DNA of 50,705 bases from Candidatus Borkfalkia avistercoris (lineage in GTDB: Bacteria > Bacillota > Clostridia > Christensenellales > Borkfalkiaceae). The DNA lies in assembly GCA_019115995.1 (NCBI GenBank), contig DXCL01000029.1, forward strand, positions 1 through 50,705, given 5' to 3'. A program made the position numbers and the translations under genes. Positions within the stretch are counted from its first letter, which is position 1. Each line of letters begins with the position of its first letter. The notes beneath the pieces were generated by a model. That model was not told the DNA's origin and did no database searches. It was given only the letters and a program-made list of their open reading frames with translations. Positions 1 to 50,705 of the stretch are shown here, one piece after another.

Positions 1-73
1 GTCCTCCTTTTGATTTTTAGTTTGCAACTGCCAGGTCGCACCCTAATTATATCAAAAGGAGTTTTGTTTTCAA
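1..73 (-). promoter_or_regulatory. Promoter and ribosome site of a gene running off the left edge
   Basis: Read on the minus strand there is a -35 TTGAAA (68-73), a 16-nt spacer and a perfect -10 TATAAT (46-51). A strong AAAAGGAGGAC ribosome site sits at the very edge (1-11). The start codon would lie just outside the window, so a minus-strand gene begins there. Nothing can be said about its product. The leader between the -10 and the ribosome site is only about 35 nt, with no obvious riboswitch. Confidence 0.6.
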
Positions 74-97
74 GTTTCATCGCTTAAGCTTCTCGTT

Positions 98-118
98 ACC
101 CGCGGACTATCCGCGGGT
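98..118 (+). terminator. Short GC hairpin with T-run on the plus strand
   Basis: ACCCGCGG / CCGCGGGT forms an 8-bp stem with loop ACTAT, followed on the plus strand by TTTTTA. No plus-strand gene precedes it in the window, so it may only block stray transcription toward the GH2 terminator. It could be a chance palindrome. Confidence 0.35.
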
Positions 119-136
119 TTTTACCATACAAAAAAC

Positions 137-162
137 TGCCCGGGCGTTGCATCGCCAGGGCA
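137..162 (-). terminator. Intrinsic terminator of the transporter-GH2 operon
   Basis: On the minus strand TGCCCTGGCG pairs with CGCCCGGGCA (10 bp, one G-T pair, 6-nt loop), followed by GTTTTTTG. It lies 15 nt beyond the GH2 stop codon, as expected for a Rho-independent terminator. Confidence 0.75.
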
Positions 163-176
163 CGCGGCTCGGCTGG

Positions 177-1838
177 TCATTTTTTATCCTTATATATCTC
201 TTTTACCGCCTGATAACACAGCTTCGGCCGGCGATACTCGTCTGTAACGCCCTTGTTGTTCATCGTGCGCGGGCGGCCGCCCCACCACTCCTCGCTGACG
301 CGGATATCGCAGAATTGCCAGATATATACGCCGACGCAGTCGGGGAACGAGAGCACTGCATCGAGCTGTTCACGGAGCGTTTTTGCCTGATTTTCTTCGC
401 TCCATTTGGTACCGTACGCGCTGCGGAACCCGTATATGCCGCCCGCGCCGATCTCGGTGATCATAAACGGCTTGCCCGCACCCTCCGTTTGGGTCTGCAC
501 CCAGCCGTACAGGTCGGCAAGGTATTCGGCGGCGGGCGTTTCGTGGTACCATTGGGGATATATGTTATAGGAGACCACCTCGGGCAGCCCGAAGCAAATA
601 TCCGTTTTGAACTTACAGCTCGCAAACGAACGCGGGCGGCTTTCGTCGAGCGAGCGGATCAGCGCAAACTGCTTTTTATAGCATTCCTTCCCGAACGGGC
701 TGTCGCTCGCGCATTCGTTGAGTATCCCCCAAATATAGACGGACGGGTGATTGCAGTGCTGTTCGACCATTTCGCGCGTGACCTGCTCCGCCTGCCGTTC
801 GAAATTCGAATTTTGCATTTGTTCGAGGCTGAGCCCGCGCGCGTGGTTTTCCTCCCATACCAGGATCCCCTGTTCGTCGCACAAGTCGAGGAACCGTTCG
901 TCGTTCGGATAGTGCGCGGTTCGCACGGAATTCGCGCCCAGATCGCGTATGATCGCGAGATCCGCCGCCATTGCGGAAAAAGGAAGCGCGCAGCCGAACT
1001 GCGGGTGATCCTCGTGCCGGCACACGCCCCTGATCCTGACCGGCTCGCCGTTGAGCAAGATCTTCTGCCCTTCGACGGCAACCTCGCGGAAGCCGAAACG
1101 GTCGATCAGGTCGTCGAACGCGATCTCTCCCTTCATCAGACGCGCATCGGCGGTATATAACGCGGGCTCGGCAGGCGACCATGCGCGCACGCCTTCGAAC
1201 GCCATTTCTCCCGTAAAATAGTTATTTCCGGAAGACAGTACCGCCGCGGAAAAGCGCAGCGTTTCCCCCGCGATGCGAACGACGAGGGAGACGGGCTCTC
1301 TTTCGTCCAAATTCGCCACGCACGCTCTGATCTTCGCCCGCCACTTCCCTTCGCGGCAATACGGCGTAACGTGCACGTATTCGATATAACAATTTTCCAC
1401 TTCTTCCAGCACGACAGGGCGGGAAACGCCGCCGTAAGATATATAGTCGTTGGGCACATGCAGCGCGCTTTCGGCGGAAAAGCGGTTGTCTGCCACAATA
1501 TCGAGCGTGTGCTCCCCCGCCGCCGCGCCGCGCACGACCGCAGAAAACGCGGTGTACGCATTATAATGCTCGGCGATCTTTTCGCCGTCGAGATAAACCG
1601 CCGCGGTATGAGAAACGCCTTTGCATTCGATGCGCAGATTCCCCGCGCCGTAAAAGCGCGTCGTATAGCGCCCTGCGCCGCGGTACAGCCCGAACCCGGG
1701 ATAATTTTCCCAGCAACTCGGCGTGTGCACCGTTATCCGCTCGCCCGCCCGCTCTCCGTGCAAGGGCGTAAAATCCCACAGTTTTTCCGTGAGCTCTTCC
1801 TGTTTTCTGATAAAATGCGTCCGAAAAGTACGTATCAT
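177..1838 (-). CDS. Glycoside hydrolase family 2 (beta-galactosidase / beta-glucuronidase type)
   Basis: A 553-residue retaining exo-glycosidase of GH2. It has an N-terminal jelly-roll sugar-binding region (about 30-150), an Ig-like middle domain (about 155-255) and a TIM barrel from about 258. Family landmarks are visible: RGVCRHEDHPQFG (270-282), NSVRTAHYPN (303-312), the acid/base in ILNE (Glu375) and the nucleophile in MITE (Glu462). No signal peptide is seen, so it should be cytoplasmic and act on an imported oligosaccharide or glycoside. The ATG at 1838 follows CAGGGGAG and overlaps the transporter stop codon (ATGA), so the two genes are translationally coupled. It is shorter than LacZ and closest in layout to UidA-like enzymes. 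The exact substrate (galactoside, glucuronide or mannoside) cannot be read from the sequence. Confidence 0.9.
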   Translation of the reverse strand: MIRTFRTHFIRKQEELTEKLWDFTPLHGERAGERITVHTPSCWENYPGFGLYRGAGRYTTRFYGAGNLRIECKGVSHTAAVYLDGEKIAEHYNAYTAFSAVVRGAAAGEHTLDIVADNRFSAESALHVPNDYISYGGVSRPVVLEEVENCYIEYVHVTPYCREGKWRAKIRACVANLDEREPVSLVVRIAGETLRFSAAVLSSGNNYFTGEMAFEGVRAWSPAEPALYTADARLMKGEIAFDDLIDRFGFREVAVEGQKILLNGEPVRIRGVCRHEDHPQFGCALPFSAMAADLAIIRDLGANSVRTAHYPNDERFLDLCDEQGILVWEENHARGLSLEQMQNSNFERQAEQVTREMVEQHCNHPSVYIWGILNECASDSPFGKECYKKQFALIRSLDESRPRSFASCKFKTDICFGLPEVVSYNIYPQWYHETPAAEYLADLYGWVQTQTEGAGKPFMITEIGAGGIYGFRSAYGTKWSEENQAKTLREQLDAVLSFPDCVGVYIWQFCDIRVSEEWWGGRPRTMNNKGVTDEYRRPKLCYQAVKEIYKDKK

Positions 1839-2678
1839 AGCGCTCCCCTGTTTATATAGATCAATATCGTCATCACGGTTACGGATACGAGCGTAAGCAC
1901 GCTTCCCGCAAGCTTTCTCGCGCCGAGATCTTCGCGCCTGATCAGCGCAACGGCAAACAGAGCGGCGAGCTGCAAGGGCTGTATCAGCGCATACAGCAAG
2001 AGGTTTTGCTGCGCGGCGACCGCCTCCGTATATAAACCTGCCGCATTGGGTATGCGCGTCAGCACGCCCGCCGCCAGTCCTTTTTTACCGAAAAACGACT
2101 TAAACCGCACGAAAGGCGTCTGCAACAGCGCGACGCAAAGCATTACCAGCAGCAGCGCGGAAACGGGGGGAAGGCCCCTCCGGAAGCATGTTTATCTGCA
2201 AACCGTAAAAAAATTTCGAAGCTATATAGGCGAGGCTCAGAAGCACATAGCGGACGGGCGCGATCTTTTTGCTCCCGAAGGCGATCATGCCGATGCCCGC
2301 GGCCAAAACGACCGCGCAGGGCACGAACGCGATAAAAAAGCTTTCCCTTCCGCGCAAGAGATCTACAAGAAACGAGACCGCCACGTTCCGGCTGAGCCAC
2401 GCCTTCAACTCATAGGCGGAAACTGTTTTTAACAGAGAAGCGCTCGTGTAAAATTCGGCGATCTTGCATGCCGTAAGCGCCAAAAGGATCACACAGCTTT
2501 CGCCCGTAAACGCAAACGCCCAGCCCGCGAAGGGCACGGCGAGGGCGAGGAATACGGCGGTGGAAACTGATACAAGAAAGGAAAACTCCCGCGCGCCGCA
2601 CTGCAATTTCGACGCTATAAATTTGTCTCCCAAAGACGAAGCCGTATAAAACAGCACCGTCAGCAAAGAAAAGATCAA
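1835..2678 (-). pseudogene. EamA/DMT-like multi-TM transporter, broken by a frameshift
   Basis: Two overlapping reading frames together encode one hydrophobic protein of about 280 residues with roughly ten predicted membrane segments, the size of drug/metabolite transporter (EamA) proteins. The first frame runs from a TTG at 2678 (preceded by GAGGG) to about 2170. It then leaves the transporter reading and continues as a basic, non-membrane tail. The second frame picks up the membrane protein from about 2173 (LPPVSALLLV...) to a TGA at 1835. The switch coincides with a run of six G/C bases at 2165-2170, so a one-base indel explains it. The stop overlaps the GH2 start, as in an intact operon. 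Either it is a real inactivating mutation or a sequencing error. The likely role is uptake or efflux of the GH2 substrate or product; the family call rests on hydropathy and size. Confidence 0.65.
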
Positions 2679-2705
2679 TGTTTTTACCCTCGTACGACGT
2701 AAAGC

Positions 2706-2745
2706 ATTATAGCATATTGACAGCTGAAAAACATTGGAATATAAT
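2706..2745. promoter_or_regulatory. Divergent promoters of the AraC gene (+) and transporter-GH2 operon (-)
   Basis: Plus strand: TTGACA (2717-2722), 17-nt spacer, TATAAT (2740-2745), a full consensus sigma-A promoter for the AraC gene. Minus strand: TATAAT (2706-2711) but no good -35 at the proper distance, which suits a promoter that needs an activator. The inference is that the AraC protein activates the glycosidase operon. Confidence 0.7.
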
Positions 2746-2782
2746 ATCAGAAAATTGATCTATTCTTATATCGGAGAAGCAA

Positions 2783-3544
2783 ATGAACATATTGCGCTTG
2801 GGAGAAACGGAGCACGGCGCGGATTTTTGCGTATTGCGCGAACACGGTTATGGGCACTATCTGCTCTTGCTCGTAGAAACGCTCGCCCTGTTCGAAACGG
2901 ACGGAACCTGGATAAAGACGGAGGCTGAAACCGCTTTCCTGTTCCGCCCCGGGCAAAGGCACAGTTACCGCGCGCAGGCGGAAAAATATACCGATTGCTG
3001 GCTGCATGCCGAGAGTGCGGCGCCCCTCCTGTTTGAGAGCTTTCCGTTCGGAAAGCCCATTCCCCTGCGATCCGCGGCAAAAAATTTTTATCGGCTTTTC
3101 CGCATTCTGCGCGACGAATTTTTTGCCGAACGCCGTACGAGGGACAGTGTTTGCGACCTGCTCGCCTCAGCACTGATCGAAATGCTCGCGGGAGAAATAG
3201 AAGTGCGGGGGCCGCTGTTTTCCCGCTTCCTTTCCCTCAGGGAGGAAATATTCCGCCAGCCCGCCGCCGCATGGAGCGTAAAAGACGCGGCAAAGCGTAT
3301 TAACGTGAGCGAAGGATATTTTCACGTACTGTATAAAAAATATTTCCGCACGACCTTCGTTTCAGACGTGGTTTCGGCGCGGATCCAATCGGCGGAGGAA
3401 TTGCTCGTCTCCACGCCGGACAGCGTGGAGCGCATTGCCGAACGCTGCGGATATACGAATACCGAACACTTTATCAGGCAGTTCAGGGAAGCCACTGGCT
3501 CGACGCCGCTTCGCTACAAAAAAGATATTTTGGGATACCGATAA
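2783..3544 (+). CDS. AraC-family transcriptional regulator
   Basis: A 253-residue regulator. Residues 1-130 resemble the cupin-type sugar-sensing domain of AraC proteins, including an FRPGQRHSY stretch typical of that fold. The last ~100 residues are the double helix-turn-helix: WSVKDAAKRINVSEGYF in the first motif and VERIAERCGYTNTEHFIRQF in the second, followed by the family ending GSTPLRYKK. The ATG at 2783 is preceded by CGGAGAAGCAA. It is transcribed from its own consensus promoter and faces away from the transporter and GH2 genes, the usual arrangement of a local carbohydrate activator. The inducing sugar is unknown. Confidence 0.9.
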   Translation: MNILRLGETEHGADFCVLREHGYGHYLLLLVETLALFETDGTWIKTEAETAFLFRPGQRHSYRAQAEKYTDCWLHAESAAPLLFESFPFGKPIPLRSAAKNFYRLFRILRDEFFAERRTRDSVCDLLASALIEMLAGEIEVRGPLFSRFLSLREEIFRQPAAAWSVKDAAKRINVSEGYFHVLYKKYFRTTFVSDVVSARIQSAEELLVSTPDSVERIAERCGYTNTEHFIRQFREATGSTPLRYKKDILGYR

Positions 3545-3577
3545 ATAAAAAACCCCGTGTTTCTGCGCGGGAACGTT

Positions 3578-3620
3578 ATGCAAAACGCGGGCGGCAATAT
3601 TTGCCGCCCGCGTTTTGCAT
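3578..3620. terminator. Perfect 20-bp bidirectional hairpin between the AraC gene and ftsY
   Basis: The arm at 3578-3597 is exactly complementary to 3601-3620 with a 3-nt TAT loop. The plus strand continues GATGTTTTTA. The converging genes end at 3544 (AraC, +) and 3628 (ftsY, -), so it can serve both. A second weak stem next to AAAAAA at 3546-3552 may add a T-run for ftsY. Confidence 0.8.
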
Positions 3621-3627
3621 GATGTTT

Positions 3628-4524
3628 TTATATGATGCCCTCCGTGAACTCTTCCGCGTCGAAAAGTTGCAGATCGTCGAGTTTTTCGCCCGTGCCGACG
3701 AACACGACGGGTATTTTCAGCTCGCCGCACAGCGACACCACGAACCCGCCCTTCGCCGTTCCGTCGAGCTTGGTCAAAACGATGCCGTCGAGGTCGACCG
3801 CCTCGTCGAAGATGCGCGCCTGCGACATCGCGTTCTGCCCGGTGGTCGCATCGAGCACCAAAAACTTATAAAAATGCGCTTCGGGATAATCTCTCTCCAC
3901 GACGCGGTTCATCTTTTTGAGCTCTTCCATCAGATTCGCCTTGACGTGCAGCCGCCCCGCCGTGTCGACGATGACGACGTCCGTCTTTTTCGCCTTGGCG
4001 GAAGAGATCGCGTCGAACACGACCGCGGAAGGGTCGCTCCCCTCTTCGTGCTTGACGATGCGCACCTTCGCCCTGTCTGCCCAGACGGAAAGCTGATCCG
4101 CCGCCGCCGCGCGGAAGGTATCCGCCGCCGCCACGGTAACGCTCTTTCTCTCCTTGACGAAATAATTGGCGAGCTTGCCGATCGTCGTCGTCTTCCCGAC
4201 TCCGTTCACCCCGACCAACATGATGACGGCGGGATATTGTATCTCGGGCGTCTCCGCCTCGCAGAGGGTGTCCTCGATCACGTCTTTGAGAAGGTCGATG
4301 ACAAACTCTTTGTCTTTGAGCTTTTCCGCCTTCGCTTCCGCGCGGATCTGGTCGATGATGTCCTCCGCCGTCGTCACAGAAATGTCCGCTGAAATGAGGA
4401 TCTCCTCCAATTCGTCGTAAAAATCGTCGCCCAGCTTGTTTTTTGCAAACAGCGCGGAAAGTTTGGACGAAATGTTGTCCTTCGTCTTTTTCAGCGCGCC
4501 GATGATTTTACCGAAAATTCCCAT
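3628..4524 (-). CDS. ftsY: Signal recognition particle receptor FtsY
   Basis: A 298-residue SRP-receptor GTPase that docks SRP-ribosome complexes at the membrane. The N domain (about 1-95) is followed by the G domain with the P-loop GVNGVGKTTT (105-114), DTAGR, and TKLDGTAKGG; the C-terminus is FTEGII. The acidic A domain of enterobacterial FtsY is absent, as in most Gram-positives. A longer reading exists upstream, but the ATG at 4524 has a perfect AGGAGG seven bases before it, and the upstream codons translate a repeat element. It belongs to the plsX-rnc-smc-ftsY neighbourhood but is separated from smc by a methyltransferase gene and a 440-bp gap. Confidence 0.95.
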   Translation of the reverse strand: MGIFGKIIGALKKTKDNISSKLSALFAKNKLGDDFYDELEEILISADISVTTAEDIIDQIRAEAKAEKLKDKEFVIDLLKDVIEDTLCEAETPEIQYPAVIMLVGVNGVGKTTTIGKLANYFVKERKSVTVAAADTFRAAAADQLSVWADRAKVRIVKHEEGSDPSAVVFDAISSAKAKKTDVVIVDTAGRLHVKANLMEELKKMNRVVERDYPEAHFYKFLVLDATTGQNAMSQARIFDEAVDLDGIVLTKLDGTAKGGFVVSLCGELKIPVVFVGTGEKLDDLQLFDAEEFTEGII

Positions 4525-4542
4525 AAAACCTCCTACCTTGTT

Positions 4543-4952
4543 CACACATTTTGTTTTGAGCTGACAAAACAAAATGTCGTGATTTTGAGGGCGACACCGC
4601 CGCGCGCCGCAAAGCGGCTGTCGGCGTTTTCCCCCTCTTTGCGCCCTTTTTAGGGGCACACATACTATGTAAGGGCGCAAATTCACCCTCTTCCCGTAAG
4701 GCAAAGCGTTGCCTAATTGAGTGAAAAAGCAAAAAGCGTCGTTTTTGCTTTTTTCGCATGATTATTTAAATAATTTAAGGCGCGTTTGAAAACCACGCTT
4801 TTCAAAAAGCGCACTCGATTTGCCGCACACTTGCGGTCTCAACGGGTGAATGCGGCGCGCATGTTATGGCGTGCCCTCAATAAGCGCGCCGCAGAGGGCA
4901 GCGCCCTAAACTCACGGAAAATCGCAGGCGTCAGCTTGCCGAGATTTTCGTG
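4543..4952. repeat. Head-to-head composite of two hairpin-rich repeat units (copy A)
   Basis: This fills the gap between the methyltransferase stop and the ftsY start. Unit A1 (minus, 4543-4753) and unit A2 (plus, about 4778-4952) point away from a central palindrome ATTATTTAAATAAT (4761-4774). Each unit has, in order: a hairpin P0 (A1 4724-4753; A2 4785-4806), a CACTC/GGGTG pairing enclosing a short hairpin, a long stem P3 (A1 4639-4646 with 4673-4680; A2 4851-4860 with 4884-4893) whose loop carries GTGTGCCC or GCGTGCCC then YYAAWAA, and a terminal hairpin with loop TCAGCT (A1 4546-4577, 13 perfect pairs) or a related loop (A2 4912-4952). A2 at 4809-4907 differs from 18151-18249 at 5 of 99 positions by hand alignment. 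The family is not recognised; no coding potential. Confidence 0.8.
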
Positions 4953-4967
4953 ATATGTCTGCACAAC

Positions 4968-5906
4968 TCATTTTTCACGAACCGAGATGTTTCGTTCGTA
5001 AAACACCTTTCCGTCGTAGCCCTGAATGCGCTTATCCGTTTCGGCGCGCTCCAACCGCTGGCGCGCCCATACGCAGTATTGCTCGTTCGCCTCTATGCCG
5101 AAATACCTTCTGCCCAGCTTTTTCGCCGCCACGGCAGACGTTCCCGAACCCAAAAACGGATCGAACACGAGATCGCCCCCGTTCGAGCTCGCCAAAATAA
5201 GCTTTGCGTACAGCTTTTCCGGCTTTTGGGCGGGGTGCGCCGTGTTTTCGGGCATAGACCAAAAGGGGATCGTTATATCGTCCCAGAAATTTGACGGGCA
5301 CGTATCGCGGAAGTTGCCGAGCGCCGTTGCCTGCCAATCTTTCGGAACGCCGCCCTCGCGATAGGGCGCGACGACGCGGCGGCGTATTTTGACCGCGTCG
5401 AGGTTGAAAGTATGTTCCTTTCCCTTGACGGCGAACCAGATGTCTTCCATGCCGTTTTTCCAGTTCGCCTTGGCTCCTCTGCCCTTTTCTCTCTGCCAGG
5501 TGATGCGGTTCATCACGGTGAAAAACTCGCCGAGCACCCTGCCGACGATCAGGCTCGAACGCCAGTCGCAGCACACATATACGCTGCCGCCCTCTTTCAG
5601 GAGCGGCGCCGCAAGGGAGAGCCAACGGCGGGTATACGCCTCGTATTCCGCTTCGCTCGTTCTGGAAAAGATCTCCCCGCCGTAATTTTTGGTGAGGTTG
5701 TACGGCGGATCCGCGATGATGAGGTCGGCAAACCCGCGGGGCAGAAGGGGCATGACGGAAAACGTATCCCCCAGCGCGACCGCGTTTTCGATCTGCCCGA
5801 CGCAGCCGACGGGCGCGCGCAGGCGGAGGCATTCCGCAAGATATGCTGCGCCCTCCGCGGCGGTGGTGTCCATCGTTCTGTTTTTTGCCGCCTTTTCCCC
5901 TTTCAT
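4968..5906 (-). CDS. Beta-class site-specific DNA methyltransferase (orphan)
   Basis: A 312-residue S-adenosylmethionine-dependent DNA methylase. The catalytic motif DPPY (66-69, in IIADPPYNL) comes first. The cofactor motif DPFLGSGTS (249-257) is near the C-terminus, after HPAQKP (224-229). That order defines the beta class and fits N6-adenine or N4-cytosine methylation. No restriction gene adjoins it, so it looks like an orphan regulatory or protective methylase. It sits 37 bp after smc. The start is uncertain: the ATG at 5906 lacks a clear ribosome site, and the ATG at 5873 is a plausible alternative. The target sequence cannot be inferred. Confidence 0.85.
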   Translation of the reverse strand: MKGEKAAKNRTMDTTAAEGAAYLAECLRLRAPVGCVGQIENAVALGDTFSVMPLLPRGFADLIIADPPYNLTKNYGGEIFSRTSEAEYEAYTRRWLSLAAPLLKEGGSVYVCCDWRSSLIVGRVLGEFFTVMNRITWQREKGRGAKANWKNGMEDIWFAVKGKEHTFNLDAVKIRRRVVAPYREGGVPKDWQATALGNFRDTCPSNFWDDITIPFWSMPENTAHPAQKPEKLYAKLILASSNGGDLVFDPFLGSGTSAVAAKKLGRRYFGIEANEQYCVWARQRLERAETDKRIQGYDGKVFYERNISVREK

Positions 5907-5943
5907 CGCAATTTAACGCCGCCCGCAGGCGCGCTCTCCCCCG

Positions 5944-8900
5944 TTATGCCACCGTATCGCCGCCGAGCTTGCTCTCCACTTCGGAAAGCTTGACGGATAC
6001 GATCTTGGATACGCCCTTTTCCTCCATCGTAACGCCGAACAGACAGTCTGCCTTTTCCATGGTGGGTTTTCTGTGCGTGATGACGATGAACTGCGTTTCC
6101 TTTGCAAATTTCTTCAAAAACTGCGCGAATTTATCGACGTTCGCCTCGTCGAGCGCGGCCTCGATCTCGTCGAGCACGCAGAACGGCATGGGGCGGAGCA
6201 TCAAAATCGCGAAGAGAATGGCGATCGCCGTGAGCGCGCGCTCGCCGCCCGAAAGCAGGGATATTTTCGTCAGCTTTTTCCCGGGCGGGCACGCCACGAT
6301 CTCCACGCCGGCGGAGAGCGGGTCGTCCGTTTCGGTATAGTCCATTTGCAGCTCCGCCTTGCCGCCGCCGAACAGCTCTTTGAAGAGCTTTTTGAAATTT
6401 TCGTTGATCTGGTTGAATCCCTCGTCAAACTGCTTCTGCATTTCGCCTTTGAGCTCTTCGAGGGCGGCGCTCGTGTCGTCTATGCCCTTCTGCACGTCGT
6501 CTCTCTGGGCGCACATCTCCTCGTACTGCGCGGAGAGAGACTCGTATTCTTCGAGCGCGTTGTGGTTGATCGCGCCGAGAGAGTTGATCTCGCGCTTTAA
6601 GCGGTTGACGAGCGTCTGCCCCTCCTTGGGGTCGAAATTCTCGTCTTTATACGCAAGGCAGCTCTCGTACGTTTCCTGATATTCCTCGTCGATGCGCGCC
6701 TGCAAGTTTTCCAGCTCGGAATCGATTTTCGTGAGCTCGATCTCCTGCCGGTGCCGCTGTTCCGAAAGCGCGTCGATCTGCTCCTGCGCGGCGCGGCTCT
6801 TTGCCATCACGCCTTCCAGCTCCGCGTTGAGCTTTGCCTTTTCGGAGAGGAGCCCCTCCTTTCTTTCGCGTAAGGCGTTGAGTTCGCTCAGCTGTTCGGG
6901 CGTGAGCGCCGTCTTTTCCGCCATCTCTTCCAGATCGGAGATGGTCGCCTCGATATTTTCGATGTTCGAGGCGGAGTCGCGCAGCTTTCCTTCCAGCTCC
7001 TCCCGCTCGCGGGCGAGCCTTTCCGCGGTCGCCCTATCGTTTTCCATTGCGGCGCGGTACTGCGCGATGTAAACGTGCAGCACGTTGAGCCTCAAATTGC
7101 GTTCGCCGAGTTCGGATTTGAGCTTATCGTACTCCGCCTTGCGCTTTTCGCTCTCCTCGTCTGCCGCGCTCTTCATCTTGCTGAATTTTTCCTCCCCCTC
7201 GGAAGAAGTGGAAAACTCCGTATCGATGCCCTTCATGCGCTCGTAAAGCATTGCGAGAGAGCCCTCCTGCGTTCTGAGGGAGCTCTCGTCTTTTGCGAGC
7301 TTTTGCGAGAGAGACTGCGTTTTTTCTTCCAGCGCGGCGAGCTTTGCGCGCGCTTCCTGGAAGCTTTCGCGCAGCGTTTCCATCTCGCCGGCGGCCCTTT
7401 CCTTTTTCTCCTCCAATGCCGCGCGCTCGGCGGTCAGCTTTTTGACCTCGCTCTCCGCCGCGGCGATCTCTTTGGCGGTCTCCTCGATCTTGCGCTCGTT
7501 GGCAAGGAGGTTGCCGCTGTCCGCGCGGCGTGAGCCGCCCGTCATCGAGCCGGAGGTAGAGATCACGTCGCCGTCCAGCGTAACGATGCGGAAGGCGTGC
7601 GGATACTTTTTGGAAATTTCGTTCGCGTTGGCGATATTGTCGGCGATCAGCGTATTGCCGATGAGGTTATAGATGACGTTGTCGTAATACTTGTCGTAGC
7701 GCACGAGCTCGTTCGCAAGCCCTATCGCGCCCTTTTCTTTGAGGGCGCGGCGGGTGTAGTCCGTTTCGTAATGCGGTTTGAGGGAGGCGACGGGCAAAAA
7801 CGTGACCGATCCGCCCCGCGTGCGTTTCAGGTATTCGATGAGCCAGCGCGCGTCGTCGCTCGTAGCCGTAACGATGTTCTGCATCGCGCCGCCGAACGCC
7901 GTTTCGATGGCGACCTCGTACTTTTCGTCGCACTTTACGATGTCTGCGATGACGCCTTTGATGCGCTTTGCAAGCTCCGCGTTCGAGCGGCTGTCGCTCA
8001 TCAGTTTTTTGACGGAGAATTTATATCCTTCGAAATCTTCCTTTACGTTGAGATAAAAACGCTTCCTGTCGCCCAGCGCGGAAATGCGCGCGTTCGCGTT
8101 GAATATGCGCTTGGAAAGCGCGTCGGCGCGGGTGTTGAGATCGGCGATCTCCTCTTCCTTGGCGGTCTTCGTTTCCTTCTCGCGGGAAAGGTATTCCACG
8201 AGCTCGTCGTACCAGTCTTTATTTTCCGCGAGCGCCTTTTTGCCCGCTTCTATTTCTCCTTTCAGTTTTTCCGCCGCCGCCGCGATCTCGGCGATGCGCT
8301 CCTCGGCCGCCTCTTTTTTGGCGGAAAGCGTGCCGATGTTCTGGCGGATCTCGGAAAGGTTTTCGATGGTGTCGATCACGCTCTTTTGCGAGCGGTCGTT
8401 GAGTTCTTCGTATTCCGCGAGCTTGGCGTTGAAGCCCGCAAGCTCTTCGTTTAAAACGGCTATCTCCTTTTCCGAATCGGAGATCTTCGCGCGGTAATCG
8501 GACGCGGAAGCTTCCGCCTCGGAAACCTCCTTTTCGATGGCGGAAAGGCGCGCGGTGCCGTCTTCGATAAACTTTTTGCTGCTTTCGCGCTGTTCCCTGA
8601 AAAAGCCGATGCGCTCGCGGATCACTTTGACGTCGCCCTCCTTCTTTTCGAGGTCGACCGTATATTTCAGGATCTGCTCGTTGAGCTGTTGCAGGAGCGC
8701 GTCGCTTTCGGAAACGCGGCGCCTGTCTTCCGTGTACTGCGCTTCCAGCCGTTCCACCTCGTTCCTGCCCGCGTCGATGGCGGATTGCAGGGAATCGAGC
8801 ATGGCGTTGATGGAAGCGCGCGCTTCCGCGGCGTTGTCGTGCTTGTATATGTAGAGATTGATCTCCGAATTTTTCAGCTGGCCGTACAGTTCGTTGTAGC

Positions 8901-9543
8901 GCCTGGTCTTTTCCGCCTGCCGCGCGAGCGGGGTGAGCATGTGCTCCACCTCTCCGATGCGCTGCAAAAAAATATTGAGGTTGTTGTACGAGTTGGAAAG
9001 GCGGCGCTCTATGTCCTGCTTTCTCGATTTGAAGACGATGATGCCCGTCGCTTCCTCAAAGATGGCGCGCCTGTCTTCGGGCTTGGCGTTCATGATCTGC
9101 TCGATCTTGCCCTGCCCGATGATGGAATAGCCCTCTTTGCCCAAACCCACGTTGTGCAGCCTGTCCACGATGTCTTTCATGCGGCAGGGCTGCTTGTTGA
9201 TGAGATACTCGCTCTCGCCGCTGCGGAAAAGCCGCCGCGTCATGGCGACCTCGTCGTAATCGAGATCGGCAAACATGCGGGTGGAATTGTCGAAGGTGAG
9301 CGTAACTTCGCAGAAAGATTGGCTCTTTCTCGTCTGCGTGCCGCCGAAGATGACGTCCTGCATGTTCGAGCCGCGCATCGTTTTTGCCGACTGCTCGCCG
9401 AACACCCAGCGGATAGAGTCCGCCACGTTGCTCTTGCCGCAGCCGTTCGGCCCCACGATGCAGGTAACGCCGTTGTCGAATTTTATTTCGGTCTTGTCCG
9501 CAAAGGACTTGAAACCGTTGAGTTCAACTTTTTTGAAATTCAA
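5944..9543 (-). CDS. smc: Chromosome segregation ATPase SMC
   Basis: Full-length 1199-residue SMC. The N-terminal head has Walker A GPNGCGKSN (31-39). Two long coiled-coil arms, rich in Glu, Lys, Ala and Leu, flank a hinge at about 500-660 (contains GGAMQNIVT and GSMTGGSRR). The C-terminal head carries the signature LSGGERALTAIA and Walker B CVLDEIEAALDE. With ScpA/ScpB (not in this window) it forms bacterial condensin on the nucleoid. The ATG at 9543 overlaps the rnc stop (ATGA), so the genes are translationally coupled. Confidence 0.97.
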   Translation of the reverse strand: MNFKKVELNGFKSFADKTEIKFDNGVTCIVGPNGCGKSNVADSIRWVFGEQSAKTMRGSNMQDVIFGGTQTRKSQSFCEVTLTFDNSTRMFADLDYDEVAMTRRLFRSGESEYLINKQPCRMKDIVDRLHNVGLGKEGYSIIGQGKIEQIMNAKPEDRRAIFEEATGIIVFKSRKQDIERRLSNSYNNLNIFLQRIGEVEHMLTPLARQAEKTRRYNELYGQLKNSEINLYIYKHDNAAEARASINAMLDSLQSAIDAGRNEVERLEAQYTEDRRRVSESDALLQQLNEQILKYTVDLEKKEGDVKVIRERIGFFREQRESSKKFIEDGTARLSAIEKEVSEAEASASDYRAKISDSEKEIAVLNEELAGFNAKLAEYEELNDRSQKSVIDTIENLSEIRQNIGTLSAKKEAAEERIAEIAAAAEKLKGEIEAGKKALAENKDWYDELVEYLSREKETKTAKEEEIADLNTRADALSKRIFNANARISALGDRKRFYLNVKEDFEGYKFSVKKLMSDSRSNAELAKRIKGVIADIVKCDEKYEVAIETAFGGAMQNIVTATSDDARWLIEYLKRTRGGSVTFLPVASLKPHYETDYTRRALKEKGAIGLANELVRYDKYYDNVIYNLIGNTLIADNIANANEISKKYPHAFRIVTLDGDVISTSGSMTGGSRRADSGNLLANERKIEETAKEIAAAESEVKKLTAERAALEEKKERAAGEMETLRESFQEARAKLAALEEKTQSLSQKLAKDESSLRTQEGSLAMLYERMKGIDTEFSTSSEGEEKFSKMKSAADEESEKRKAEYDKLKSELGERNLRLNVLHVYIAQYRAAMENDRATAERLAREREELEGKLRDSASNIENIEATISDLEEMAEKTALTPEQLSELNALRERKEGLLSEKAKLNAELEGVMAKSRAAQEQIDALSEQRHRQEIELTKIDSELENLQARIDEEYQETYESCLAYKDENFDPKEGQTLVNRLKREINSLGAINHNALEEYESLSAQYEEMCAQRDDVQKGIDDTSAALEELKGEMQKQFDEGFNQINENFKKLFKELFGGGKAELQMDYTETDDPLSAGVEIVACPPGKKLTKISLLSGGERALTAIAILFAILMLRPMPFCVLDEIEAALDEANVDKFAQFLKKFAKETQFIVITHRKPTMEKADCLFGVTMEEKGVSKIVSVKLSEVESKLGGDTVA

Positions 9544-10214
9544 ATCAAAGCTCCCCCACTTTGTAATTTTGATAAGAGCGCCTTCGCCGCTTCCTTTTCC
9601 GCCGCAGACTTGCTGGCGCCCTCGCCGATCGCGGCGAGCCCCGCGCCCTCCGCGCGCACGGTGAACCGCGGCGCATGCGCGGCGCCCTCTTCCTTTATGA
9701 CGGTGTAGGCCGTTTTTTCCAGCCCGCGCGCCTGCAAAAATTCCTGCAATTCGCCCTTATAATTGCGGCCGGCGCCCCCGTGCCGTTCGAGCGGCGCGAG
9801 AAAGCGCAAAACGAATTTTTCCGCCTCTTCCAGCCCGCCGTCGAGATAGATCCCCGCGACGATCGCTTCAAACAGGCTGGAAACCGCCTTCGCGCTCGGA
9901 ACCATTCCTCCCGTACACAGGAGAAATTTATCCAGCCCCGCGCGTTCCACGCACTCTTTGAGCGGCTCTTCCGAAACGAACTTCTGCCGCCGTTCGGTCA
10001 TTCTGCCCTCGTCTTCTCCGTCGAGCGCGTACAGCGCCTTTGCCACGAGAAACCCGAGCACCGCGTCGCCCAAAAATTCGAGGCGCTCGTTGCTCTGCGT
10101 TTTATGCGCGTTCGCATAAGACGAATGGGTAAAGCAGGTGCAAAGCAGCGATTTATCCCTGAATGTATAGCCTATGATCTCCTCGATCGCAAGGGCGTCA
10201 CGATCCGGAAGCAC
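9540..10214 (-). CDS. rnc: Ribonuclease III
   Basis: 224 residues. The RNase III signature ERLEFLGDA (43-51) provides the acidic metal ligands of the endonuclease domain. A double-stranded-RNA-binding domain (about 150-222; YKGELQEFLQ, then SKSAAEKEAAKALL) completes the usual layout. It cleaves rRNA precursors and other duplex RNAs. The start is a GTG at 10214 preceded by GGAGG seven bases upstream, inside the 3' end of plsX, so it overlaps plsX by 17 bp. acpP, often found between plsX and rnc in Firmicutes, is absent here. Confidence 0.95.
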   Translation of the reverse strand: MLPDRDALAIEEIIGYTFRDKSLLCTCFTHSSYANAHKTQSNERLEFLGDAVLGFLVAKALYALDGEDEGRMTERRQKFVSEEPLKECVERAGLDKFLLCTGGMVPSAKAVSSLFEAIVAGIYLDGGLEEAEKFVLRFLAPLERHGGAGRNYKGELQEFLQARGLEKTAYTVIKEEGAAHAPRFTVRAEGAGLAAIGEGASKSAAEKEAAKALLSKLQSGGALI

Positions 10215-11232
10215 CGATCGCCTCCAGATCCACGCCGGCGAGCATCTCTTTGATGCTTCCTATGATATTGTTATCCGCCGCCTCTTTCGCCTGCAAAAGA
10301 GAGGCGCAGACAGAATCCGCTTTGCTCGAACCGTGCGACTTGACGACGACCTTTTCTATGCCCAAAAGCACCGCGCCGCCGTATTTGTTGTAGTCCATGA
10401 CCTTTTTGATCTTTTTGAAAGTGGGGCGCATGAACAGCGCATAGCCGAGCTTTGCCATAAAGGAAGACGAGATATATTTTTTGATGATCTTCATGACGGC
10501 GGCGGCAGTGCCCTCCGTAGTTTTGAGGGCGATATTGCCCGAAAACCCGTCGCACACGGCTACGTCGATGTCTCCGCTCATGATGTCCCGCCCCTCCACG
10601 TTGCCGACGAAGTTGATGCCGGGCAGCGTTTTCAGAAGCTCGTGCGCTTCCTGATGGAGCGGGTCCCCTTTATGATCCTCCGTGCCGTTGGTAACCAGCC
10701 CCACGCGCGGCTCCTTGATGCCCGACGCGCGCGCGTACGCCGTGCCCATGATGGCAAAATGGCACAAATTCACGGGCTTGCATTCCGCGTTCGCGCCGGC
10801 GTCGATGATGTACACCTTCCCTTCCTTTGCGGTGGGCAGCGCGGGGCAGACGGCGGGGCGGGAAATGCCGCGTATCCTGCCGACGCGCAGAAGCGCACCC
10901 GTAAGCACGGCGCCCGTGGAACCCGCGGAAACAAAGCCTTTCGCTTCGTCGTCCTCTTTGAGCATTTTCAGCGCCACCACGAGGGAAGAATCCTTCTTCT
11001 GGCGGATCGCCGCGGTCGGCACGTCGTCATTGGTGATGACCTCGGTGCAGTTTACGATCTCCAAGCGCGATTTGTCGTAGGAAAGCGCGGAGAGCACCGC
11101 CGCGATCTTCGGCTCGTCGCCCGTGAGAACGACTTTCAGATTTTTATCGGCATTGAGCGCCTGTACCGCGCCCTTTACGATCTCTTCGGGGGCATTGTCT
11201 CCCCCCATTGCGTCTAAAATGATTTTTGTCAT
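10198..11232 (-). CDS. plsX: Phosphate acyltransferase PlsX
   Basis: 344 residues starting MTKIILDAMGGDNAPEEI, the characteristic N-terminus, with SAGSTGAVLTGAL and the conserved CDGFSGNIALK in the C-terminal half. PlsX converts acyl-ACP to acyl-phosphate at the membrane surface for phosphatidic acid synthesis with PlsY. The ATG follows GGGAG. It is first in the plsX-rnc-smc run and has its own promoter about 110 bp upstream. Confidence 0.96.
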   Translation of the reverse strand: MTKIILDAMGGDNAPEEIVKGAVQALNADKNLKVVLTGDEPKIAAVLSALSYDKSRLEIVNCTEVITNDDVPTAAIRQKKDSSLVVALKMLKEDDEAKGFVSAGSTGAVLTGALLRVGRIRGISRPAVCPALPTAKEGKVYIIDAGANAECKPVNLCHFAIMGTAYARASGIKEPRVGLVTNGTEDHKGDPLHQEAHELLKTLPGINFVGNVEGRDIMSGDIDVAVCDGFSGNIALKTTEGTAAAVMKIIKKYISSSFMAKLGYALFMRPTFKKIKKVMDYNKYGGAVLLGIEKVVVKSHGSSKADSVCASLLQAKEAADNNIIGSIKEMLAGVDLEAIGASGS

Positions 11233-11341
11233 GATCAGTCTCCCTTATTCCCGCCCGCGCGCTGCGCGCTTGCGGGGCGGGCTTTTACCCCTGCGGCAAA
11301 GCCGCCTTTTTCAGGGATCGAGCCCTTCTTTTATGCGTTTT

Positions 11342-11370
11342 ATTGTAACAAATCCGAATGAAAATATCAA
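11342..11370 (-). promoter_or_regulatory. Sigma-A promoter of plsX
   Basis: On the minus strand TTGATA (11365-11370), 17-nt spacer, TACAAT (11342-11347). The roughly 100-nt leader to the ATG at 11232 contains two GC-rich stems (11251-11282 and 11294-11312). No clear FapR-type palindrome is visible. Confidence 0.65.
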
Positions 11371-11390
11371 GTATATTTTGTCGAAAACAA

Positions 11391-11414
11391 AAAAACGGCA
11401 AATAAGCCGTTTTT
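11391..11414 (-). terminator. Terminator after the DUF2752 gene
   Basis: AAAAACGGC / GCCGTTTTT (9 bp, 6-nt loop) followed on the minus strand by a T-run, about 35 bp past the DUF2752 stop and just upstream of the plsX promoter. Confidence 0.75.
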
Positions 11415-11449
11415 GCCGTGAAACATTTTTTGCCGCGAAAAAGCGCGGC

Positions 11450-11797
11450 TCAGAAAAGCCGCGCCGCCCAATATATAAAATTCAATAAAAACACCGCCGC
11501 ACACAAAATGCGGGCGCTTCTCCCCTTGCAGTGGATCGAGCCCCACGCCGCGGCGGCGAGAAAGGGCGCAAACGGCTGATAAAACAAATATCCGCGCACG
11601 TTTCCCCGCATCAGCGCCGAAAGCGCGCGCGTCGTGCCGCAGGCGGGGCACCCGATGCCCGTTATCATATAAAACGGACATAAAATGCCCGCCTCCGCCG
11701 CCGCGCTCCATACGCAGTAAACCGCCAACAGCCATACGTGCGCGCGCAAAAGCCGCGCGCGGCGGCGCTCAAAGCAGCGCCGCCATAAGCTTTTCAT
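11450..11797 (-). CDS. DUF2752 small membrane protein
   Basis: About 115 residues with three predicted membrane segments and the family landmark ITGIGCPACGTTRALSALMRG, in which the CPxCGxTR core is diagnostic for DUF2752. The function of the family is unknown. The chosen ATG (11797) lies inside the 3' end of the TM2 gene, in another frame. The ribosome site is weak, so coupling to TM2 translation is likely. A longer in-frame start exists at 11884 but would put a basic, unlikely segment in front. It is co-transcribed with the TM2 gene under the XRE-operator promoter. Confidence 0.8.
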   Translation of the reverse strand: MKSLWRRCFERRRARLLRAHVWLLAVYCVWSAAAEAGILCPFYMITGIGCPACGTTRALSALMRGNVRGYLFYQPFAPFLAAAAWGSIHCKGRSARILCAAVFLLNFIYWAARLF

Positions 11798-12158
11798 AAT
11801 TTTTGCGGCGGGCCGCCTTGCGAATGAGAAACCAGTCGACGAACGCCCAGACGCCGCACCCGCCGCCCGTAAACAGCTTGCCAAGCCCCAGGCCGGTATC
11901 TCCGAGATAAAACCTGTCTACCCCGATCGCGCCGAAAAATATGGACAGCGCGAGCGCCGCTCCGGGCGATTTGAACTTTAACGCGCCGAGCATCGAAAAG
12001 CGATCCTCCGGGATCGCGCACAATCTTTCTTTCACAAATACGAGCTGCCCGCTTTCAAAATACTTTTTGTTCACCGCAAGAAAATTCTGCACTCTCGCTT
12101 CCCTTCCCTGCATCCCGCCATTCGTTTCCATGCCCGCGGGCCGTTCAGATCCTTCCAT
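11769..12158 (-). CDS. TM2-domain membrane protein
   Basis: 129 residues. The N-terminal ~75 are soluble. The C-terminal half is a TM2 domain: two membrane helices with FFGAIGVDRFYLGDTGLGL between them, followed by GGCGVWAFVDWFLI. The ATG at 12158 follows AAAGGAGAGAAC. TM2 proteins are widespread and uncharacterised; the helix-DRFYLG-helix core is the defining feature. It is first gene of a two-gene operon with the DUF2752 protein, divergent from a small XRE regulator whose presumed operators overlap this operon's promoter. Confidence 0.85.
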   Translation of the reverse strand: MEGSERPAGMETNGGMQGREARVQNFLAVNKKYFESGQLVFVKERLCAIPEDRFSMLGALKFKSPGAALALSIFFGAIGVDRFYLGDTGLGLGKLFTGGGCGVWAFVDWFLIRKAARRKNYEKLMAALL

Positions 12159-12185
12159 GTTCTCTCCTTTCTCCCTGTATTTTTT

Positions 12186-12260
12186 CTTACGATAGTAAGA
12201 TATGTATTATTATACATCTTACGATAGTGAGAAGTCAATCATTTTTCTTACAAAAGTGAG
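12186..12260. promoter_or_regulatory. Three CTTACNANAGTRAG operator-like repeats and the TM2-operon promoter
   Basis: Imperfect palindromes at 12186-12199, 12218-12231 and 12247-12260, with start-to-start distances of 32 and 29 bp (about three helical turns). On the minus strand TTGACT (12233-12238), 18-nt spacer and TATAAT (12209-12214) form a strong promoter for the TM2/DUF2752 genes. The middle repeat lies between its -35 and -10, and another lies just downstream of the start point. This is a repressor layout; the XRE protein encoded 15 bp away is the obvious ligand. Confidence 0.75.
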
Positions 12261-12274
12261 AAAATTAAAGTAAT

Positions 12275-12484
12275 ATGAACGAGTTGTTTACGGAAAGGCT
12301 CCGGGAGCTGCGCGCCGAACAGGGCGTGAGCCAGGTAATGCTGGCAAAATCGCTCGGCGTGAGCAAAGGGATCATCAGCTTATGGGAAAACGGGTTGCGG
12401 GAGCCCACGCTCTCGAACCTCGTGGCTCTTGCCGACTTTTTCGGCGTTACTCTCGATTATCTGACGGGAAGAACGAACGATTGA
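12275..12484 (+). CDS. Small XRE-family HTH regulator
   Basis: A 69-residue protein that is almost only a Cro/C1-type helix-turn-helix: LRELRAEQGVSQVMLAKSL, then GVSKGIISLWENGLREPTL, then LVALADFFGVTLDYLTGR. No sensor domain is present, so it probably binds DNA as a dimer and responds to a partner protein or only to its own level. The ribosome site is weak (AAAG before TAATATG). It is divergent from the TM2/DUF2752 genes, and the shared 116-bp gap carries three operator-like repeats. It likely represses itself and its neighbours. Confidence 0.88.
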   Translation: MNELFTERLRELRAEQGVSQVMLAKSLGVSKGIISLWENGLREPTLSNLVALADFFGVTLDYLTGRTND

Positions 12485-12523
12485 CCGGATTTGACGGCGG
12501 AGCTTATCCCTTCCGCCCGCAAA

Positions 12524-12563
12524 AAAACGGGGTGCGGCGCAATTCTGCGCTGCACCCCGTTTT
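12524..12563. terminator. Bidirectional terminator between the XRE gene and the GNAT-like gene
   Basis: An 18-bp stem (12524-12541 with 12546-12563, one G-T pair, loop ATTC) flanked by A-rich and T-rich ends, between converging genes ending at 12484 and 12588. Confidence 0.8.
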
Positions 12564-12587
12564 GCCGTATTTTTCCCGCCATATATT

Positions 12588-13751
12588 TTATTCTGTCGCC
12601 GCGGCTTCACGCTGCGCCGCGCTTTCGGCAATGCTCTTTGTAAAACATTTTCTGCGCTTGATGATCTTCTTTTCCATCGAGCTCCACTGCGACTGCACCG
12701 CCGTGTTGGAAACGAGCTCGGGGTTGGATTCCACCTTTTCTATCTTATCCTCCAAAAGGTTCTTCATGATGCGCGAGATCATGAGGGAGTTGATGCCCGT
12801 TTTCTGGTAATCGGGGCGCACGGCGATGAGCGCCATTTCCAGCTCTTTGGGCTTTTTGATCGCCTTCAACACCCGTATAAAGCCGAACGGGAACAGCCTT
12901 CCGTCGCTCTTTTTGATCGCTTCGCAAAGGGAAGGGAGCATGACCGCCATGCCGACCACCTCGTCTTTCTCGTTTACGAGCAGGGAAAAGTAGCGCGTGT
13001 TGATGACGGTGGCGAACTGATCGAGCACGGCGTCTACCGCCCTTCCCTCGACTGCCACATAGCAGTCGAGGGAGGCGTACGCCTCGTTGACCAGCGCGAT
13101 CGCGCGCCTGCCGTAAATTTTGATGAGTTTGCGCATGGGGCCGTCGTCGGCGACCTCGCGCACTTTGAATTTATCTTTGAGCCTGTCCGCGATGCGGGCG
13201 ATGCGCTCGTCCACCTTGTCGGGGATCACAAAATCGTATTCGAGCCATTCGCTTTCGTCCGTAAACCCCTGCGATTTGACCAGCTTTTCGTAATACGGAT
13301 AGTTATAATTGGTGCAATATGTAGCGCGGCGATCGAAACCGTAAGTTAAAAGGCCCTCTCTGTCCTGATCGTTGAAGCCCCACGGCCCGTGTATCGTATC
13401 CATGCCTTTTTCCCGCCCGTAATCTTCCACCGCTTTCAGAAGCGCCGCGGCGACCTGCTCGTCGTCGATGCAATCGAAGCGGGAAAAGCGGATACACTTC
13501 CTCCCTGAAACCTTGTTGTACTTTTTCTGAATGATGCCCGCGATCCTCCCCGCGAGCCTGCCGTCTTTATACGCGAGAAAGCAGCGGATCTCGCTGTCCT
13601 CCAAATTCGGATTCTTTTTCGGATCGGCGATATTTTCTTCATCGGAACGGAAGGAGGGCACGTAACAGGGGTTATCTTTATAGAGGCGGAAAGGATAATC
13701 CGCAAACGTGCGCATGCCCTTTTTTGTCTTTACTTCCTGAACAATTATCAT
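12588..13751 (-). CDS. GNAT-superfamily-like protein of unknown substrate
   Basis: 387 residues. It starts MIIVQEVKTKKGMRTF and contains an N-terminal segment with FLAYKDGRLAGRIAGII, typical of the GNAT beta4-alpha3 region, then IHGPWGFNDQDREGLL, and a C-terminal second GNAT-like half (VGMAVMLPSL, then ALIAVRPDYQKTGINSLM). The layout matches large, uncharacterised YghO-like acetyltransferase-fold proteins. The ATG at 13751 is preferred to one four codons upstream because the GAGG ribosome site overlaps that upstream codon. It is a single gene with its own promoter and terminator. The substrate is unknown. Confidence 0.75.
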   Translation of the reverse strand: MIIVQEVKTKKGMRTFADYPFRLYKDNPCYVPSFRSDEENIADPKKNPNLEDSEIRCFLAYKDGRLAGRIAGIIQKKYNKVSGRKCIRFSRFDCIDDEQVAAALLKAVEDYGREKGMDTIHGPWGFNDQDREGLLTYGFDRRATYCTNYNYPYYEKLVKSQGFTDESEWLEYDFVIPDKVDERIARIADRLKDKFKVREVADDGPMRKLIKIYGRRAIALVNEAYASLDCYVAVEGRAVDAVLDQFATVINTRYFSLLVNEKDEVVGMAVMLPSLCEAIKKSDGRLFPFGFIRVLKAIKKPKELEMALIAVRPDYQKTGINSLMISRIMKNLLEDKIEKVESNPELVSNTAVQSQWSSMEKKIIKRRKCFTKSIAESAAQREAAATE

Positions 13752-13786
13752 TTTAAACCTCATTTTTCGCTTTTTTGTCGATTATC

Positions 13787-13815
13787 ATTGTAGCACGTCT
13801 GCCCGAATTTTGCAA
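13787..13815 (-). promoter_or_regulatory. Sigma-A promoter of the GNAT-like gene
   Basis: On the minus strand TTGCAA (13810-13815), 17-nt spacer, TACAAT (13787-13792), giving a leader of about 30 nt before the ATG at 13751. Confidence 0.65.
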
Positions 13816-13916
13816 TCATTTGTAAAATTTTCTTTACAATTCGCGGGGCGGGAAATTTTCCCTCGGGCATACGATCCATTGTAACGCGCCGTCTTTATCG
13901 ACCGAACAATTTTTTG

Positions 13917-15197
13917 TTAAGAAATCGTAAAGTTCGGCGTTATGTCTTCTTCCTTCTCCTCCGGCTTGGGCAAAACGGCGCGGACGGGCGCGTAACTGTC
14001 TTTTCGGATCAGCTTTTTTTCCACTGCCACCCCCTGCCGGTACCTGACCAGATAGCCGCAGCTTTTCAGTCCGTCTTTCGCGGAGCGCAGTTTTGTGTTT
14101 CCGTCCTCCGCATATTCCGGCTCGGGCGGAGAAATCTTTTCCGTTACCACGCTTTCGCGGCGGAAGGTATAGGCGCTTTTTTTGCCGTACAGCGACACAG
14201 TGATCGCCCCGTTCTCCACGCGGCAGGTCAGATAAACGGGCGCGCCCGTACGGTTGACAAAGCGCAGATCGCAGTTTTTTCCGCTGACCATCGCGTCGAA
14301 AGAGGGTTCGACGTAGCCGACGGAGAGGCTGTGCGGGTGATACTCCGTGATCTCCATGCCCGCAAGCAGGGCGGCATTATAAACGGTGGTGCTCGCCTGG
14401 CATACGCCGCCGCCCACCCCGGAAATAAACTCCCCGTCGAAAATGACGGGCGCTTCCGAAAATCCGTTCGCCCTCGTGCGCTCCCCCACCGTTCGGTTGA
14501 AGGAGAACTCCTCTCCCGCCGCCAAGACCGTTCCGTTCAGCTTTTTCCCCGCGAGCGCGATGTTGCCCGCCCTCGCCGCAGCCGAACGGCTGAATTTTGT
14601 GGTGAAAGAGCCGAGCAGGCAGGTAAGATCGCGCAGCTTCTGCACCGTAACGCGCGCGGGCGCGCGTACCGTTTGCAGCCTTATCTCCTCAAAGCCGCCG
14701 CCGAGAGACGTCTCCGCCGCCCGTTCGAGCACGGCGCCTTCCAAAAACCGCCCGCTCTTTTCCGCACGGTAGGAAAAGGGCTCCCGCGCGGAAGCGTCGA
14801 ATATCATTTCCGCGTTTTCGCTCTTTTGATAAAACGTATCGCATATGCCCCGCAGCACCGTATCTCCGCTCACGAGATAATACCGCTTTGCCAGTGCGTG
14901 CGCCCCGCCCTTTCTCGCGGAAGAAAGCGCCGCGCGCATGTCCGTTTTTACGTTGATCTCGGGATAGCGGAAGTCAAATGTTTTTCCGTCCACGACGATC
15001 CGCAGGCGCTTCTGCATGAGCCGCCCGCGCAGCTCTCGCCGCACCGTCTCTTCCGCGCGCGCGTAAGTGAGCCCCGATATATCCGTGCCGTCCACCGAAG
15101 TGCCCGCGGGAAAGCGCGCGGGAGCTGCCCCTCCGAAAATAAAAAAAACGCCCGCGATCATCGCGAGCGACAGTGCTTTCAAAAATTTTCCGCCCAT
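13917..15197 (-). CDS. VanW-family cell-envelope protein
   Basis: 426 residues. An N-terminal hydrophobic signal or anchor (about 5-25) is followed by a region like the YoaR/peptidoglycan-binding type-4 domain (GTDISGLTYARAEE...) and then a VanW domain from about 230. The VanW hallmark GVGGGVCQASTTVYNAAL is intact and is followed by ITEYHPHSLSVGYV. The protein should sit outside the membrane. VanW is named from vancomycin-resistance clusters, but most homologues in Clostridia are chromosomal and of unknown function, and there is no van ligase here. It lies downstream of recF on the same strand with an 85-bp gap. Confidence 0.88.
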   Translation of the reverse strand: MGGKFLKALSLAMIAGVFFIFGGAAPARFPAGTSVDGTDISGLTYARAEETVRRELRGRLMQKRLRIVVDGKTFDFRYPEINVKTDMRAALSSARKGGAHALAKRYYLVSGDTVLRGICDTFYQKSENAEMIFDASAREPFSYRAEKSGRFLEGAVLERAAETSLGGGFEEIRLQTVRAPARVTVQKLRDLTCLLGSFTTKFSRSAAARAGNIALAGKKLNGTVLAAGEEFSFNRTVGERTRANGFSEAPVIFDGEFISGVGGGVCQASTTVYNAALLAGMEITEYHPHSLSVGYVEPSFDAMVSGKNCDLRFVNRTGAPVYLTCRVENGAITVSLYGKKSAYTFRRESVVTEKISPPEPEYAEDGNTKLRSAKDGLKSCGYLVRYRQGVAVEKKLIRKDSYAPVRAVLPKPEEKEEDITPNFTIS

Positions 15198-15282
15198 GGT
15201 ATGACCCCCTATGACAGTATGCGCGCGGCGACGGAAAAAAACCGTGTCCGCAGCAGGGAGTTTTTGGTCGCGGGCGGCGCGT

Positions 15283-16368
15283 TCATCTTTTGATCTTGCC
15301 GCCGGCGATCCTGATTTTGTTGACCGTTTTGCCGAATAAGACCTTTTCGGTGTGCGTGCAGGTGAGCACCGTCTGTACGCCGTCCAGCTTTTGCAAAAGC
15401 TTTCTGCGGCGGGGAAGGTCGAGCTCGCTCATCACGTCGTCTAAAATGAGCACAGGGTATTCGCCCGCATGGTTTTTGAATATTTCAAGCTCGGCGAGCT
15501 TGATCGCCAGCGCCGCCGTGCGCGCCTGACCCTGCGAGCCGTAAACGCGCGCCTCCTCCCCGCCGATGAGGATTTTCAGATCGTCTCTGTGCGGCCCCGA
15601 CGCGGTGAATCCGAGGCGGACGTCTCTCTCGTAATTTTGCGCGAACTCCTCGGAGAGCTTTCTTTCTATCTCTTCCTTCGCCGCGGGATATTTTTTTTCG
15701 GAAAAAATTTCCAGCTTTTCCGCCCCGTCGGTAAGGTATGCGTGCCGTTCTTCCGCCACGGGCGCGAGCTCCGCGATGAACGCCTGCCTCTTTTCCGCGA
15801 TCTCCGCGGCGTAGCGGCACAGCTGCGCGTCCCACACGGGCAGCGTTTCGAATACCAGCCCGAGGTCGCGGTTTTTGAGCAGCGCGTTGCGTTGTTCCAG
15901 GATTTTATTGTAGCGGATCAGCGCGGTGTAATAGCTTTTGGAAAGCTGCGAGATGGAAACATTTAAAAATCTTCTGCGTTCGTCAGGCCCGTCCTGCACG
16001 AGGCGCAGCTCCGACGGGCTGAAAAAAACGCCGTTTATATTGCCCAAAAGGTCTGCGTTGCGGCTGATTTTCATGCCGTTCACGCGGATCTCCCGCTTGT
16101 TTTCGTAAATATCCGCCTCGATGTGCACCGAACCGAAGCGGCTTTCCGCGTCCGCGCGGATCAGCGCGGCGTGTTCCCCCGCCCTGATGAGCTGTTTTTC
16201 CTTTTTGGCGCGGGGCGAGGTACCCGTGCACAGGTAAAACACGGCTTCGGCGCAGTTGGTCTTGCCCTGCGCGTTCCTGCCGTAGAGCACGTTGAGCCCG
16301 CCGTCGAAGGAAAACGTCTCCTCTTCGTAGTTTCTGAAATTTTTGAGGTACAGATTTTTTATTCTCAT
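15283..16368 (-). CDS. recF: DNA replication and repair protein RecF
   Basis: 361 residues, an SMC-like ABC ATPase. Walker A is GRNAQGKTN (30-38), the signature region is near YGSQGQARTAALAIKLAE, and Walker B is PVLILDDVMSELD. RecF with RecO and RecR loads RecA at single-strand gaps. Usually it follows dnaA and dnaN in one operon. Here it is divergent from dnaA, and dnaN and gyrB are not in the window. Confidence 0.95.
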   Translation of the reverse strand: MRIKNLYLKNFRNYEEETFSFDGGLNVLYGRNAQGKTNCAEAVFYLCTGTSPRAKKEKQLIRAGEHAALIRADAESRFGSVHIEADIYENKREIRVNGMKISRNADLLGNINGVFFSPSELRLVQDGPDERRRFLNVSISQLSKSYYTALIRYNKILEQRNALLKNRDLGLVFETLPVWDAQLCRYAAEIAEKRQAFIAELAPVAEERHAYLTDGAEKLEIFSEKKYPAAKEEIERKLSEEFAQNYERDVRLGFTASGPHRDDLKILIGGEEARVYGSQGQARTAALAIKLAELEIFKNHAGEYPVLILDDVMSELDLPRRRKLLQKLDGVQTVLTCTHTEKVLFGKTVNKIRIAGGKIKR

Positions 16369-16384
16369 CTTTCTCTGTTTTGAT

Positions 16385-16413
16385 TTGATTTTCTCGCCGT
16401 TTTATATTATAAT
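16385..16413 (+). promoter_or_regulatory. Sigma-A promoter of dnaA
   Basis: TTGATT (16385-16390), 17-nt spacer, TATAAT (16408-16413), about 90 bp before the dnaA start. I looked for TTATNCACA-type DnaA boxes in the recF-dnaA and dnaA-mnmG gaps and saw no cluster. Confidence 0.65.
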
Positions 16414-16504
16414 GGTATCCATGATTTACGAGAGAATATCGGCTCGCGCTATATAGGATATTATAGCAAATTCACGAAAAAAGATAAAGTGTTCAGAGGT
16501 AATT

Positions 16505-17854
16505 ATGTCCGAAAACAATCAGTACGAAATTTTATGGAAGGCGATAAGGGAGAATTTGGAGCAGACGCTCGCGCATATCACGTTTACCACTTATATTTCC
16601 GGGTTGAAACCCGTAGACATCGACGGTACGCGCATCGTGCTGAAAACGGACACCGAGTTTTTTGCAAAGACCATCGTGCACCAGCTCAAAGACAAGATTA
16701 AAGCGGCGATCGCAAAGGCGGACACAGGCATTACCGACTTTGTGCTCATGGTGGAGGGAAACGACGAGCCCTATTACCGCCCCGCGGAGGAGGAATTCGA
16801 CGACGATTACACCCCCGTTGCGGTGGATCCGCGCTTTACCTTCGAAAGCTTTGTTGCGGGCAAAAGCAATGAATTCGTGTTCGCGGCGGCGCAGTCCGTC
16901 GCGAAAAACCCCGGCGCGGTTTTCAACCCCCTCTATATCTACGGCGCGTCGGGGCTGGGCAAAACGCACCTTCTGCAATCCATCGCAAATTATATCAACC
17001 TGCATAAGCCCTCCCTGCGCGTGCTTTACACGGCGTGCGAGAAGTTTATCAACGAATTCATCGACTCGATCTACCTCAAAGGAGGCAACAGCCGCGATCT
17101 GCAGGCGAAGTTCCGCAACCGCTACCGCAACGTAGACGTGCTGCTCATCGACGACGTGCAGTTCCTCGCCAACAAACAGGCGGTGCAAGAGGAGCTTTTT
17201 CACACATTCAACGCCCTGCAATCGGAAAACAAGCAGGTGGTGCTCACCTCAGACGTGCCGCCCAAGGAGATCGCAACGCTCGAAGAGAGGCTGAGAACGC
17301 GTTTCGAAGGCGGGCTGATCGCAGACATTCAGCCGCCCGACGCGGAAACGAAAATCGCCATTTTAAAGCAAAAGGCGTTTGAGCGAAAGGCGGTGATCCC
17401 GCCCGACGTGCTCGAATTTTTGGCGCGCGACTCGGGTACGGACGTAAGGACTTTGGAAGGCAGGCTCACGAAGGTCGTTTTTGCGAGCAAACTGCACGAA
17501 CAGCCCGTTACGATGGAGCTCGCGGCAACGGCGCTCCGGGAAGCGGTGAGCGAGGAGCATGAAACGGTTACTTCCGACAAGATCATCGGCAGCGTTTGTT
17601 CCTTTTACAAGATCAGTCGGGAAAATCTTTTGGGCAAGAGCAAGAAAAAGGAGCTCGTGCAACCCAGGCAGATCTGCGCGTACCTGATGTGCGAGATCAT
17701 GAACATTCCCCTCGTTTCCATCGGCGAAGCGCTCGGCGGCAGAGATCACACCACCGTCATTCACTCGCGCGAGAAGATCACCAACCTGATAAAAGTAAAC
17801 GACCGCATCGCAAAAGAAGTGGAAGACATACGCAACATGATTTTGAAACAATAG
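16505..17854 (+). CDS. dnaA: Chromosomal replication initiator DnaA
   Basis: 449 residues with all four domains. Domain I is 1-85; a short acidic linker follows (88-108). The AAA+ domain has Walker A GASGLGKTH (147-155) and the Walker B region VDVLLIDDVQFLA. The C-terminal DNA-binding domain ends with GRDHTTVIHSREKI. It binds oriC and melts it in the ATP form. The ATG follows AGAGGTAATT. The gene is followed not by dnaN but by a 450-bp gap filled with a repeat element and then mnmG. Confidence 0.97.
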   Translation: MSENNQYEILWKAIRENLEQTLAHITFTTYISGLKPVDIDGTRIVLKTDTEFFAKTIVHQLKDKIKAAIAKADTGITDFVLMVEGNDEPYYRPAEEEFDDDYTPVAVDPRFTFESFVAGKSNEFVFAAAQSVAKNPGAVFNPLYIYGASGLGKTHLLQSIANYINLHKPSLRVLYTACEKFINEFIDSIYLKGGNSRDLQAKFRNRYRNVDVLLIDDVQFLANKQAVQEELFHTFNALQSENKQVVLTSDVPPKEIATLEERLRTRFEGGLIADIQPPDAETKIAILKQKAFERKAVIPPDVLEFLARDSGTDVRTLEGRLTKVVFASKLHEQPVTMELAATALREAVSEEHETVTSDKIIGSVCSFYKISRENLLGKSKKKELVQPRQICAYLMCEIMNIPLVSIGEALGGRDHTTVIHSREKITNLIKVNDRIAKEVEDIRNMILKQ

Positions 17855-17861
17855 AAAGGGG

Positions 17862-18295
17862 GTTCACGCAAAAAGTTCACGCATTTCTCGCGCAAAGGCG
17901 CTGCGAAACGCCGTGAGTTTTAGGAAAACCCCAACGTTCGCCGTTTTGTAAAACGGCTCCGCGTTCGGATTTTTCCTCTTTGCCGCTTTTTAAGGGCTTA
18001 CACTATTATAGATGCGGCAAATTCACCTTTCCTGCCAAAGGCCGCGCGTCGCGGCAAATCGGGGGCTTTTTCCGAAAAGTGCGATTTTCGGAAACGCAAG
18101 TGATTATTTAAATAATTTAAGGCGCGTTCCGAAATTGCTATTTTGGATAAGCGCACTCAATTTGCCGCATACTTGCGGTCTCAACGGGTGAATGCGGCGC
18201 GCATGATACGGCGTGCCCTCAAAAAGCGCGCCGCAGAGGGCAGCGCCCTCAAAATCACGGATAAAAGCGTTATCAGCTTAACGCTTTTATCGTGA
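17862..18295. repeat. Head-to-head composite of two hairpin-rich repeat units (copy B)
   Basis: Same architecture as the element before ftsY. Unit B1 (minus, about 17877-18091) and unit B2 (plus, about 18124-18295) flank the identical palindrome ATTATTTAAATAAT (18103-18116). Stems: P0 18072-18078 with 18085-18091 and 18129-18135 with 18140-18146; P2 of B1 18041-18046 with 18050-18055; P3 17979-17986 with 18014-18021 and 18193-18202 with 18226-18235; terminal hairpins 17877-17916 and 18255-18295, the latter a 12-bp stem with loop TCAGCT. B1 stems differ in sequence from A1 stems while keeping pairing. The B2 terminal hairpin ends 10 bp before the mnmG ATG and abuts its GAAAGG ribosome site. 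A short direct repeat GTTCACGCA occurs at 17862-17870 and 17875-17883. Confidence 0.8.
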
Positions 18296-18305
18296 AAGGC
18301 TTTTT

Positions 18306-20177
18306 ATGGATAACATCTTTTACACAACCGAATACGATGCCGTTGTGGTCGGCGCGGGGCATGCGGGCGTTGAAGCCGCCCTCGCCCTCGCCCGCACGGG
18401 CATAAAGACGGTGATGCTGACGCTCAACCTCGACAGCATCGCTTTTATGGCGTGCAATCCTTCCATAGGCGGCACGGCGAAGGGACACCTCGTGCGGGAA
18501 ATAGACGCGCTCGGCGGGGAAATGGGCGTCAATGCCGACAAGACCGCGCTTCAAATCCGCATGCTCAATACGGGCAAGGGCGCGGCGGTGCAGAGCCTGC
18601 GTTCGCAATCGGACAAGCACGCATACCACGCGCGCATGAAGCAGGTGCTCGAAAACACAAAAAACCTCTCCATTTTGCAGGGCGAAGCGGCGGAAATACT
18701 CGTGGAAAACGGCAAAGTTTCGGGCGTAAAGACCGCCGTGGGCGAAGTGATCTCGGCAAAGGCGGTCGTACTTGCCACGGGCGTATACCTGAAAGGCGAG
18801 GTCATTGCGGGAGAATACAAGCAAAGTTCGGGGCCGAACGGCTTTGCGCCCGCGAACCTTTTAACGCAAAACCTCATCGACCTCGGCTTCAACGTGCGCC
18901 GCTTTAAAACGGGCACGCCCGCGCGCGTGGACGGGCGCACCATAGACTATTCCAAACTCGAAATACAGCGGGGCGAAACGGATATTTACCCATTTTCCTT
19001 CCTTTCCAAACGGGTGCCGCAAAAGCAGAAGCCCTGCTATCTGACCTATACCAATCAGAAGACGCATGAAATTATCCGCGCCAACCTGCACCGTTCCCCC
19101 CTCTATTCGGGCGTGATCAAGGGAACGGGCCCGCGCTACTGCCCTTCCATAGAAGATAAAGTGGTGCGCTTTGCGGACAAGGAGCGGCACCAGATCTTTT
19201 TGGAGCCGGAATGCGCAGGCTCGAACGAGGTTTACGTGCAGGGTATGTCCTCTTCCCTTCCCCACGACGTGCAGCGGGAGATGTACCGTTCCATAGAGGG
19301 GCTGGAAAACGTGAAGATCATGCGCTATGCCTACGCCATCGAATACGACTGCATCGACACCCTCGACGTGTACCCCACCCTCGAATTCAAAAAGATCGAA
19401 AACCTCTACACGGCGGGGCAGATCAACGGAACGAGCGGATATGAAGAAGCGGCGGCGCAGGGACTCATTGCAGGGCTGAACGCCTCGCTCAAACTCAGAG
19501 GACAGCCATCCGTCGTATTGCGGCGGGATCAGGCATATATCGGCGTGCTCATCGACGACCTCGTAACAAAGGGCACGAACGAGCCGTACCGCATGATGAC
19601 CTCGCGCGCGGAGCACCGCATACAGCTGCGGCAGGACAACGCGGACTTCCGCTTAACGGAGATCGGCTATCGGGCGGGGCTTGCGACAAAAAGGCGGTAC
19701 ACGCGCATGTTGGCGCGCAAAAAACAGGTGGAGGAGATCCTCGGCGAGCTGAACGGGCGCGTTTCGCCCAAAGAAGCGGAGGGCTTTATGCGCGAACACG
19801 GCTTTGACACCCTGTTCGGCGGCCTGAGCTATGCAGACATGATACGCCGCTCCATAGACCCGCAGGACATCATAGAGCATTTCGGCATTCTCAAAGGCAG
19901 GAGCCGCGCGGATATAGAGACCGCCGTCATCGACGTAAAGTACGAGGGCTACATCAGGCGCGGGCTGGAACAGATAGAAAAGGCAAAGGCGCTGGAAGAT
20001 AAAAAACTGCCAACCGACATCGATTACGAAAAGATAGACGGCCTGCGCTTGGAGGCGCGGCAAAAACTCAACAAAATACGCCCCGAAAACCTCGGGCAGG
20101 CGGGGCGCATTTCGGGCGTGAACCCCGCAGACATCGCCGTATTGATGGTGTACCTTTCCTTAACGCATAAAAAATAG
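18306..20177 (+). CDS. mnmG: tRNA uridine-5-carboxymethylaminomethyl modification enzyme MnmG
   Basis: 623 residues, the usual MnmG/GidA length. The N-terminal FAD site is VVVGAGHAGVEAALA (13-27), followed by the family motifs MACNPSIGGTAKGHLVREIDALGGEMG and YCPSIEDKVVRF. With MnmE (not here) it modifies U34 of certain tRNAs. The ATG at 18306 follows GTGAAAGG. mnmG is normally near the origin with mnmE, jag and rnpA; here its neighbour is dnaA. Confidence 0.97.
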   Translation: MDNIFYTTEYDAVVVGAGHAGVEAALALARTGIKTVMLTLNLDSIAFMACNPSIGGTAKGHLVREIDALGGEMGVNADKTALQIRMLNTGKGAAVQSLRSQSDKHAYHARMKQVLENTKNLSILQGEAAEILVENGKVSGVKTAVGEVISAKAVVLATGVYLKGEVIAGEYKQSSGPNGFAPANLLTQNLIDLGFNVRRFKTGTPARVDGRTIDYSKLEIQRGETDIYPFSFLSKRVPQKQKPCYLTYTNQKTHEIIRANLHRSPLYSGVIKGTGPRYCPSIEDKVVRFADKERHQIFLEPECAGSNEVYVQGMSSSLPHDVQREMYRSIEGLENVKIMRYAYAIEYDCIDTLDVYPTLEFKKIENLYTAGQINGTSGYEEAAAQGLIAGLNASLKLRGQPSVVLRRDQAYIGVLIDDLVTKGTNEPYRMMTSRAEHRIQLRQDNADFRLTEIGYRAGLATKRRYTRMLARKKQVEEILGELNGRVSPKEAEGFMREHGFDTLFGGLSYADMIRRSIDPQDIIEHFGILKGRSRADIETAVIDVKYEGYIRRGLEQIEKAKALEDKKLPTDIDYEKIDGLRLEARQKLNKIRPENLGQAGRISGVNPADIAVLMVYLSLTHKK

Positions 20178-20189
20178 CAAACGAAACGG

Positions 20190-20220
20190 GCGAAAGCGCT
20201 GTGCGCTTTCGCTCTCTCTT
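20190..20220 (+). terminator. Intrinsic terminator of mnmG
   Basis: GCGAAAGCGC / GCGCTTTCGC (10 bp, loop TGT) followed by TCTCTCTTTT, 12 bp after the mnmG stop. Confidence 0.8.
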
Positions 20221-20475
20221 TTAATCGTTCCCAAAATTTTTTTGCAGATACTCTATATCCGCAAGCGCCTGTCCGAAAAAATCGTCCGGCGGGACAAGCG
20301 CCTGCGGGCGGCGCCTGCGAAAATGCTCGCAGCCGCACTTTTCCCCCACGGGTTTTTGCAAAAGCGCGCAACAGCCCGACTTTATTTTATAAAAACCGCG
20401 GGAACACTTTTCGTAAAACGGTATGTAGCCGCGGCAACCGCCGCACACTCTCTTGTTTTTCGGTTCGGCGATCAC
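20221..20475 (-). CDS. Small Cys-rich protein (84 aa), second gene of pair
   Basis: 84 residues from a GTG at 20475 that overlaps the TGA of the preceding gene (GTGA), with GAAGGAG in front. The visible core is VCGGCRGYIPFYEKCSRGFY then CGC: seven cysteines, including a CxxC pair and a CGC, suggesting a small metal-binding (zinc-ribbon-like) fold. It has no signal peptide and no membrane segment. I do not recognise the family. Its partner upstream is another small protein with a CxxC pair, so the two may work together. A longer in-frame reading upstream overlaps its neighbour completely and lacks the coupling logic. Confidence 0.6.
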   Translation of the reverse strand: MIAEPKNKRVCGGCRGYIPFYEKCSRGFYKIKSGCCALLQKPVGEKCGCEHFRRRRPQALVPPDDFFGQALADIEYLQKNFGND

Positions 20476-20753
20476 GGCAACCGCTCCTTCTCGGATTCTT
20501 CCTCGAAAATCTGCCTGAGAGCGGAGATATCCGAAAATATTTCGCTGAGCGCGCGGGAAGCCGCGCGCTTTGAAACGGCCCTCCCTTTTGCTGCGGACTT
20601 CCAGAATTCGCAGCTTCCTTCTCGGCAAACGATCTGCCTGCTTTGTTTGCAGTATCCGTATTCCGACTTTTCGAACCGCCGCAAGCCTTTTATGTAATAC
20701 CTTTGAAAATTTCCGCACCGGGCACAGCTTTTGTTCTTGCCTTCCTCTTCCAC
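20472..20753 (-). CDS. Small Cys-containing protein (93 aa), first gene of pair
   Basis: 93 residues. The start is a GTG at 20753 with a perfect AGGAGG seven bases upstream; a longer ATG reading exists but lacks a ribosome site. The N-terminal half carries SCARCGNFQRYYIKGLRRFE, then GYCKQSRQIVCREGSCEFWK: a CxxC followed by three spaced cysteines and aromatic residues, suggestive of a zinc-binding module. The C-terminal half is a charged helix (SEIFSDISALRQIFEEESEK). The family is unrecognised. It is divergent from an XRE regulator across a 360-bp AT-richer region full of palindromic sites, which suggests a regulated accessory or phage-derived module. Confidence 0.65.
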   Translation of the reverse strand: MEEEGKNKSCARCGNFQRYYIKGLRRFEKSEYGYCKQSRQIVCREGSCEFWKSAAKGRAVSKRAASRALSEIFSDISALRQIFEEESEKERLP

Positions 20754-20830
20754 GATTTGCCTCCTGATAATCCGACTATTTTTTGTACAAATTTTTCTGT
20801 TTCGCCGCCGCGCCGACAACTTGCTTTCAC

Positions 20831-21087
20831 TACAAACTATTTTGTAATATATGGCTTTTACTTTTAAAAAAGATATACTGCCTTAACCATCTCTATGGCT
20901 TGTTTTTTTCGACTCTGCCATTTCGCCGCCCCATAGCCGCCCTTTCTACAAACTATTTTGTAGAAAGGGCGGCGACGATACGGTGCCACGACAATTTTTA
21001 CGTTGCGGCATTAACGTAGTTACAAACTTATTTGTATTATACTACAAAGAAGTTTGTAAATCAACTATTTCAACAAACTTTTTTGTA
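20831..21087. promoter_or_regulatory. Array of five 16-bp palindromic operator-like sites
   Basis: Consensus TACAAACTATTTTGTA. Sites are at 20831-20846, 20947-20962, 21021-21036, 21043-21058 and 21072-21087. The first two are identical. The second sits in the middle of a 17-bp perfect inverted repeat (20936-20952 with 20957-20973). A plus-strand promoter TTAACG (21011-21016), 18-nt spacer, TATTAT (21035-21040) has the third site in its spacer, the fourth just after the -10 and the fifth in the leader, which predicts autorepression by the XRE protein encoded from 21113. The first site lies about 80 bp upstream of the Cys-rich pair on the other strand. Confidence 0.75.
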
Positions 21088-21112
21088 TAATAGAAAAAAA
21101 CGGTACGGTTTT

Positions 21113-21370
21113 ATGAACGGGATTGGCAGAGAACTAAAAAATATAAGAGAATTGAACGGCTATTCTCAAAGCGCGTTAGCAGAAGCAACGGGTATTTCGC
21201 AACAAAAAATAAGTTATTACGAGAGCGGCAAACATTCGCCGCCGATAGAATTCTGCATTCGGCTTGCAGATTTTTACGGCGTTACGCTCGACGAACTCGT
21301 CGGGAGAGACATGCCCGCCGAAATGAGCAAAACAGACCCCGGCGAACATAAAAGGAAGGGCGGCAAATAA
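21113..21370 (+). CDS. XRE-family HTH regulator
   Basis: 85 residues from the ATG at 21113. A Cro/C1-type helix-turn-helix occupies about 6-62 (LKNIRELNGYSQSALAEATG, ISQQKISYYESGKHSPP, then LADFYGVTLDELVGRD). A short hydrophilic tail follows. A longer reading from 21032 would translate the operator sites themselves, so it is rejected. It presumably binds the five palindromes in its upstream region and controls itself and the two Cys-rich genes. Its stop codon lies in the loop of its own terminator. Confidence 0.88.
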   Translation: MNGIGRELKNIRELNGYSQSALAEATGISQQKISYYESGKHSPPIEFCIRLADFYGVTLDELVGRDMPAEMSKTDPGEHKRKGGK

Positions 21371-21384
21371 GCCGCCCTTCCTTT
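21351..21384 (+). terminator. Terminator overlapping the XRE stop codon
   Basis: AAAGGAAGGGCGGC / GCCGCCCTTCCTTT, a perfect 14-bp stem. The 6-nt loop AAATAA contains the stop codon and the 3' arm ends in a short T-run. Termination therefore overlaps the last codons of the gene. Confidence 0.75.
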
Positions 21385-21442
21385 TATTGCAGTGAGCCAA
21401 ACCTCCGCAGCCCCCAAAAAACGGTGCTTGCGCGCAGGCCCT

Positions 21443-23752
21443 TTATTCCGCGTAAATGCGGATAAACTCGCAAACGCGGGCGGAAGGTTCCCCTTCCGTT
21501 CCCTCAAAGCGCACGGGCAAGACGCGATACGTTTTGCCGTTCGCCCGTTTTTCGCACGCCTGTGCCGTAAGTTCCGCGGGGATCTCGATCTCGCGGAAAT
21601 ATTCCATTTCTCCCTGCGTATACAGCACCTTTTCGCAGAAGAGCGCCTGCCCGCAGACGCTGACCTTCAAAGGCTTCCAGTTGTCTTCCGCGCGCAGACA
21701 GATCTGCAAATAATTTTTTTTGCCCGGCTCGACCGCCATATCGTAGGCAAAATACCCGCCCGCTTCGGCATAGCGGTAAGTGCCGTCTCCCGTAACGCCG
21801 CGGGTGTTCTCCTCCTGCATGTCGTGCAGCGCGTCGTTTTCGTACTGGCCGTAGCCGGGCTGCACGGTATCCACGAGCTCGCGGCTCTCCAACGCTTCGG
21901 GGCGGCGTTCGCCCTCCCCGAGATACCAGTAAATGCCGTAACGCTCCTTATACCGTTCAAAATGCGGGGAAAAGGTGAGGGAAATATCCGCGCCGGTCAG
22001 GCGGAAACTCTCCCCGTCTTTGATAAAGTATGCGGAAGGATCTTCCAAAAACGCCTTTACGGAGGGGAAATACAATCGCTCCGTCTGCACGAGCTTCTTT
22101 TCGGGAATGGTTACCTCCACGCCCGTCGTGGCGGTGCGCATGTCTTTTGTGCCGAGATCGGCGGAAAGCACCGCCGCCCCGTAACGGAAGGCGTAGCAGT
22201 TTTCCGCGTCGGGCAAATTTTCCGCAACGATCTTTTCGGGCAGGCGCACCATGACCGTATCGCCCGCGCGCATCTCCACCCAAATATGCCCGTTCTCCGC
22301 AGCCGCCTCCGCGCTCTGCCCGTTCTTCTGCACCGTGGCGCCGCGCTTTGCCCAGAACGGCACGCGGAAACAAACTTTCAGCGGTTGATCCGTGCGCAGG
22401 AGGGTAAATTTTGCCGTATCGCAGAAAGGGAAATCCGCTTCCAGCCTGCACTCGAATTCCTCCGTGCAGAGCCGCGAGGAAAAGTACAGTTCTACGTACA
22501 GCGCGCCTGCCGCACGATAATAAATGCTGTCTCCGAGCTTTGTAAAGCTCTCCATGCCGCTGCCCGTACAGCACCAGAATTTCGTGAACGGCTCGCCGTA
22601 CACCTTAAAAAATCCGCTCGCCATCGGCTGAAAGTAAGTCGTCATGCCCGTTTCGGGGTTTTGGGAAGACAGAATGGAATTGATATAGGCGTTCTCGTAA
22701 AAATCGGTGTATTTTTTGTCGCCCGTGATGCAGAAGAGCGCGCGGGAGAGTTTGAGCATATTGTATACGTTGCACGTTTCGCAGTTGCAGTTGGTGCGTT
22801 CCTTATCCAGAACATAGTCCCGCCCGAAGTGCTCCCACTCGGAATTGCCGCCCGTAACGTATGTGTGCCGCTCGACGACCGTTTTCCAGAACACTTCCGC
22901 CACGCGGAGATAGCGTGAAGCGTCTACCGTCTCCCCGCCGAACGCCTTGCCGTGCAGGGTGATATAGCGGTTAAGCGCGCCCAAAACCTTGGGAATGGTC
23001 GTGTTGGCGTGCTTGTCTTTCAGCCCGTCCTTCACTTCGGAGAGGATCACGTCGAACAGCTCCTCCTCGTCGAACATGTGCGCGGCGAGGGCATGCTCGG
23101 GTTTTCCAGTGATCGAATAGAGGGTATAGAGGCAGTCGTTCATGCCGCCGTATTCGACGGACAAAACGCGCGCGTGCGTTTCGCCGTCCCAACGGGATAC
23201 GCGCGCAAAGACCCAGTCTCCGAGGGCGGAAGCGACCTCTTTCGCCCGTCCGATCCCCGCAAGCAGGTAAATATCGCACAGCCCCGCGATCAGCTTGTGC
23301 ATCGTGTACCAGGGCACCCACGCCTCACGCACGATGTTGGTTTTGCCCGCTTCCACATTGTCGAACTGCGCTTCCGCGCCGCCCTCCACGGGGAGTGCGC
23401 CCCAGATAAAGCCGGGCTCGCCCCTGCTGTTTTTCTGGCACTCGGCAAGCGCCTCGCAGATATTGCCGGCTTTTTCAAAAAATTTTTCCTTCTCTTGTTC
23501 GGGCGTGGCGGGGTTGGCGTACGCCTGCGCGAGGGCGGTCATATAGTGCCCCAGCGTGTGCCCCGCGATGAGGGTATTTTCCCACCCGCCGTAGCGTTTG
23601 AACGGGGAAGCGATCCCCGCGTTCTCGTAAAATCCCGCCAACAGCCTGCCCTCCTCCAAAGAAAGCAGGTAAGCCCGCTCTTTCTGATAAGCGTTCAGCG
23701 AATACTCGTCTTCGATCCGCACAGAGCCGAGCGGAAAAGCCGAAAGCTGCAT
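21443..23752 (-). CDS. GH127-type (DUF1680) beta-L-arabinofuranosidase family protein
   Basis: 769 residues from the ATG at 23752, chosen because AAGGAG lies five bases before it. Family landmarks are YGGWENTLIAGHTLGHYMTA near the N-terminus, the cysteine-rich NCNCETCNVYNMLKLSRAL, and FWCCTGSGMESFTK. In GH127 enzymes a cysteine acts as nucleophile in a zinc-bound Cys cluster, and the cysteines here are consistent with that. An alpha/alpha barrel is followed by beta-rich C-terminal domains. No signal peptide, so it is cytoplasmic. The likely role is removal of L-arabinofuranose from plant glycans, but DUF1680 covers several specificities. It stands alone, with its own promoter. Confidence 0.85.
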   Translation of the reverse strand: MQLSAFPLGSVRIEDEYSLNAYQKERAYLLSLEEGRLLAGFYENAGIASPFKRYGGWENTLIAGHTLGHYMTALAQAYANPATPEQEKEKFFEKAGNICEALAECQKNSRGEPGFIWGALPVEGGAEAQFDNVEAGKTNIVREAWVPWYTMHKLIAGLCDIYLLAGIGRAKEVASALGDWVFARVSRWDGETHARVLSVEYGGMNDCLYTLYSITGKPEHALAAHMFDEEELFDVILSEVKDGLKDKHANTTIPKVLGALNRYITLHGKAFGGETVDASRYLRVAEVFWKTVVERHTYVTGGNSEWEHFGRDYVLDKERTNCNCETCNVYNMLKLSRALFCITGDKKYTDFYENAYINSILSSQNPETGMTTYFQPMASGFFKVYGEPFTKFWCCTGSGMESFTKLGDSIYYRAAGALYVELYFSSRLCTEEFECRLEADFPFCDTAKFTLLRTDQPLKVCFRVPFWAKRGATVQKNGQSAEAAAENGHIWVEMRAGDTVMVRLPEKIVAENLPDAENCYAFRYGAAVLSADLGTKDMRTATTGVEVTIPEKKLVQTERLYFPSVKAFLEDPSAYFIKDGESFRLTGADISLTFSPHFERYKERYGIYWYLGEGERRPEALESRELVDTVQPGYGQYENDALHDMQEENTRGVTGDGTYRYAEAGGYFAYDMAVEPGKKNYLQICLRAEDNWKPLKVSVCGQALFCEKVLYTQGEMEYFREIEIPAELTAQACEKRANGKTYRVLPVRFEGTEGEPSARVCEFIRIYAE

Positions 23753-23805
23753 ACATTCTCCTTTTTCCGCCGTAGCGATATGCGGCGGACTTTTTCTCAA
23801 TTAAA

Positions 23806-23834
23806 ATTATACCCGTTCCCGCCCCGTTTGTAAA
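23806..23834 (-). promoter_or_regulatory. Sigma-A promoter of the GH127 gene
   Basis: On the minus strand TTTACA (23829-23834), 17-nt spacer, TATAAT (23806-23811), about 50 bp before the ATG at 23752. Confidence 0.65.
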
Positions 23835-23922
23835 GCCTATGCCGAAAATTTCATGCAAAATATGCACGCCTTGCGCATTCCGCGCGGCGGGCCGACAAAA
23901 ACCTCGCACAGCGGTCAAAAAA

Positions 23923-23954
23923 CCGCGGCGGGCAGCCCCTTCGGGCTGCCCGCC
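23923..23954 (-). terminator. Terminator of cysS
   Basis: GCGGCGGGCAGCCC / GGGCTGCCCGCCGC, a perfect 14-bp stem with a 4-nt loop, followed on the minus strand by GGTTTTTTGACC, 22 bp past the cysS stop. The other strand also has a T-rich tail. Confidence 0.8.
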
Positions 23955-23976
23955 GCTTTGTTTTTCGTTATCCTTT

Positions 23977-25380
23977 TCAGTTGATCTTATACGTCGTGCC
24001 GTTCGGCGTATCGGTAAGTGCCACGCCCCTTTCGGCAAGATATGCGCGGATCCTGTCCGCCTCGGCGTAATTTTTCGCCTTTTTCGCCGCCGCGCGGTCA
24101 AGGATCAGCTTTTCGATCTCCTCCGCGGAAATGCCTTCCGAGCTCTCCTTTTTCTTCTCCTCATCAAAGAGGCCGAGAGAAAGCACCCTTTCAAAGTCGG
24201 AAACCAGCGCGCGCGCCGTAGCGCCGTTGATGTCTTTCGCCTTTAAAACGTCGTAAAGCGCGGTGATCGCGAGCGACGTGTTCAGATCGCCGTCCAATGC
24301 GTCGGTGAACTGTTTTTTGTAACGGGCAAAGCCCGCCTCGTCTACCGCGCCGTCTTCCGGCAGTGCCTGCACCTTTGCTTTGAGCTTTTTGTAGGCGTTC
24401 GCGGCGTTGGCAAGGTTGTCTTGCGAGTAGATGAGCGACTTTCTGTAATGGGAAAGCAGACAGAAAAAGCGGTATTCCATGGGGGTAAAGCCGTCCTCTT
24501 TCATTTTGGAAAGGGTGAGGAATCCCCCGGACGATTTGCTCATTTTGCCGCCCTGCGTATTGAGATGCAGAACGTGGAACCAGTAATTGCACCACTTGTG
24601 CCCGAGGTACGCCTCGCTCTGCGCGATCTCGTTGGTGTGGTGCGGGAACACGTTGTCGATGCCGCCGCAGTGAATGTCGACATATTCTCCGAGGTACTTC
24701 ATCGCGATGCACGAGCATTCGATATGCCAGCCGGGGTATCCCACCCCCCACGGGCTCTCCCATTTGAGCGCCTGATCCTCGAATTTGGATTTTGTGAACC
24801 ACAATACAAAATCGTTTTTGTTGCGCTTGTTGCCGTCTTCGTCTACGCCTTCCCGCACGCCCACTTCGAGGTCGTCTTCCTTAAAGTTGAAAAACACGTG
24901 GTATTCTTTGAGTTTGGAAGTGTCGAAATACACGTTGCCGCCCGCAAGGTACGCATAGCCCTTTTCGATGAGGGAAGAGATGACTTTGATGAATTCGTCT
25001 ATGCACCCCGTGGCGGGCTGAACGACGTCCGGCCTTTTGATGTGCAGCGCCTCGCAGTCTTTAAAAAACGCGTCGGTATAGAATTTGGCAAGCTCCAAAA
25101 CCGTTTTGTGTTCGCGCTTTGCGCCGAGCAGCATCTTGTCTTCGCCGCTGTCCGCGTCGGAGGAAAGATGCCCGATGTCGGTGATGTTCATGACGCGCGT
25201 TACGTCGTACCCGATATAGCGCAGGTACTTTTCGAGCACGTCTTCCATCATATAAGTGCGCAAATTGCCGATATGCGCGAAGTTGTAGACGGTGGGCCCG
25301 CAGGTATACATTTTTACCTTGCCTTCCTCGCGGGGCACAAATTCCTCTGTCTGCCTGGTCAGCGTGTTGTAAATTTTCAT
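23977..25380 (-). CDS. cysS: Cysteinyl-tRNA synthetase
   Basis: 467 residues, a class I aminoacyl-tRNA synthetase. The HIGH-type motif is FAHIGNLRTY (35-44), with KMYTCGPTVYN before it. The KMSKS motif is in GGKMSKSSGGFL. The zinc-binding Cys and His residues are in WHIECSCIAM and CGGIDNVFPHHTNE. The ATG at 25380 follows AAGGAGCAGAGT. The leader from its strong promoter is only about 60 nt, too short for a T-box. Confidence 0.97.
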   Translation of the reverse strand: MKIYNTLTRQTEEFVPREEGKVKMYTCGPTVYNFAHIGNLRTYMMEDVLEKYLRYIGYDVTRVMNITDIGHLSSDADSGEDKMLLGAKREHKTVLELAKFYTDAFFKDCEALHIKRPDVVQPATGCIDEFIKVISSLIEKGYAYLAGGNVYFDTSKLKEYHVFFNFKEDDLEVGVREGVDEDGNKRNKNDFVLWFTKSKFEDQALKWESPWGVGYPGWHIECSCIAMKYLGEYVDIHCGGIDNVFPHHTNEIAQSEAYLGHKWCNYWFHVLHLNTQGGKMSKSSGGFLTLSKMKEDGFTPMEYRFFCLLSHYRKSLIYSQDNLANAANAYKKLKAKVQALPEDGAVDEAGFARYKKQFTDALDGDLNTSLAITALYDVLKAKDINGATARALVSDFERVLSLGLFDEEKKKESSEGISAEEIEKLILDRAAAKKAKNYAEADRIRAYLAERGVALTDTPNGTTYKIN

Positions 25381-25445
25381 ACTCTGCTCCTTTTGCGCCG
25401 CGCCCGCTGCGAGCGGCGGCGCCTGCGGATTCTTTGTTCCGATAA

Positions 25446-25474
25446 ATTATACAATATCGCAAAAGTTCTGTCAA
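25446..25474 (-). promoter_or_regulatory. Consensus sigma-A promoter of cysS
   Basis: On the minus strand TTGACA (25469-25474), exactly 17-nt spacer, TATAAT (25446-25451): both hexamers match consensus. Confidence 0.85.
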
Positions 25475-25670
25475 TCTTTCCCGAAAGCGAAACCGCATCA
25501 ACTTTTATTCCGTAAAATTTTATCCGCGCGGCGCCTTGCCCGCCGACGCTTTTTATCTTCCTTGCTTATTCCTTCATATTCGGCAAAATCGTATAAATTC
25601 CGCGCGCGGGAAGGCGCTATAATGAGCGTGCCCGCACCAAAAGCGGGCGAATTTATCCGCGGGGTATTTT

Positions 25671-27989
25671 ATGCAGAAATTTCGCCTGAAATACGGCTAC
25701 GCCGCCGCGCTCTTTTACGCGGCGCTCTTTCTCGCCATGCTCTTTCTCAATTTTACCATGGATTCGTTCGAACCGTTTTCTCTCGCGCTCTATACGGCGA
25801 TGCTCGCCTGCGGGCTCAACGTGTTCGCTTCTGCGGGGCTCTTTCTTCTCGCGGGAGGCATTTCCCTTTCGGCGGGGTGGATCCCCTTTGCCGTTTACGC
25901 CTGCGAATGCGTTTTGCTGGGCGGGGTATTCTTTTTTTATGCGCGCGCGAAAAAAAACATGCGCGCAGAACTCGCGCTGTGGCTGCTGCCGGCTGCGGGC
26001 ATATTTATATGGCTGTTCGGGCAATACGTGTACGGAGATTACATAAAGGCGCTCATCGCGGGGGCGGTCATCTATATCCTCTGCTTTGTGATGACGGGCG
26101 CGCTCCGCTGCGCGCTGTTCCGCGCGGGCAGGTGCCGGCTGACGGCGGAGGAACTCATATTTTCCGGCGCGGCGGTCGCCGCGGCGGGCATCGGCTTTTA
26201 CAAGCTTGCTGGCGCCTACGCGTACGAGGGCGCGGCGATTTTGGCGCTGCTGCTTTCGATCGGCATTCTGAAAAACGCGAACGCGCTCTGCTGCGCCGTG
26301 GTGCTGGCCCTGCCCGAAACCATCGCGCAGAGCGCCGCCGCGGGGGAGGCGGCGCTCGCGCCCGTGGCGGTATTCGCCCTGTATGCGGGCGCGGGGCTCG
26401 CCTTTTTCCGCGCGGGAAAACTGCCTTCCGCACTCGCCGTGTTCCTGGCGGACGTGATCCTCAGATACCTCCTGCATTCCTTCGGCGGCGTGCCCGAGGG
26501 CAGCTTTTACCTCTCCCTGCTCACCTCGCTCGTCCCCTGCTTTCTCTATGCGCTCCTGCCCGAAAAACTGCTCGGGCGCTGGTCGGAAAAATTAAAGCTA
26601 TACGGAGAGAAACAGCTCACGCGCCTTGCCATAAACACCGAACGCGCCGCCGCGGGGGAACGGTTGTTTGAAATGTCCGCCGTATTCCGGGAAATAGAAA
26701 ACGCCTTCGTTTCCCTCGACGGCGACTCGGAAAACGAGACGGGCGCGGAGGAGGCGATGGAGGAGGCGCTGTTCAACTCCGTTTGCGCCGAATGCGAGAA
26801 CAGACAGCGCTGCGCCGATACGGGCATGGGCGAGGCGATCGAAAAGCTCGTGGGCATCGGCGCGGGCAAGGGCAAGGTATCCCTGCTCGATATGCCCGCC
26901 CGCCTCTCCTCCGAATGCGTCAACCCTTCCGGGCTCCTCTTTTGCCTGAACAAACTGCTTGCCGAATACAGGCGGCACGCGCTCGAACTGGAAAACGCCG
27001 CCCTCGGAAGGCAGCTGCTCGCCAGCCAGGCGAAGTGCGTGAGCGAAATGCTCAAAGAGCTCGCCGTAGAGCAGAGCCGCCCCTTTGCGGCGAACGCACA
27101 GAAGGAGCGCGAACTCAAAACGCTGCTCGCGCGTGCGGGCGTGGTATGCCAGGAAGCGATGGTAACGGAAGAAAACGCGTGCCTGACCTGCGCCGGCAAT
27201 TACGATACGAAGCGCGTCGCGCGTACCGTGGAAAAGCTGTTCGCCCCCGCCGTGCTTTCCAAAAAGCGGGCGCTCGCGGCGGATAAATTTTTTTACGAGT
27301 TCAGGAAGCGCCCCGCCTTTGACGCCGCATTCGGCACCGCGTCCGCAAGGAAGGAGGGCGAAAGCGCGAGCGGGGATACCTATTCGGTGCTCAGAATAGA
27401 CGAGCGCACCTTTCTGATGGCGCTCTCCGACGGCATGGGCAGCGGAGAATACGCGCGCAGGATCTCCGACTGCACCGTTTCCCTCGTGGAGAGCTTTTAC
27501 CGCGCAAAGCTGCCGCCCTCGCTCATTCTGGAAACGGTGAACAGGCTGCTCTCATTCAACAAAGAGGAGAGCTTTGCCTGCGTAGACATCGCCACGGTCG
27601 ATCTTGACAACGGCGGTGCGGACGTGGTGAAGATCGGGTCTCCGCTCGGCTTTATCCTTTCGGAAAACAAAATAGAGATCCTGGAAAGCGAATCGCTCCC
27701 GCTCGGCATCTTAGACGGCGTGAAGCCGACGACGCTCACGAAAAAACTCGCCGACGGAGATACGGTGCTCTTTATCAGCGACGGCGTAACGGACGCTTTC
27801 GGTTCGAGCGCAGACATCGCCGACTTTTTGCAGGCGCTCTCCCCCCGCAACCCGCAGGCGCTGTGCGACGCGCTCATAGGCGAGGCGCTCGCGAGGGAAG
27901 GCGGCAAGGCGCGGGACGATATGACCGCCGTAGCCGCGCGGCTCTTCCTGTTCGCGGGAGAGAGCGCATCGGCGGAAGAAAGCGCATAA
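25671..27989 (+). CDS. spoIIE: Stage II sporulation protein E (SpoIIE)
   Basis: 772 residues. The N-terminal ~300 are strongly hydrophobic (about ten membrane segments), then a cytoplasmic linker with paired cysteines (CAECENRQRC, CLTCAGNYD). A PP2C-type phosphatase domain lies at about 550-765, with ALSDGMGSGE (metal-binding Asp), GSPLGFIL, LFISDGVTDAF and ARDDMTAVAARL. SpoIIE dephosphorylates SpoIIAA-P to activate sigma-F in the forespore and works at the polar septum. A GGGGTATTTT precedes the ATG. A TATAAT at 25611-25616 may be the -10. No clear 0A box is visible. The gene shows that this organism can, or could, sporulate. Confidence 0.93.
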   Translation: MQKFRLKYGYAAALFYAALFLAMLFLNFTMDSFEPFSLALYTAMLACGLNVFASAGLFLLAGGISLSAGWIPFAVYACECVLLGGVFFFYARAKKNMRAELALWLLPAAGIFIWLFGQYVYGDYIKALIAGAVIYILCFVMTGALRCALFRAGRCRLTAEELIFSGAAVAAAGIGFYKLAGAYAYEGAAILALLLSIGILKNANALCCAVVLALPETIAQSAAAGEAALAPVAVFALYAGAGLAFFRAGKLPSALAVFLADVILRYLLHSFGGVPEGSFYLSLLTSLVPCFLYALLPEKLLGRWSEKLKLYGEKQLTRLAINTERAAAGERLFEMSAVFREIENAFVSLDGDSENETGAEEAMEEALFNSVCAECENRQRCADTGMGEAIEKLVGIGAGKGKVSLLDMPARLSSECVNPSGLLFCLNKLLAEYRRHALELENAALGRQLLASQAKCVSEMLKELAVEQSRPFAANAQKERELKTLLARAGVVCQEAMVTEENACLTCAGNYDTKRVARTVEKLFAPAVLSKKRALAADKFFYEFRKRPAFDAAFGTASARKEGESASGDTYSVLRIDERTFLMALSDGMGSGEYARRISDCTVSLVESFYRAKLPPSLILETVNRLLSFNKEESFACVDIATVDLDNGGADVVKIGSPLGFILSENKIEILESESLPLGILDGVKPTTLTKKLADGDTVLFISDGVTDAFGSSADIADFLQALSPRNPQALCDALIGEALAREGGKARDDMTAVAARLFLFAGESASAEESA

Positions 27990-28016
27990 AAAACGGCAGG
28001 CATGCTGGTTTTTCGC

Positions 28017-28050
28017 CCCCGCCGCGCGGTATAATGACCGTGCGGCGGGG
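28017..28050 (+). terminator. Terminator of spoIIE
   Basis: A 14-bp stem (28017-28030 with 28037-28050, one G-T pair) followed by AAATTTTTT, 27 bp past the stop codon. The 6-nt loop happens to read ATAATG. Confidence 0.75.
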
Positions 28051-28079
28051 AAATTTTTTGGAACAGGAGGCGAAAACCT

Positions 28080-28163
28080 TGCAGACGTTTGCATTTCACC
28101 TGAGATACCATGACGCGGCAAACGCCGTTTACGAGGCGATAAAAAATCTTTTCGCCTCTTAAA
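28080..28163 (+). CDS. Possible 27-residue peptide between spoIIE and a membrane-protein gene
   Basis: A TTG at 28080 is preceded by ACAGGAGGCGAAAACC, an excellent ribosome site, and opens a 27-codon frame containing TFAFHLRYHDAANAVYEAIK, amphipathic in character, ending at a TAA. The next gene starts about 10 bp later. It could be a genuine small protein, a translation-coupling leader for the next gene, or chance. The strong ribosome site is the only solid evidence. Confidence 0.35.
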
Positions 28164-28173
28164 GGCGTAACGA

Positions 28174-28677
28174 ATGGATCTTTTACAGTTTTTTACCTAT
28201 TTGCGGCAGTACAATGCGGACGTGCTCGCCATCGGCGGACTCGTGGCCGTCGCCTGCTTCTTTCTCGAAAAGCTCCTGTGCAAAAAAGTGAGCGCGAAGC
28301 TGCTCGTGTTCGCCCCCTTTCTGCTCGGGGCGGCGCTCTATCTCGCGTACGGGGCGCTGTTCGTTGGGAACGTGGCGGAAAACGCGGGCGCGTTCATACA
28401 ACACGGATTTTCGTGCGGGTCGTTCGCGACGGCGGCGCGGGTCATCGTCAGGCAGCTCGCCGTCAAAGGACAGCTCTCCGACAGGGCCGCCCTGCGCGCG
28501 CAGTGCGTGCGGGAAATGCTTGCGCCCTATTGCGAGATCGGCGAAGAGGAGGCGAAAAAGATCGCCGAACTTGCCGAAACGGACGAAGCCGGCGCCAAAG
28601 CGCTCGTGCTCTCCCTGTGCGAGGGCGCAGACGAAGGCGCGGCGGAGCTGGTGATCGGCGCGCTGAAAGACATCTGA
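28174..28677 (+). CDS. Unknown small membrane protein (167 aa)
   Basis: 167 residues. Two or three hydrophobic segments occur in the first ~75 (VLAIGGLVAVACFFLEKLLC, then LLVFAPFLLGAALYLAYGAL). A charged, helical cytoplasmic part follows (RAQCVREMLAPYC..., EEEAKKIAELAETDEAGAKA). The ATG follows AAAGGCGTAACGA. I do not recognise a family. It lies between spoIIE and a germinant-receptor operon and has its own terminator, so a role in sporulation or germination is a reasonable guess from context only. Confidence 0.7.
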   Translation: MDLLQFFTYLRQYNADVLAIGGLVAVACFFLEKLLCKKVSAKLLVFAPFLLGAALYLAYGALFVGNVAENAGAFIQHGFSCGSFATAARVIVRQLAVKGQLSDRAALRAQCVREMLAPYCEIGEEEAKKIAELAETDEAGAKALVLSLCEGADEGAAELVIGALKDI

Positions 28678-28689
28678 TTTCCTCACGGT

Positions 28690-28714
28690 ATCCGCGGGCG
28701 TTTCGCCCGCGGAT
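28690..28714 (+). terminator. Terminator after the unknown membrane-protein gene
   Basis: ATCCGCGGGCG / CGCCCGCGGAT, a perfect 11-bp stem with loop TTT, followed by ATTTTTG. Confidence 0.8.
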
Positions 28715-28747
28715 ATTTTTGCGCCCTTTGCGTATACTCTTGGCGAA

Positions 28748-30211
28748 ATGAAAAAAATCACAGATTCGTGCGAAGATAACGTAAAGCTCTTAAAATCGAT
28801 CCTCACATCGCAGGATATACTCGTATTCGCTTTTGAAACGAAGGACGGCGCGCCCTGCGCGGCGGTTTATGCGGACGGCATGACCGACAAGGCGCTCCTT
28901 GGCGAGCAGATCGCGCGCCCCCTTTCGCAGACGGAGGCGCCGAAAACGCCGAAGGACGCGGCAAAGCTTTTGCAGGCGCCGGAGATCAAGGAAGAAGACG
29001 ACCCGGATAAACTCGCCGACGAGGTGCTCGCGGGGAACACCGCCCTGTTTATCGACGGCGTTTGCGGCGCGCTCGTTGCCGGCATGAAAAAGCTGAGTTT
29101 GCGCGCCATCATGGAGCCGCCCGGGGCGGTCGCCGTGAAGGGGCCGCGCGAGGGCTTTATAGAGGACATGAAGACGAACATGTCGCTCGTGAGAAACCGC
29201 CTGCGCACGCCCAAGCTGCAATTCAAAACGCTCACCGCGGGCAGGCAGAGCAAAACGGCGATCGCCGTGGGATACATCGAGGGGATCGCCGACGATAAGG
29301 TGGTTTCCGAAATAGAAAAAAAGATCGGAAGCATCGACATAGACGGCATACCCGATTCCTCCTACGTGGCGAAATTTCTCGCCGAGCGCCCTTACTCCCT
29401 CTTCAAGGCCGCGGGCACGACGGAAAAGCCGGACGTTCTCGCGGCAAAGATGCTCGAAGGCAGGGTTGCGGTCATCGTAGACGGCTCGCCCATCGCGCTC
29501 ACTCTGCCCTATCTGCTCGTGGAGGACTTTCAGGGCGCGCAGGACTACTTTGTATCGCCCTACCGCGCGAGCGTTTCGAGGCTGCTGCGCTTTATCGGGG
29601 TATTCGTATCGATCTTTCTGCCCGCCTTTTACGTGGCGGCGCAGCTATTTAAATTGCAGATCCTGCCCCTCTCCTTTCTGCTGACCATAGCGGGGAGCAT
29701 TCAGGGGATCCCACTTTCCCCGAGCCTGGAACTCTTTTTTCTGCTGCTCGTTCTGGAGATCCTCGTGGAGGCGAGCGTGCGCATGCCCAAATACGTGGCG
29801 CTGGCGCTCTCCGTGATCGGCGCGCTCGTGCTCGGAGATACGGCGGTCAAGGCGGGCCTGGTATCCTCGTCTGCGATCATCATCATGGCGCTGAGCGGCA
29901 TTTCCGCATACACCGTGCCCGATCTCGTGGGAACGATGTCGATCCTGCGCATCGCCTTCGTCGTGGTGGCGGGCAGCATCGGCACCTACGGCGTACTGCT
30001 CATGACGGCGCTCGTTCTCTACTATATGACGACGGCGGACGCATACGGCGCGCCTATGCTCGCCCCCTTTTCCCCGTTGGTCAGAAGAGATCTGAAAGAT
30101 TCCCTCTTAAAAACTTCTATGTACGGGCTCAGAAAACGGCCCAAGGTATTCAGAACAAAAAACGAGACCCGTCTGAACGCGGAAAAGGAGGAAACGCATG
30201 GACAGGATTAA
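28748..30211 (+). CDS. gerKA: Spore germinant receptor subunit A (GerA/GerKA family)
   Basis: 487 residues with the GerA-family layout: a soluble N-terminal region (1-~250), then about five membrane segments and a hydrophilic tail. Landmarks are PREGFIEDMKTNMSLVRNRL and VEDFQGAQDYFVSPYRAS before the membrane part. It forms the receptor complex in the spore inner membrane with the B and C subunits. The A/K paralogue name cannot be decided from sequence alone. No ribosome site precedes the ATG, and a TATACT (28733-28738) ends only nine bases before it, so the mRNA may be leaderless. It overlaps the B gene by 14 bp. Confidence 0.93.
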   Translation: MKKITDSCEDNVKLLKSILTSQDILVFAFETKDGAPCAAVYADGMTDKALLGEQIARPLSQTEAPKTPKDAAKLLQAPEIKEEDDPDKLADEVLAGNTALFIDGVCGALVAGMKKLSLRAIMEPPGAVAVKGPREGFIEDMKTNMSLVRNRLRTPKLQFKTLTAGRQSKTAIAVGYIEGIADDKVVSEIEKKIGSIDIDGIPDSSYVAKFLAERPYSLFKAAGTTEKPDVLAAKMLEGRVAVIVDGSPIALTLPYLLVEDFQGAQDYFVSPYRASVSRLLRFIGVFVSIFLPAFYVAAQLFKLQILPLSFLLTIAGSIQGIPLSPSLELFFLLLVLEILVEASVRMPKYVALALSVIGALVLGDTAVKAGLVSSSAIIIMALSGISAYTVPDLVGTMSILRIAFVVVAGSIGTYGVLLMTALVLYYMTTADAYGAPMLAPFSPLVRRDLKDSLLKTSMYGLRKRPKVFRTKNETRLNAEKEETHGQD

Positions 30212-31262
30212 GGTGCGGCAGATCTGCTTTTATTTTATCGCGATGATGCCCGTCGCAAAGCTTCTGGTATATCCCGCAACGCTCACTTACAACTCCGGGA
30301 ACGACCTGATCGCCTCTGCGCTCATAAGCTGCATAGCGGAGGGCGCGATCGTGGCGCTGGTGATGCTGCTCGCAAAAAAGACGGGAAAATCTCTGTTCAA
30401 ACTGGCGGAAGGCACCTTCGGAAAGATCGCGGCGAAAATAATTTACGCGCTGTTCGCTCTGTTCTTTTTTGCCTCGTCGCTTTTGCCCATGCTGGAACAA
30501 AAAAATTTCGTATTGCAGGTGATGTATGAAAACGTGCCCTCTATCATATCGTTCGCGCCCTTCTTCTTCGTCTGCTTTTTTGCCGCCTCGAAGGGTTTTA
30601 AGAGCATCGGGCGCATGGCGGACATTGCGCTGCCGATATTCGTTATCGGGTATGCCGTGCTCATGCTTCTCGCTCTGCCCGAAACGGATTTTTCCGCGCT
30701 CCTGCCCCTGCGCGGCGTGCCCCTCAAAGACGTACTGAAAGGGAGCCTGTTTTCCGCCAACTGGTATACGGAAGCGGCGTTCCTACTCTTCTTTCTCGGG
30801 CATTTCGAATACGAAAAGCGCGCGTCCGTCAAAGTACTGTGCAGCTACGCGACCGGAAGCCTCGCCGTGCTCTTTTTCCTCGCGGTGTTCTACGGCGTTT
30901 TTTCCTCGATCGCGATACGCCAAAACAATGCGGTAGCGCAGATCTCCAAATATACCGCCTCGTTCACCTCTTTGGGGAGAATGGACTATCTTTTTATTTT
31001 CGCGATCGCGCTCGTGATGATCTTCCGCCTTTGCGTGCCCGTGCAGATGTGCGTGCACTGCGTATGCAAAACGCTGGGCTGCAAACCGCTGATCCCGTCT
31101 GCCGTGATCAACGTGCTCCTGCTCGCGCTTACCATATTCTTCAACTACTCTTTCCTCGAATTGCAGACGCTTTTCACCCAAAAACTTTGGTTCATATTTG
31201 CGCTGTTCGCATACCTGCTGCCCGCGGCGGCTCTCATCTTAAAAAGGAGGGAACGGACGTGA
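30198..31262 (+). CDS. gerKB: Spore germinant receptor subunit B (GerB/GerKB family)
   Basis: 354 residues, almost entirely membrane (about ten segments), of the APC-superfamily amino-acid-permease-like GerB group. The start MDRIKVRQICFYFIAMMP and the later SLGRMDYLFIFAIALVMIF fit the family. In germinant receptors the B subunit binds the germinant. The ATG follows AAGGAGG. It overlaps the A gene by 14 bp and the C gene by a GTGA, so the three are one translationally coupled operon. Confidence 0.92.
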   Translation: MDRIKVRQICFYFIAMMPVAKLLVYPATLTYNSGNDLIASALISCIAEGAIVALVMLLAKKTGKSLFKLAEGTFGKIAAKIIYALFALFFFASSLLPMLEQKNFVLQVMYENVPSIISFAPFFFVCFFAASKGFKSIGRMADIALPIFVIGYAVLMLLALPETDFSALLPLRGVPLKDVLKGSLFSANWYTEAAFLLFFLGHFEYEKRASVKVLCSYATGSLAVLFFLAVFYGVFSSIAIRQNNAVAQISKYTASFTSLGRMDYLFIFAIALVMIFRLCVPVQMCVHCVCKTLGCKPLIPSAVINVLLLALTIFFNYSFLELQTLFTQKLWFIFALFAYLLPAAALILKRRERT

Positions 31263-32551
31263 ACAAGGTATGGACGCGCATTCTGCTCGCCGCGGCGGCG
31301 GTGCTTCTGCTCCTCTTTTTTTCCAACGATTTCGGGCTCATCGACATTCAGGAAACGGCGATCGTGATCGCCCTCGGCATCGACGGCGCGGAGGAAGAGG
31401 AGGGCTATAACGTGACCGCGCAGATCGCCGTGCCCGCAAGCACGGGTTCGAGCTCCGCCGCAGGCGTTGCCGTAAAGGGAGCTTCAACGGTGGGCGAGGC
31501 GATCTCCGAACTCAACCACGAAACGGGCTGGTACCCAACTCTCGTGCACTGCAAACTGATCTTGCTGGGAGAGAAGCTCGCCGACGAAAACGTTTTTAAC
31601 GTGCTCGATTACTTTTTGCGCAACGACGCCGTGGAGGATTCCTGTCTGGTCGCCGTTTGCAGGGGCACCGCGCAGGAAACGTTGCAGGCGCAGTCGCCCG
31701 TCAACGACATATCCGCTTCCGCCATCGCCAAGGTGCTCTCCTCCGAAGCGCAGAAGACGGGCATCGTTTCCGTGACCGTCTTAAAAAATTTTGCCATAAA
31801 TTACTACGGAGAGGGCAAGAGCGGATTTTTGCCCTGCATTTCCGTAAAACAGGAGGCGCAGAACCAGGGCGGAAGCAATGCGAGCCCGTCTTTCGCGCAA
31901 GACGCGTTCGCGCCCTCCATAAAAAGGAACAAGTGGTGGCACGCCAAAAAGCGGCCGCTGCCCATCGCGGCGCCCGCCTCCGCGCAGAGCGGGGGAGAGA
32001 GCGGCGCAGGCGGAGGGGAAAAGAGCGGCGGCAAAGACGTGTTTCAGGCTTCCGAAACCATGCTCTTTTACGAAGGAAAGCGCGCGGCGGTTCTGAACAG
32101 CGAGGAAACGCTTGCCTATAACCTTGCCGCCACGGACACCGACTACGCATACGGAAGCGTAGCGGCGGAAAAGGACGGAGAGGAGATCGTGTACAATCTG
32201 AAAATGAAGATCTCCCAAAAGAAAATAAAGCTGACCTTTGAAAACGGCATGCCCGTGATAACCTTCCGTATCCGCGCGAGCGCGAACGTTATAGATACCG
32301 ACGCCGCTTCGAGCATTTTAGACGTTGCCAAAACGCAGATCGCGGACGAAACGGTGCTCAAAGCCGCAGAGGCTAAGTTCCGCGAAGAGCTCTCCTCCGT
32401 TTACGGGAAGGCGGCGATCTCCGGATGCGACGTTTTCGGCATCAAAAAAAAGCTGTACCGTTTCCGCTTCAAAGAATACGCGGATTTTAAGAACAGCATA
32501 CTCGAAAAAGCGGACGTGCGCTACGATATACGTTTTACGAGCTTGAAGTGA
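31259..32551 (+). CDS. gerKC: Spore germinant receptor subunit C (GerC/GerKC family), no lipobox
   Basis: 430 residues from a GTG at 31259 with AAGGAGG before it, overlapping the B-subunit stop. After a hydrophobic N-terminus (about 7-21) come IDIQETAIVIALGIDG, HCKLILLGEKLADENVF and, near the end, VLKAAEAKFREELSSVYGK, all typical of GerC. Canonical GerC proteins are lipoproteins with Leu-x-Gly-Cys-Trp-Asp just after the signal. Here that place reads LLFFSNDFGLID, with no cysteine. A Ser/Gly-rich insert near residue 245 (SAQSGGESGAGGGEKSGG) is unusual. The protein may be membrane-anchored by its uncleaved N-terminus. Confidence 0.88.
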   Translation: MNKVWTRILLAAAAVLLLLFFSNDFGLIDIQETAIVIALGIDGAEEEEGYNVTAQIAVPASTGSSSAAGVAVKGASTVGEAISELNHETGWYPTLVHCKLILLGEKLADENVFNVLDYFLRNDAVEDSCLVAVCRGTAQETLQAQSPVNDISASAIAKVLSSEAQKTGIVSVTVLKNFAINYYGEGKSGFLPCISVKQEAQNQGGSNASPSFAQDAFAPSIKRNKWWHAKKRPLPIAAPASAQSGGESGAGGGEKSGGKDVFQASETMLFYEGKRAAVLNSEETLAYNLAATDTDYAYGSVAAEKDGEEIVYNLKMKISQKKIKLTFENGMPVITFRIRASANVIDTDAASSILDVAKTQIADETVLKAAEAKFREELSSVYGKAAISGCDVFGIKKKLYRFRFKEYADFKNSILEKADVRYDIRFTSLK

Positions 32552-32559
32552 AAGAATGT

Positions 32560-33110
32560 GATGAATTGAAAAAAATTAAAATTTTTTGAGAAAATTTTTC
32601 AAAAACCTATTGACAAACGGAAAATCGGTGGTATAATAAAGGTGACCAAAGGGAAAAAATCAAAACTTTTCCCTCGGTACAGCCAAACGCGAAAGGCACG
32701 CAGGCTCCTCTTTATTTTTGCGGCAGGCATCTTGTTCCGGAATTTCAGCGCTGAGGATACAGGCCGCCGGGTAAAAAAGAAGAAGGAGAAAAACAAGTTC
32801 AGGAGGAACGCTGCGGAAGGCTGAAAGCTCTTCATCACACTTAGCGATCGGAAAAGATGCCCAAAGTTCAAGAGCTCAAAGCGTTCGCGCCGGACGCGCC
32901 GGGAGGTACTGTTATGTACAGATCCGATTTAAGGAAACTTGCTTAACGGGGGTACGGTCCAATGTACAATTTTACACAAGGGACAGTAAAATAAGAACAA
33001 ATCCGATCCATGCGGGCAGCTCGGCGATCTGCAGGCTGTTTGCCCCGCGACCGATACGGTAATTTTTACGGATAACGTCTTATCAGTCTCTCAAAACTGA
33101 ATAGCTTATC
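32560..33110 (+). ncRNA. Candidate stable non-coding RNA behind a very strong promoter
   Basis: A gene-free stretch of about 600 bp after gerC. A-tracts (32566-32605) precede TTGACA (32610-32615), 16-nt spacer, TATAAT (32632-32637): an UP-element-plus-consensus arrangement typical of stable RNA genes. The predicted transcript starts near 32644 and begins with a GGGAAAA/TTTTCCC hairpin (32650-32673). It contains further pairings such as AGCTCTT (32827-32833) with AAGAGCT (32870-32876). I see no signature of tmRNA, RNase P, SRP RNA or 6S RNA. A segment at 32680-32706 (GCCAAAC, GAAA, ACGCAGGC) loosely recalls c-di-GMP-I riboswitches, but key positions differ and no gene follows on this strand. 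The transcript end is uncertain. Confidence 0.45.
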
Positions 33111-33121
33111 AAAAAACACTC

Positions 33122-33149
33122 GCCCCGCACAGCTGTCGCTGTGCGGGGC
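33122..33149. terminator. Terminator of the GNAT gene, possibly bidirectional
   Basis: GCCCCGCACAGC / GCTGTGCGGGGC, a perfect 12-bp stem with loop TGTC. On the minus strand it is followed by GAGTGTTTTTTG, a good terminator 17 bp past the GNAT stop. On the plus strand the tail is weaker, but it could end the RNA starting near 32644. Confidence 0.75.
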
Positions 33150-33166
33150 TGAATCATTTTAAATAC

Positions 33167-33676
33167 TCAGTTTTTCTCATCGTTTCCAAGCCTGATCGCA
33201 TAAATATAATCGTCCATGTAATACCCCTCCCCTATGGCGGTACATTCCTCTCCTTCCCGCACAAAGCCGAACTTTTCATACGCGCGGATCGCGCGGACAT
33301 TGTTTTTGTTCACCGTAAGATATACCCTCTCCGCGCCGCGGCGCGCCGCCTCTTCCACGACAAACGTCAAAACTTTTTGGCCGATCCCCTTGCCGCGCTC
33401 GCCCTCCGAAAGGTATACCTTTGACAAAAACAAGTCTCTCCCCTGCCCCTGCAACGCGCAGTAACCGATCTTTTCTTTCCCCTGCGCGATCAGGTAATAG
33501 GTATAATTCTGCTTTTCCGTCTGCTCGCGCATGGCGACGGCATTCTGAAACTTACCGAGCATATAATCCACCTGTTTTGCCCCGAGCAGCGCATCGTACG
33601 CGCTGTGCCAGCTTTCATACGCCATTTTGCCCAACAATTCGAAATCCGTGCTCTCGCAAACCGTTACACTCTCCAT
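33167..33676 (-). CDS. GNAT-family N-acetyltransferase
   Basis: 169 residues from the ATG at 33676, which has AAAGGAGGGGATCGAT before it. The acetyl-CoA-binding motif is VYLSEGERGKGIGQKVLTFV (Q/RxxGxG/A type), followed by RVYLTVNKNNVRAIRAYEKFGFVREGE, the usual motif B. The N-terminus (ELLGKMAYESWHSAYDALLG) resembles RimI/PhnO-like small acetyltransferases. The substrate is not inferable. It is transcribed alone, converging on the candidate RNA gene upstream. Confidence 0.9.
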   Translation of the reverse strand: MESVTVCESTDFELLGKMAYESWHSAYDALLGAKQVDYMLGKFQNAVAMREQTEKQNYTYYLIAQGKEKIGYCALQGQGRDLFLSKVYLSEGERGKGIGQKVLTFVVEEAARRGAERVYLTVNKNNVRAIRAYEKFGFVREGEECTAIGEGYYMDDYIYAIRLGNDEKN

Positions 33677-33842
33677 ATCGATCCCCTCCTTTTTTCTGTT
33701 ATTATACGCCGATCCCACGCAAAAGTCAAATACGGTTTCGACAAAAAACGACGCACTTTCCCTCCATATTGTGCGCCGCCGCGTTCTTTTGCGCGCTCCC
33801 GCGCGATACAATAATAATAAATAACAATGAGAGGTATGCCAT

Positions 33843-34523
33843 ATGCGGAAATTAAGCGAATTTATAGGAAAGCCGCTCTTCACCCGCGCGGGAGAGTGCG
33901 CGGGAACGGTGAAAAACGCGCTCCTTGCCAAGAACCTGAAAACGGTGCGCGCCTTTGAATATTTTGACGATCAGGAAGACGAGCACACGCTGCCCGTCGG
34001 CTCCGTGATCTCCGCAGAGGACGCGCTGATGGTAAGATCGCTCGCGGAAAAAGGGTATAAAGACGCGGTGAGCGCCCCGTTCGGCATCACCGTATATTCG
34101 GAAACGGGAGAAACGCTCGGCAACGTGTGCGATTTTTTATTGGAGGAAAACGAGGTGAAGGCGCTTTTGCTTACGGGGGAAAGGGAGGTGCCCGCGGAAC
34201 GCATTGCCAGCGTACAGGACGCGCTGATCGCCGATCTCAGCTCTCCCCTTCCGCTAAGGCCCAAGCGGAACGCGCCGCCGAAAACAAAGCGCGCGCCCGC
34301 ACAGCGCGCCGCAGAACGCGCGGAAGCGCTGCGGCCGAAGGCGGGAAGCACCCTTCTGACGGGAAAAAGAGTCCCCGAAAACATATGCGACGCGCGCGGC
34401 AACGTGATCGTGAAAAAAGACTGCGTGATCACCGCAGACATCTTAAAGCGTGCGATGGCGCACAACAAGCTGTTCGAGCTGACCCTGTGCGTGCTCTCCT
34501 CCGAAAACGCTGCCGCGCGATGA
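33843..34523 (+). CDS. PRC-barrel domain protein
   Basis: 226 residues. Two PRC-barrel-like halves: about 1-75 (LSEFIGKPLFTRAGECAGTVKN) and about 78-130 (FGITVYSETGETLGNVCDFL). A basic, Ala/Pro/Arg-rich linker (PPKTKRAPAQRAAERAEA) leads to a C-terminal segment with GKRVPENICDARGNVIVKKDCVIT. PRC-barrel proteins in spore formers (YlmC/YmxH) are often sporulation-associated, but this one is longer and its role is unknown. The ATG follows GAGAGGTATGCCAT. It is divergent from the GNAT gene. Confidence 0.8.
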   Translation: MRKLSEFIGKPLFTRAGECAGTVKNALLAKNLKTVRAFEYFDDQEDEHTLPVGSVISAEDALMVRSLAEKGYKDAVSAPFGITVYSETGETLGNVCDFLLEENEVKALLLTGEREVPAERIASVQDALIADLSSPLPLRPKRNAPPKTKRAPAQRAAERAEALRPKAGSTLLTGKRVPENICDARGNVIVKKDCVITADILKRAMAHNKLFELTLCVLSSENAAAR

Positions 34524-34540
34524 GCCCGATTTATCCGATA

Positions 34541-34590
34541 TACGAAAGGGCGGCGCCCCGCAGTTGCATGCGGGGCGCCGCCCTTTCGTA
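34541..34590. terminator. Perfect 22-bp bidirectional hairpin
   Basis: 34541-34562 is exactly complementary to 34569-34590 with loop GTTGCA, followed on the plus strand by AACTTTTTTA. It separates converging genes ending at 34523 (+) and 34598 (-). Confidence 0.8.
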
Positions 34591-34597
34591 AACTTTT

Positions 34598-35305
34598 TTA
34601 TACGTCGTACTTTGCCATCATTTTAAGGAGCGCCGCGAGCATATCGTTGAGCGTTTCGCACTCCTTTGCGGAGAGTTCCCCCTTGTTCCGATAGATCTGC
34701 AAAAGCTCGCTCATCTTTTCCGCTTCCAGCCGGTCTCCCGCGCCGAGCGGCATCTCTCTCAGCCGTTCCGCGACCGACAAAACGTAATCGAGGCGGACGT
34801 CTTTCAGCGGGCGGGGCGGCGCCTCGCGCTCGCTCCCACCGGGGGAAGAGCCGAAGCAGCGCACAAACTGCGGCCTGCCTCCCGCGCCCTGCTCGGGTCT
34901 GACCGTCTGCGGGGCGGGCTCCTCTTCCAAAAATTCTTCGGGCAGGGGCGCGCGCTTTTTCCGCTTCGGCTTTTTTGCGCCCTTTTGCCTTCCGAAAAGA
35001 GAGAGCGCACCGTAAAGCCCCAAAGAAAGCGCGAATGCGGCAAACGCCGAAGCCGCGCCGACGACCGCCGCGTCGCCCAGAGAAAATACGGCGAACCAAA
35101 CGGAGAGCGCACAGCAGGCGCAGCAAAGATATAAAAACCAGCTTTTCGAACGCGCGCGCAGAGAGCGTTTACACGCGCACACCGCCGCAGCGGCCGCAAA
35201 CGCGGCGTAAGGCGCGAATACGAGCGCGAGAAAGACCGTATCCTTTACGAATCCGGGCAGGGCGGAAAAAAATTCCGCCGCCCGCAGGAGAATGCTTCCG
35301 ACCAT
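34598..35305 (-). CDS. Unknown membrane protein with charged C-terminal tail
   Basis: 235 residues from the ATG at 35305 (MVGSILLRAAEFFSALPGF). About four membrane segments lie within the first 100 residues. A basic stretch follows (GRQKGAKKPKRKKRAPLPEE), then a helical, charged cytoplasmic region to the end (VAERLREMPLGAGDRLEAEKM, CETLNDMLAALLKMMAKYDV). No family is recognised. An upstream ATG at 35344 falls inside a hairpin loop and lacks a ribosome site, so it is not used here. It follows addA on the same strand after a strong hairpin. Confidence 0.7.
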   Translation of the reverse strand: MVGSILLRAAEFFSALPGFVKDTVFLALVFAPYAAFAAAAAVCACKRSLRARSKSWFLYLCCACCALSVWFAVFSLGDAAVVGAASAFAAFALSLGLYGALSLFGRQKGAKKPKRKKRAPLPEEFLEEEPAPQTVRPEQGAGGRPQFVRCFGSSPGGSEREAPPRPLKDVRLDYVLSVAERLREMPLGAGDRLEAEKMSELLQIYRNKGELSAKECETLNDMLAALLKMMAKYDV

Positions 35306-35312
35306 AGAAATA

Positions 35313-35365
35313 CCCCGCAATATTCTGCAAAAATTATATCCCATTTCTGCGAGGATATTGCGGGG
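35313..35365. terminator. Hairpin between addA and the unknown membrane-protein gene
   Basis: CCCCGCAATAT (35313-35323) pairs with ATATTGCGGGG (35355-35365), a perfect 11-bp stem with a 31-nt loop. The T-run is on the plus-strand side (CTTTTTG), although both neighbouring genes read minus. A minus-strand TATAAT lies in the loop (35333-35338), so the site may combine an addA attenuator with the promoter of the next gene. The assignment is tentative. Confidence 0.4.
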
Positions 35366-35408
35366 CTTTTTGTCTTATTTTGCCGAATCGTGCCGAAAAA
35401 CGATGCTC

Positions 35409-38400
35409 TTACAGTACCTTGACCGCTTCTTCCCGCAGAATGTTGACGAGGTATGCCTCCACCCGTTCCACGCCCGCGGCGCGCCGCGCCGCCGCCGCGT
35501 ATACTTTGAGCTGCGGCAAATAATCCTCTTTCAGCCGTTCCGCGGAATGGTAGGAATATTTATAATCGACGAGTACGCATTCCTTTCCCTTCACCGCCAT
35601 AAGGTCTATCGCGCCCTGCACGAGAACGGGATCCGCGCCCCCCGAGCCGTAAAGCTCCTCCGCGGGCGCGCTCATCAGAAATTCGCGCTCCCGCCAGAGC
35701 GTATACCCTTGCAGGGAAGCGAAAACGGGCAGAGAAAGGATAGACGCCATCTTTTTTTCGTCTAAGAGCGCCGCGGCGCCCTCGTCTTCCCGCGAGATCT
35801 CCGCCAGAACGCGCGCCGCCTCCCGCGCCCTGTCGGCAGCGGAAAAGTCGGCCCGTTCCAAAAAGGCGTGATACGCCGTGCCGGTGGCGGCGTCCGCCGC
35901 GGGCATTTTTTCCTCCGCGGCAAGGGGCGCCGAAAGGTAATACGGCTCGCCGAAGGCGCCGCTCTCCTTCAAAATTTCCGAAGCGGAGGTCTTTACGGGC
36001 AGGGCAAGCGCGCCTTCGTGCGGATACGGCGCGCGGTAACGCTTCAACACCTCGCGCTTTGCCTCCTCGTCGGGCGCGCCGAGGGCGAGCGTGCGCGCGC
36101 AAAAGGCGGGCAATTCCTCCTCTTCCCCTTCTCCGATATAATCCGAAAGCCTTTCAAAATCGATGAAATCCGCAAAGCAGGCGGCCTCCGGCACGCGGAA
36201 AAGATCAAACTTTTTCTTTTCCGAGAACACGAGATGCAGGCTGAACTGGGCGCGCGTGGCAGCGACGTACAGAAGGCGCATTTCGTCTTCCGCGCGCTTT
36301 TTTACAAGGCGCGCCCGCACCACGCGGCGGAGCAGCGTATCTTTCAGACGAAGGGCGTTAAAATCGTACGCGCACGGCGCAAAGCCCCATTCGTCGTCAA
36401 ACAGGAAATCCCCCTTCATGTCCTCGCCCGAAAAGCGGTCGTTCATGCCCGCCACGATCACCACGGGGTATTCCAGCCCTTTGGAGGCGTGCATCGTCAT
36501 CACCTTTACGGCGTTTTCGCCGCCGCTCTCCGCGTATCCAACTTTATAGCCGCCCGCTTTGAGCTTTTCGAGAAAGGCGGGCACGTTCAGCTCCCCCGCT
36601 TCGGCGATCAGCCGCATGACGCGAGAGAGCCGTTCCCTGCCGCAGGGCAGAGAGAGCAGAGAAATCTGCATATCCGTTTCGGAAAGGATCGCCGCCATGA
36701 TCTCCGCCGCGCTCCTGACCGAGGAGAGCAGGCGGTAGCGCGCCATGCGCGCAAAAAATTTTTTCAGCTTTTCGGAAAGGGCGTCCGTTCCCTTCCGCGC
36801 ATATTCCTCGCACGCGACGTAAAAGGGCACCCCCTCCTTTGCGGAAAGGCGTATGCGGGCGAGCTCGGCGTCCGTTACCCCTCCCGCCGCGCTTTTGAGC
36901 GCGGCGGCGGCGGGAATGTCTTGCGCGGCGTTGTCGATATATTTCAGAATATCGATCATCGTTTTTACTTCGGCGTAGTCGCAGATGTTGTACTCCGCCG
37001 AAGACGCGACCGGCACCCCCCGCTTTACGAGCTCGGCGATGATGCGCTCCGCCTTTGCCGTTTTTCCGCGCGTGAGCACGGCGATGTCTTTGAAATCGAC
37101 CTTTACGCTGCCGCCCGACGCGGCGTCGTACCGCTTTTGCGAGAGTTCTTCCGCGACGATCCGCGCGATCGCCGCACCCTCGCGGCTCTCCTCCTCTCCC
37201 GCGCCGTCGAGATGCTCGGCGACGGAATATACATCGGGGATCTCCTTTTCTCCCTTTTCCTTTGCGGGAAGAAAATCGAAGCGTACCCTGCCCGCGCCCG
37301 CGGGAAAGAGCCCGCCGCCGCGCATCACGGAGGTCGCGGCGTAGTCGATAGAGCACGTATCCTCCGTCATAGCGGCGGAAAAGATGCGGTTCACCGCTTC
37401 GAGCACGGCGTCTGCACTGCGGAAATTGCCGTTGAGTTCGAGCGCGCCGCCCCGTTCTTTGAGACGGCGGTATTTTTGCGTAAAGAACGCGGCGCTGCAA
37501 CCGCGGAAGCCGTAAATGGACTGCTTCGCGTCGCCGACCATAAACACGTTTTTGCCCGAAACGAGGGAGAGTATCTCTTCCTGCGCGGGGTTTACGTCCT
37601 GATATTCGTCCACAAACACGTGGGTGTATTTGCCGCACACTTCCTCGCGCACGTCGGCGAGGCGCAAAAGTTCCAGACATTTGTGTTCGAGATCGGAAAA
37701 ATCGAGCACGCCCGCGCGCTTTTTGAGCGCGGCGTATTCGCCGTCGAAAGAAAGCAGCACGCGCGACAGGGCGGAGGCGAGCTCGCCCGCGGCGAAAAAT
37801 CCCCCGCGCAGCGCCTCCTCGTCTCCCAGGCCTTCGAGGTCTTCCCGTATCCCGTCCGTAAGCGCCTTCCATTCGCTCATGCGCCCGTCCAGCGCGAGCG
37901 CGTCTGCTCGCCCCGCGTTCTTCAATTTCGTATTGGGCGGCTTTGCGGGGAGGGAGGAGCTCTCCGCAAAGCGCGCCGCCGCAAAAAGGTCGGGCGCTTC
38001 CGATACCCCGCGCGCGAACGCGGCGCGCGAGGCGCAGAATTCTCCGAATTTGGGGCTCATGATCCCCTCTTCGATCAGCGCGTTCGTTTGCTTTGCTGCC
38101 TCCTCCGTCTCCGCAAGGAGCTTTTGGGCGCGCCTGCGCGCGGGCGCAAAAGCTTCCTCGGCGAGCCGCGCGAACCCCTCGCGCGTATAGAGCGAGGGGA
38201 TCCCCTCCAAAAATCCGCGCATGTCCGCGCGGGAAGAAGCCTTTTCGTACGCTTCGGACAAAATGCCCGCCAACCGCGAAAACCCGCGGCTCCCCGCGAA
38301 CGCGCGGCTCAGAAGAGCGAGGTCGGCGTCGCCCTCTTCCAGCCCGCGCTCGAATACGGTCTCCATGGCGCGCGCTTTGAGCTTGTCCGCTTCGTCTTCC

Positions 38401-38786
38401 TCCGCCACGCGGAAGCTGCCGTCCGCGTCGATGCGGTAGAAGTGGCGGCGTATCACGTTGGAGCAGAAGGAATGCAGCGTGCAGATGTCCGCCGTGCCCG
38501 TTTCAAAGAGCTGATCCTTCAAAAAGCGCCTCTTTTCCGCGTCCGTTTCCGATCGGATCCGCGAAACGAGCGCCTTTTTCAGCCGCTCCTTCATCTCCGC
38601 CGCCGCAAGGTTCGTAAAGGTAACGGCGAGCACGGAAGAAGTTTTCGCCCTGCCGGAAAGGATCAGGGAAATGATCTTTTCGATCATGACGAACGTTTTT
38701 CCGCTGCCCGCGGAGGCGGAAACGAGGATCTCCCCTTCCGCGTCGAGGGCGGCCTGCTGTTCGGCGGTCGGCCTTCTTTCGCTCAT
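35409..38786 (-). CDS. addA: AddA, helicase-nuclease subunit of AddAB
   Basis: 1125 residues from the ATG at 38786 (MSERRPTAEQ), preceded by AGGAGGAAAGGATT. UvrD-type helicase motifs are intact: SASAGSGKTF (23-32), VFVDEYQDVNPAQEE, MVGDAKQSIYGFRG and, later, VMTMHASKGLEYPVVIVAG. The C-terminal RecB-like nuclease has GAIDLMAVKGKECVLVDYKYS (catalytic Asp and DYK). With AddB it resects double-strand breaks for RecA. The ATG overlaps the addB stop (ATGA), giving tight coupling. Confidence 0.96.
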   Translation of the reverse strand: MSERRPTAEQQAALDAEGEILVSASAGSGKTFVMIEKIISLILSGRAKTSSVLAVTFTNLAAAEMKERLKKALVSRIRSETDAEKRRFLKDQLFETGTADICTLHSFCSNVIRRHFYRIDADGSFRVAEEDEADKLKARAMETVFERGLEEGDADLALLSRAFAGSRGFSRLAGILSEAYEKASSRADMRGFLEGIPSLYTREGFARLAEEAFAPARRRAQKLLAETEEAAKQTNALIEEGIMSPKFGEFCASRAAFARGVSEAPDLFAAARFAESSSLPAKPPNTKLKNAGRADALALDGRMSEWKALTDGIREDLEGLGDEEALRGGFFAAGELASALSRVLLSFDGEYAALKKRAGVLDFSDLEHKCLELLRLADVREEVCGKYTHVFVDEYQDVNPAQEEILSLVSGKNVFMVGDAKQSIYGFRGCSAAFFTQKYRRLKERGGALELNGNFRSADAVLEAVNRIFSAAMTEDTCSIDYAATSVMRGGGLFPAGAGRVRFDFLPAKEKGEKEIPDVYSVAEHLDGAGEEESREGAAIARIVAEELSQKRYDAASGGSVKVDFKDIAVLTRGKTAKAERIIAELVKRGVPVASSAEYNICDYAEVKTMIDILKYIDNAAQDIPAAAALKSAAGGVTDAELARIRLSAKEGVPFYVACEEYARKGTDALSEKLKKFFARMARYRLLSSVRSAAEIMAAILSETDMQISLLSLPCGRERLSRVMRLIAEAGELNVPAFLEKLKAGGYKVGYAESGGENAVKVMTMHASKGLEYPVVIVAGMNDRFSGEDMKGDFLFDDEWGFAPCAYDFNALRLKDTLLRRVVRARLVKKRAEDEMRLLYVAATRAQFSLHLVFSEKKKFDLFRVPEAACFADFIDFERLSDYIGEGEEEELPAFCARTLALGAPDEEAKREVLKRYRAPYPHEGALALPVKTSASEILKESGAFGEPYYLSAPLAAEEKMPAADAATGTAYHAFLERADFSAADRAREAARVLAEISREDEGAAALLDEKKMASILSLPVFASLQGYTLWREREFLMSAPAEELYGSGGADPVLVQGAIDLMAVKGKECVLVDYKYSYHSAERLKEDYLPQLKVYAAAARRAAGVERVEAYLVNILREEAVKVL

Positions 38787-41700
38787 AATCCTTTCCTCCT
38801 CTTTACGACGTTCACGATGTCTGCATAATCGATCTGCCCGACCTCGCGGGGCGCGCCGTCGAAGCCGCACACGCTCCCGTAAGGGCAGTAATCGCACGCC
38901 CCCTCATAGGGAGAGGCGGCTATGCAGCCCTGCCGCGTTTCCTTTACGAATCCGCGCGCGACGAGCACCGAGTATTCCATAAAATTTTCAAAATCCTCTT
39001 CGCTCATCGCCTTTTTGTTCTTTTTGCCGAAATATGCGTCTATATAGCGGCTCTTGCTGCCCGCCTCTATCCCCCGTTCGCTCATGGCGACGACCTCGTC
39101 GTTGCCCACGGTATAGCCGAGCATGCGGAAAGGGCTGTCTTTATCCTCCCCGTTAAAGGAAACGCGCGCCGGAAAATAGTACGCCCCCGCGGGCTTTGCG
39201 CCGCGGGAAGCCGCATACAGGTACAGTTCCAGCTGCAATTTTCTGCCCGTATAGTAACTCTTTGCGCTCACCTCGAAGCCGCCCGTCTTGTAATCGACGA
39301 CACGCGTCCAGTCTCCCGCGCGGTCGATGCGGTCGATCTTGCCGGCAAGACGGATCGGCTTTTCGCCCGATTCGAGCACGACGGGCGGAAAGGGCGAATC
39401 GGGATACCCAAAGGTCTGCTCCGCGCCGAATACGGTAAAATCGGAATTTTTCAGCTGCTCGCAGGCATTCAGCCCCACGACGACCGCCTCGTTGACGAGC
39501 GCGGCGGCGGAAAAACCGCCCGTGCGGGTGTCCTTCAAATAGCAATACGGCGGCTTTTCGAGAAGCTTTTCCGCATGTTCGCGCAAGAATGCGGCGCAGT
39601 CGTCCTCGCTATGCAGCCCGTCTATGTTGCAGGCGAGGTCTTTGAGTATATCGTGCATGAAGTTGCCCGTATCTGCGGGGCGCACGCTGCGCTCCTCTCG
39701 CTCTCTGAGCATGAGCCCCCTCTCCGCAAAATTGCGGTACGGACAATTGAAATACCCCTCCGCCAGCGTGGGCGCAACGGTGTTTTTGCCGCGGAATACG
39801 GCCGCCGCCGCTTCCGGCACGAAGCGGGGCGCAGGCTCGGCAAAGAGCGCGCCCTCGGCGCCCTCTCCCCGCTCTTTCAGCGCGGCGTACAGCCCGGAAT
39901 GGGCGGAAAAATCGCTCCTGCCCCGCCGATACTCGTCTGCACGGGTCAAAAGCTCCCGCAGGGCGGGCACGCGCTCGCTCGCGGCGCAGGCGAGATAGCG
40001 CGTATAAGCCGCGCCGTCGGTGCGTTCCGCCCGTTCGAGCGCGCCGCGGCTGAGAACGGCCGGCGGCCTGCCGCCGTTCGTGAACGCGGCGCGCGCAAAA
40101 TCGATCGCTTCGCTCCGCTTGCACTCCTTGCCCGCCGCCGAAAGCGGATAAGAAAGATACAGCCTTTGCGTAAAGCCCGCAAGCGCGAGCGCCGTATTCT
40201 CCGCCGCGCGAGCGTTCACTTCGCGTATCTTCGGTTCGATCTCCACTTTCAGCGCGCGCAGGCGGTCTATATCCCTGTCGGAAATGAGCGCGGTGTCCGC
40301 GCCCGAGGGGGGAACGTCTGCCGTGAGGCGCGCCGCAAACAGCGCCTTTGCCGCCGTCTTTTTGCTCTCGGACAGGCTGCCGACAAATACCGCGTCGTAT
40401 TTTTGCGGAATGAGGGAGACCTCCACGCTTTTAAAGCTCTCCGAAAGCAGGGCGGCAAATTCCTCCGCGCGCACGGGCGCGCCGGAGTCGAGCGATTCCG
40501 CTTCCGCGAGCACCCTTTCGCAGATCTCCGCCCCGCGAGACATGAACGCGCTTTCCGCCGCGAAGCCGGCTTCCGAAAGCTTTTTTTCCAGCGCGTCCTG
40601 CACGCTCTGCGCGCCAAAATTTTTCATCAGCGCGCGCAAAAGGGCGCAATAGCGGCCGATCGGCGCGGAAGCGCCCGCGCCCTCGAAGGCTGACAAAAAT
40701 TTATTTTGCAGGGAAACGAGCGCGAGCGTATCCTCTCCCTGATCGGAAACGGGCTTTTTTACCCCGCCGCGGTAGTTTGCGTAGTGCAGCAGATAATTGC
40801 GGAACAGATCGCGCGCGGCATACGGCTCGGCAAAAAAATCGCTGCCGATAAACGCGCACACCTCCTCCGTCGGGAACCCTTCGGCGACCGCCGCAAGGTA
40901 CCCCGTAAGGAAGCGGCACAGCGGGTGTTCCGCCGCGCTCTTGCGCACGTCGGCAAAATAAGGAATCCTGTATTCGGTGAAAATTTTTTCGAGAGGTACG
41001 GCGTAATCCTTCGGATCGGAGAGGAGAACGGCGACGTCTTTATATCGCAGACCGTTGTCGAGCACCTCTTTTTTGATCATCGCGGCGATAAAGGAGAGCT
41101 CGTCGTCTGCGTCCGCCGCCTCGTATAAATGCACCGCGCGCGTTTCGAGGGGTGACACTCCCTCCGCGCCGAACACGCCCGCGCGGATCTTGTCCGCCTC
41201 GGGCGGCAGAACGGAGGGCAGCGTTTCATAAACGCACGCCGCGCCGCACTCCCTGCAATACTTTTCGAAGGCGCGCGCCGCTTCCATCGTATAAATGTCC
41301 TCTTTGCCCCCGAAGAACACCCCCGTCACCTCGCGCGCGCAGGAAAGCGCCGCCGCGATGCCCGCGGCCGCCTGTTTCGTAAAGGAGGCAAACCCCGCGA
41401 ACACGGCGTGCGCGCCGGCTATGCCGTGCCGCCCGTCTCGCATCGCCTCGGGCAAAAGCGCCAGAACGCCGCTTTCGTCGAGGTATCCGCCCCCGAGAAA
41501 ATCGAGATATTCCCGATAGACGAGGGCGATGTCTGATAGTTTTTCGGAGAGGTTCCCCTCCACCTCGCGCGCGGAATCCTCCAACATTTCGGGCGTTACG
41601 AGGGCGGCGCGCAGCTGCGCGATCGTTTCGTACAGCCGCGCCGCGGCGCCCGCGGGATTTTTGCCGAAACAGCGCAGCTTTGCCGCATTTTTAGAAGCGA

Positions 41701-41947
41701 TGGAGCCGATCACGAGCACGGAACCCTGTTTGGAAAGCACCCGTCCCCCGCGCTGCGCGCGCAAAAAACGCGCGAAGGTGGTAACGGAGGTATCGAAGGT
41801 AACCCCCTTTTTTTCCGCCACGGCGCGCTCGACTTCGAGCGTGAGCCTGTCTTCGCAGAATATGACCGTTTTGCCCTCTTCCGGAAGGGAAGCGAGGTAT
41901 TGCGTGAGCTCGCTTGCCGTGGGCGCGAGAATGATCCTGACCTGCAT
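38783..41947 (-). CDS. addB: AddB, nuclease subunit of AddAB (P-loop lost)
   Basis: 1054 residues. The C-terminal RecB-family nuclease is intact: GKIDRIDRAGDWTRVVDYKTGG. The iron-sulphur cluster cysteines are in FNCPYRNFAE and CIAASPYEGACDYCPYGSVC. The N-terminus reads MQVRIILAPTASELTQYLA where AddB of Bacillus has a GxxGSGKT P-loop, so the Walker A motif is missing, as in RexB-type subunits. The ATG follows AAAGGGATACACC. A TTCCGCCC/GGGCGGAA hairpin lies in the leader (41964-41983). Confidence 0.93.
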   Translation of the reverse strand: MQVRIILAPTASELTQYLASLPEEGKTVIFCEDRLTLEVERAVAEKKGVTFDTSVTTFARFLRAQRGGRVLSKQGSVLVIGSIASKNAAKLRCFGKNPAGAAARLYETIAQLRAALVTPEMLEDSAREVEGNLSEKLSDIALVYREYLDFLGGGYLDESGVLALLPEAMRDGRHGIAGAHAVFAGFASFTKQAAAGIAAALSCAREVTGVFFGGKEDIYTMEAARAFEKYCRECGAACVYETLPSVLPPEADKIRAGVFGAEGVSPLETRAVHLYEAADADDELSFIAAMIKKEVLDNGLRYKDVAVLLSDPKDYAVPLEKIFTEYRIPYFADVRKSAAEHPLCRFLTGYLAAVAEGFPTEEVCAFIGSDFFAEPYAARDLFRNYLLHYANYRGGVKKPVSDQGEDTLALVSLQNKFLSAFEGAGASAPIGRYCALLRALMKNFGAQSVQDALEKKLSEAGFAAESAFMSRGAEICERVLAEAESLDSGAPVRAEEFAALLSESFKSVEVSLIPQKYDAVFVGSLSESKKTAAKALFAARLTADVPPSGADTALISDRDIDRLRALKVEIEPKIREVNARAAENTALALAGFTQRLYLSYPLSAAGKECKRSEAIDFARAAFTNGGRPPAVLSRGALERAERTDGAAYTRYLACAASERVPALRELLTRADEYRRGRSDFSAHSGLYAALKERGEGAEGALFAEPAPRFVPEAAAAVFRGKNTVAPTLAEGYFNCPYRNFAERGLMLREREERSVRPADTGNFMHDILKDLACNIDGLHSEDDCAAFLREHAEKLLEKPPYCYLKDTRTGGFSAAALVNEAVVVGLNACEQLKNSDFTVFGAEQTFGYPDSPFPPVVLESGEKPIRLAGKIDRIDRAGDWTRVVDYKTGGFEVSAKSYYTGRKLQLELYLYAASRGAKPAGAYYFPARVSFNGEDKDSPFRMLGYTVGNDEVVAMSERGIEAGSKSRYIDAYFGKKNKKAMSEEDFENFMEYSVLVARGFVKETRQGCIAASPYEGACDYCPYGSVCGFDGAPREVGQIDYADIVNVVKRRKGL

Positions 41948-42049
41948 GGTGTATCCCTTTGCTTCCGCCCGAAAGGGCGGAACTGCTTTGCTTTTTTCCA
42001 GTATAACACATTTTTCTCTTTTTTTTAACTGATTTTCACCCTTTTTGTT

Positions 42050-42078
42050 TTTACAAAAGCCCGCTTTTATGGTATACT
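42050..42078 (+). promoter_or_regulatory. Sigma-A promoter of the lipoprotein gene
   Basis: TTTACA (42050-42055), 17-nt spacer, TATACT (42073-42078), about 30 bp before the ATG at 42115. Confidence 0.65.
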
Positions 42079-42114
42079 GTAACGGTAATCTTTGTACGTT
42101 ACGGAGTTTATTCG

Positions 42115-43167
42115 ATGAAAAAGAAATTTGCGGTTTTGGCCGCGCTGCTCGCCTGCCTGTTCGCGTTTGCGGCTTGCTCTTCGAGGGTGACGGTCTCTCT
42201 CAACAGAAACTGGAACATAAATACCACGGCGGCGTACGACAGCGCATTTTACGAACGCCTCACCTACAACGTGCGCTACGAGGAACCCGAATCCTCTACG
42301 CTCAGCGGGCTCAAATATGCGGACATGAGCGGCACTTATACGATCACGACGCGCGCGGCGACCAGAATGGAGGCAAATCAGGCGTATCAGCTCACGAGCG
42401 AACTTGAAATCAGCGGCAGGATCGTGAATGAAAACGGAGAAACGGTGTACGCGTTCGGCGGGGATTCGGGCAATCCTGCGGACTCGGTGGTGACCACCGT
42501 GTACTTCCGCGATACGAGCGACGGACTCGCTCCCATCGAAAGCACGGCATCTTATTATTCTCACACGCCCGCGCAGAACGGCAGCGTTTTTATTTACAAA
42601 TACGAAACAAAGATCACTTATAACGACGACGCTTCGAGCGCGACGGTCACGATAACGGATAAATCTTCCGAGGTCACGGAATTGGACGAATCGGAAGCGG
42701 AAAACACGACCGTCAGGATCGGCGTGGCGGATACGGGAGAGTCCTCCCTTTCCTCCCTTACCAAAAATTATTCCGTGTTCGACAACGCACAGCTCATCTT
42801 TGCGGGCAGAGGGCTCACCTTTGCCGCCGACAGCTCGAATACGGTGACTGTGGTGAGCGCGGAGGGCGGCTCGTCTAACGTTACGCTGTCTTGTACGGAG
42901 GTCGTAGACAGGACTTATTCCTTCAATTTTGACGGGAGCGCCGTAGAAAACGCCACGATCACGACGTGCGTCGTCAACTTTACGAGATCGGGCGCGGGCT
43001 CCAATACCGGCCCCACGCACACGGTGGATTATGCCAACAGAAACGCCACCGTCACCTCGAACACTTACAGAAACATGCCGCTTCGCATAGAGACCAACCT
43101 CTCCTATGCGATGGGCGCGTTCATTTATTCCCTTGCGGACGCGACGCATACGGCGCCCGCCGAATGA
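42115..43167 (+). CDS. Secreted lipoprotein of unknown function
   Basis: 350 residues. A type II signal peptide is clear: basic MKKK, hydrophobic core, then FAFAACSSR with the lipobox cysteine at about residue 20. The mature protein is Ser/Thr/Asn-rich and beta-type in character, with no transmembrane helix, and should be anchored outside the membrane. I recognise no catalytic motif and no solute-binding signature. The ATG follows ACGGAGTTTATTCG. It is a single-gene unit with its own promoter and a strong terminator. Composition suggests a surface-exposed, perhaps lineage-specific protein. Confidence 0.8.
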   Translation: MKKKFAVLAALLACLFAFAACSSRVTVSLNRNWNINTTAAYDSAFYERLTYNVRYEEPESSTLSGLKYADMSGTYTITTRAATRMEANQAYQLTSELEISGRIVNENGETVYAFGGDSGNPADSVVTTVYFRDTSDGLAPIESTASYYSHTPAQNGSVFIYKYETKITYNDDASSATVTITDKSSEVTELDESEAENTTVRIGVADTGESSLSSLTKNYSVFDNAQLIFAGRGLTFAADSSNTVTVVSAEGGSSNVTLSCTEVVDRTYSFNFDGSAVENATITTCVVNFTRSGAGSNTGPTHTVDYANRNATVTSNTYRNMPLRIETNLSYAMGAFIYSLADATHTAPAE

Positions 43168-43177
43168 TCGAAGCGAC

Positions 43178-43214
43178 AAAAGCGGCGGCTTGCCGATGGC
43201 AAGCCGCCGCTTTT
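43178..43214 (+). terminator. Terminator of the lipoprotein gene
   Basis: AAAAGCGGCGGCTTGCC / GGCAAGCCGCCGCTTTT, 17 perfect pairs, loop GAT, with the T-run continuing to 43216; 11 bp past the stop. Confidence 0.85.
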
Positions 43215-43238
43215 TTATGTCTTTTTTCTCCCTCAAAC

Positions 43239-43504
43239 TCACGGAAAACCGCAGGCGTCAGCTCGGAAACGAGTAAATTCAAATACTTTTTCGAACGGGC
43301 AAAAATGACACTTTTTGCCCGTTCACTCAATTTGGCAATGCTTTGCCTTACGGGGAAAGAGTGAATGCGCGGCATTGTATATTTATGTGTGCCCTTAAAA
43401 ATGCCGCGCAGAGAGAAAATCCCGCCGCTCGGCGCAACGCCGACGGCGGGTTGTCTTTTAAATCGCTGTAAATTGCAGGCGGCATCCCGCCGAAATTTAC
43501 GCGA
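43239..43504 (+). repeat. Single hairpin-rich repeat unit with adjoining fragment (copy C)
   Basis: One complete unit in plus orientation. Stems: P0 43293-43305 with 43312-43324 (13 perfect pairs); P1 CACTC (43324-43328) with GAGTG (43359-43363) enclosing GGCAA/TTGCC; P3 43366-43375 with 43401-43410 (10 perfect pairs) with GTGTGCCC (43387-43394) and CTTAAAAA in the loop; an extra double hairpin 43421-43450; and a terminal hairpin 43463-43504. It is preceded at 43239-43267 by a fragment matching the A-copy terminal region (4911-4939) at 26 of 29 positions. It fills the gap between the converging lipoprotein and rseP genes. Stem sequences differ from copies A and B but pair in the same places. 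Confidence 0.75.
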
Positions 43505-43508
43505 GGCA

Positions 43509-44636
43509 TCAAAACAACTGCAATATATCCACCAGCACCGCAAAGCCGAGCAGCAGCACAAAGCCGACCGCATGAATGACCGCCTCCACTTTGCGGTTGA
43601 TGGGCTTGCCTCGCACCCATTCTATGGCGGTGAATATTACTTTGGAACCGTCGAGCGCGGGAATGGGCAGCAGATTGAAGACGGCAAGGTTGACCCCGAT
43701 AAACGCGGAGATCTCCAAAAACTGCTGCACGCTGCGCGAGGCGATCTGCGAAGTGAGCTTGATGGTGCTCACGGGCCCGCCGAACGCGGAAAGCCCCAGA
43801 TCGCCCGTGAGCAACTGCCCCAAGACCTTGAATATGGTGCCGCCGATGCGGAAAGAATAGGTAAACGAGCGGCCTATGCTTTCAAAAAAGCCGAAGCCTT
43901 TGAACGACGTCGTATAAATGCGGTAAGAAAAATTTTCGCCGTCTTCCGCGTACTGCTTTTCCACCCCCAACGCTTCCCACAACGGCGCGGTGTCGGTCAA
44001 ATCGTCGAAATCGGCGTCGGCGCGCAGCATGACGGATACATTCTGTATCGAACGCCCCTCCTCGCCCTCGCGGGATACGACAAAGGACACGAGATCCCCC
44101 TGTTTTTTCCCTTCGAGCGCGTCCATGAGGTCGCTCGTAAGATACACGTCTTTCCCCTCGCAGGAGATGATCACGTCTCTGTCGTGCAGGGAATATTCGT
44201 TGTATGCAGGATCTTCGGCAGGCTCCGTAAAGGTGAGCAGTAAAAGCTGCCCGCAGGCAAGGAAGGATATGATGAGCAGAACGAGCGCGAGAAGATAGTT
44301 CATGAACGCCCCCGCAAGCAGCACGATGATGCGCTGCCACGGTTTTTTGTTGTTGAAGGCGTCGGGGTGCGGCGCGTCGGAATCCTCCCCTTCAAACGCG
44401 CAGAAACCGCCGAGGGGCAGGCAGCGTACAGACACGATCTCGCCGTTCTTTTTTTTGTGCTTGAACACCGCGGGCCCGAAGCCGATGGCAAATTCGTTGA
44501 TCTTAAAACGAAAAATTTTGCCGGCTATATAGTGCCCGAATTCGTGCACGGTGATCATGGCGAGAAGGATCAATAACGCCAGAAGCACCGAGCCGATCGT
44601 GCTCATTACGCTTGAAAAGGAAAGAAGGTTGAACAT
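43509..44636 (-). CDS. rseP: RIP site-2 metalloprotease RseP
   Basis: 375 residues, an intramembrane zinc protease of family M50B. HEFGH (31-35) in the first membrane segment is the zinc site, a PDZ domain lies in the middle (about 125-230), and the second motif NLLPIPALDGSKV near the C-terminus completes the active site. It cleaves membrane-anchored anti-sigma factors or signal-peptide remnants. It is last in the rpsB-to-rseP run, ten bases after dxr. Confidence 0.94.
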   Translation of the reverse strand: MFNLLSFSSVMSTIGSVLLALLILLAMITVHEFGHYIAGKIFRFKINEFAIGFGPAVFKHKKKNGEIVSVRCLPLGGFCAFEGEDSDAPHPDAFNNKKPWQRIIVLLAGAFMNYLLALVLLIISFLACGQLLLLTFTEPAEDPAYNEYSLHDRDVIISCEGKDVYLTSDLMDALEGKKQGDLVSFVVSREGEEGRSIQNVSVMLRADADFDDLTDTAPLWEALGVEKQYAEDGENFSYRIYTTSFKGFGFFESIGRSFTYSFRIGGTIFKVLGQLLTGDLGLSAFGGPVSTIKLTSQIASRSVQQFLEISAFIGVNLAVFNLLPIPALDGSKVIFTAIEWVRGKPINRKVEAVIHAVGFVLLLGFAVLVDILQLF

Positions 44637-44645
44637 GTTTCTCCG

Positions 44646-45785
44646 TTAAGGCAGCATGGAGCGCGCGATGCGCCGCGCGTTCGCGTCGGTATCCTCCAAC
44701 AAGGCATAGCTCTCCGCCGCGCGGGGAGAAATCCTGCCGAGGGTCTCCTCTATAATTTCGGCAATTTGCGTGAATTTTATTTGCCCATGCAGAAAAGCCT
44801 GAACCGCGACCTCCCCCGCCGCGTTGAGCGCGCAGGGCATGTCTCCGCCCCTTTCGGCGCATTTCAGCGCGAGGAAAAAGCAGGGATAGCGCGCGGGATC
44901 GGGCGCGGAAAAGTGCAGAGCGGAAAGCTTTACAAGATCGAGCGGCGCCGCGTTCGACGGCAGCCGTTCGGGATAGGTGAGCGCGAGCTGAATGGGCAGC
45001 TCCATGGAGGGATAGCTCATCTGCGCGAGCACGGCGCCGTCTGCAAAGGCGACCATGGAATGCACGATGCTCTCGCGGTGCATGACGACTTCTATTTTTT
45101 CGAGGGGCGCATTGTAGAGGTGCATCGCCTCGATGACCTCGAACCCTTTGTTGAGCATGGTGGCGCAGTCTATCGTGATCTTGGCGCCCATATCCCAATT
45201 GGGGTGCGCGAGCGCGTCTTTTGCCGCCATATCGGAAAGTTTTTCGAGCGGCACGTCGCGCAGCGCCCCGCCGCTCGCCGTTAAAATGAGCTTGGAAAAG
45301 GGCGCGCCGCGGTCGAAGGCGAGGCACTGCCACAGCGCGGAATGCTCGCTGTCTACCGGTATGATCCGCACCCCCGCCCTTTCCGCCGCGGGCATCACGA
45401 GCGAGCCGCCCGCAACGAGGCTCTCTTTGTTCGCGAGGGCGATATCCTTTTTCGCTTTTATGGCGGTGAGCGCCGCTTTGAGCCCCGCAAAGCCCGTTAC
45501 GGCGATGAAAACGACGTCTGCGTCGGGATATCCGCACGCCTCTTCGAACGCTTCCTCGCCCCGCGCAAAGCGGGTGTGCGCGGGAATGCCCGCGGGCGTT
45601 TCCCCTTCCGCGCGAAGCGCGGCAAAGGCCGGGCGCAGCTTTTCCGCCTGTTCGAAAAAAAGCCCGCCGCCCGTGTTTGCGGCGATCGCCACCAGTTGAA
45701 AAAGATCGGGGTACCGCTCGCATACGTTGATCACCTGTCTGCCGATAGAACCGGTACTGCCGATGAGCGCGATTTTCTTTCGCAT
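44646..45785 (-). CDS. dxr: 1-deoxy-D-xylulose 5-phosphate reductoisomerase
   Basis: 379 residues. The NADPH site is IALIGSTGSIGRQV at the N-terminus, and the metal/substrate region is VDSEHSALWQCL, then TASGGALRD, followed by NWDMGAKITIDCATMLNKG. It makes MEP, the first committed step of the non-mevalonate isoprenoid route, and fits the uppS and cdsA neighbourhood. The ATG follows ACGGAGATATTCTC. A terminator lies before it, so it may have its own promoter. Confidence 0.96.
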   Translation of the reverse strand: MRKKIALIGSTGSIGRQVINVCERYPDLFQLVAIAANTGGGLFFEQAEKLRPAFAALRAEGETPAGIPAHTRFARGEEAFEEACGYPDADVVFIAVTGFAGLKAALTAIKAKKDIALANKESLVAGGSLVMPAAERAGVRIIPVDSEHSALWQCLAFDRGAPFSKLILTASGGALRDVPLEKLSDMAAKDALAHPNWDMGAKITIDCATMLNKGFEVIEAMHLYNAPLEKIEVVMHRESIVHSMVAFADGAVLAQMSYPSMELPIQLALTYPERLPSNAAPLDLVKLSALHFSAPDPARYPCFFLALKCAERGGDMPCALNAAGEVAVQAFLHGQIKFTQIAEIIEETLGRISPRAAESYALLEDTDANARRIARSMLP

Positions 45786-45856
45786 GAGAATATCTCCGTA
45801 TATAGTTTACGCGGCGGGGCATGCGCAATATGCGCAAAAAAACGCCGCATAGAAAA

Positions 45857-45879
45857 AATACCCGCAAAAAGCAGGTATT
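45857..45879 (-). terminator. Hairpin with T-run between cdsA and dxr
   Basis: On the minus strand AATACCTGC / GCGGGTATT (9 pairs, one G-T, loop TTTTT) followed by TTTTTTC, 14 bp past the cdsA stop. It could attenuate read-through from the upstream run into dxr and rseP. Confidence 0.65.
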
Positions 45880-45892
45880 CAGTATTTTTCAG

Positions 45893-46801
45893 TTACATCA
45901 GCACGAGCAGCTCGAACACGATATAGACGAAGGTGCTCGCAAAGAGCGTGCCGTCGATCCGGTCGAGAATGCCGCCGTGCCCGGGCAGGAGTTTGCCCAT
46001 GTCTTTTATGCCGACTTTGCGCTTGATGATGCTCTCCGCGAGGTCTCCGAACTCCGTGAGGACGGAGGCGACGAGCCCGATCAGAGCGAACACCAGCCAC
46101 GGCGCCCACGCGTATTCGCTGCCCCAGCCGGTATAAACGTAGTCGGAGCCCAGCGTGTACAGCCAGTACAGCAGCACGCTCGCGCCGATGCCGAACACGA
46201 TGCCGCCTATCGCGCCCGAAATCGTCTTGTTCGGGCTGATGTTGGGGCAAAGCTTTTTTCCCTTGAAAATGCTGCCCACGACGAACGCGAACGTATCCGC
46301 AACGGGAGAGATGACAAAAATGATCAGGAGCGCCAGCGTAGAACCTGCGGGAAGATCGTTTGCCAACAGCATGGTCGCGAGAATGACCGTAGGATAAAAC
46401 CCGCAGAGCATCGCCCCGCCCGCGCCCTGCAAAGAGCTGCGCTTATGGTCGAACACCAAAAGGCACAGGAGCACGAGGCCGAACAGAAAAGAAAGGTTCA
46501 GAAGTCCGCGAAAACCCTGCGACGGGAAAAGATATTCCACCAGATAATAGATGGGCGTAAACAGGACCGCATACGCGTAAACGGATACTTTCTGCGCGGC
46601 GGACATAGAGAATGCGGGCTCTTCGAGCGAGCCGTCTTCCCTTGCCTTGCGGAAGGAAAAGGCGTGCACCATCTCATACGTGCCGATGAGGGAAAACGCG
46701 TATACGAGTATGCCGAAAAACCAGGGATGAATGTTCCTTAAAAAAAAGAACCCGACAATGACGCCGATATAGGCGATGCCTGTGATGAGACGCTTTTTCA
46801 T
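45893..46801 (-). CDS. cdsA: Phosphatidate cytidylyltransferase CdsA
   Basis: 302 residues with about eight membrane segments. The C-terminal signature LAESIIKRKVGIKDMG then LLPGHGGILDRID is intact. It makes CDP-diacylglycerol from phosphatidic acid, downstream of PlsX. It starts one base after the uppS stop codon. Confidence 0.95.
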   Translation of the reverse strand: MKKRLITGIAYIGVIVGFFFLRNIHPWFFGILVYAFSLIGTYEMVHAFSFRKAREDGSLEEPAFSMSAAQKVSVYAYAVLFTPIYYLVEYLFPSQGFRGLLNLSFLFGLVLLCLLVFDHKRSSLQGAGGAMLCGFYPTVILATMLLANDLPAGSTLALLIIFVISPVADTFAFVVGSIFKGKKLCPNISPNKTISGAIGGIVFGIGASVLLYWLYTLGSDYVYTGWGSEYAWAPWLVFALIGLVASVLTEFGDLAESIIKRKVGIKDMGKLLPGHGGILDRIDGTLFASTFVYIVFELLVLM

Positions 46802-46802
46802 G

Positions 46803-47498
46803 TCAGCCCCCTTTCACGTTGCCGAAGCGCCTGTCGCGTGCGGAATAGTTTTCTATGGCGCGTTCCAAATCTCTCCTGGAAAATTCCGGCCACATTTTTT
46901 TGGAAAAATAAAGCTCGGAATAAGCCGCCTGATACAACAAAAAATTGGAAAGGCGCACCTCGCCGCCCGTCCTTATGATGAGGTCGGGATCGGGCACGCC
47001 GGCTGTGGAGAGAAGGTCTTTAAAGCTCGCCTCGTCTACGAATCTGCCGTACGATACGGCGGCATTCACCGCCCGCACGATCTCCTGCCTCGCCCCGTAA
47101 TTGATGCAGATGTTAAATAGCCCCTCGCTGTAATTCGCCGTTTCTTCGGTAACTTCCAAAATATCGTTTTGCACGTCTTCCGGCAAAACGGAAATATCGC
47201 CCAAAACGTTGATCTTTACCTGCATTTCTATAAGTTTATCCCTCTTTTTTCCGAAATACAGGCGTATGAGCTCGAACAGTTCGTCGAGCTCTTCCTTCGG
47301 GCGGGAAAGATTTTCCGTAGAGAGCGCATAAACGGTCACGATGCGCACGCCCAGCTTGAAGGCGTGCGAACAGATCTTCGTCATGTTCTGCACGCCCATC
47401 TTGTGGCCGTATCCGCGGGGGCGGAAGCGGCGCTTCGCCCACCTGCCGTTGCCGTCCATGATGAAGGCGATATGAACGGGCAGTTTGATCCTTCTCAT
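46803..47498 (-). CDS. uppS: Undecaprenyl diphosphate synthase
   Basis: 231 residues. The cis-prenyltransferase start HIAFIMDGNGRWAKRR holds the catalytic Asp15; the C-terminal region RTGGEVRLSNFLLYQAAYSELYF binds isopentenyl diphosphate. It makes the C55 carrier for wall synthesis. It sits 12 bp after frr. Confidence 0.96.
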   Translation of the reverse strand: MRRIKLPVHIAFIMDGNGRWAKRRFRPRGYGHKMGVQNMTKICSHAFKLGVRIVTVYALSTENLSRPKEELDELFELIRLYFGKKRDKLIEMQVKINVLGDISVLPEDVQNDILEVTEETANYSEGLFNICINYGARQEIVRAVNAAVSYGRFVDEASFKDLLSTAGVPDPDLIIRTGGEVRLSNFLLYQAAYSELYFSKKMWPEFSRRDLERAIENYSARDRRFGNVKGG

Positions 47499-47510
47499 AA
47501 CCTCGCCCCT

Positions 47511-48083
47511 TTAAACGGACATGATCTCCTTTTCTTTGTCCGCGGTATGCCTGTCGATCTGTTCCATGCACTTGGAAACGGACTTTTCCACGTCCTTTTC
47601 GAGGGAGGCGCACTCGTCTTCGGAGATCTCTTTGCCGTTCTTCATCTTTTTGAAGGCTTCCATCGCGTCGCGGCGGATATTGCGCGCGGCGACCTTGGAA
47701 TCTTCGGAAAGCGCCTTGATCTGCTTGGCGAGATCTCTGCGGCGCTCCTCGGTAAGGTCGGGGAACACGAGGCGGATCACCTTGCCGTCGTTGGTGGGCG
47801 TGAGCCCGATGTTCGACTGCAAGATCGCCTTTTCGATGCCCTTCAAAAGGCTCGTGTCCCAAGGGCTGATAACGAGGCATTTCGCGTCGGATACGGCGAT
47901 GTTGCCCACCTGATTGATGGGCGAAGGAGTGCCGTAATAGTCCACCGTGATCTTATCCAGAACGTGCGGGTTTGCCCTGCCTGCGCGTATGCCGGCGAAT
48001 TCTTCTCTGAGTACGCTGACCGTTTTATCCAGCTTGTCTTCAAGAACGAGCAGTATTTCCTGCGCCTTTTCGTTGTCGATCAT
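47511..48083 (-). CDS. frr: Ribosome recycling factor
   Basis: 190 residues, full length. EEFAGIRAGRANPHVLDKI and the C-terminal coiled-coil region ISEDECASLEKDVEKSVSK are typical. It splits post-termination ribosomes with EF-G. It follows pyrH by 18 bp and precedes uppS. Confidence 0.96.
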   Translation of the reverse strand: MIDNEKAQEILLVLEDKLDKTVSVLREEFAGIRAGRANPHVLDKITVDYYGTPSPINQVGNIAVSDAKCLVISPWDTSLLKGIEKAILQSNIGLTPTNDGKVIRLVFPDLTEERRRDLAKQIKALSEDSKVAARNIRRDAMEAFKKMKNGKEISEDECASLEKDVEKSVSKCMEQIDRHTADKEKEIMSV

Positions 48084-48101
48084 TTCGATTATCTCCTTTG
48101 A

Positions 48102-48821
48102 TTATTCGCTCGCGATGAGCGTGCCCGTGCGTTCGCCCGATATGGCGCGCACGATCGCGTCCTTTTCCGAAAGCGCGAATGCAAGCACGGGGATATTGTT
48201 GTCCATGCACATGGTGATCGCCGTCGTGTCCATCGCTTTCAGACCGCGGTTGATGACTTCCATGTGAGAAATTTTATCGATCTTTTTTGCGTTCGGGTTG
48301 GTCTTCGGGTCGCTGTCGTATACGCCGTCGACATTTTTTGCGAGCAGCAGTATGTCCGCATGCGTTTCCGCCGCGCGGAGCGCCGCGCCCGTATCCGTAG
48401 AGCAATAAGGATTGCCCGTGCCGCAGGCGAAAATGACGACCCTGCCGAGCTCAAAGTGCCTGAGCGCCTTCCGCAGAATAAAGGGCTCCGCAACGCTGAT
48501 CATGTTGAGCGCCGTCTGCACGCGCACGGGAACGCCGCGCTGTTCGATGGCGTCTTGCATGGCGAGGGAATTGATGACGGTGGCGAGCATGCCCATGTGG
48601 TCGGCAGTCGTCCTGTCCATCTGCGTGCCCTGCCTGCCCCGCCAGAAATTGCCGCCGCCGATCACGAGCCCGACTTCCACGCCCATGCCGTGTATGCGGA
48701 CGATCTGATCCACGACTCCCGCGATGATCTTTTCATCGAGCCCGAAGCCGTTTTCCCCCGCGAGCGCCTCGCCCGAAAGCTTGAGAATGATCCTCTTGTA
48801 CTTTGGTGTGTAATTTTCCAT
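48102..48821 (-). CDS. pyrH: Uridylate kinase
   Basis: 239 residues from the ATG at 48821 ([20 protein letters not shown]), which follows CGGAGGAGCAA; an upstream reading would run through a terminator. Motifs are [27 protein letters not shown] and [20 protein letters not shown]. It makes UDP from UMP and ATP. Confidence 0.96.
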
Positions 48822-48892
48822 TTGCTCCTCCGAACGCTGTTTTTCGGCGGAAAGGCCGTTCCCGCCGCGCCGATCTTTCCCGATCCTTTGAA

Positions 48893-48925
48893 AAAAGGCA
48901 CACAAATATCGATTGTGTGCCTTTT
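48893..48925 (-). terminator. Hairpin with T-run between tsf and pyrH
   Basis: AAAAGGCACACAA / TTGTGTGCCTTTT, 13 perfect pairs, 7-nt loop; on the minus strand a T-run follows (CTTTTTTCAAAG). It lies immediately after the tsf stop and should separate rpsB-tsf from pyrH. Confidence 0.8.
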
Positions 48926-48929
48926 CGTT

Positions 48930-49589
48930 TTAGCCTTTCATCTTGGAAACTTGTTTTTCGACTTCTTCCGCAAGATCGTCTTTCTTCTTTTCGATGCCTT
49001 CGCCCATTTCAAAGCGCGCAAAACGGCGGACGGTGATCTTTTCTCCGATAGACGCGATCGCCTCGGTGATGAGCTGATTGATGGTCTTGGAAGAATCCTT
49101 CACGAACGGCTGTTCGAGCAGGCAGAAATCTTCGTAATACTTTTTGATCCTGCCCTGTACCATCTTTTCTGCGATCGCTTCGGGCTTGCCCTCGTTCATC
49201 GCCTGGATTTTGAGGATCTTCTTCTCCTCTTCCAGAACCTCTGCGGGCACTTCCTCTTTGGTCACATAGAGGGGTTTTGCCGCAGCGATCTGCAACGCGA
49301 TGTCGTGCACGAGCTCCTTGAACTGATCGCCGCGCGCGACGAAGTCCGTTTCGCAGTTGACTTCGACGAGAACGCCGACCTTGCCGCCCATGTGAATGTA
49401 GCTGTCTACGATGCCTTCCGCAGCGATGCGGCCCGCCTTCTTCGCGGCGGTCGCCATGCCCTTTTCGCGAAGGATCTCGATCGCCTTGTCCATATCGCCG
49501 TTCGCTTCGGTCAGGGCCTTTTTGCAATCCATCATGCCAACGCCCGTTTTCTGTCTGAGGGCGTTTACGTCACTTGCCGTAATAGCCAT
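48930..49589 (-). CDS. tsf: Elongation factor Ts (short form)
   Basis: 219 residues. The N-terminal UBA-like region is [24 protein letters not shown], and the EF-Tu-contacting TDFV motif is in [17 protein letters not shown]. It is shorter than the ~290-residue enterobacterial protein, having only one core subdomain, as in several other lineages. It recycles EF-Tu. It follows rpsB by 29 bp. Confidence 0.95.
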
Positions 49590-49618
49590 ATATCTCTCCT
49601 CCGTAATTTCAGATTTTA

Positions 49619-50407
49619 TTACTCAGCCGCTGCGGGAGACTCTTCCTCCGCGCTTTCCACGACTTCCTCGATGGATTCCGCGGGAACTTCCGCCGCCGCT
49701 TCCGACATCTCCGCATTCACCGCTTCGCCCTGGTTCGCCTCGATGACCGCGTTGGCGATGACCGAAGAGAGCAGTTTGACCGCGCGGATCGCGTCGTCGT
49801 TGCCGGGGATCACATAGTCGATGAGGTCGGGGTCGCAGTTGGTGTCTGTGATCGCGACGATGGGAATATGCAGCTTTCTCGCTTCCTGCACGGCGATGTC
49901 TTCATTGTGCGGGTCGACGATGAACATGGCGCCGGGGAGCGTTTTCATCTCGCGGATACCGCCGAGATTCGCTTCCAGCTTTTCCATTTCCTTTTTGAGC
50001 CCCAAAACTTCCTTTTTGGGAAGGAGCTCGAAATCGCCCGATTCTTCCATTCTCTGCAATTTGTTGAGACGGTCGATCCTCGAACGAATGGTTTTAAAGT
50101 TGGTGAGCGTACCGCCCAGCCAGCGGGAATTGATGTAGAACTGACCGCAGCGGGTCGCCTCTTCCTTGATGGCTTCCTGCGCCTGCTTTTTGGTGCCGAC
50201 GAACAGAATGCTCTTGCCCGCCTTGACCGTTTCCACGATGAACTTGTACGCTTCCTCCACGAGGCCGACGGTGAGTTGCAGGTCGATGATGTGAATGTCG
50301 TTGCGCGCCGCGAAGATGTACTTTTTCATCTTGGGGTTCCATTTTCTGGTCTGGTGACCGAAGTGCACGCCCGCTTCGAGCAGCTGCTTCATTGTGATGA
50401 CTGCCAT
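49619..50407 (-). CDS. rpsB: 30S ribosomal protein S2
   Basis: 262 residues from the ATG at 50407 ([18 protein letters not shown]), preceded by CGGAGGAATATTTTT. S2 signatures are [18 protein letters not shown] and, later, [19 protein letters not shown]. The C-terminus carries an acidic Glu/Ala/Pro-rich extension of about 35 residues. A longer in-frame reading upstream covers the structured leader and is rejected. Confidence 0.96.
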
Positions 50408-50523
50408 AAAAATATTCCTCCGTTTGTTTCCTCCCGCACGCGCATAAACAGCCGCATCAGCCCGCCCGGTTGAGATTTTGGCGGGAACGGTATGCGGCAC
50501 GCGCACGGTGCGAATTTTATAGC
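50408..50523 (-). promoter_or_regulatory. Structured leader of rpsB (possible S2 autoregulatory RNA)
   Basis: On the minus strand the leader folds into one long interrupted hairpin: CCGTGCGCG with CGCGTGCGG at the base (with G-T pairs), GCCGC with GCGGC in the middle and CCCGCC with GGCGGG near the tip, ending at the GGAGGAAAC just before the rpsB ribosome site. Many bacteria regulate rpsB-tsf through S2 binding to the leader. Whether this one is homologous to a known class is not shown. Confidence 0.5.
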
Positions 50524-50529
50524 CTTACT

Positions 50530-50558
50530 ATTTTACCATAACTGCATTGTTTTGGCAA
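50530..50558 (-). promoter_or_regulatory. Sigma-A promoter of rpsB-tsf
   Basis: On the minus strand TTGCCA (50553-50558), 17-nt spacer, TAAAAT (50530-50535), giving a leader of about 115 nt. Confidence 0.7.
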
Positions 50559-50576
50559 GCGAAAAATGTTCGTGTT

Positions 50577-50705
50577 CACACTTTTCTCGCGCAAAGGCGC
50601 TGCGAATAGTGCCGCCGATTTTGCGAAGCGACCGCTCGCGGTCATTTATGCAAAATCGGCTAAACTGATGCGACAACTTTGTTGTCGCTAAAGTCGTGAT
50701 CTGAG
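50577..50705. repeat. Partial copy of the hairpin-rich repeat family at the right edge (copy D)
   Basis: Positions 50584-50606 match 17885-17907 of copy B exactly over 23 bases. Two further hairpins follow: GCCGATTTTGC (50623-50633) with GCAAAATCGGC, and GCGACAA / TTGTCGC near 50670-50690. The last bases read GTCGTGAT, as at the inner border of the A1 terminal hairpin (4576-4583). The rest of the element lies beyond the window, so its class is provisional. Confidence 0.5.

Follow-up and report, generated by a model that had tools for sequence, protein, structure and literature searches.

Organization of the locus

The window, the whole 50,705-nucleotide stretch of DNA analysed here, is contig C14 of the 1.77-Mb draft genome of Candidatus Borkfalkia avistercoris (G000). 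At positions 4541-4954, the gap that separates ftsY from an N6/N4 DNA methylase gene is occupied by two inverted copies of one unit of about 210 bp, one on each strand, which are joined head to head at ATTATTTAAATAAT (Table 1). Outward from this joint, each unit comprises hairpin P0, the stem P1 (CACYC/GRGTG) around P2, and the strand GTGAA; then come P3, whose large internal loop surrounds GTGCCC, P4 (GAGGG/CCCTC), and the terminal P5 hairpin. The head of the unit is AT-rich, and its tail is sharp, coinciding with the end of P5 (...GTGAA). The methylase gene (4971-5906) lies between SMC and ftsY; judged by eye, some species have the gene and others are without it.

The initial annotation had described this gap as two half-units, each a series of hairpins, around a central palindrome, with a ribosome site next to ftsY. 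All of these features are present, as are the five units that it counted in the window: two upstream of ftsY, two between dnaA and mnmG, and one at a third site. All five are matched by the covariance model R2, which includes P1 and P3 and replaced an earlier model (R1) without them. The observation is correct, and larger in extent than was stated. The palindrome was taken to be fixed; it is actually the joint of two unit heads, and its sequence varies between copies. The claim that the gap has no coding potential holds in substance, except that a chance open frame (3628-4704, minus strand, TTG start) extends out of ftsY and covers most of the left unit. The second site (17854-18306) is perhaps near the replication origin.

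Table 1. Features of the repeat units at the three sites in the window
Feature	Position	Strand	Remarks
Left unit, core P1-P5, points towards ftsY	4541-4723	-	R2, 180 bits
P5 terminal hairpin, left unit	4542-4582	-	Arms 4546-4558 and 4565-4577, loop TCAGCT
P5 of left unit, unpaired G of minus strand	4578	-	
P4, left unit (GAGGG...CCCTC)	4587-4637	-	
P3, left unit, GTGTGCCC in internal loop	4638-4681	-	
P1 around P2 (4699-4714), left unit	4684-4723	-	
P0 hairpin, left unit	4724-4753	-	Inverted repeat I3
Head-to-head joint, palindrome ATTATTTAAATAAT	4761-4774		
P0 hairpin, right unit	4780-4811	+	Loop CCACGC
Right unit, core P1-P5	4812-4954	+	R2, 105.9 bits
P1 around P2 (4822-4837), right unit	4812-4848	+	
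P3, right unit, GCGTGCCC in internal loop	4851-4893	+	Inverted repeat I2
P4, right unit, short form	4895-4907	+	
P5 terminal hairpin, right unit	4912-4953	+	Unpaired G at 4916
Second site (dnaA/mnmG), left unit	17876-18065	-	R2, 92.5 bits
Second site (dnaA/mnmG), head-to-head palindrome	18103-18116		
Second site (dnaA/mnmG), right unit	18154-18296	+	R2, 104.7 bits
Third site, remains of another P5 upstream of unit	43230-43263		BLAST match
Third site, single unit	43324-43505	+	R2, 163.7 bits

Copy number and distribution

Further copies in the same genome far exceed what chance would give, with 62 matches by BLAST and 61 by R2, and the palindrome, allowing one mismatch, occurs at 23 sites (1 for a reversed control). 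Within the genus, R2 matches were found in 37 of 40 genomes; three genomes (G002, G005, and G062) have none and two (G004 and G033) have two each. These counts per genome are lower bounds, and six of the 40 genomes hold at least 67 units. In G000, a unit lies less than 150 bases from the start of contigs C10, C17, C18, C21, C26, C34, and C45; the repeats therefore probably interrupt the assembly, and the counts given may be too low.

Across the order, R2 found matches in 11 of 200 genomes. Six of these, G000 and five genomes of genus g26 (best score 98.8 bits), belong to one family; of the others, three belong to family f6 and one each to families f29 and f14. These last five score only 22-42 bits (31.9 bits for the single f14 match). 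Those of f6 and f29 are taken as relatives because the copies read keep the order of the hairpins, their stems being unrelated. R2 matched none of seven genomes from two further genera of the G000 family. At two loci of the g26 genome G232 (L350 and L354), P5-type hairpins stand in direct orientation on both sides of units. A class-wide search of 391 genomes, in which strict filters let few candidates be scored, gave matches in G000 and G064 only. The element was not found in phages or plasmids by distant BLAST, nor was the P5 pattern found in viral contigs. Matches to the P5 pattern in Rhizobium, Thermoactinospora, an actinomycete MAG, and Dokdonella are taken as chance, since R2 finds no unit in these four records.

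None of 4227 Rfam families matches the window at the gathering cut-off, and a permissive scan of 4400-5000 gave only sub-threshold matches, the best scoring 20.3 bits in a family whose cut-off is 48. At E-value level, the loci of seven relatives returned known RNAs (rRNA, tRNA, and T-box) and otherwise matches below the families' cut-offs. In the literature on Borkfalkia and on such repeats, no title about this repeat was found among those listed. The units form a real, large repeat family, found under no name in Rfam or the literature searched.

Genomic placement and orthologous sites

Copies are mostly intergenic: 10 of 162 elements lie inside long reading frames, genes being called simply by reading-frame length. 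The 143 elements scored for both neighbours lie between tandem (88), divergent (29), or convergent (26) genes. No orientation bias relative to genes was found, one-way arrays running with the genes in 10 cases and against them in 19 (p 0.14).

Upstream of ftsY, full-length units are present in 16 of 30 genomes, remains only in 2 (a P5 in G034 and a weak match of 51.8 bits in G019), and no model match in 12. Among the last are G001, in which a sequence profile finds a remnant, and G011, whose FtsY is 99% identical. In the dnaA-mnmG gap, G000 and G008 each hold two units at the same point, built of different modules, and none of four other genomes (G013, G034, G026, and G011) holds one. Such presence and absence at orthologous sites suggests that the units are mobile. 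Fifteen pairs of occupied and empty sites, compared by eye, revealed no target duplication, with flanks only 72-95% identical and 2 of the 15 'empty' sides (L204 and L238) holding hairpins of the family; the available comparisons are wider than strain-level pairs, and they caught no insertion event.

Joining of units

The 122 adjacent unit pairs spaced at most 250 bases apart comprise 51 joined head to head, 71 joined head to tail, and none joined tail to tail. This census drew on 288 model matches at 115 loci, 3 being dropped where both strands of one hairpin were matched. Random joining would place one quarter of the pairs tail to tail; the nominal p of 6e-16 is overstated because many loci were picked by the P5 pattern and some are orthologous. 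In a second method, applied to 311 clusters including redundant locus copies, the sole tail-to-tail case was a low-scoring overlapping match in two copies of one locus. In a 205-unit subset, 28 of 35 head-to-head gaps measure 85-90 nt, and 29 of 35 head-to-tail gaps measure 41-56 nt.

The orthologous arrays at L215 6163-6593 and L113 7740-8528 have a head-to-head pair in common (95% and 95%), outside which one of them carries two additional units. Array structure consequently cannot be explained by central insertion alone.

Covariation and the nature of the pairing

The stems covary beyond shuffle controls in two alignments. In the first, of 19 units and 40 pairs, with a structure set by hand after inspecting that alignment, 96.3% of cells are paired (77.2% in shuffles), the covariation score is 0.542 (0.192 in shuffles and at most 0.156 for slid structures), and 29 of the 40 pairs have changes on both sides (18.1 in shuffles). 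In the second, of 40 units aligned without structure, with 26 pairs predicted from that very alignment, 97.6% of cells are paired (73.9% in shuffles) and the score is 0.623 (0.211); double changes occur at 20 of the 26 pairs, as against 17.0 in shuffles, 11 of 500 of which reach 20. A measure of further pair types showed no excess over shuffles in either alignment (80/500 and 453/500).

RNA stems tolerate G-U pairs and do not tolerate A-C. Pair types were counted in the best 150 of 233 Borkfalkia matches, in an alignment fitted to the model, a procedure with a general bias towards pairing. P3 has 1299 Watson-Crick, 8 G-T, 9 A-C, and 21 other cells; P5 has 2269, 12, 11, and 98, respectively, with 95 of the other cells at one A-G step. 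Pooled, the two stems have 20 G-T and 20 A-C against 3568 Watson-Crick cells, whereas the control stems of 12 tRNAs, parsed by script from fetched loci, have 229 Watson-Crick, 18 G-U, and no A-C or other cells (Fisher p 2e-12 and 8e-5). Because G-T is as rare as A-C, pairing in P3 and P5 looks like DNA-level pairing; a looser G-U/A-C count on P3 (203:209) agrees, but includes false stems. The remaining stems have 50 G-T and 43 A-C in P1, 11 and 13 in P2, and 30 and 10 in P4. On the outward strand, wobble exceeds A-C at a single pair in P1 (42:7) and a single pair in P4 (22:0); another P1 pair is reversed (G-T 2, A-C 35), perhaps through misalignment. The excess at the two pairs is compatible with RNA and equally with the outward strand as single-stranded DNA, and is a weak sign that this may be the folding strand.

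These counts bear on the proposal that the unit is a functional structured RNA, transcribed outward from a promoter in the AT-rich head, with head-to-head pairs sharing a two-way promoter and tail-to-tail pairs selected against as antisense. The outward-only arrays, the conserved loops of P3 and P5, and the two wobble-rich pairs would all agree with such an RNA, as would the presence, ahead of P0, of a -10-like hexamer in 102 of 197 units, a feature of about 33% of mononucleotide shuffles. However, these hexamers also occur on the reverse strand (80/197), and the promoter signal is weak and two-sided. Moreover, wobble pairs in P3 and P5 are no more frequent than A-C, the window has no Rfam match at the gathering cut-off, and three of the 40 genus genomes have no match. 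The initial annotation had also considered a structured RNA transcribed in both directions, against which count the missing wobble signature of P3 and P5 and the lack of a fixed relation to neighbouring genes. A functional RNA thus seems unlikely.

The tail hairpin

P5 combines variable arms with constant details. One unpaired purine stands on its 5' arm, after four basal pairs, in 139 of 145 readable units (G in 96, A in 43; five more of the 150 units are gapped), and in 40 of the 44 readable units among 55 from G000. The hexaloop of the same 145 units is TCAGCT in 75, ACAGCT in 37, and TCAGCA in 7. Units with the same P3 arm can carry different P5 arms (for example, 12 arms among 15 units). 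In 200 distinct tails, conservation drops past GTGAA(C), with a small rise six bases on (0.45 bits). In 789 kb there are 243 P5-like hairpins, compared with 4 after mononucleotide shuffling; some occur apart from any full unit, for example the one upstream of ftsY in G034. In one variant, P0 near the head-to-head joint is replaced by two hairpins, one short and P5-like, the other elaborate and GC-rich (L156 1767-1801, L167 4476-4510, L168 5226-5260, and L172 1866-1900, and upstream of ftsY in G012 and G028).

BIMEs are said to be bound by chromosome proteins, and the units might similarly be passive or architectural palindromes that such proteins bind and in which template switching at replication, rather than selection on a folded strand, keeps the arms perfect. 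Arms that are nearly perfectly Watson-Crick paired on both strands, intergenic positions, and the lack of gene bias are what this account would lead one to expect. Template-switch repair, however, should erase the one-sided bulge purine and the asymmetry of the P3 loop, and both persist while the stems change. Passive palindromes are accordingly a decidedly doubtful explanation.

Candidate enzymes and known systems

Y1 transposases (PF01797) have matches in 23 of 40 genomes, 22 of them over the cut-off. No match was found in 8 of the 16 genomes with at least 40 units, and G000, a ninth unit-rich case, has Y1 only as a broken fragment below the cut-off, whereas three unit-free genomes have 3 to 7 matches each. 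Y1 and unit number correlate at -0.34 (Spearman, 40 genomes, unit counts of at least 67 entered as 67). Reverse transcriptases (PF00078) occur in 4 of 40 genomes, none with at least 40 units, and a retroelement was rejected. TnpB-like genes (PF07282) exceed the cut-off in only 1 of 40 genomes (15 including weak matches), which counts against an omega-RNA of TnpB/IscB as far as TnpB is concerned. Each single absence is weakened by the 66-96% completeness of these genomes, which are MAGs. An autonomous partner beside the copies was likewise discarded, the 25 largest clusters of neighbouring frames looking like ordinary orthologues (FtsY, SMC, and Ffh were recognised by eye) or non-coding frames; no integrase was seen by eye among them.

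IS200/IS605 elements have subterminal hairpins with an unpaired base and insert without target duplication. The units resemble them in the hairpin with an unpaired base and may share insertion without target duplication; they differ in having several hairpins and no transposase gene, and their copies are not tracked by Y1. Mitochondrial double-hairpin elements are also similar, and a literature search on them returned nothing relevant among the titles listed.

The units would work most like REPINs or attC hairpins. REPIN/REP-RAYT systems are interspersed intergenic hairpins arranged in inverted doublets and tandem clusters, with compensatory stem changes and proposed movement by a transposase in trans (PMC3116915, PMC3733652). 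Inverted doublets (the 51 head-to-head pairs) and compensatory changes are equally found here. In contrast, a REP is a 20-40 bp palindrome one end of which bears an unpaired GTAG or CGTC, and tail-to-tail dimers of REPs are known (PMC3733652); the unit here has several hairpins over about 210 bp, no GTAG or CGTC consensus at the end of the 200 distinct tails, and no tail-to-tail pairs. A REPIN or BIME family moved by RAYT, a Y1 transposase, would account for the doublets, tandem clusters, and compensatory changes that also mark REPINs (PMC3116915); with no Y1 in half of the unit-rich genomes, several in unit-free ones, a negative correlation, and no foot, it is very improbable. The BIME-like or IS200/IS605-like nature first suggested is not supported by descent: Y1 fails to track the copies, their ends bear no GTAG/CGTC tags, and tail-to-tail pairs were not found.

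The BOX, RUP, and SPRITE repeats of pneumococcus are also folded intergenic repeats of unsure mobility, and BOX is modular, but in the order boxA-boxB(n)-boxC rather than in divergent arrays of whole units; the term 'compensatory' is absent from that source (PMC3049150). The attC hairpin, as described in PMC2727003, acts as folded single-stranded DNA, is variable in sequence and conserved in structure, and has extrahelical bases on one strand that direct strand choice. Three extrahelical bases are described there (PMC2727003), compared with one bulge purine in P5, and no integron or gene cassettes were seen beside the copies examined.

A MITE moved by a DDE transposase through terminal inverted repeats is scarcely credible: head-to-head dimers do have inverted P5 ends, copies are intergenic, and unit-free sites exist, but single units, whose ends are unlike, are the commonest cluster (78/163), the dimer 4543-4952 has unlike P5 stems at its two ends, and the 15 comparisons by eye, two not truly empty and all with diverged flanks, showed no target duplication.

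A proposed mobile element of folded DNA

The preferred reading, to which a probability of roughly 0.58 is assigned, is that of a mobile, non-autonomous DNA element with a folded single strand that a protein recognises. Its observed base consists of strongly covarying hairpins, a 3' boundary that is sharp, copies by the dozen that are mostly intergenic, orthologous sites with and without the unit, joining only head to head or head to tail, a fixed unpaired purine, and a conserved P5 hexaloop. The initial suggestion of a mobile, non-autonomous element built of hairpins is supported by the many copies, the covarying stems, the occupied and unoccupied orthologous sites, and the lack of an Rfam match above cut-off in the window.

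Under this reading, a protein supplied in trans would have the folded outward strand, more likely as DNA than as RNA, as its substrate. P5 may be the recognised end, by analogy with the hairpins that serve integron integrases or Y1 transposases. Units would attach by their heads to existing units, giving rise to divergent arrays, and the loss of units could leave solo P5 hairpins. A bolder version, possible but tentative, is that the units are mobile elements of a new kind, consisting of nothing but folded DNA. Each would be a cassette of about 210 bp, free of genes, that follows a strict joining rule as it stacks into divergent arrays, with stems rewritten arm by arm and a tail hairpin (extrahelical purine, WCAGCW loop) that serves a putative single-strand recombinase.

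BLAST has difficulty detecting gene-free repeats that conserve their shape and vary in sequence. Here, such repeats fill intergenic gaps across a gut genus and lie at many contig ends. Their joining rule and fixed bulge offer testable handles on how they move and point to a putative enzyme that reads the shape of DNA.
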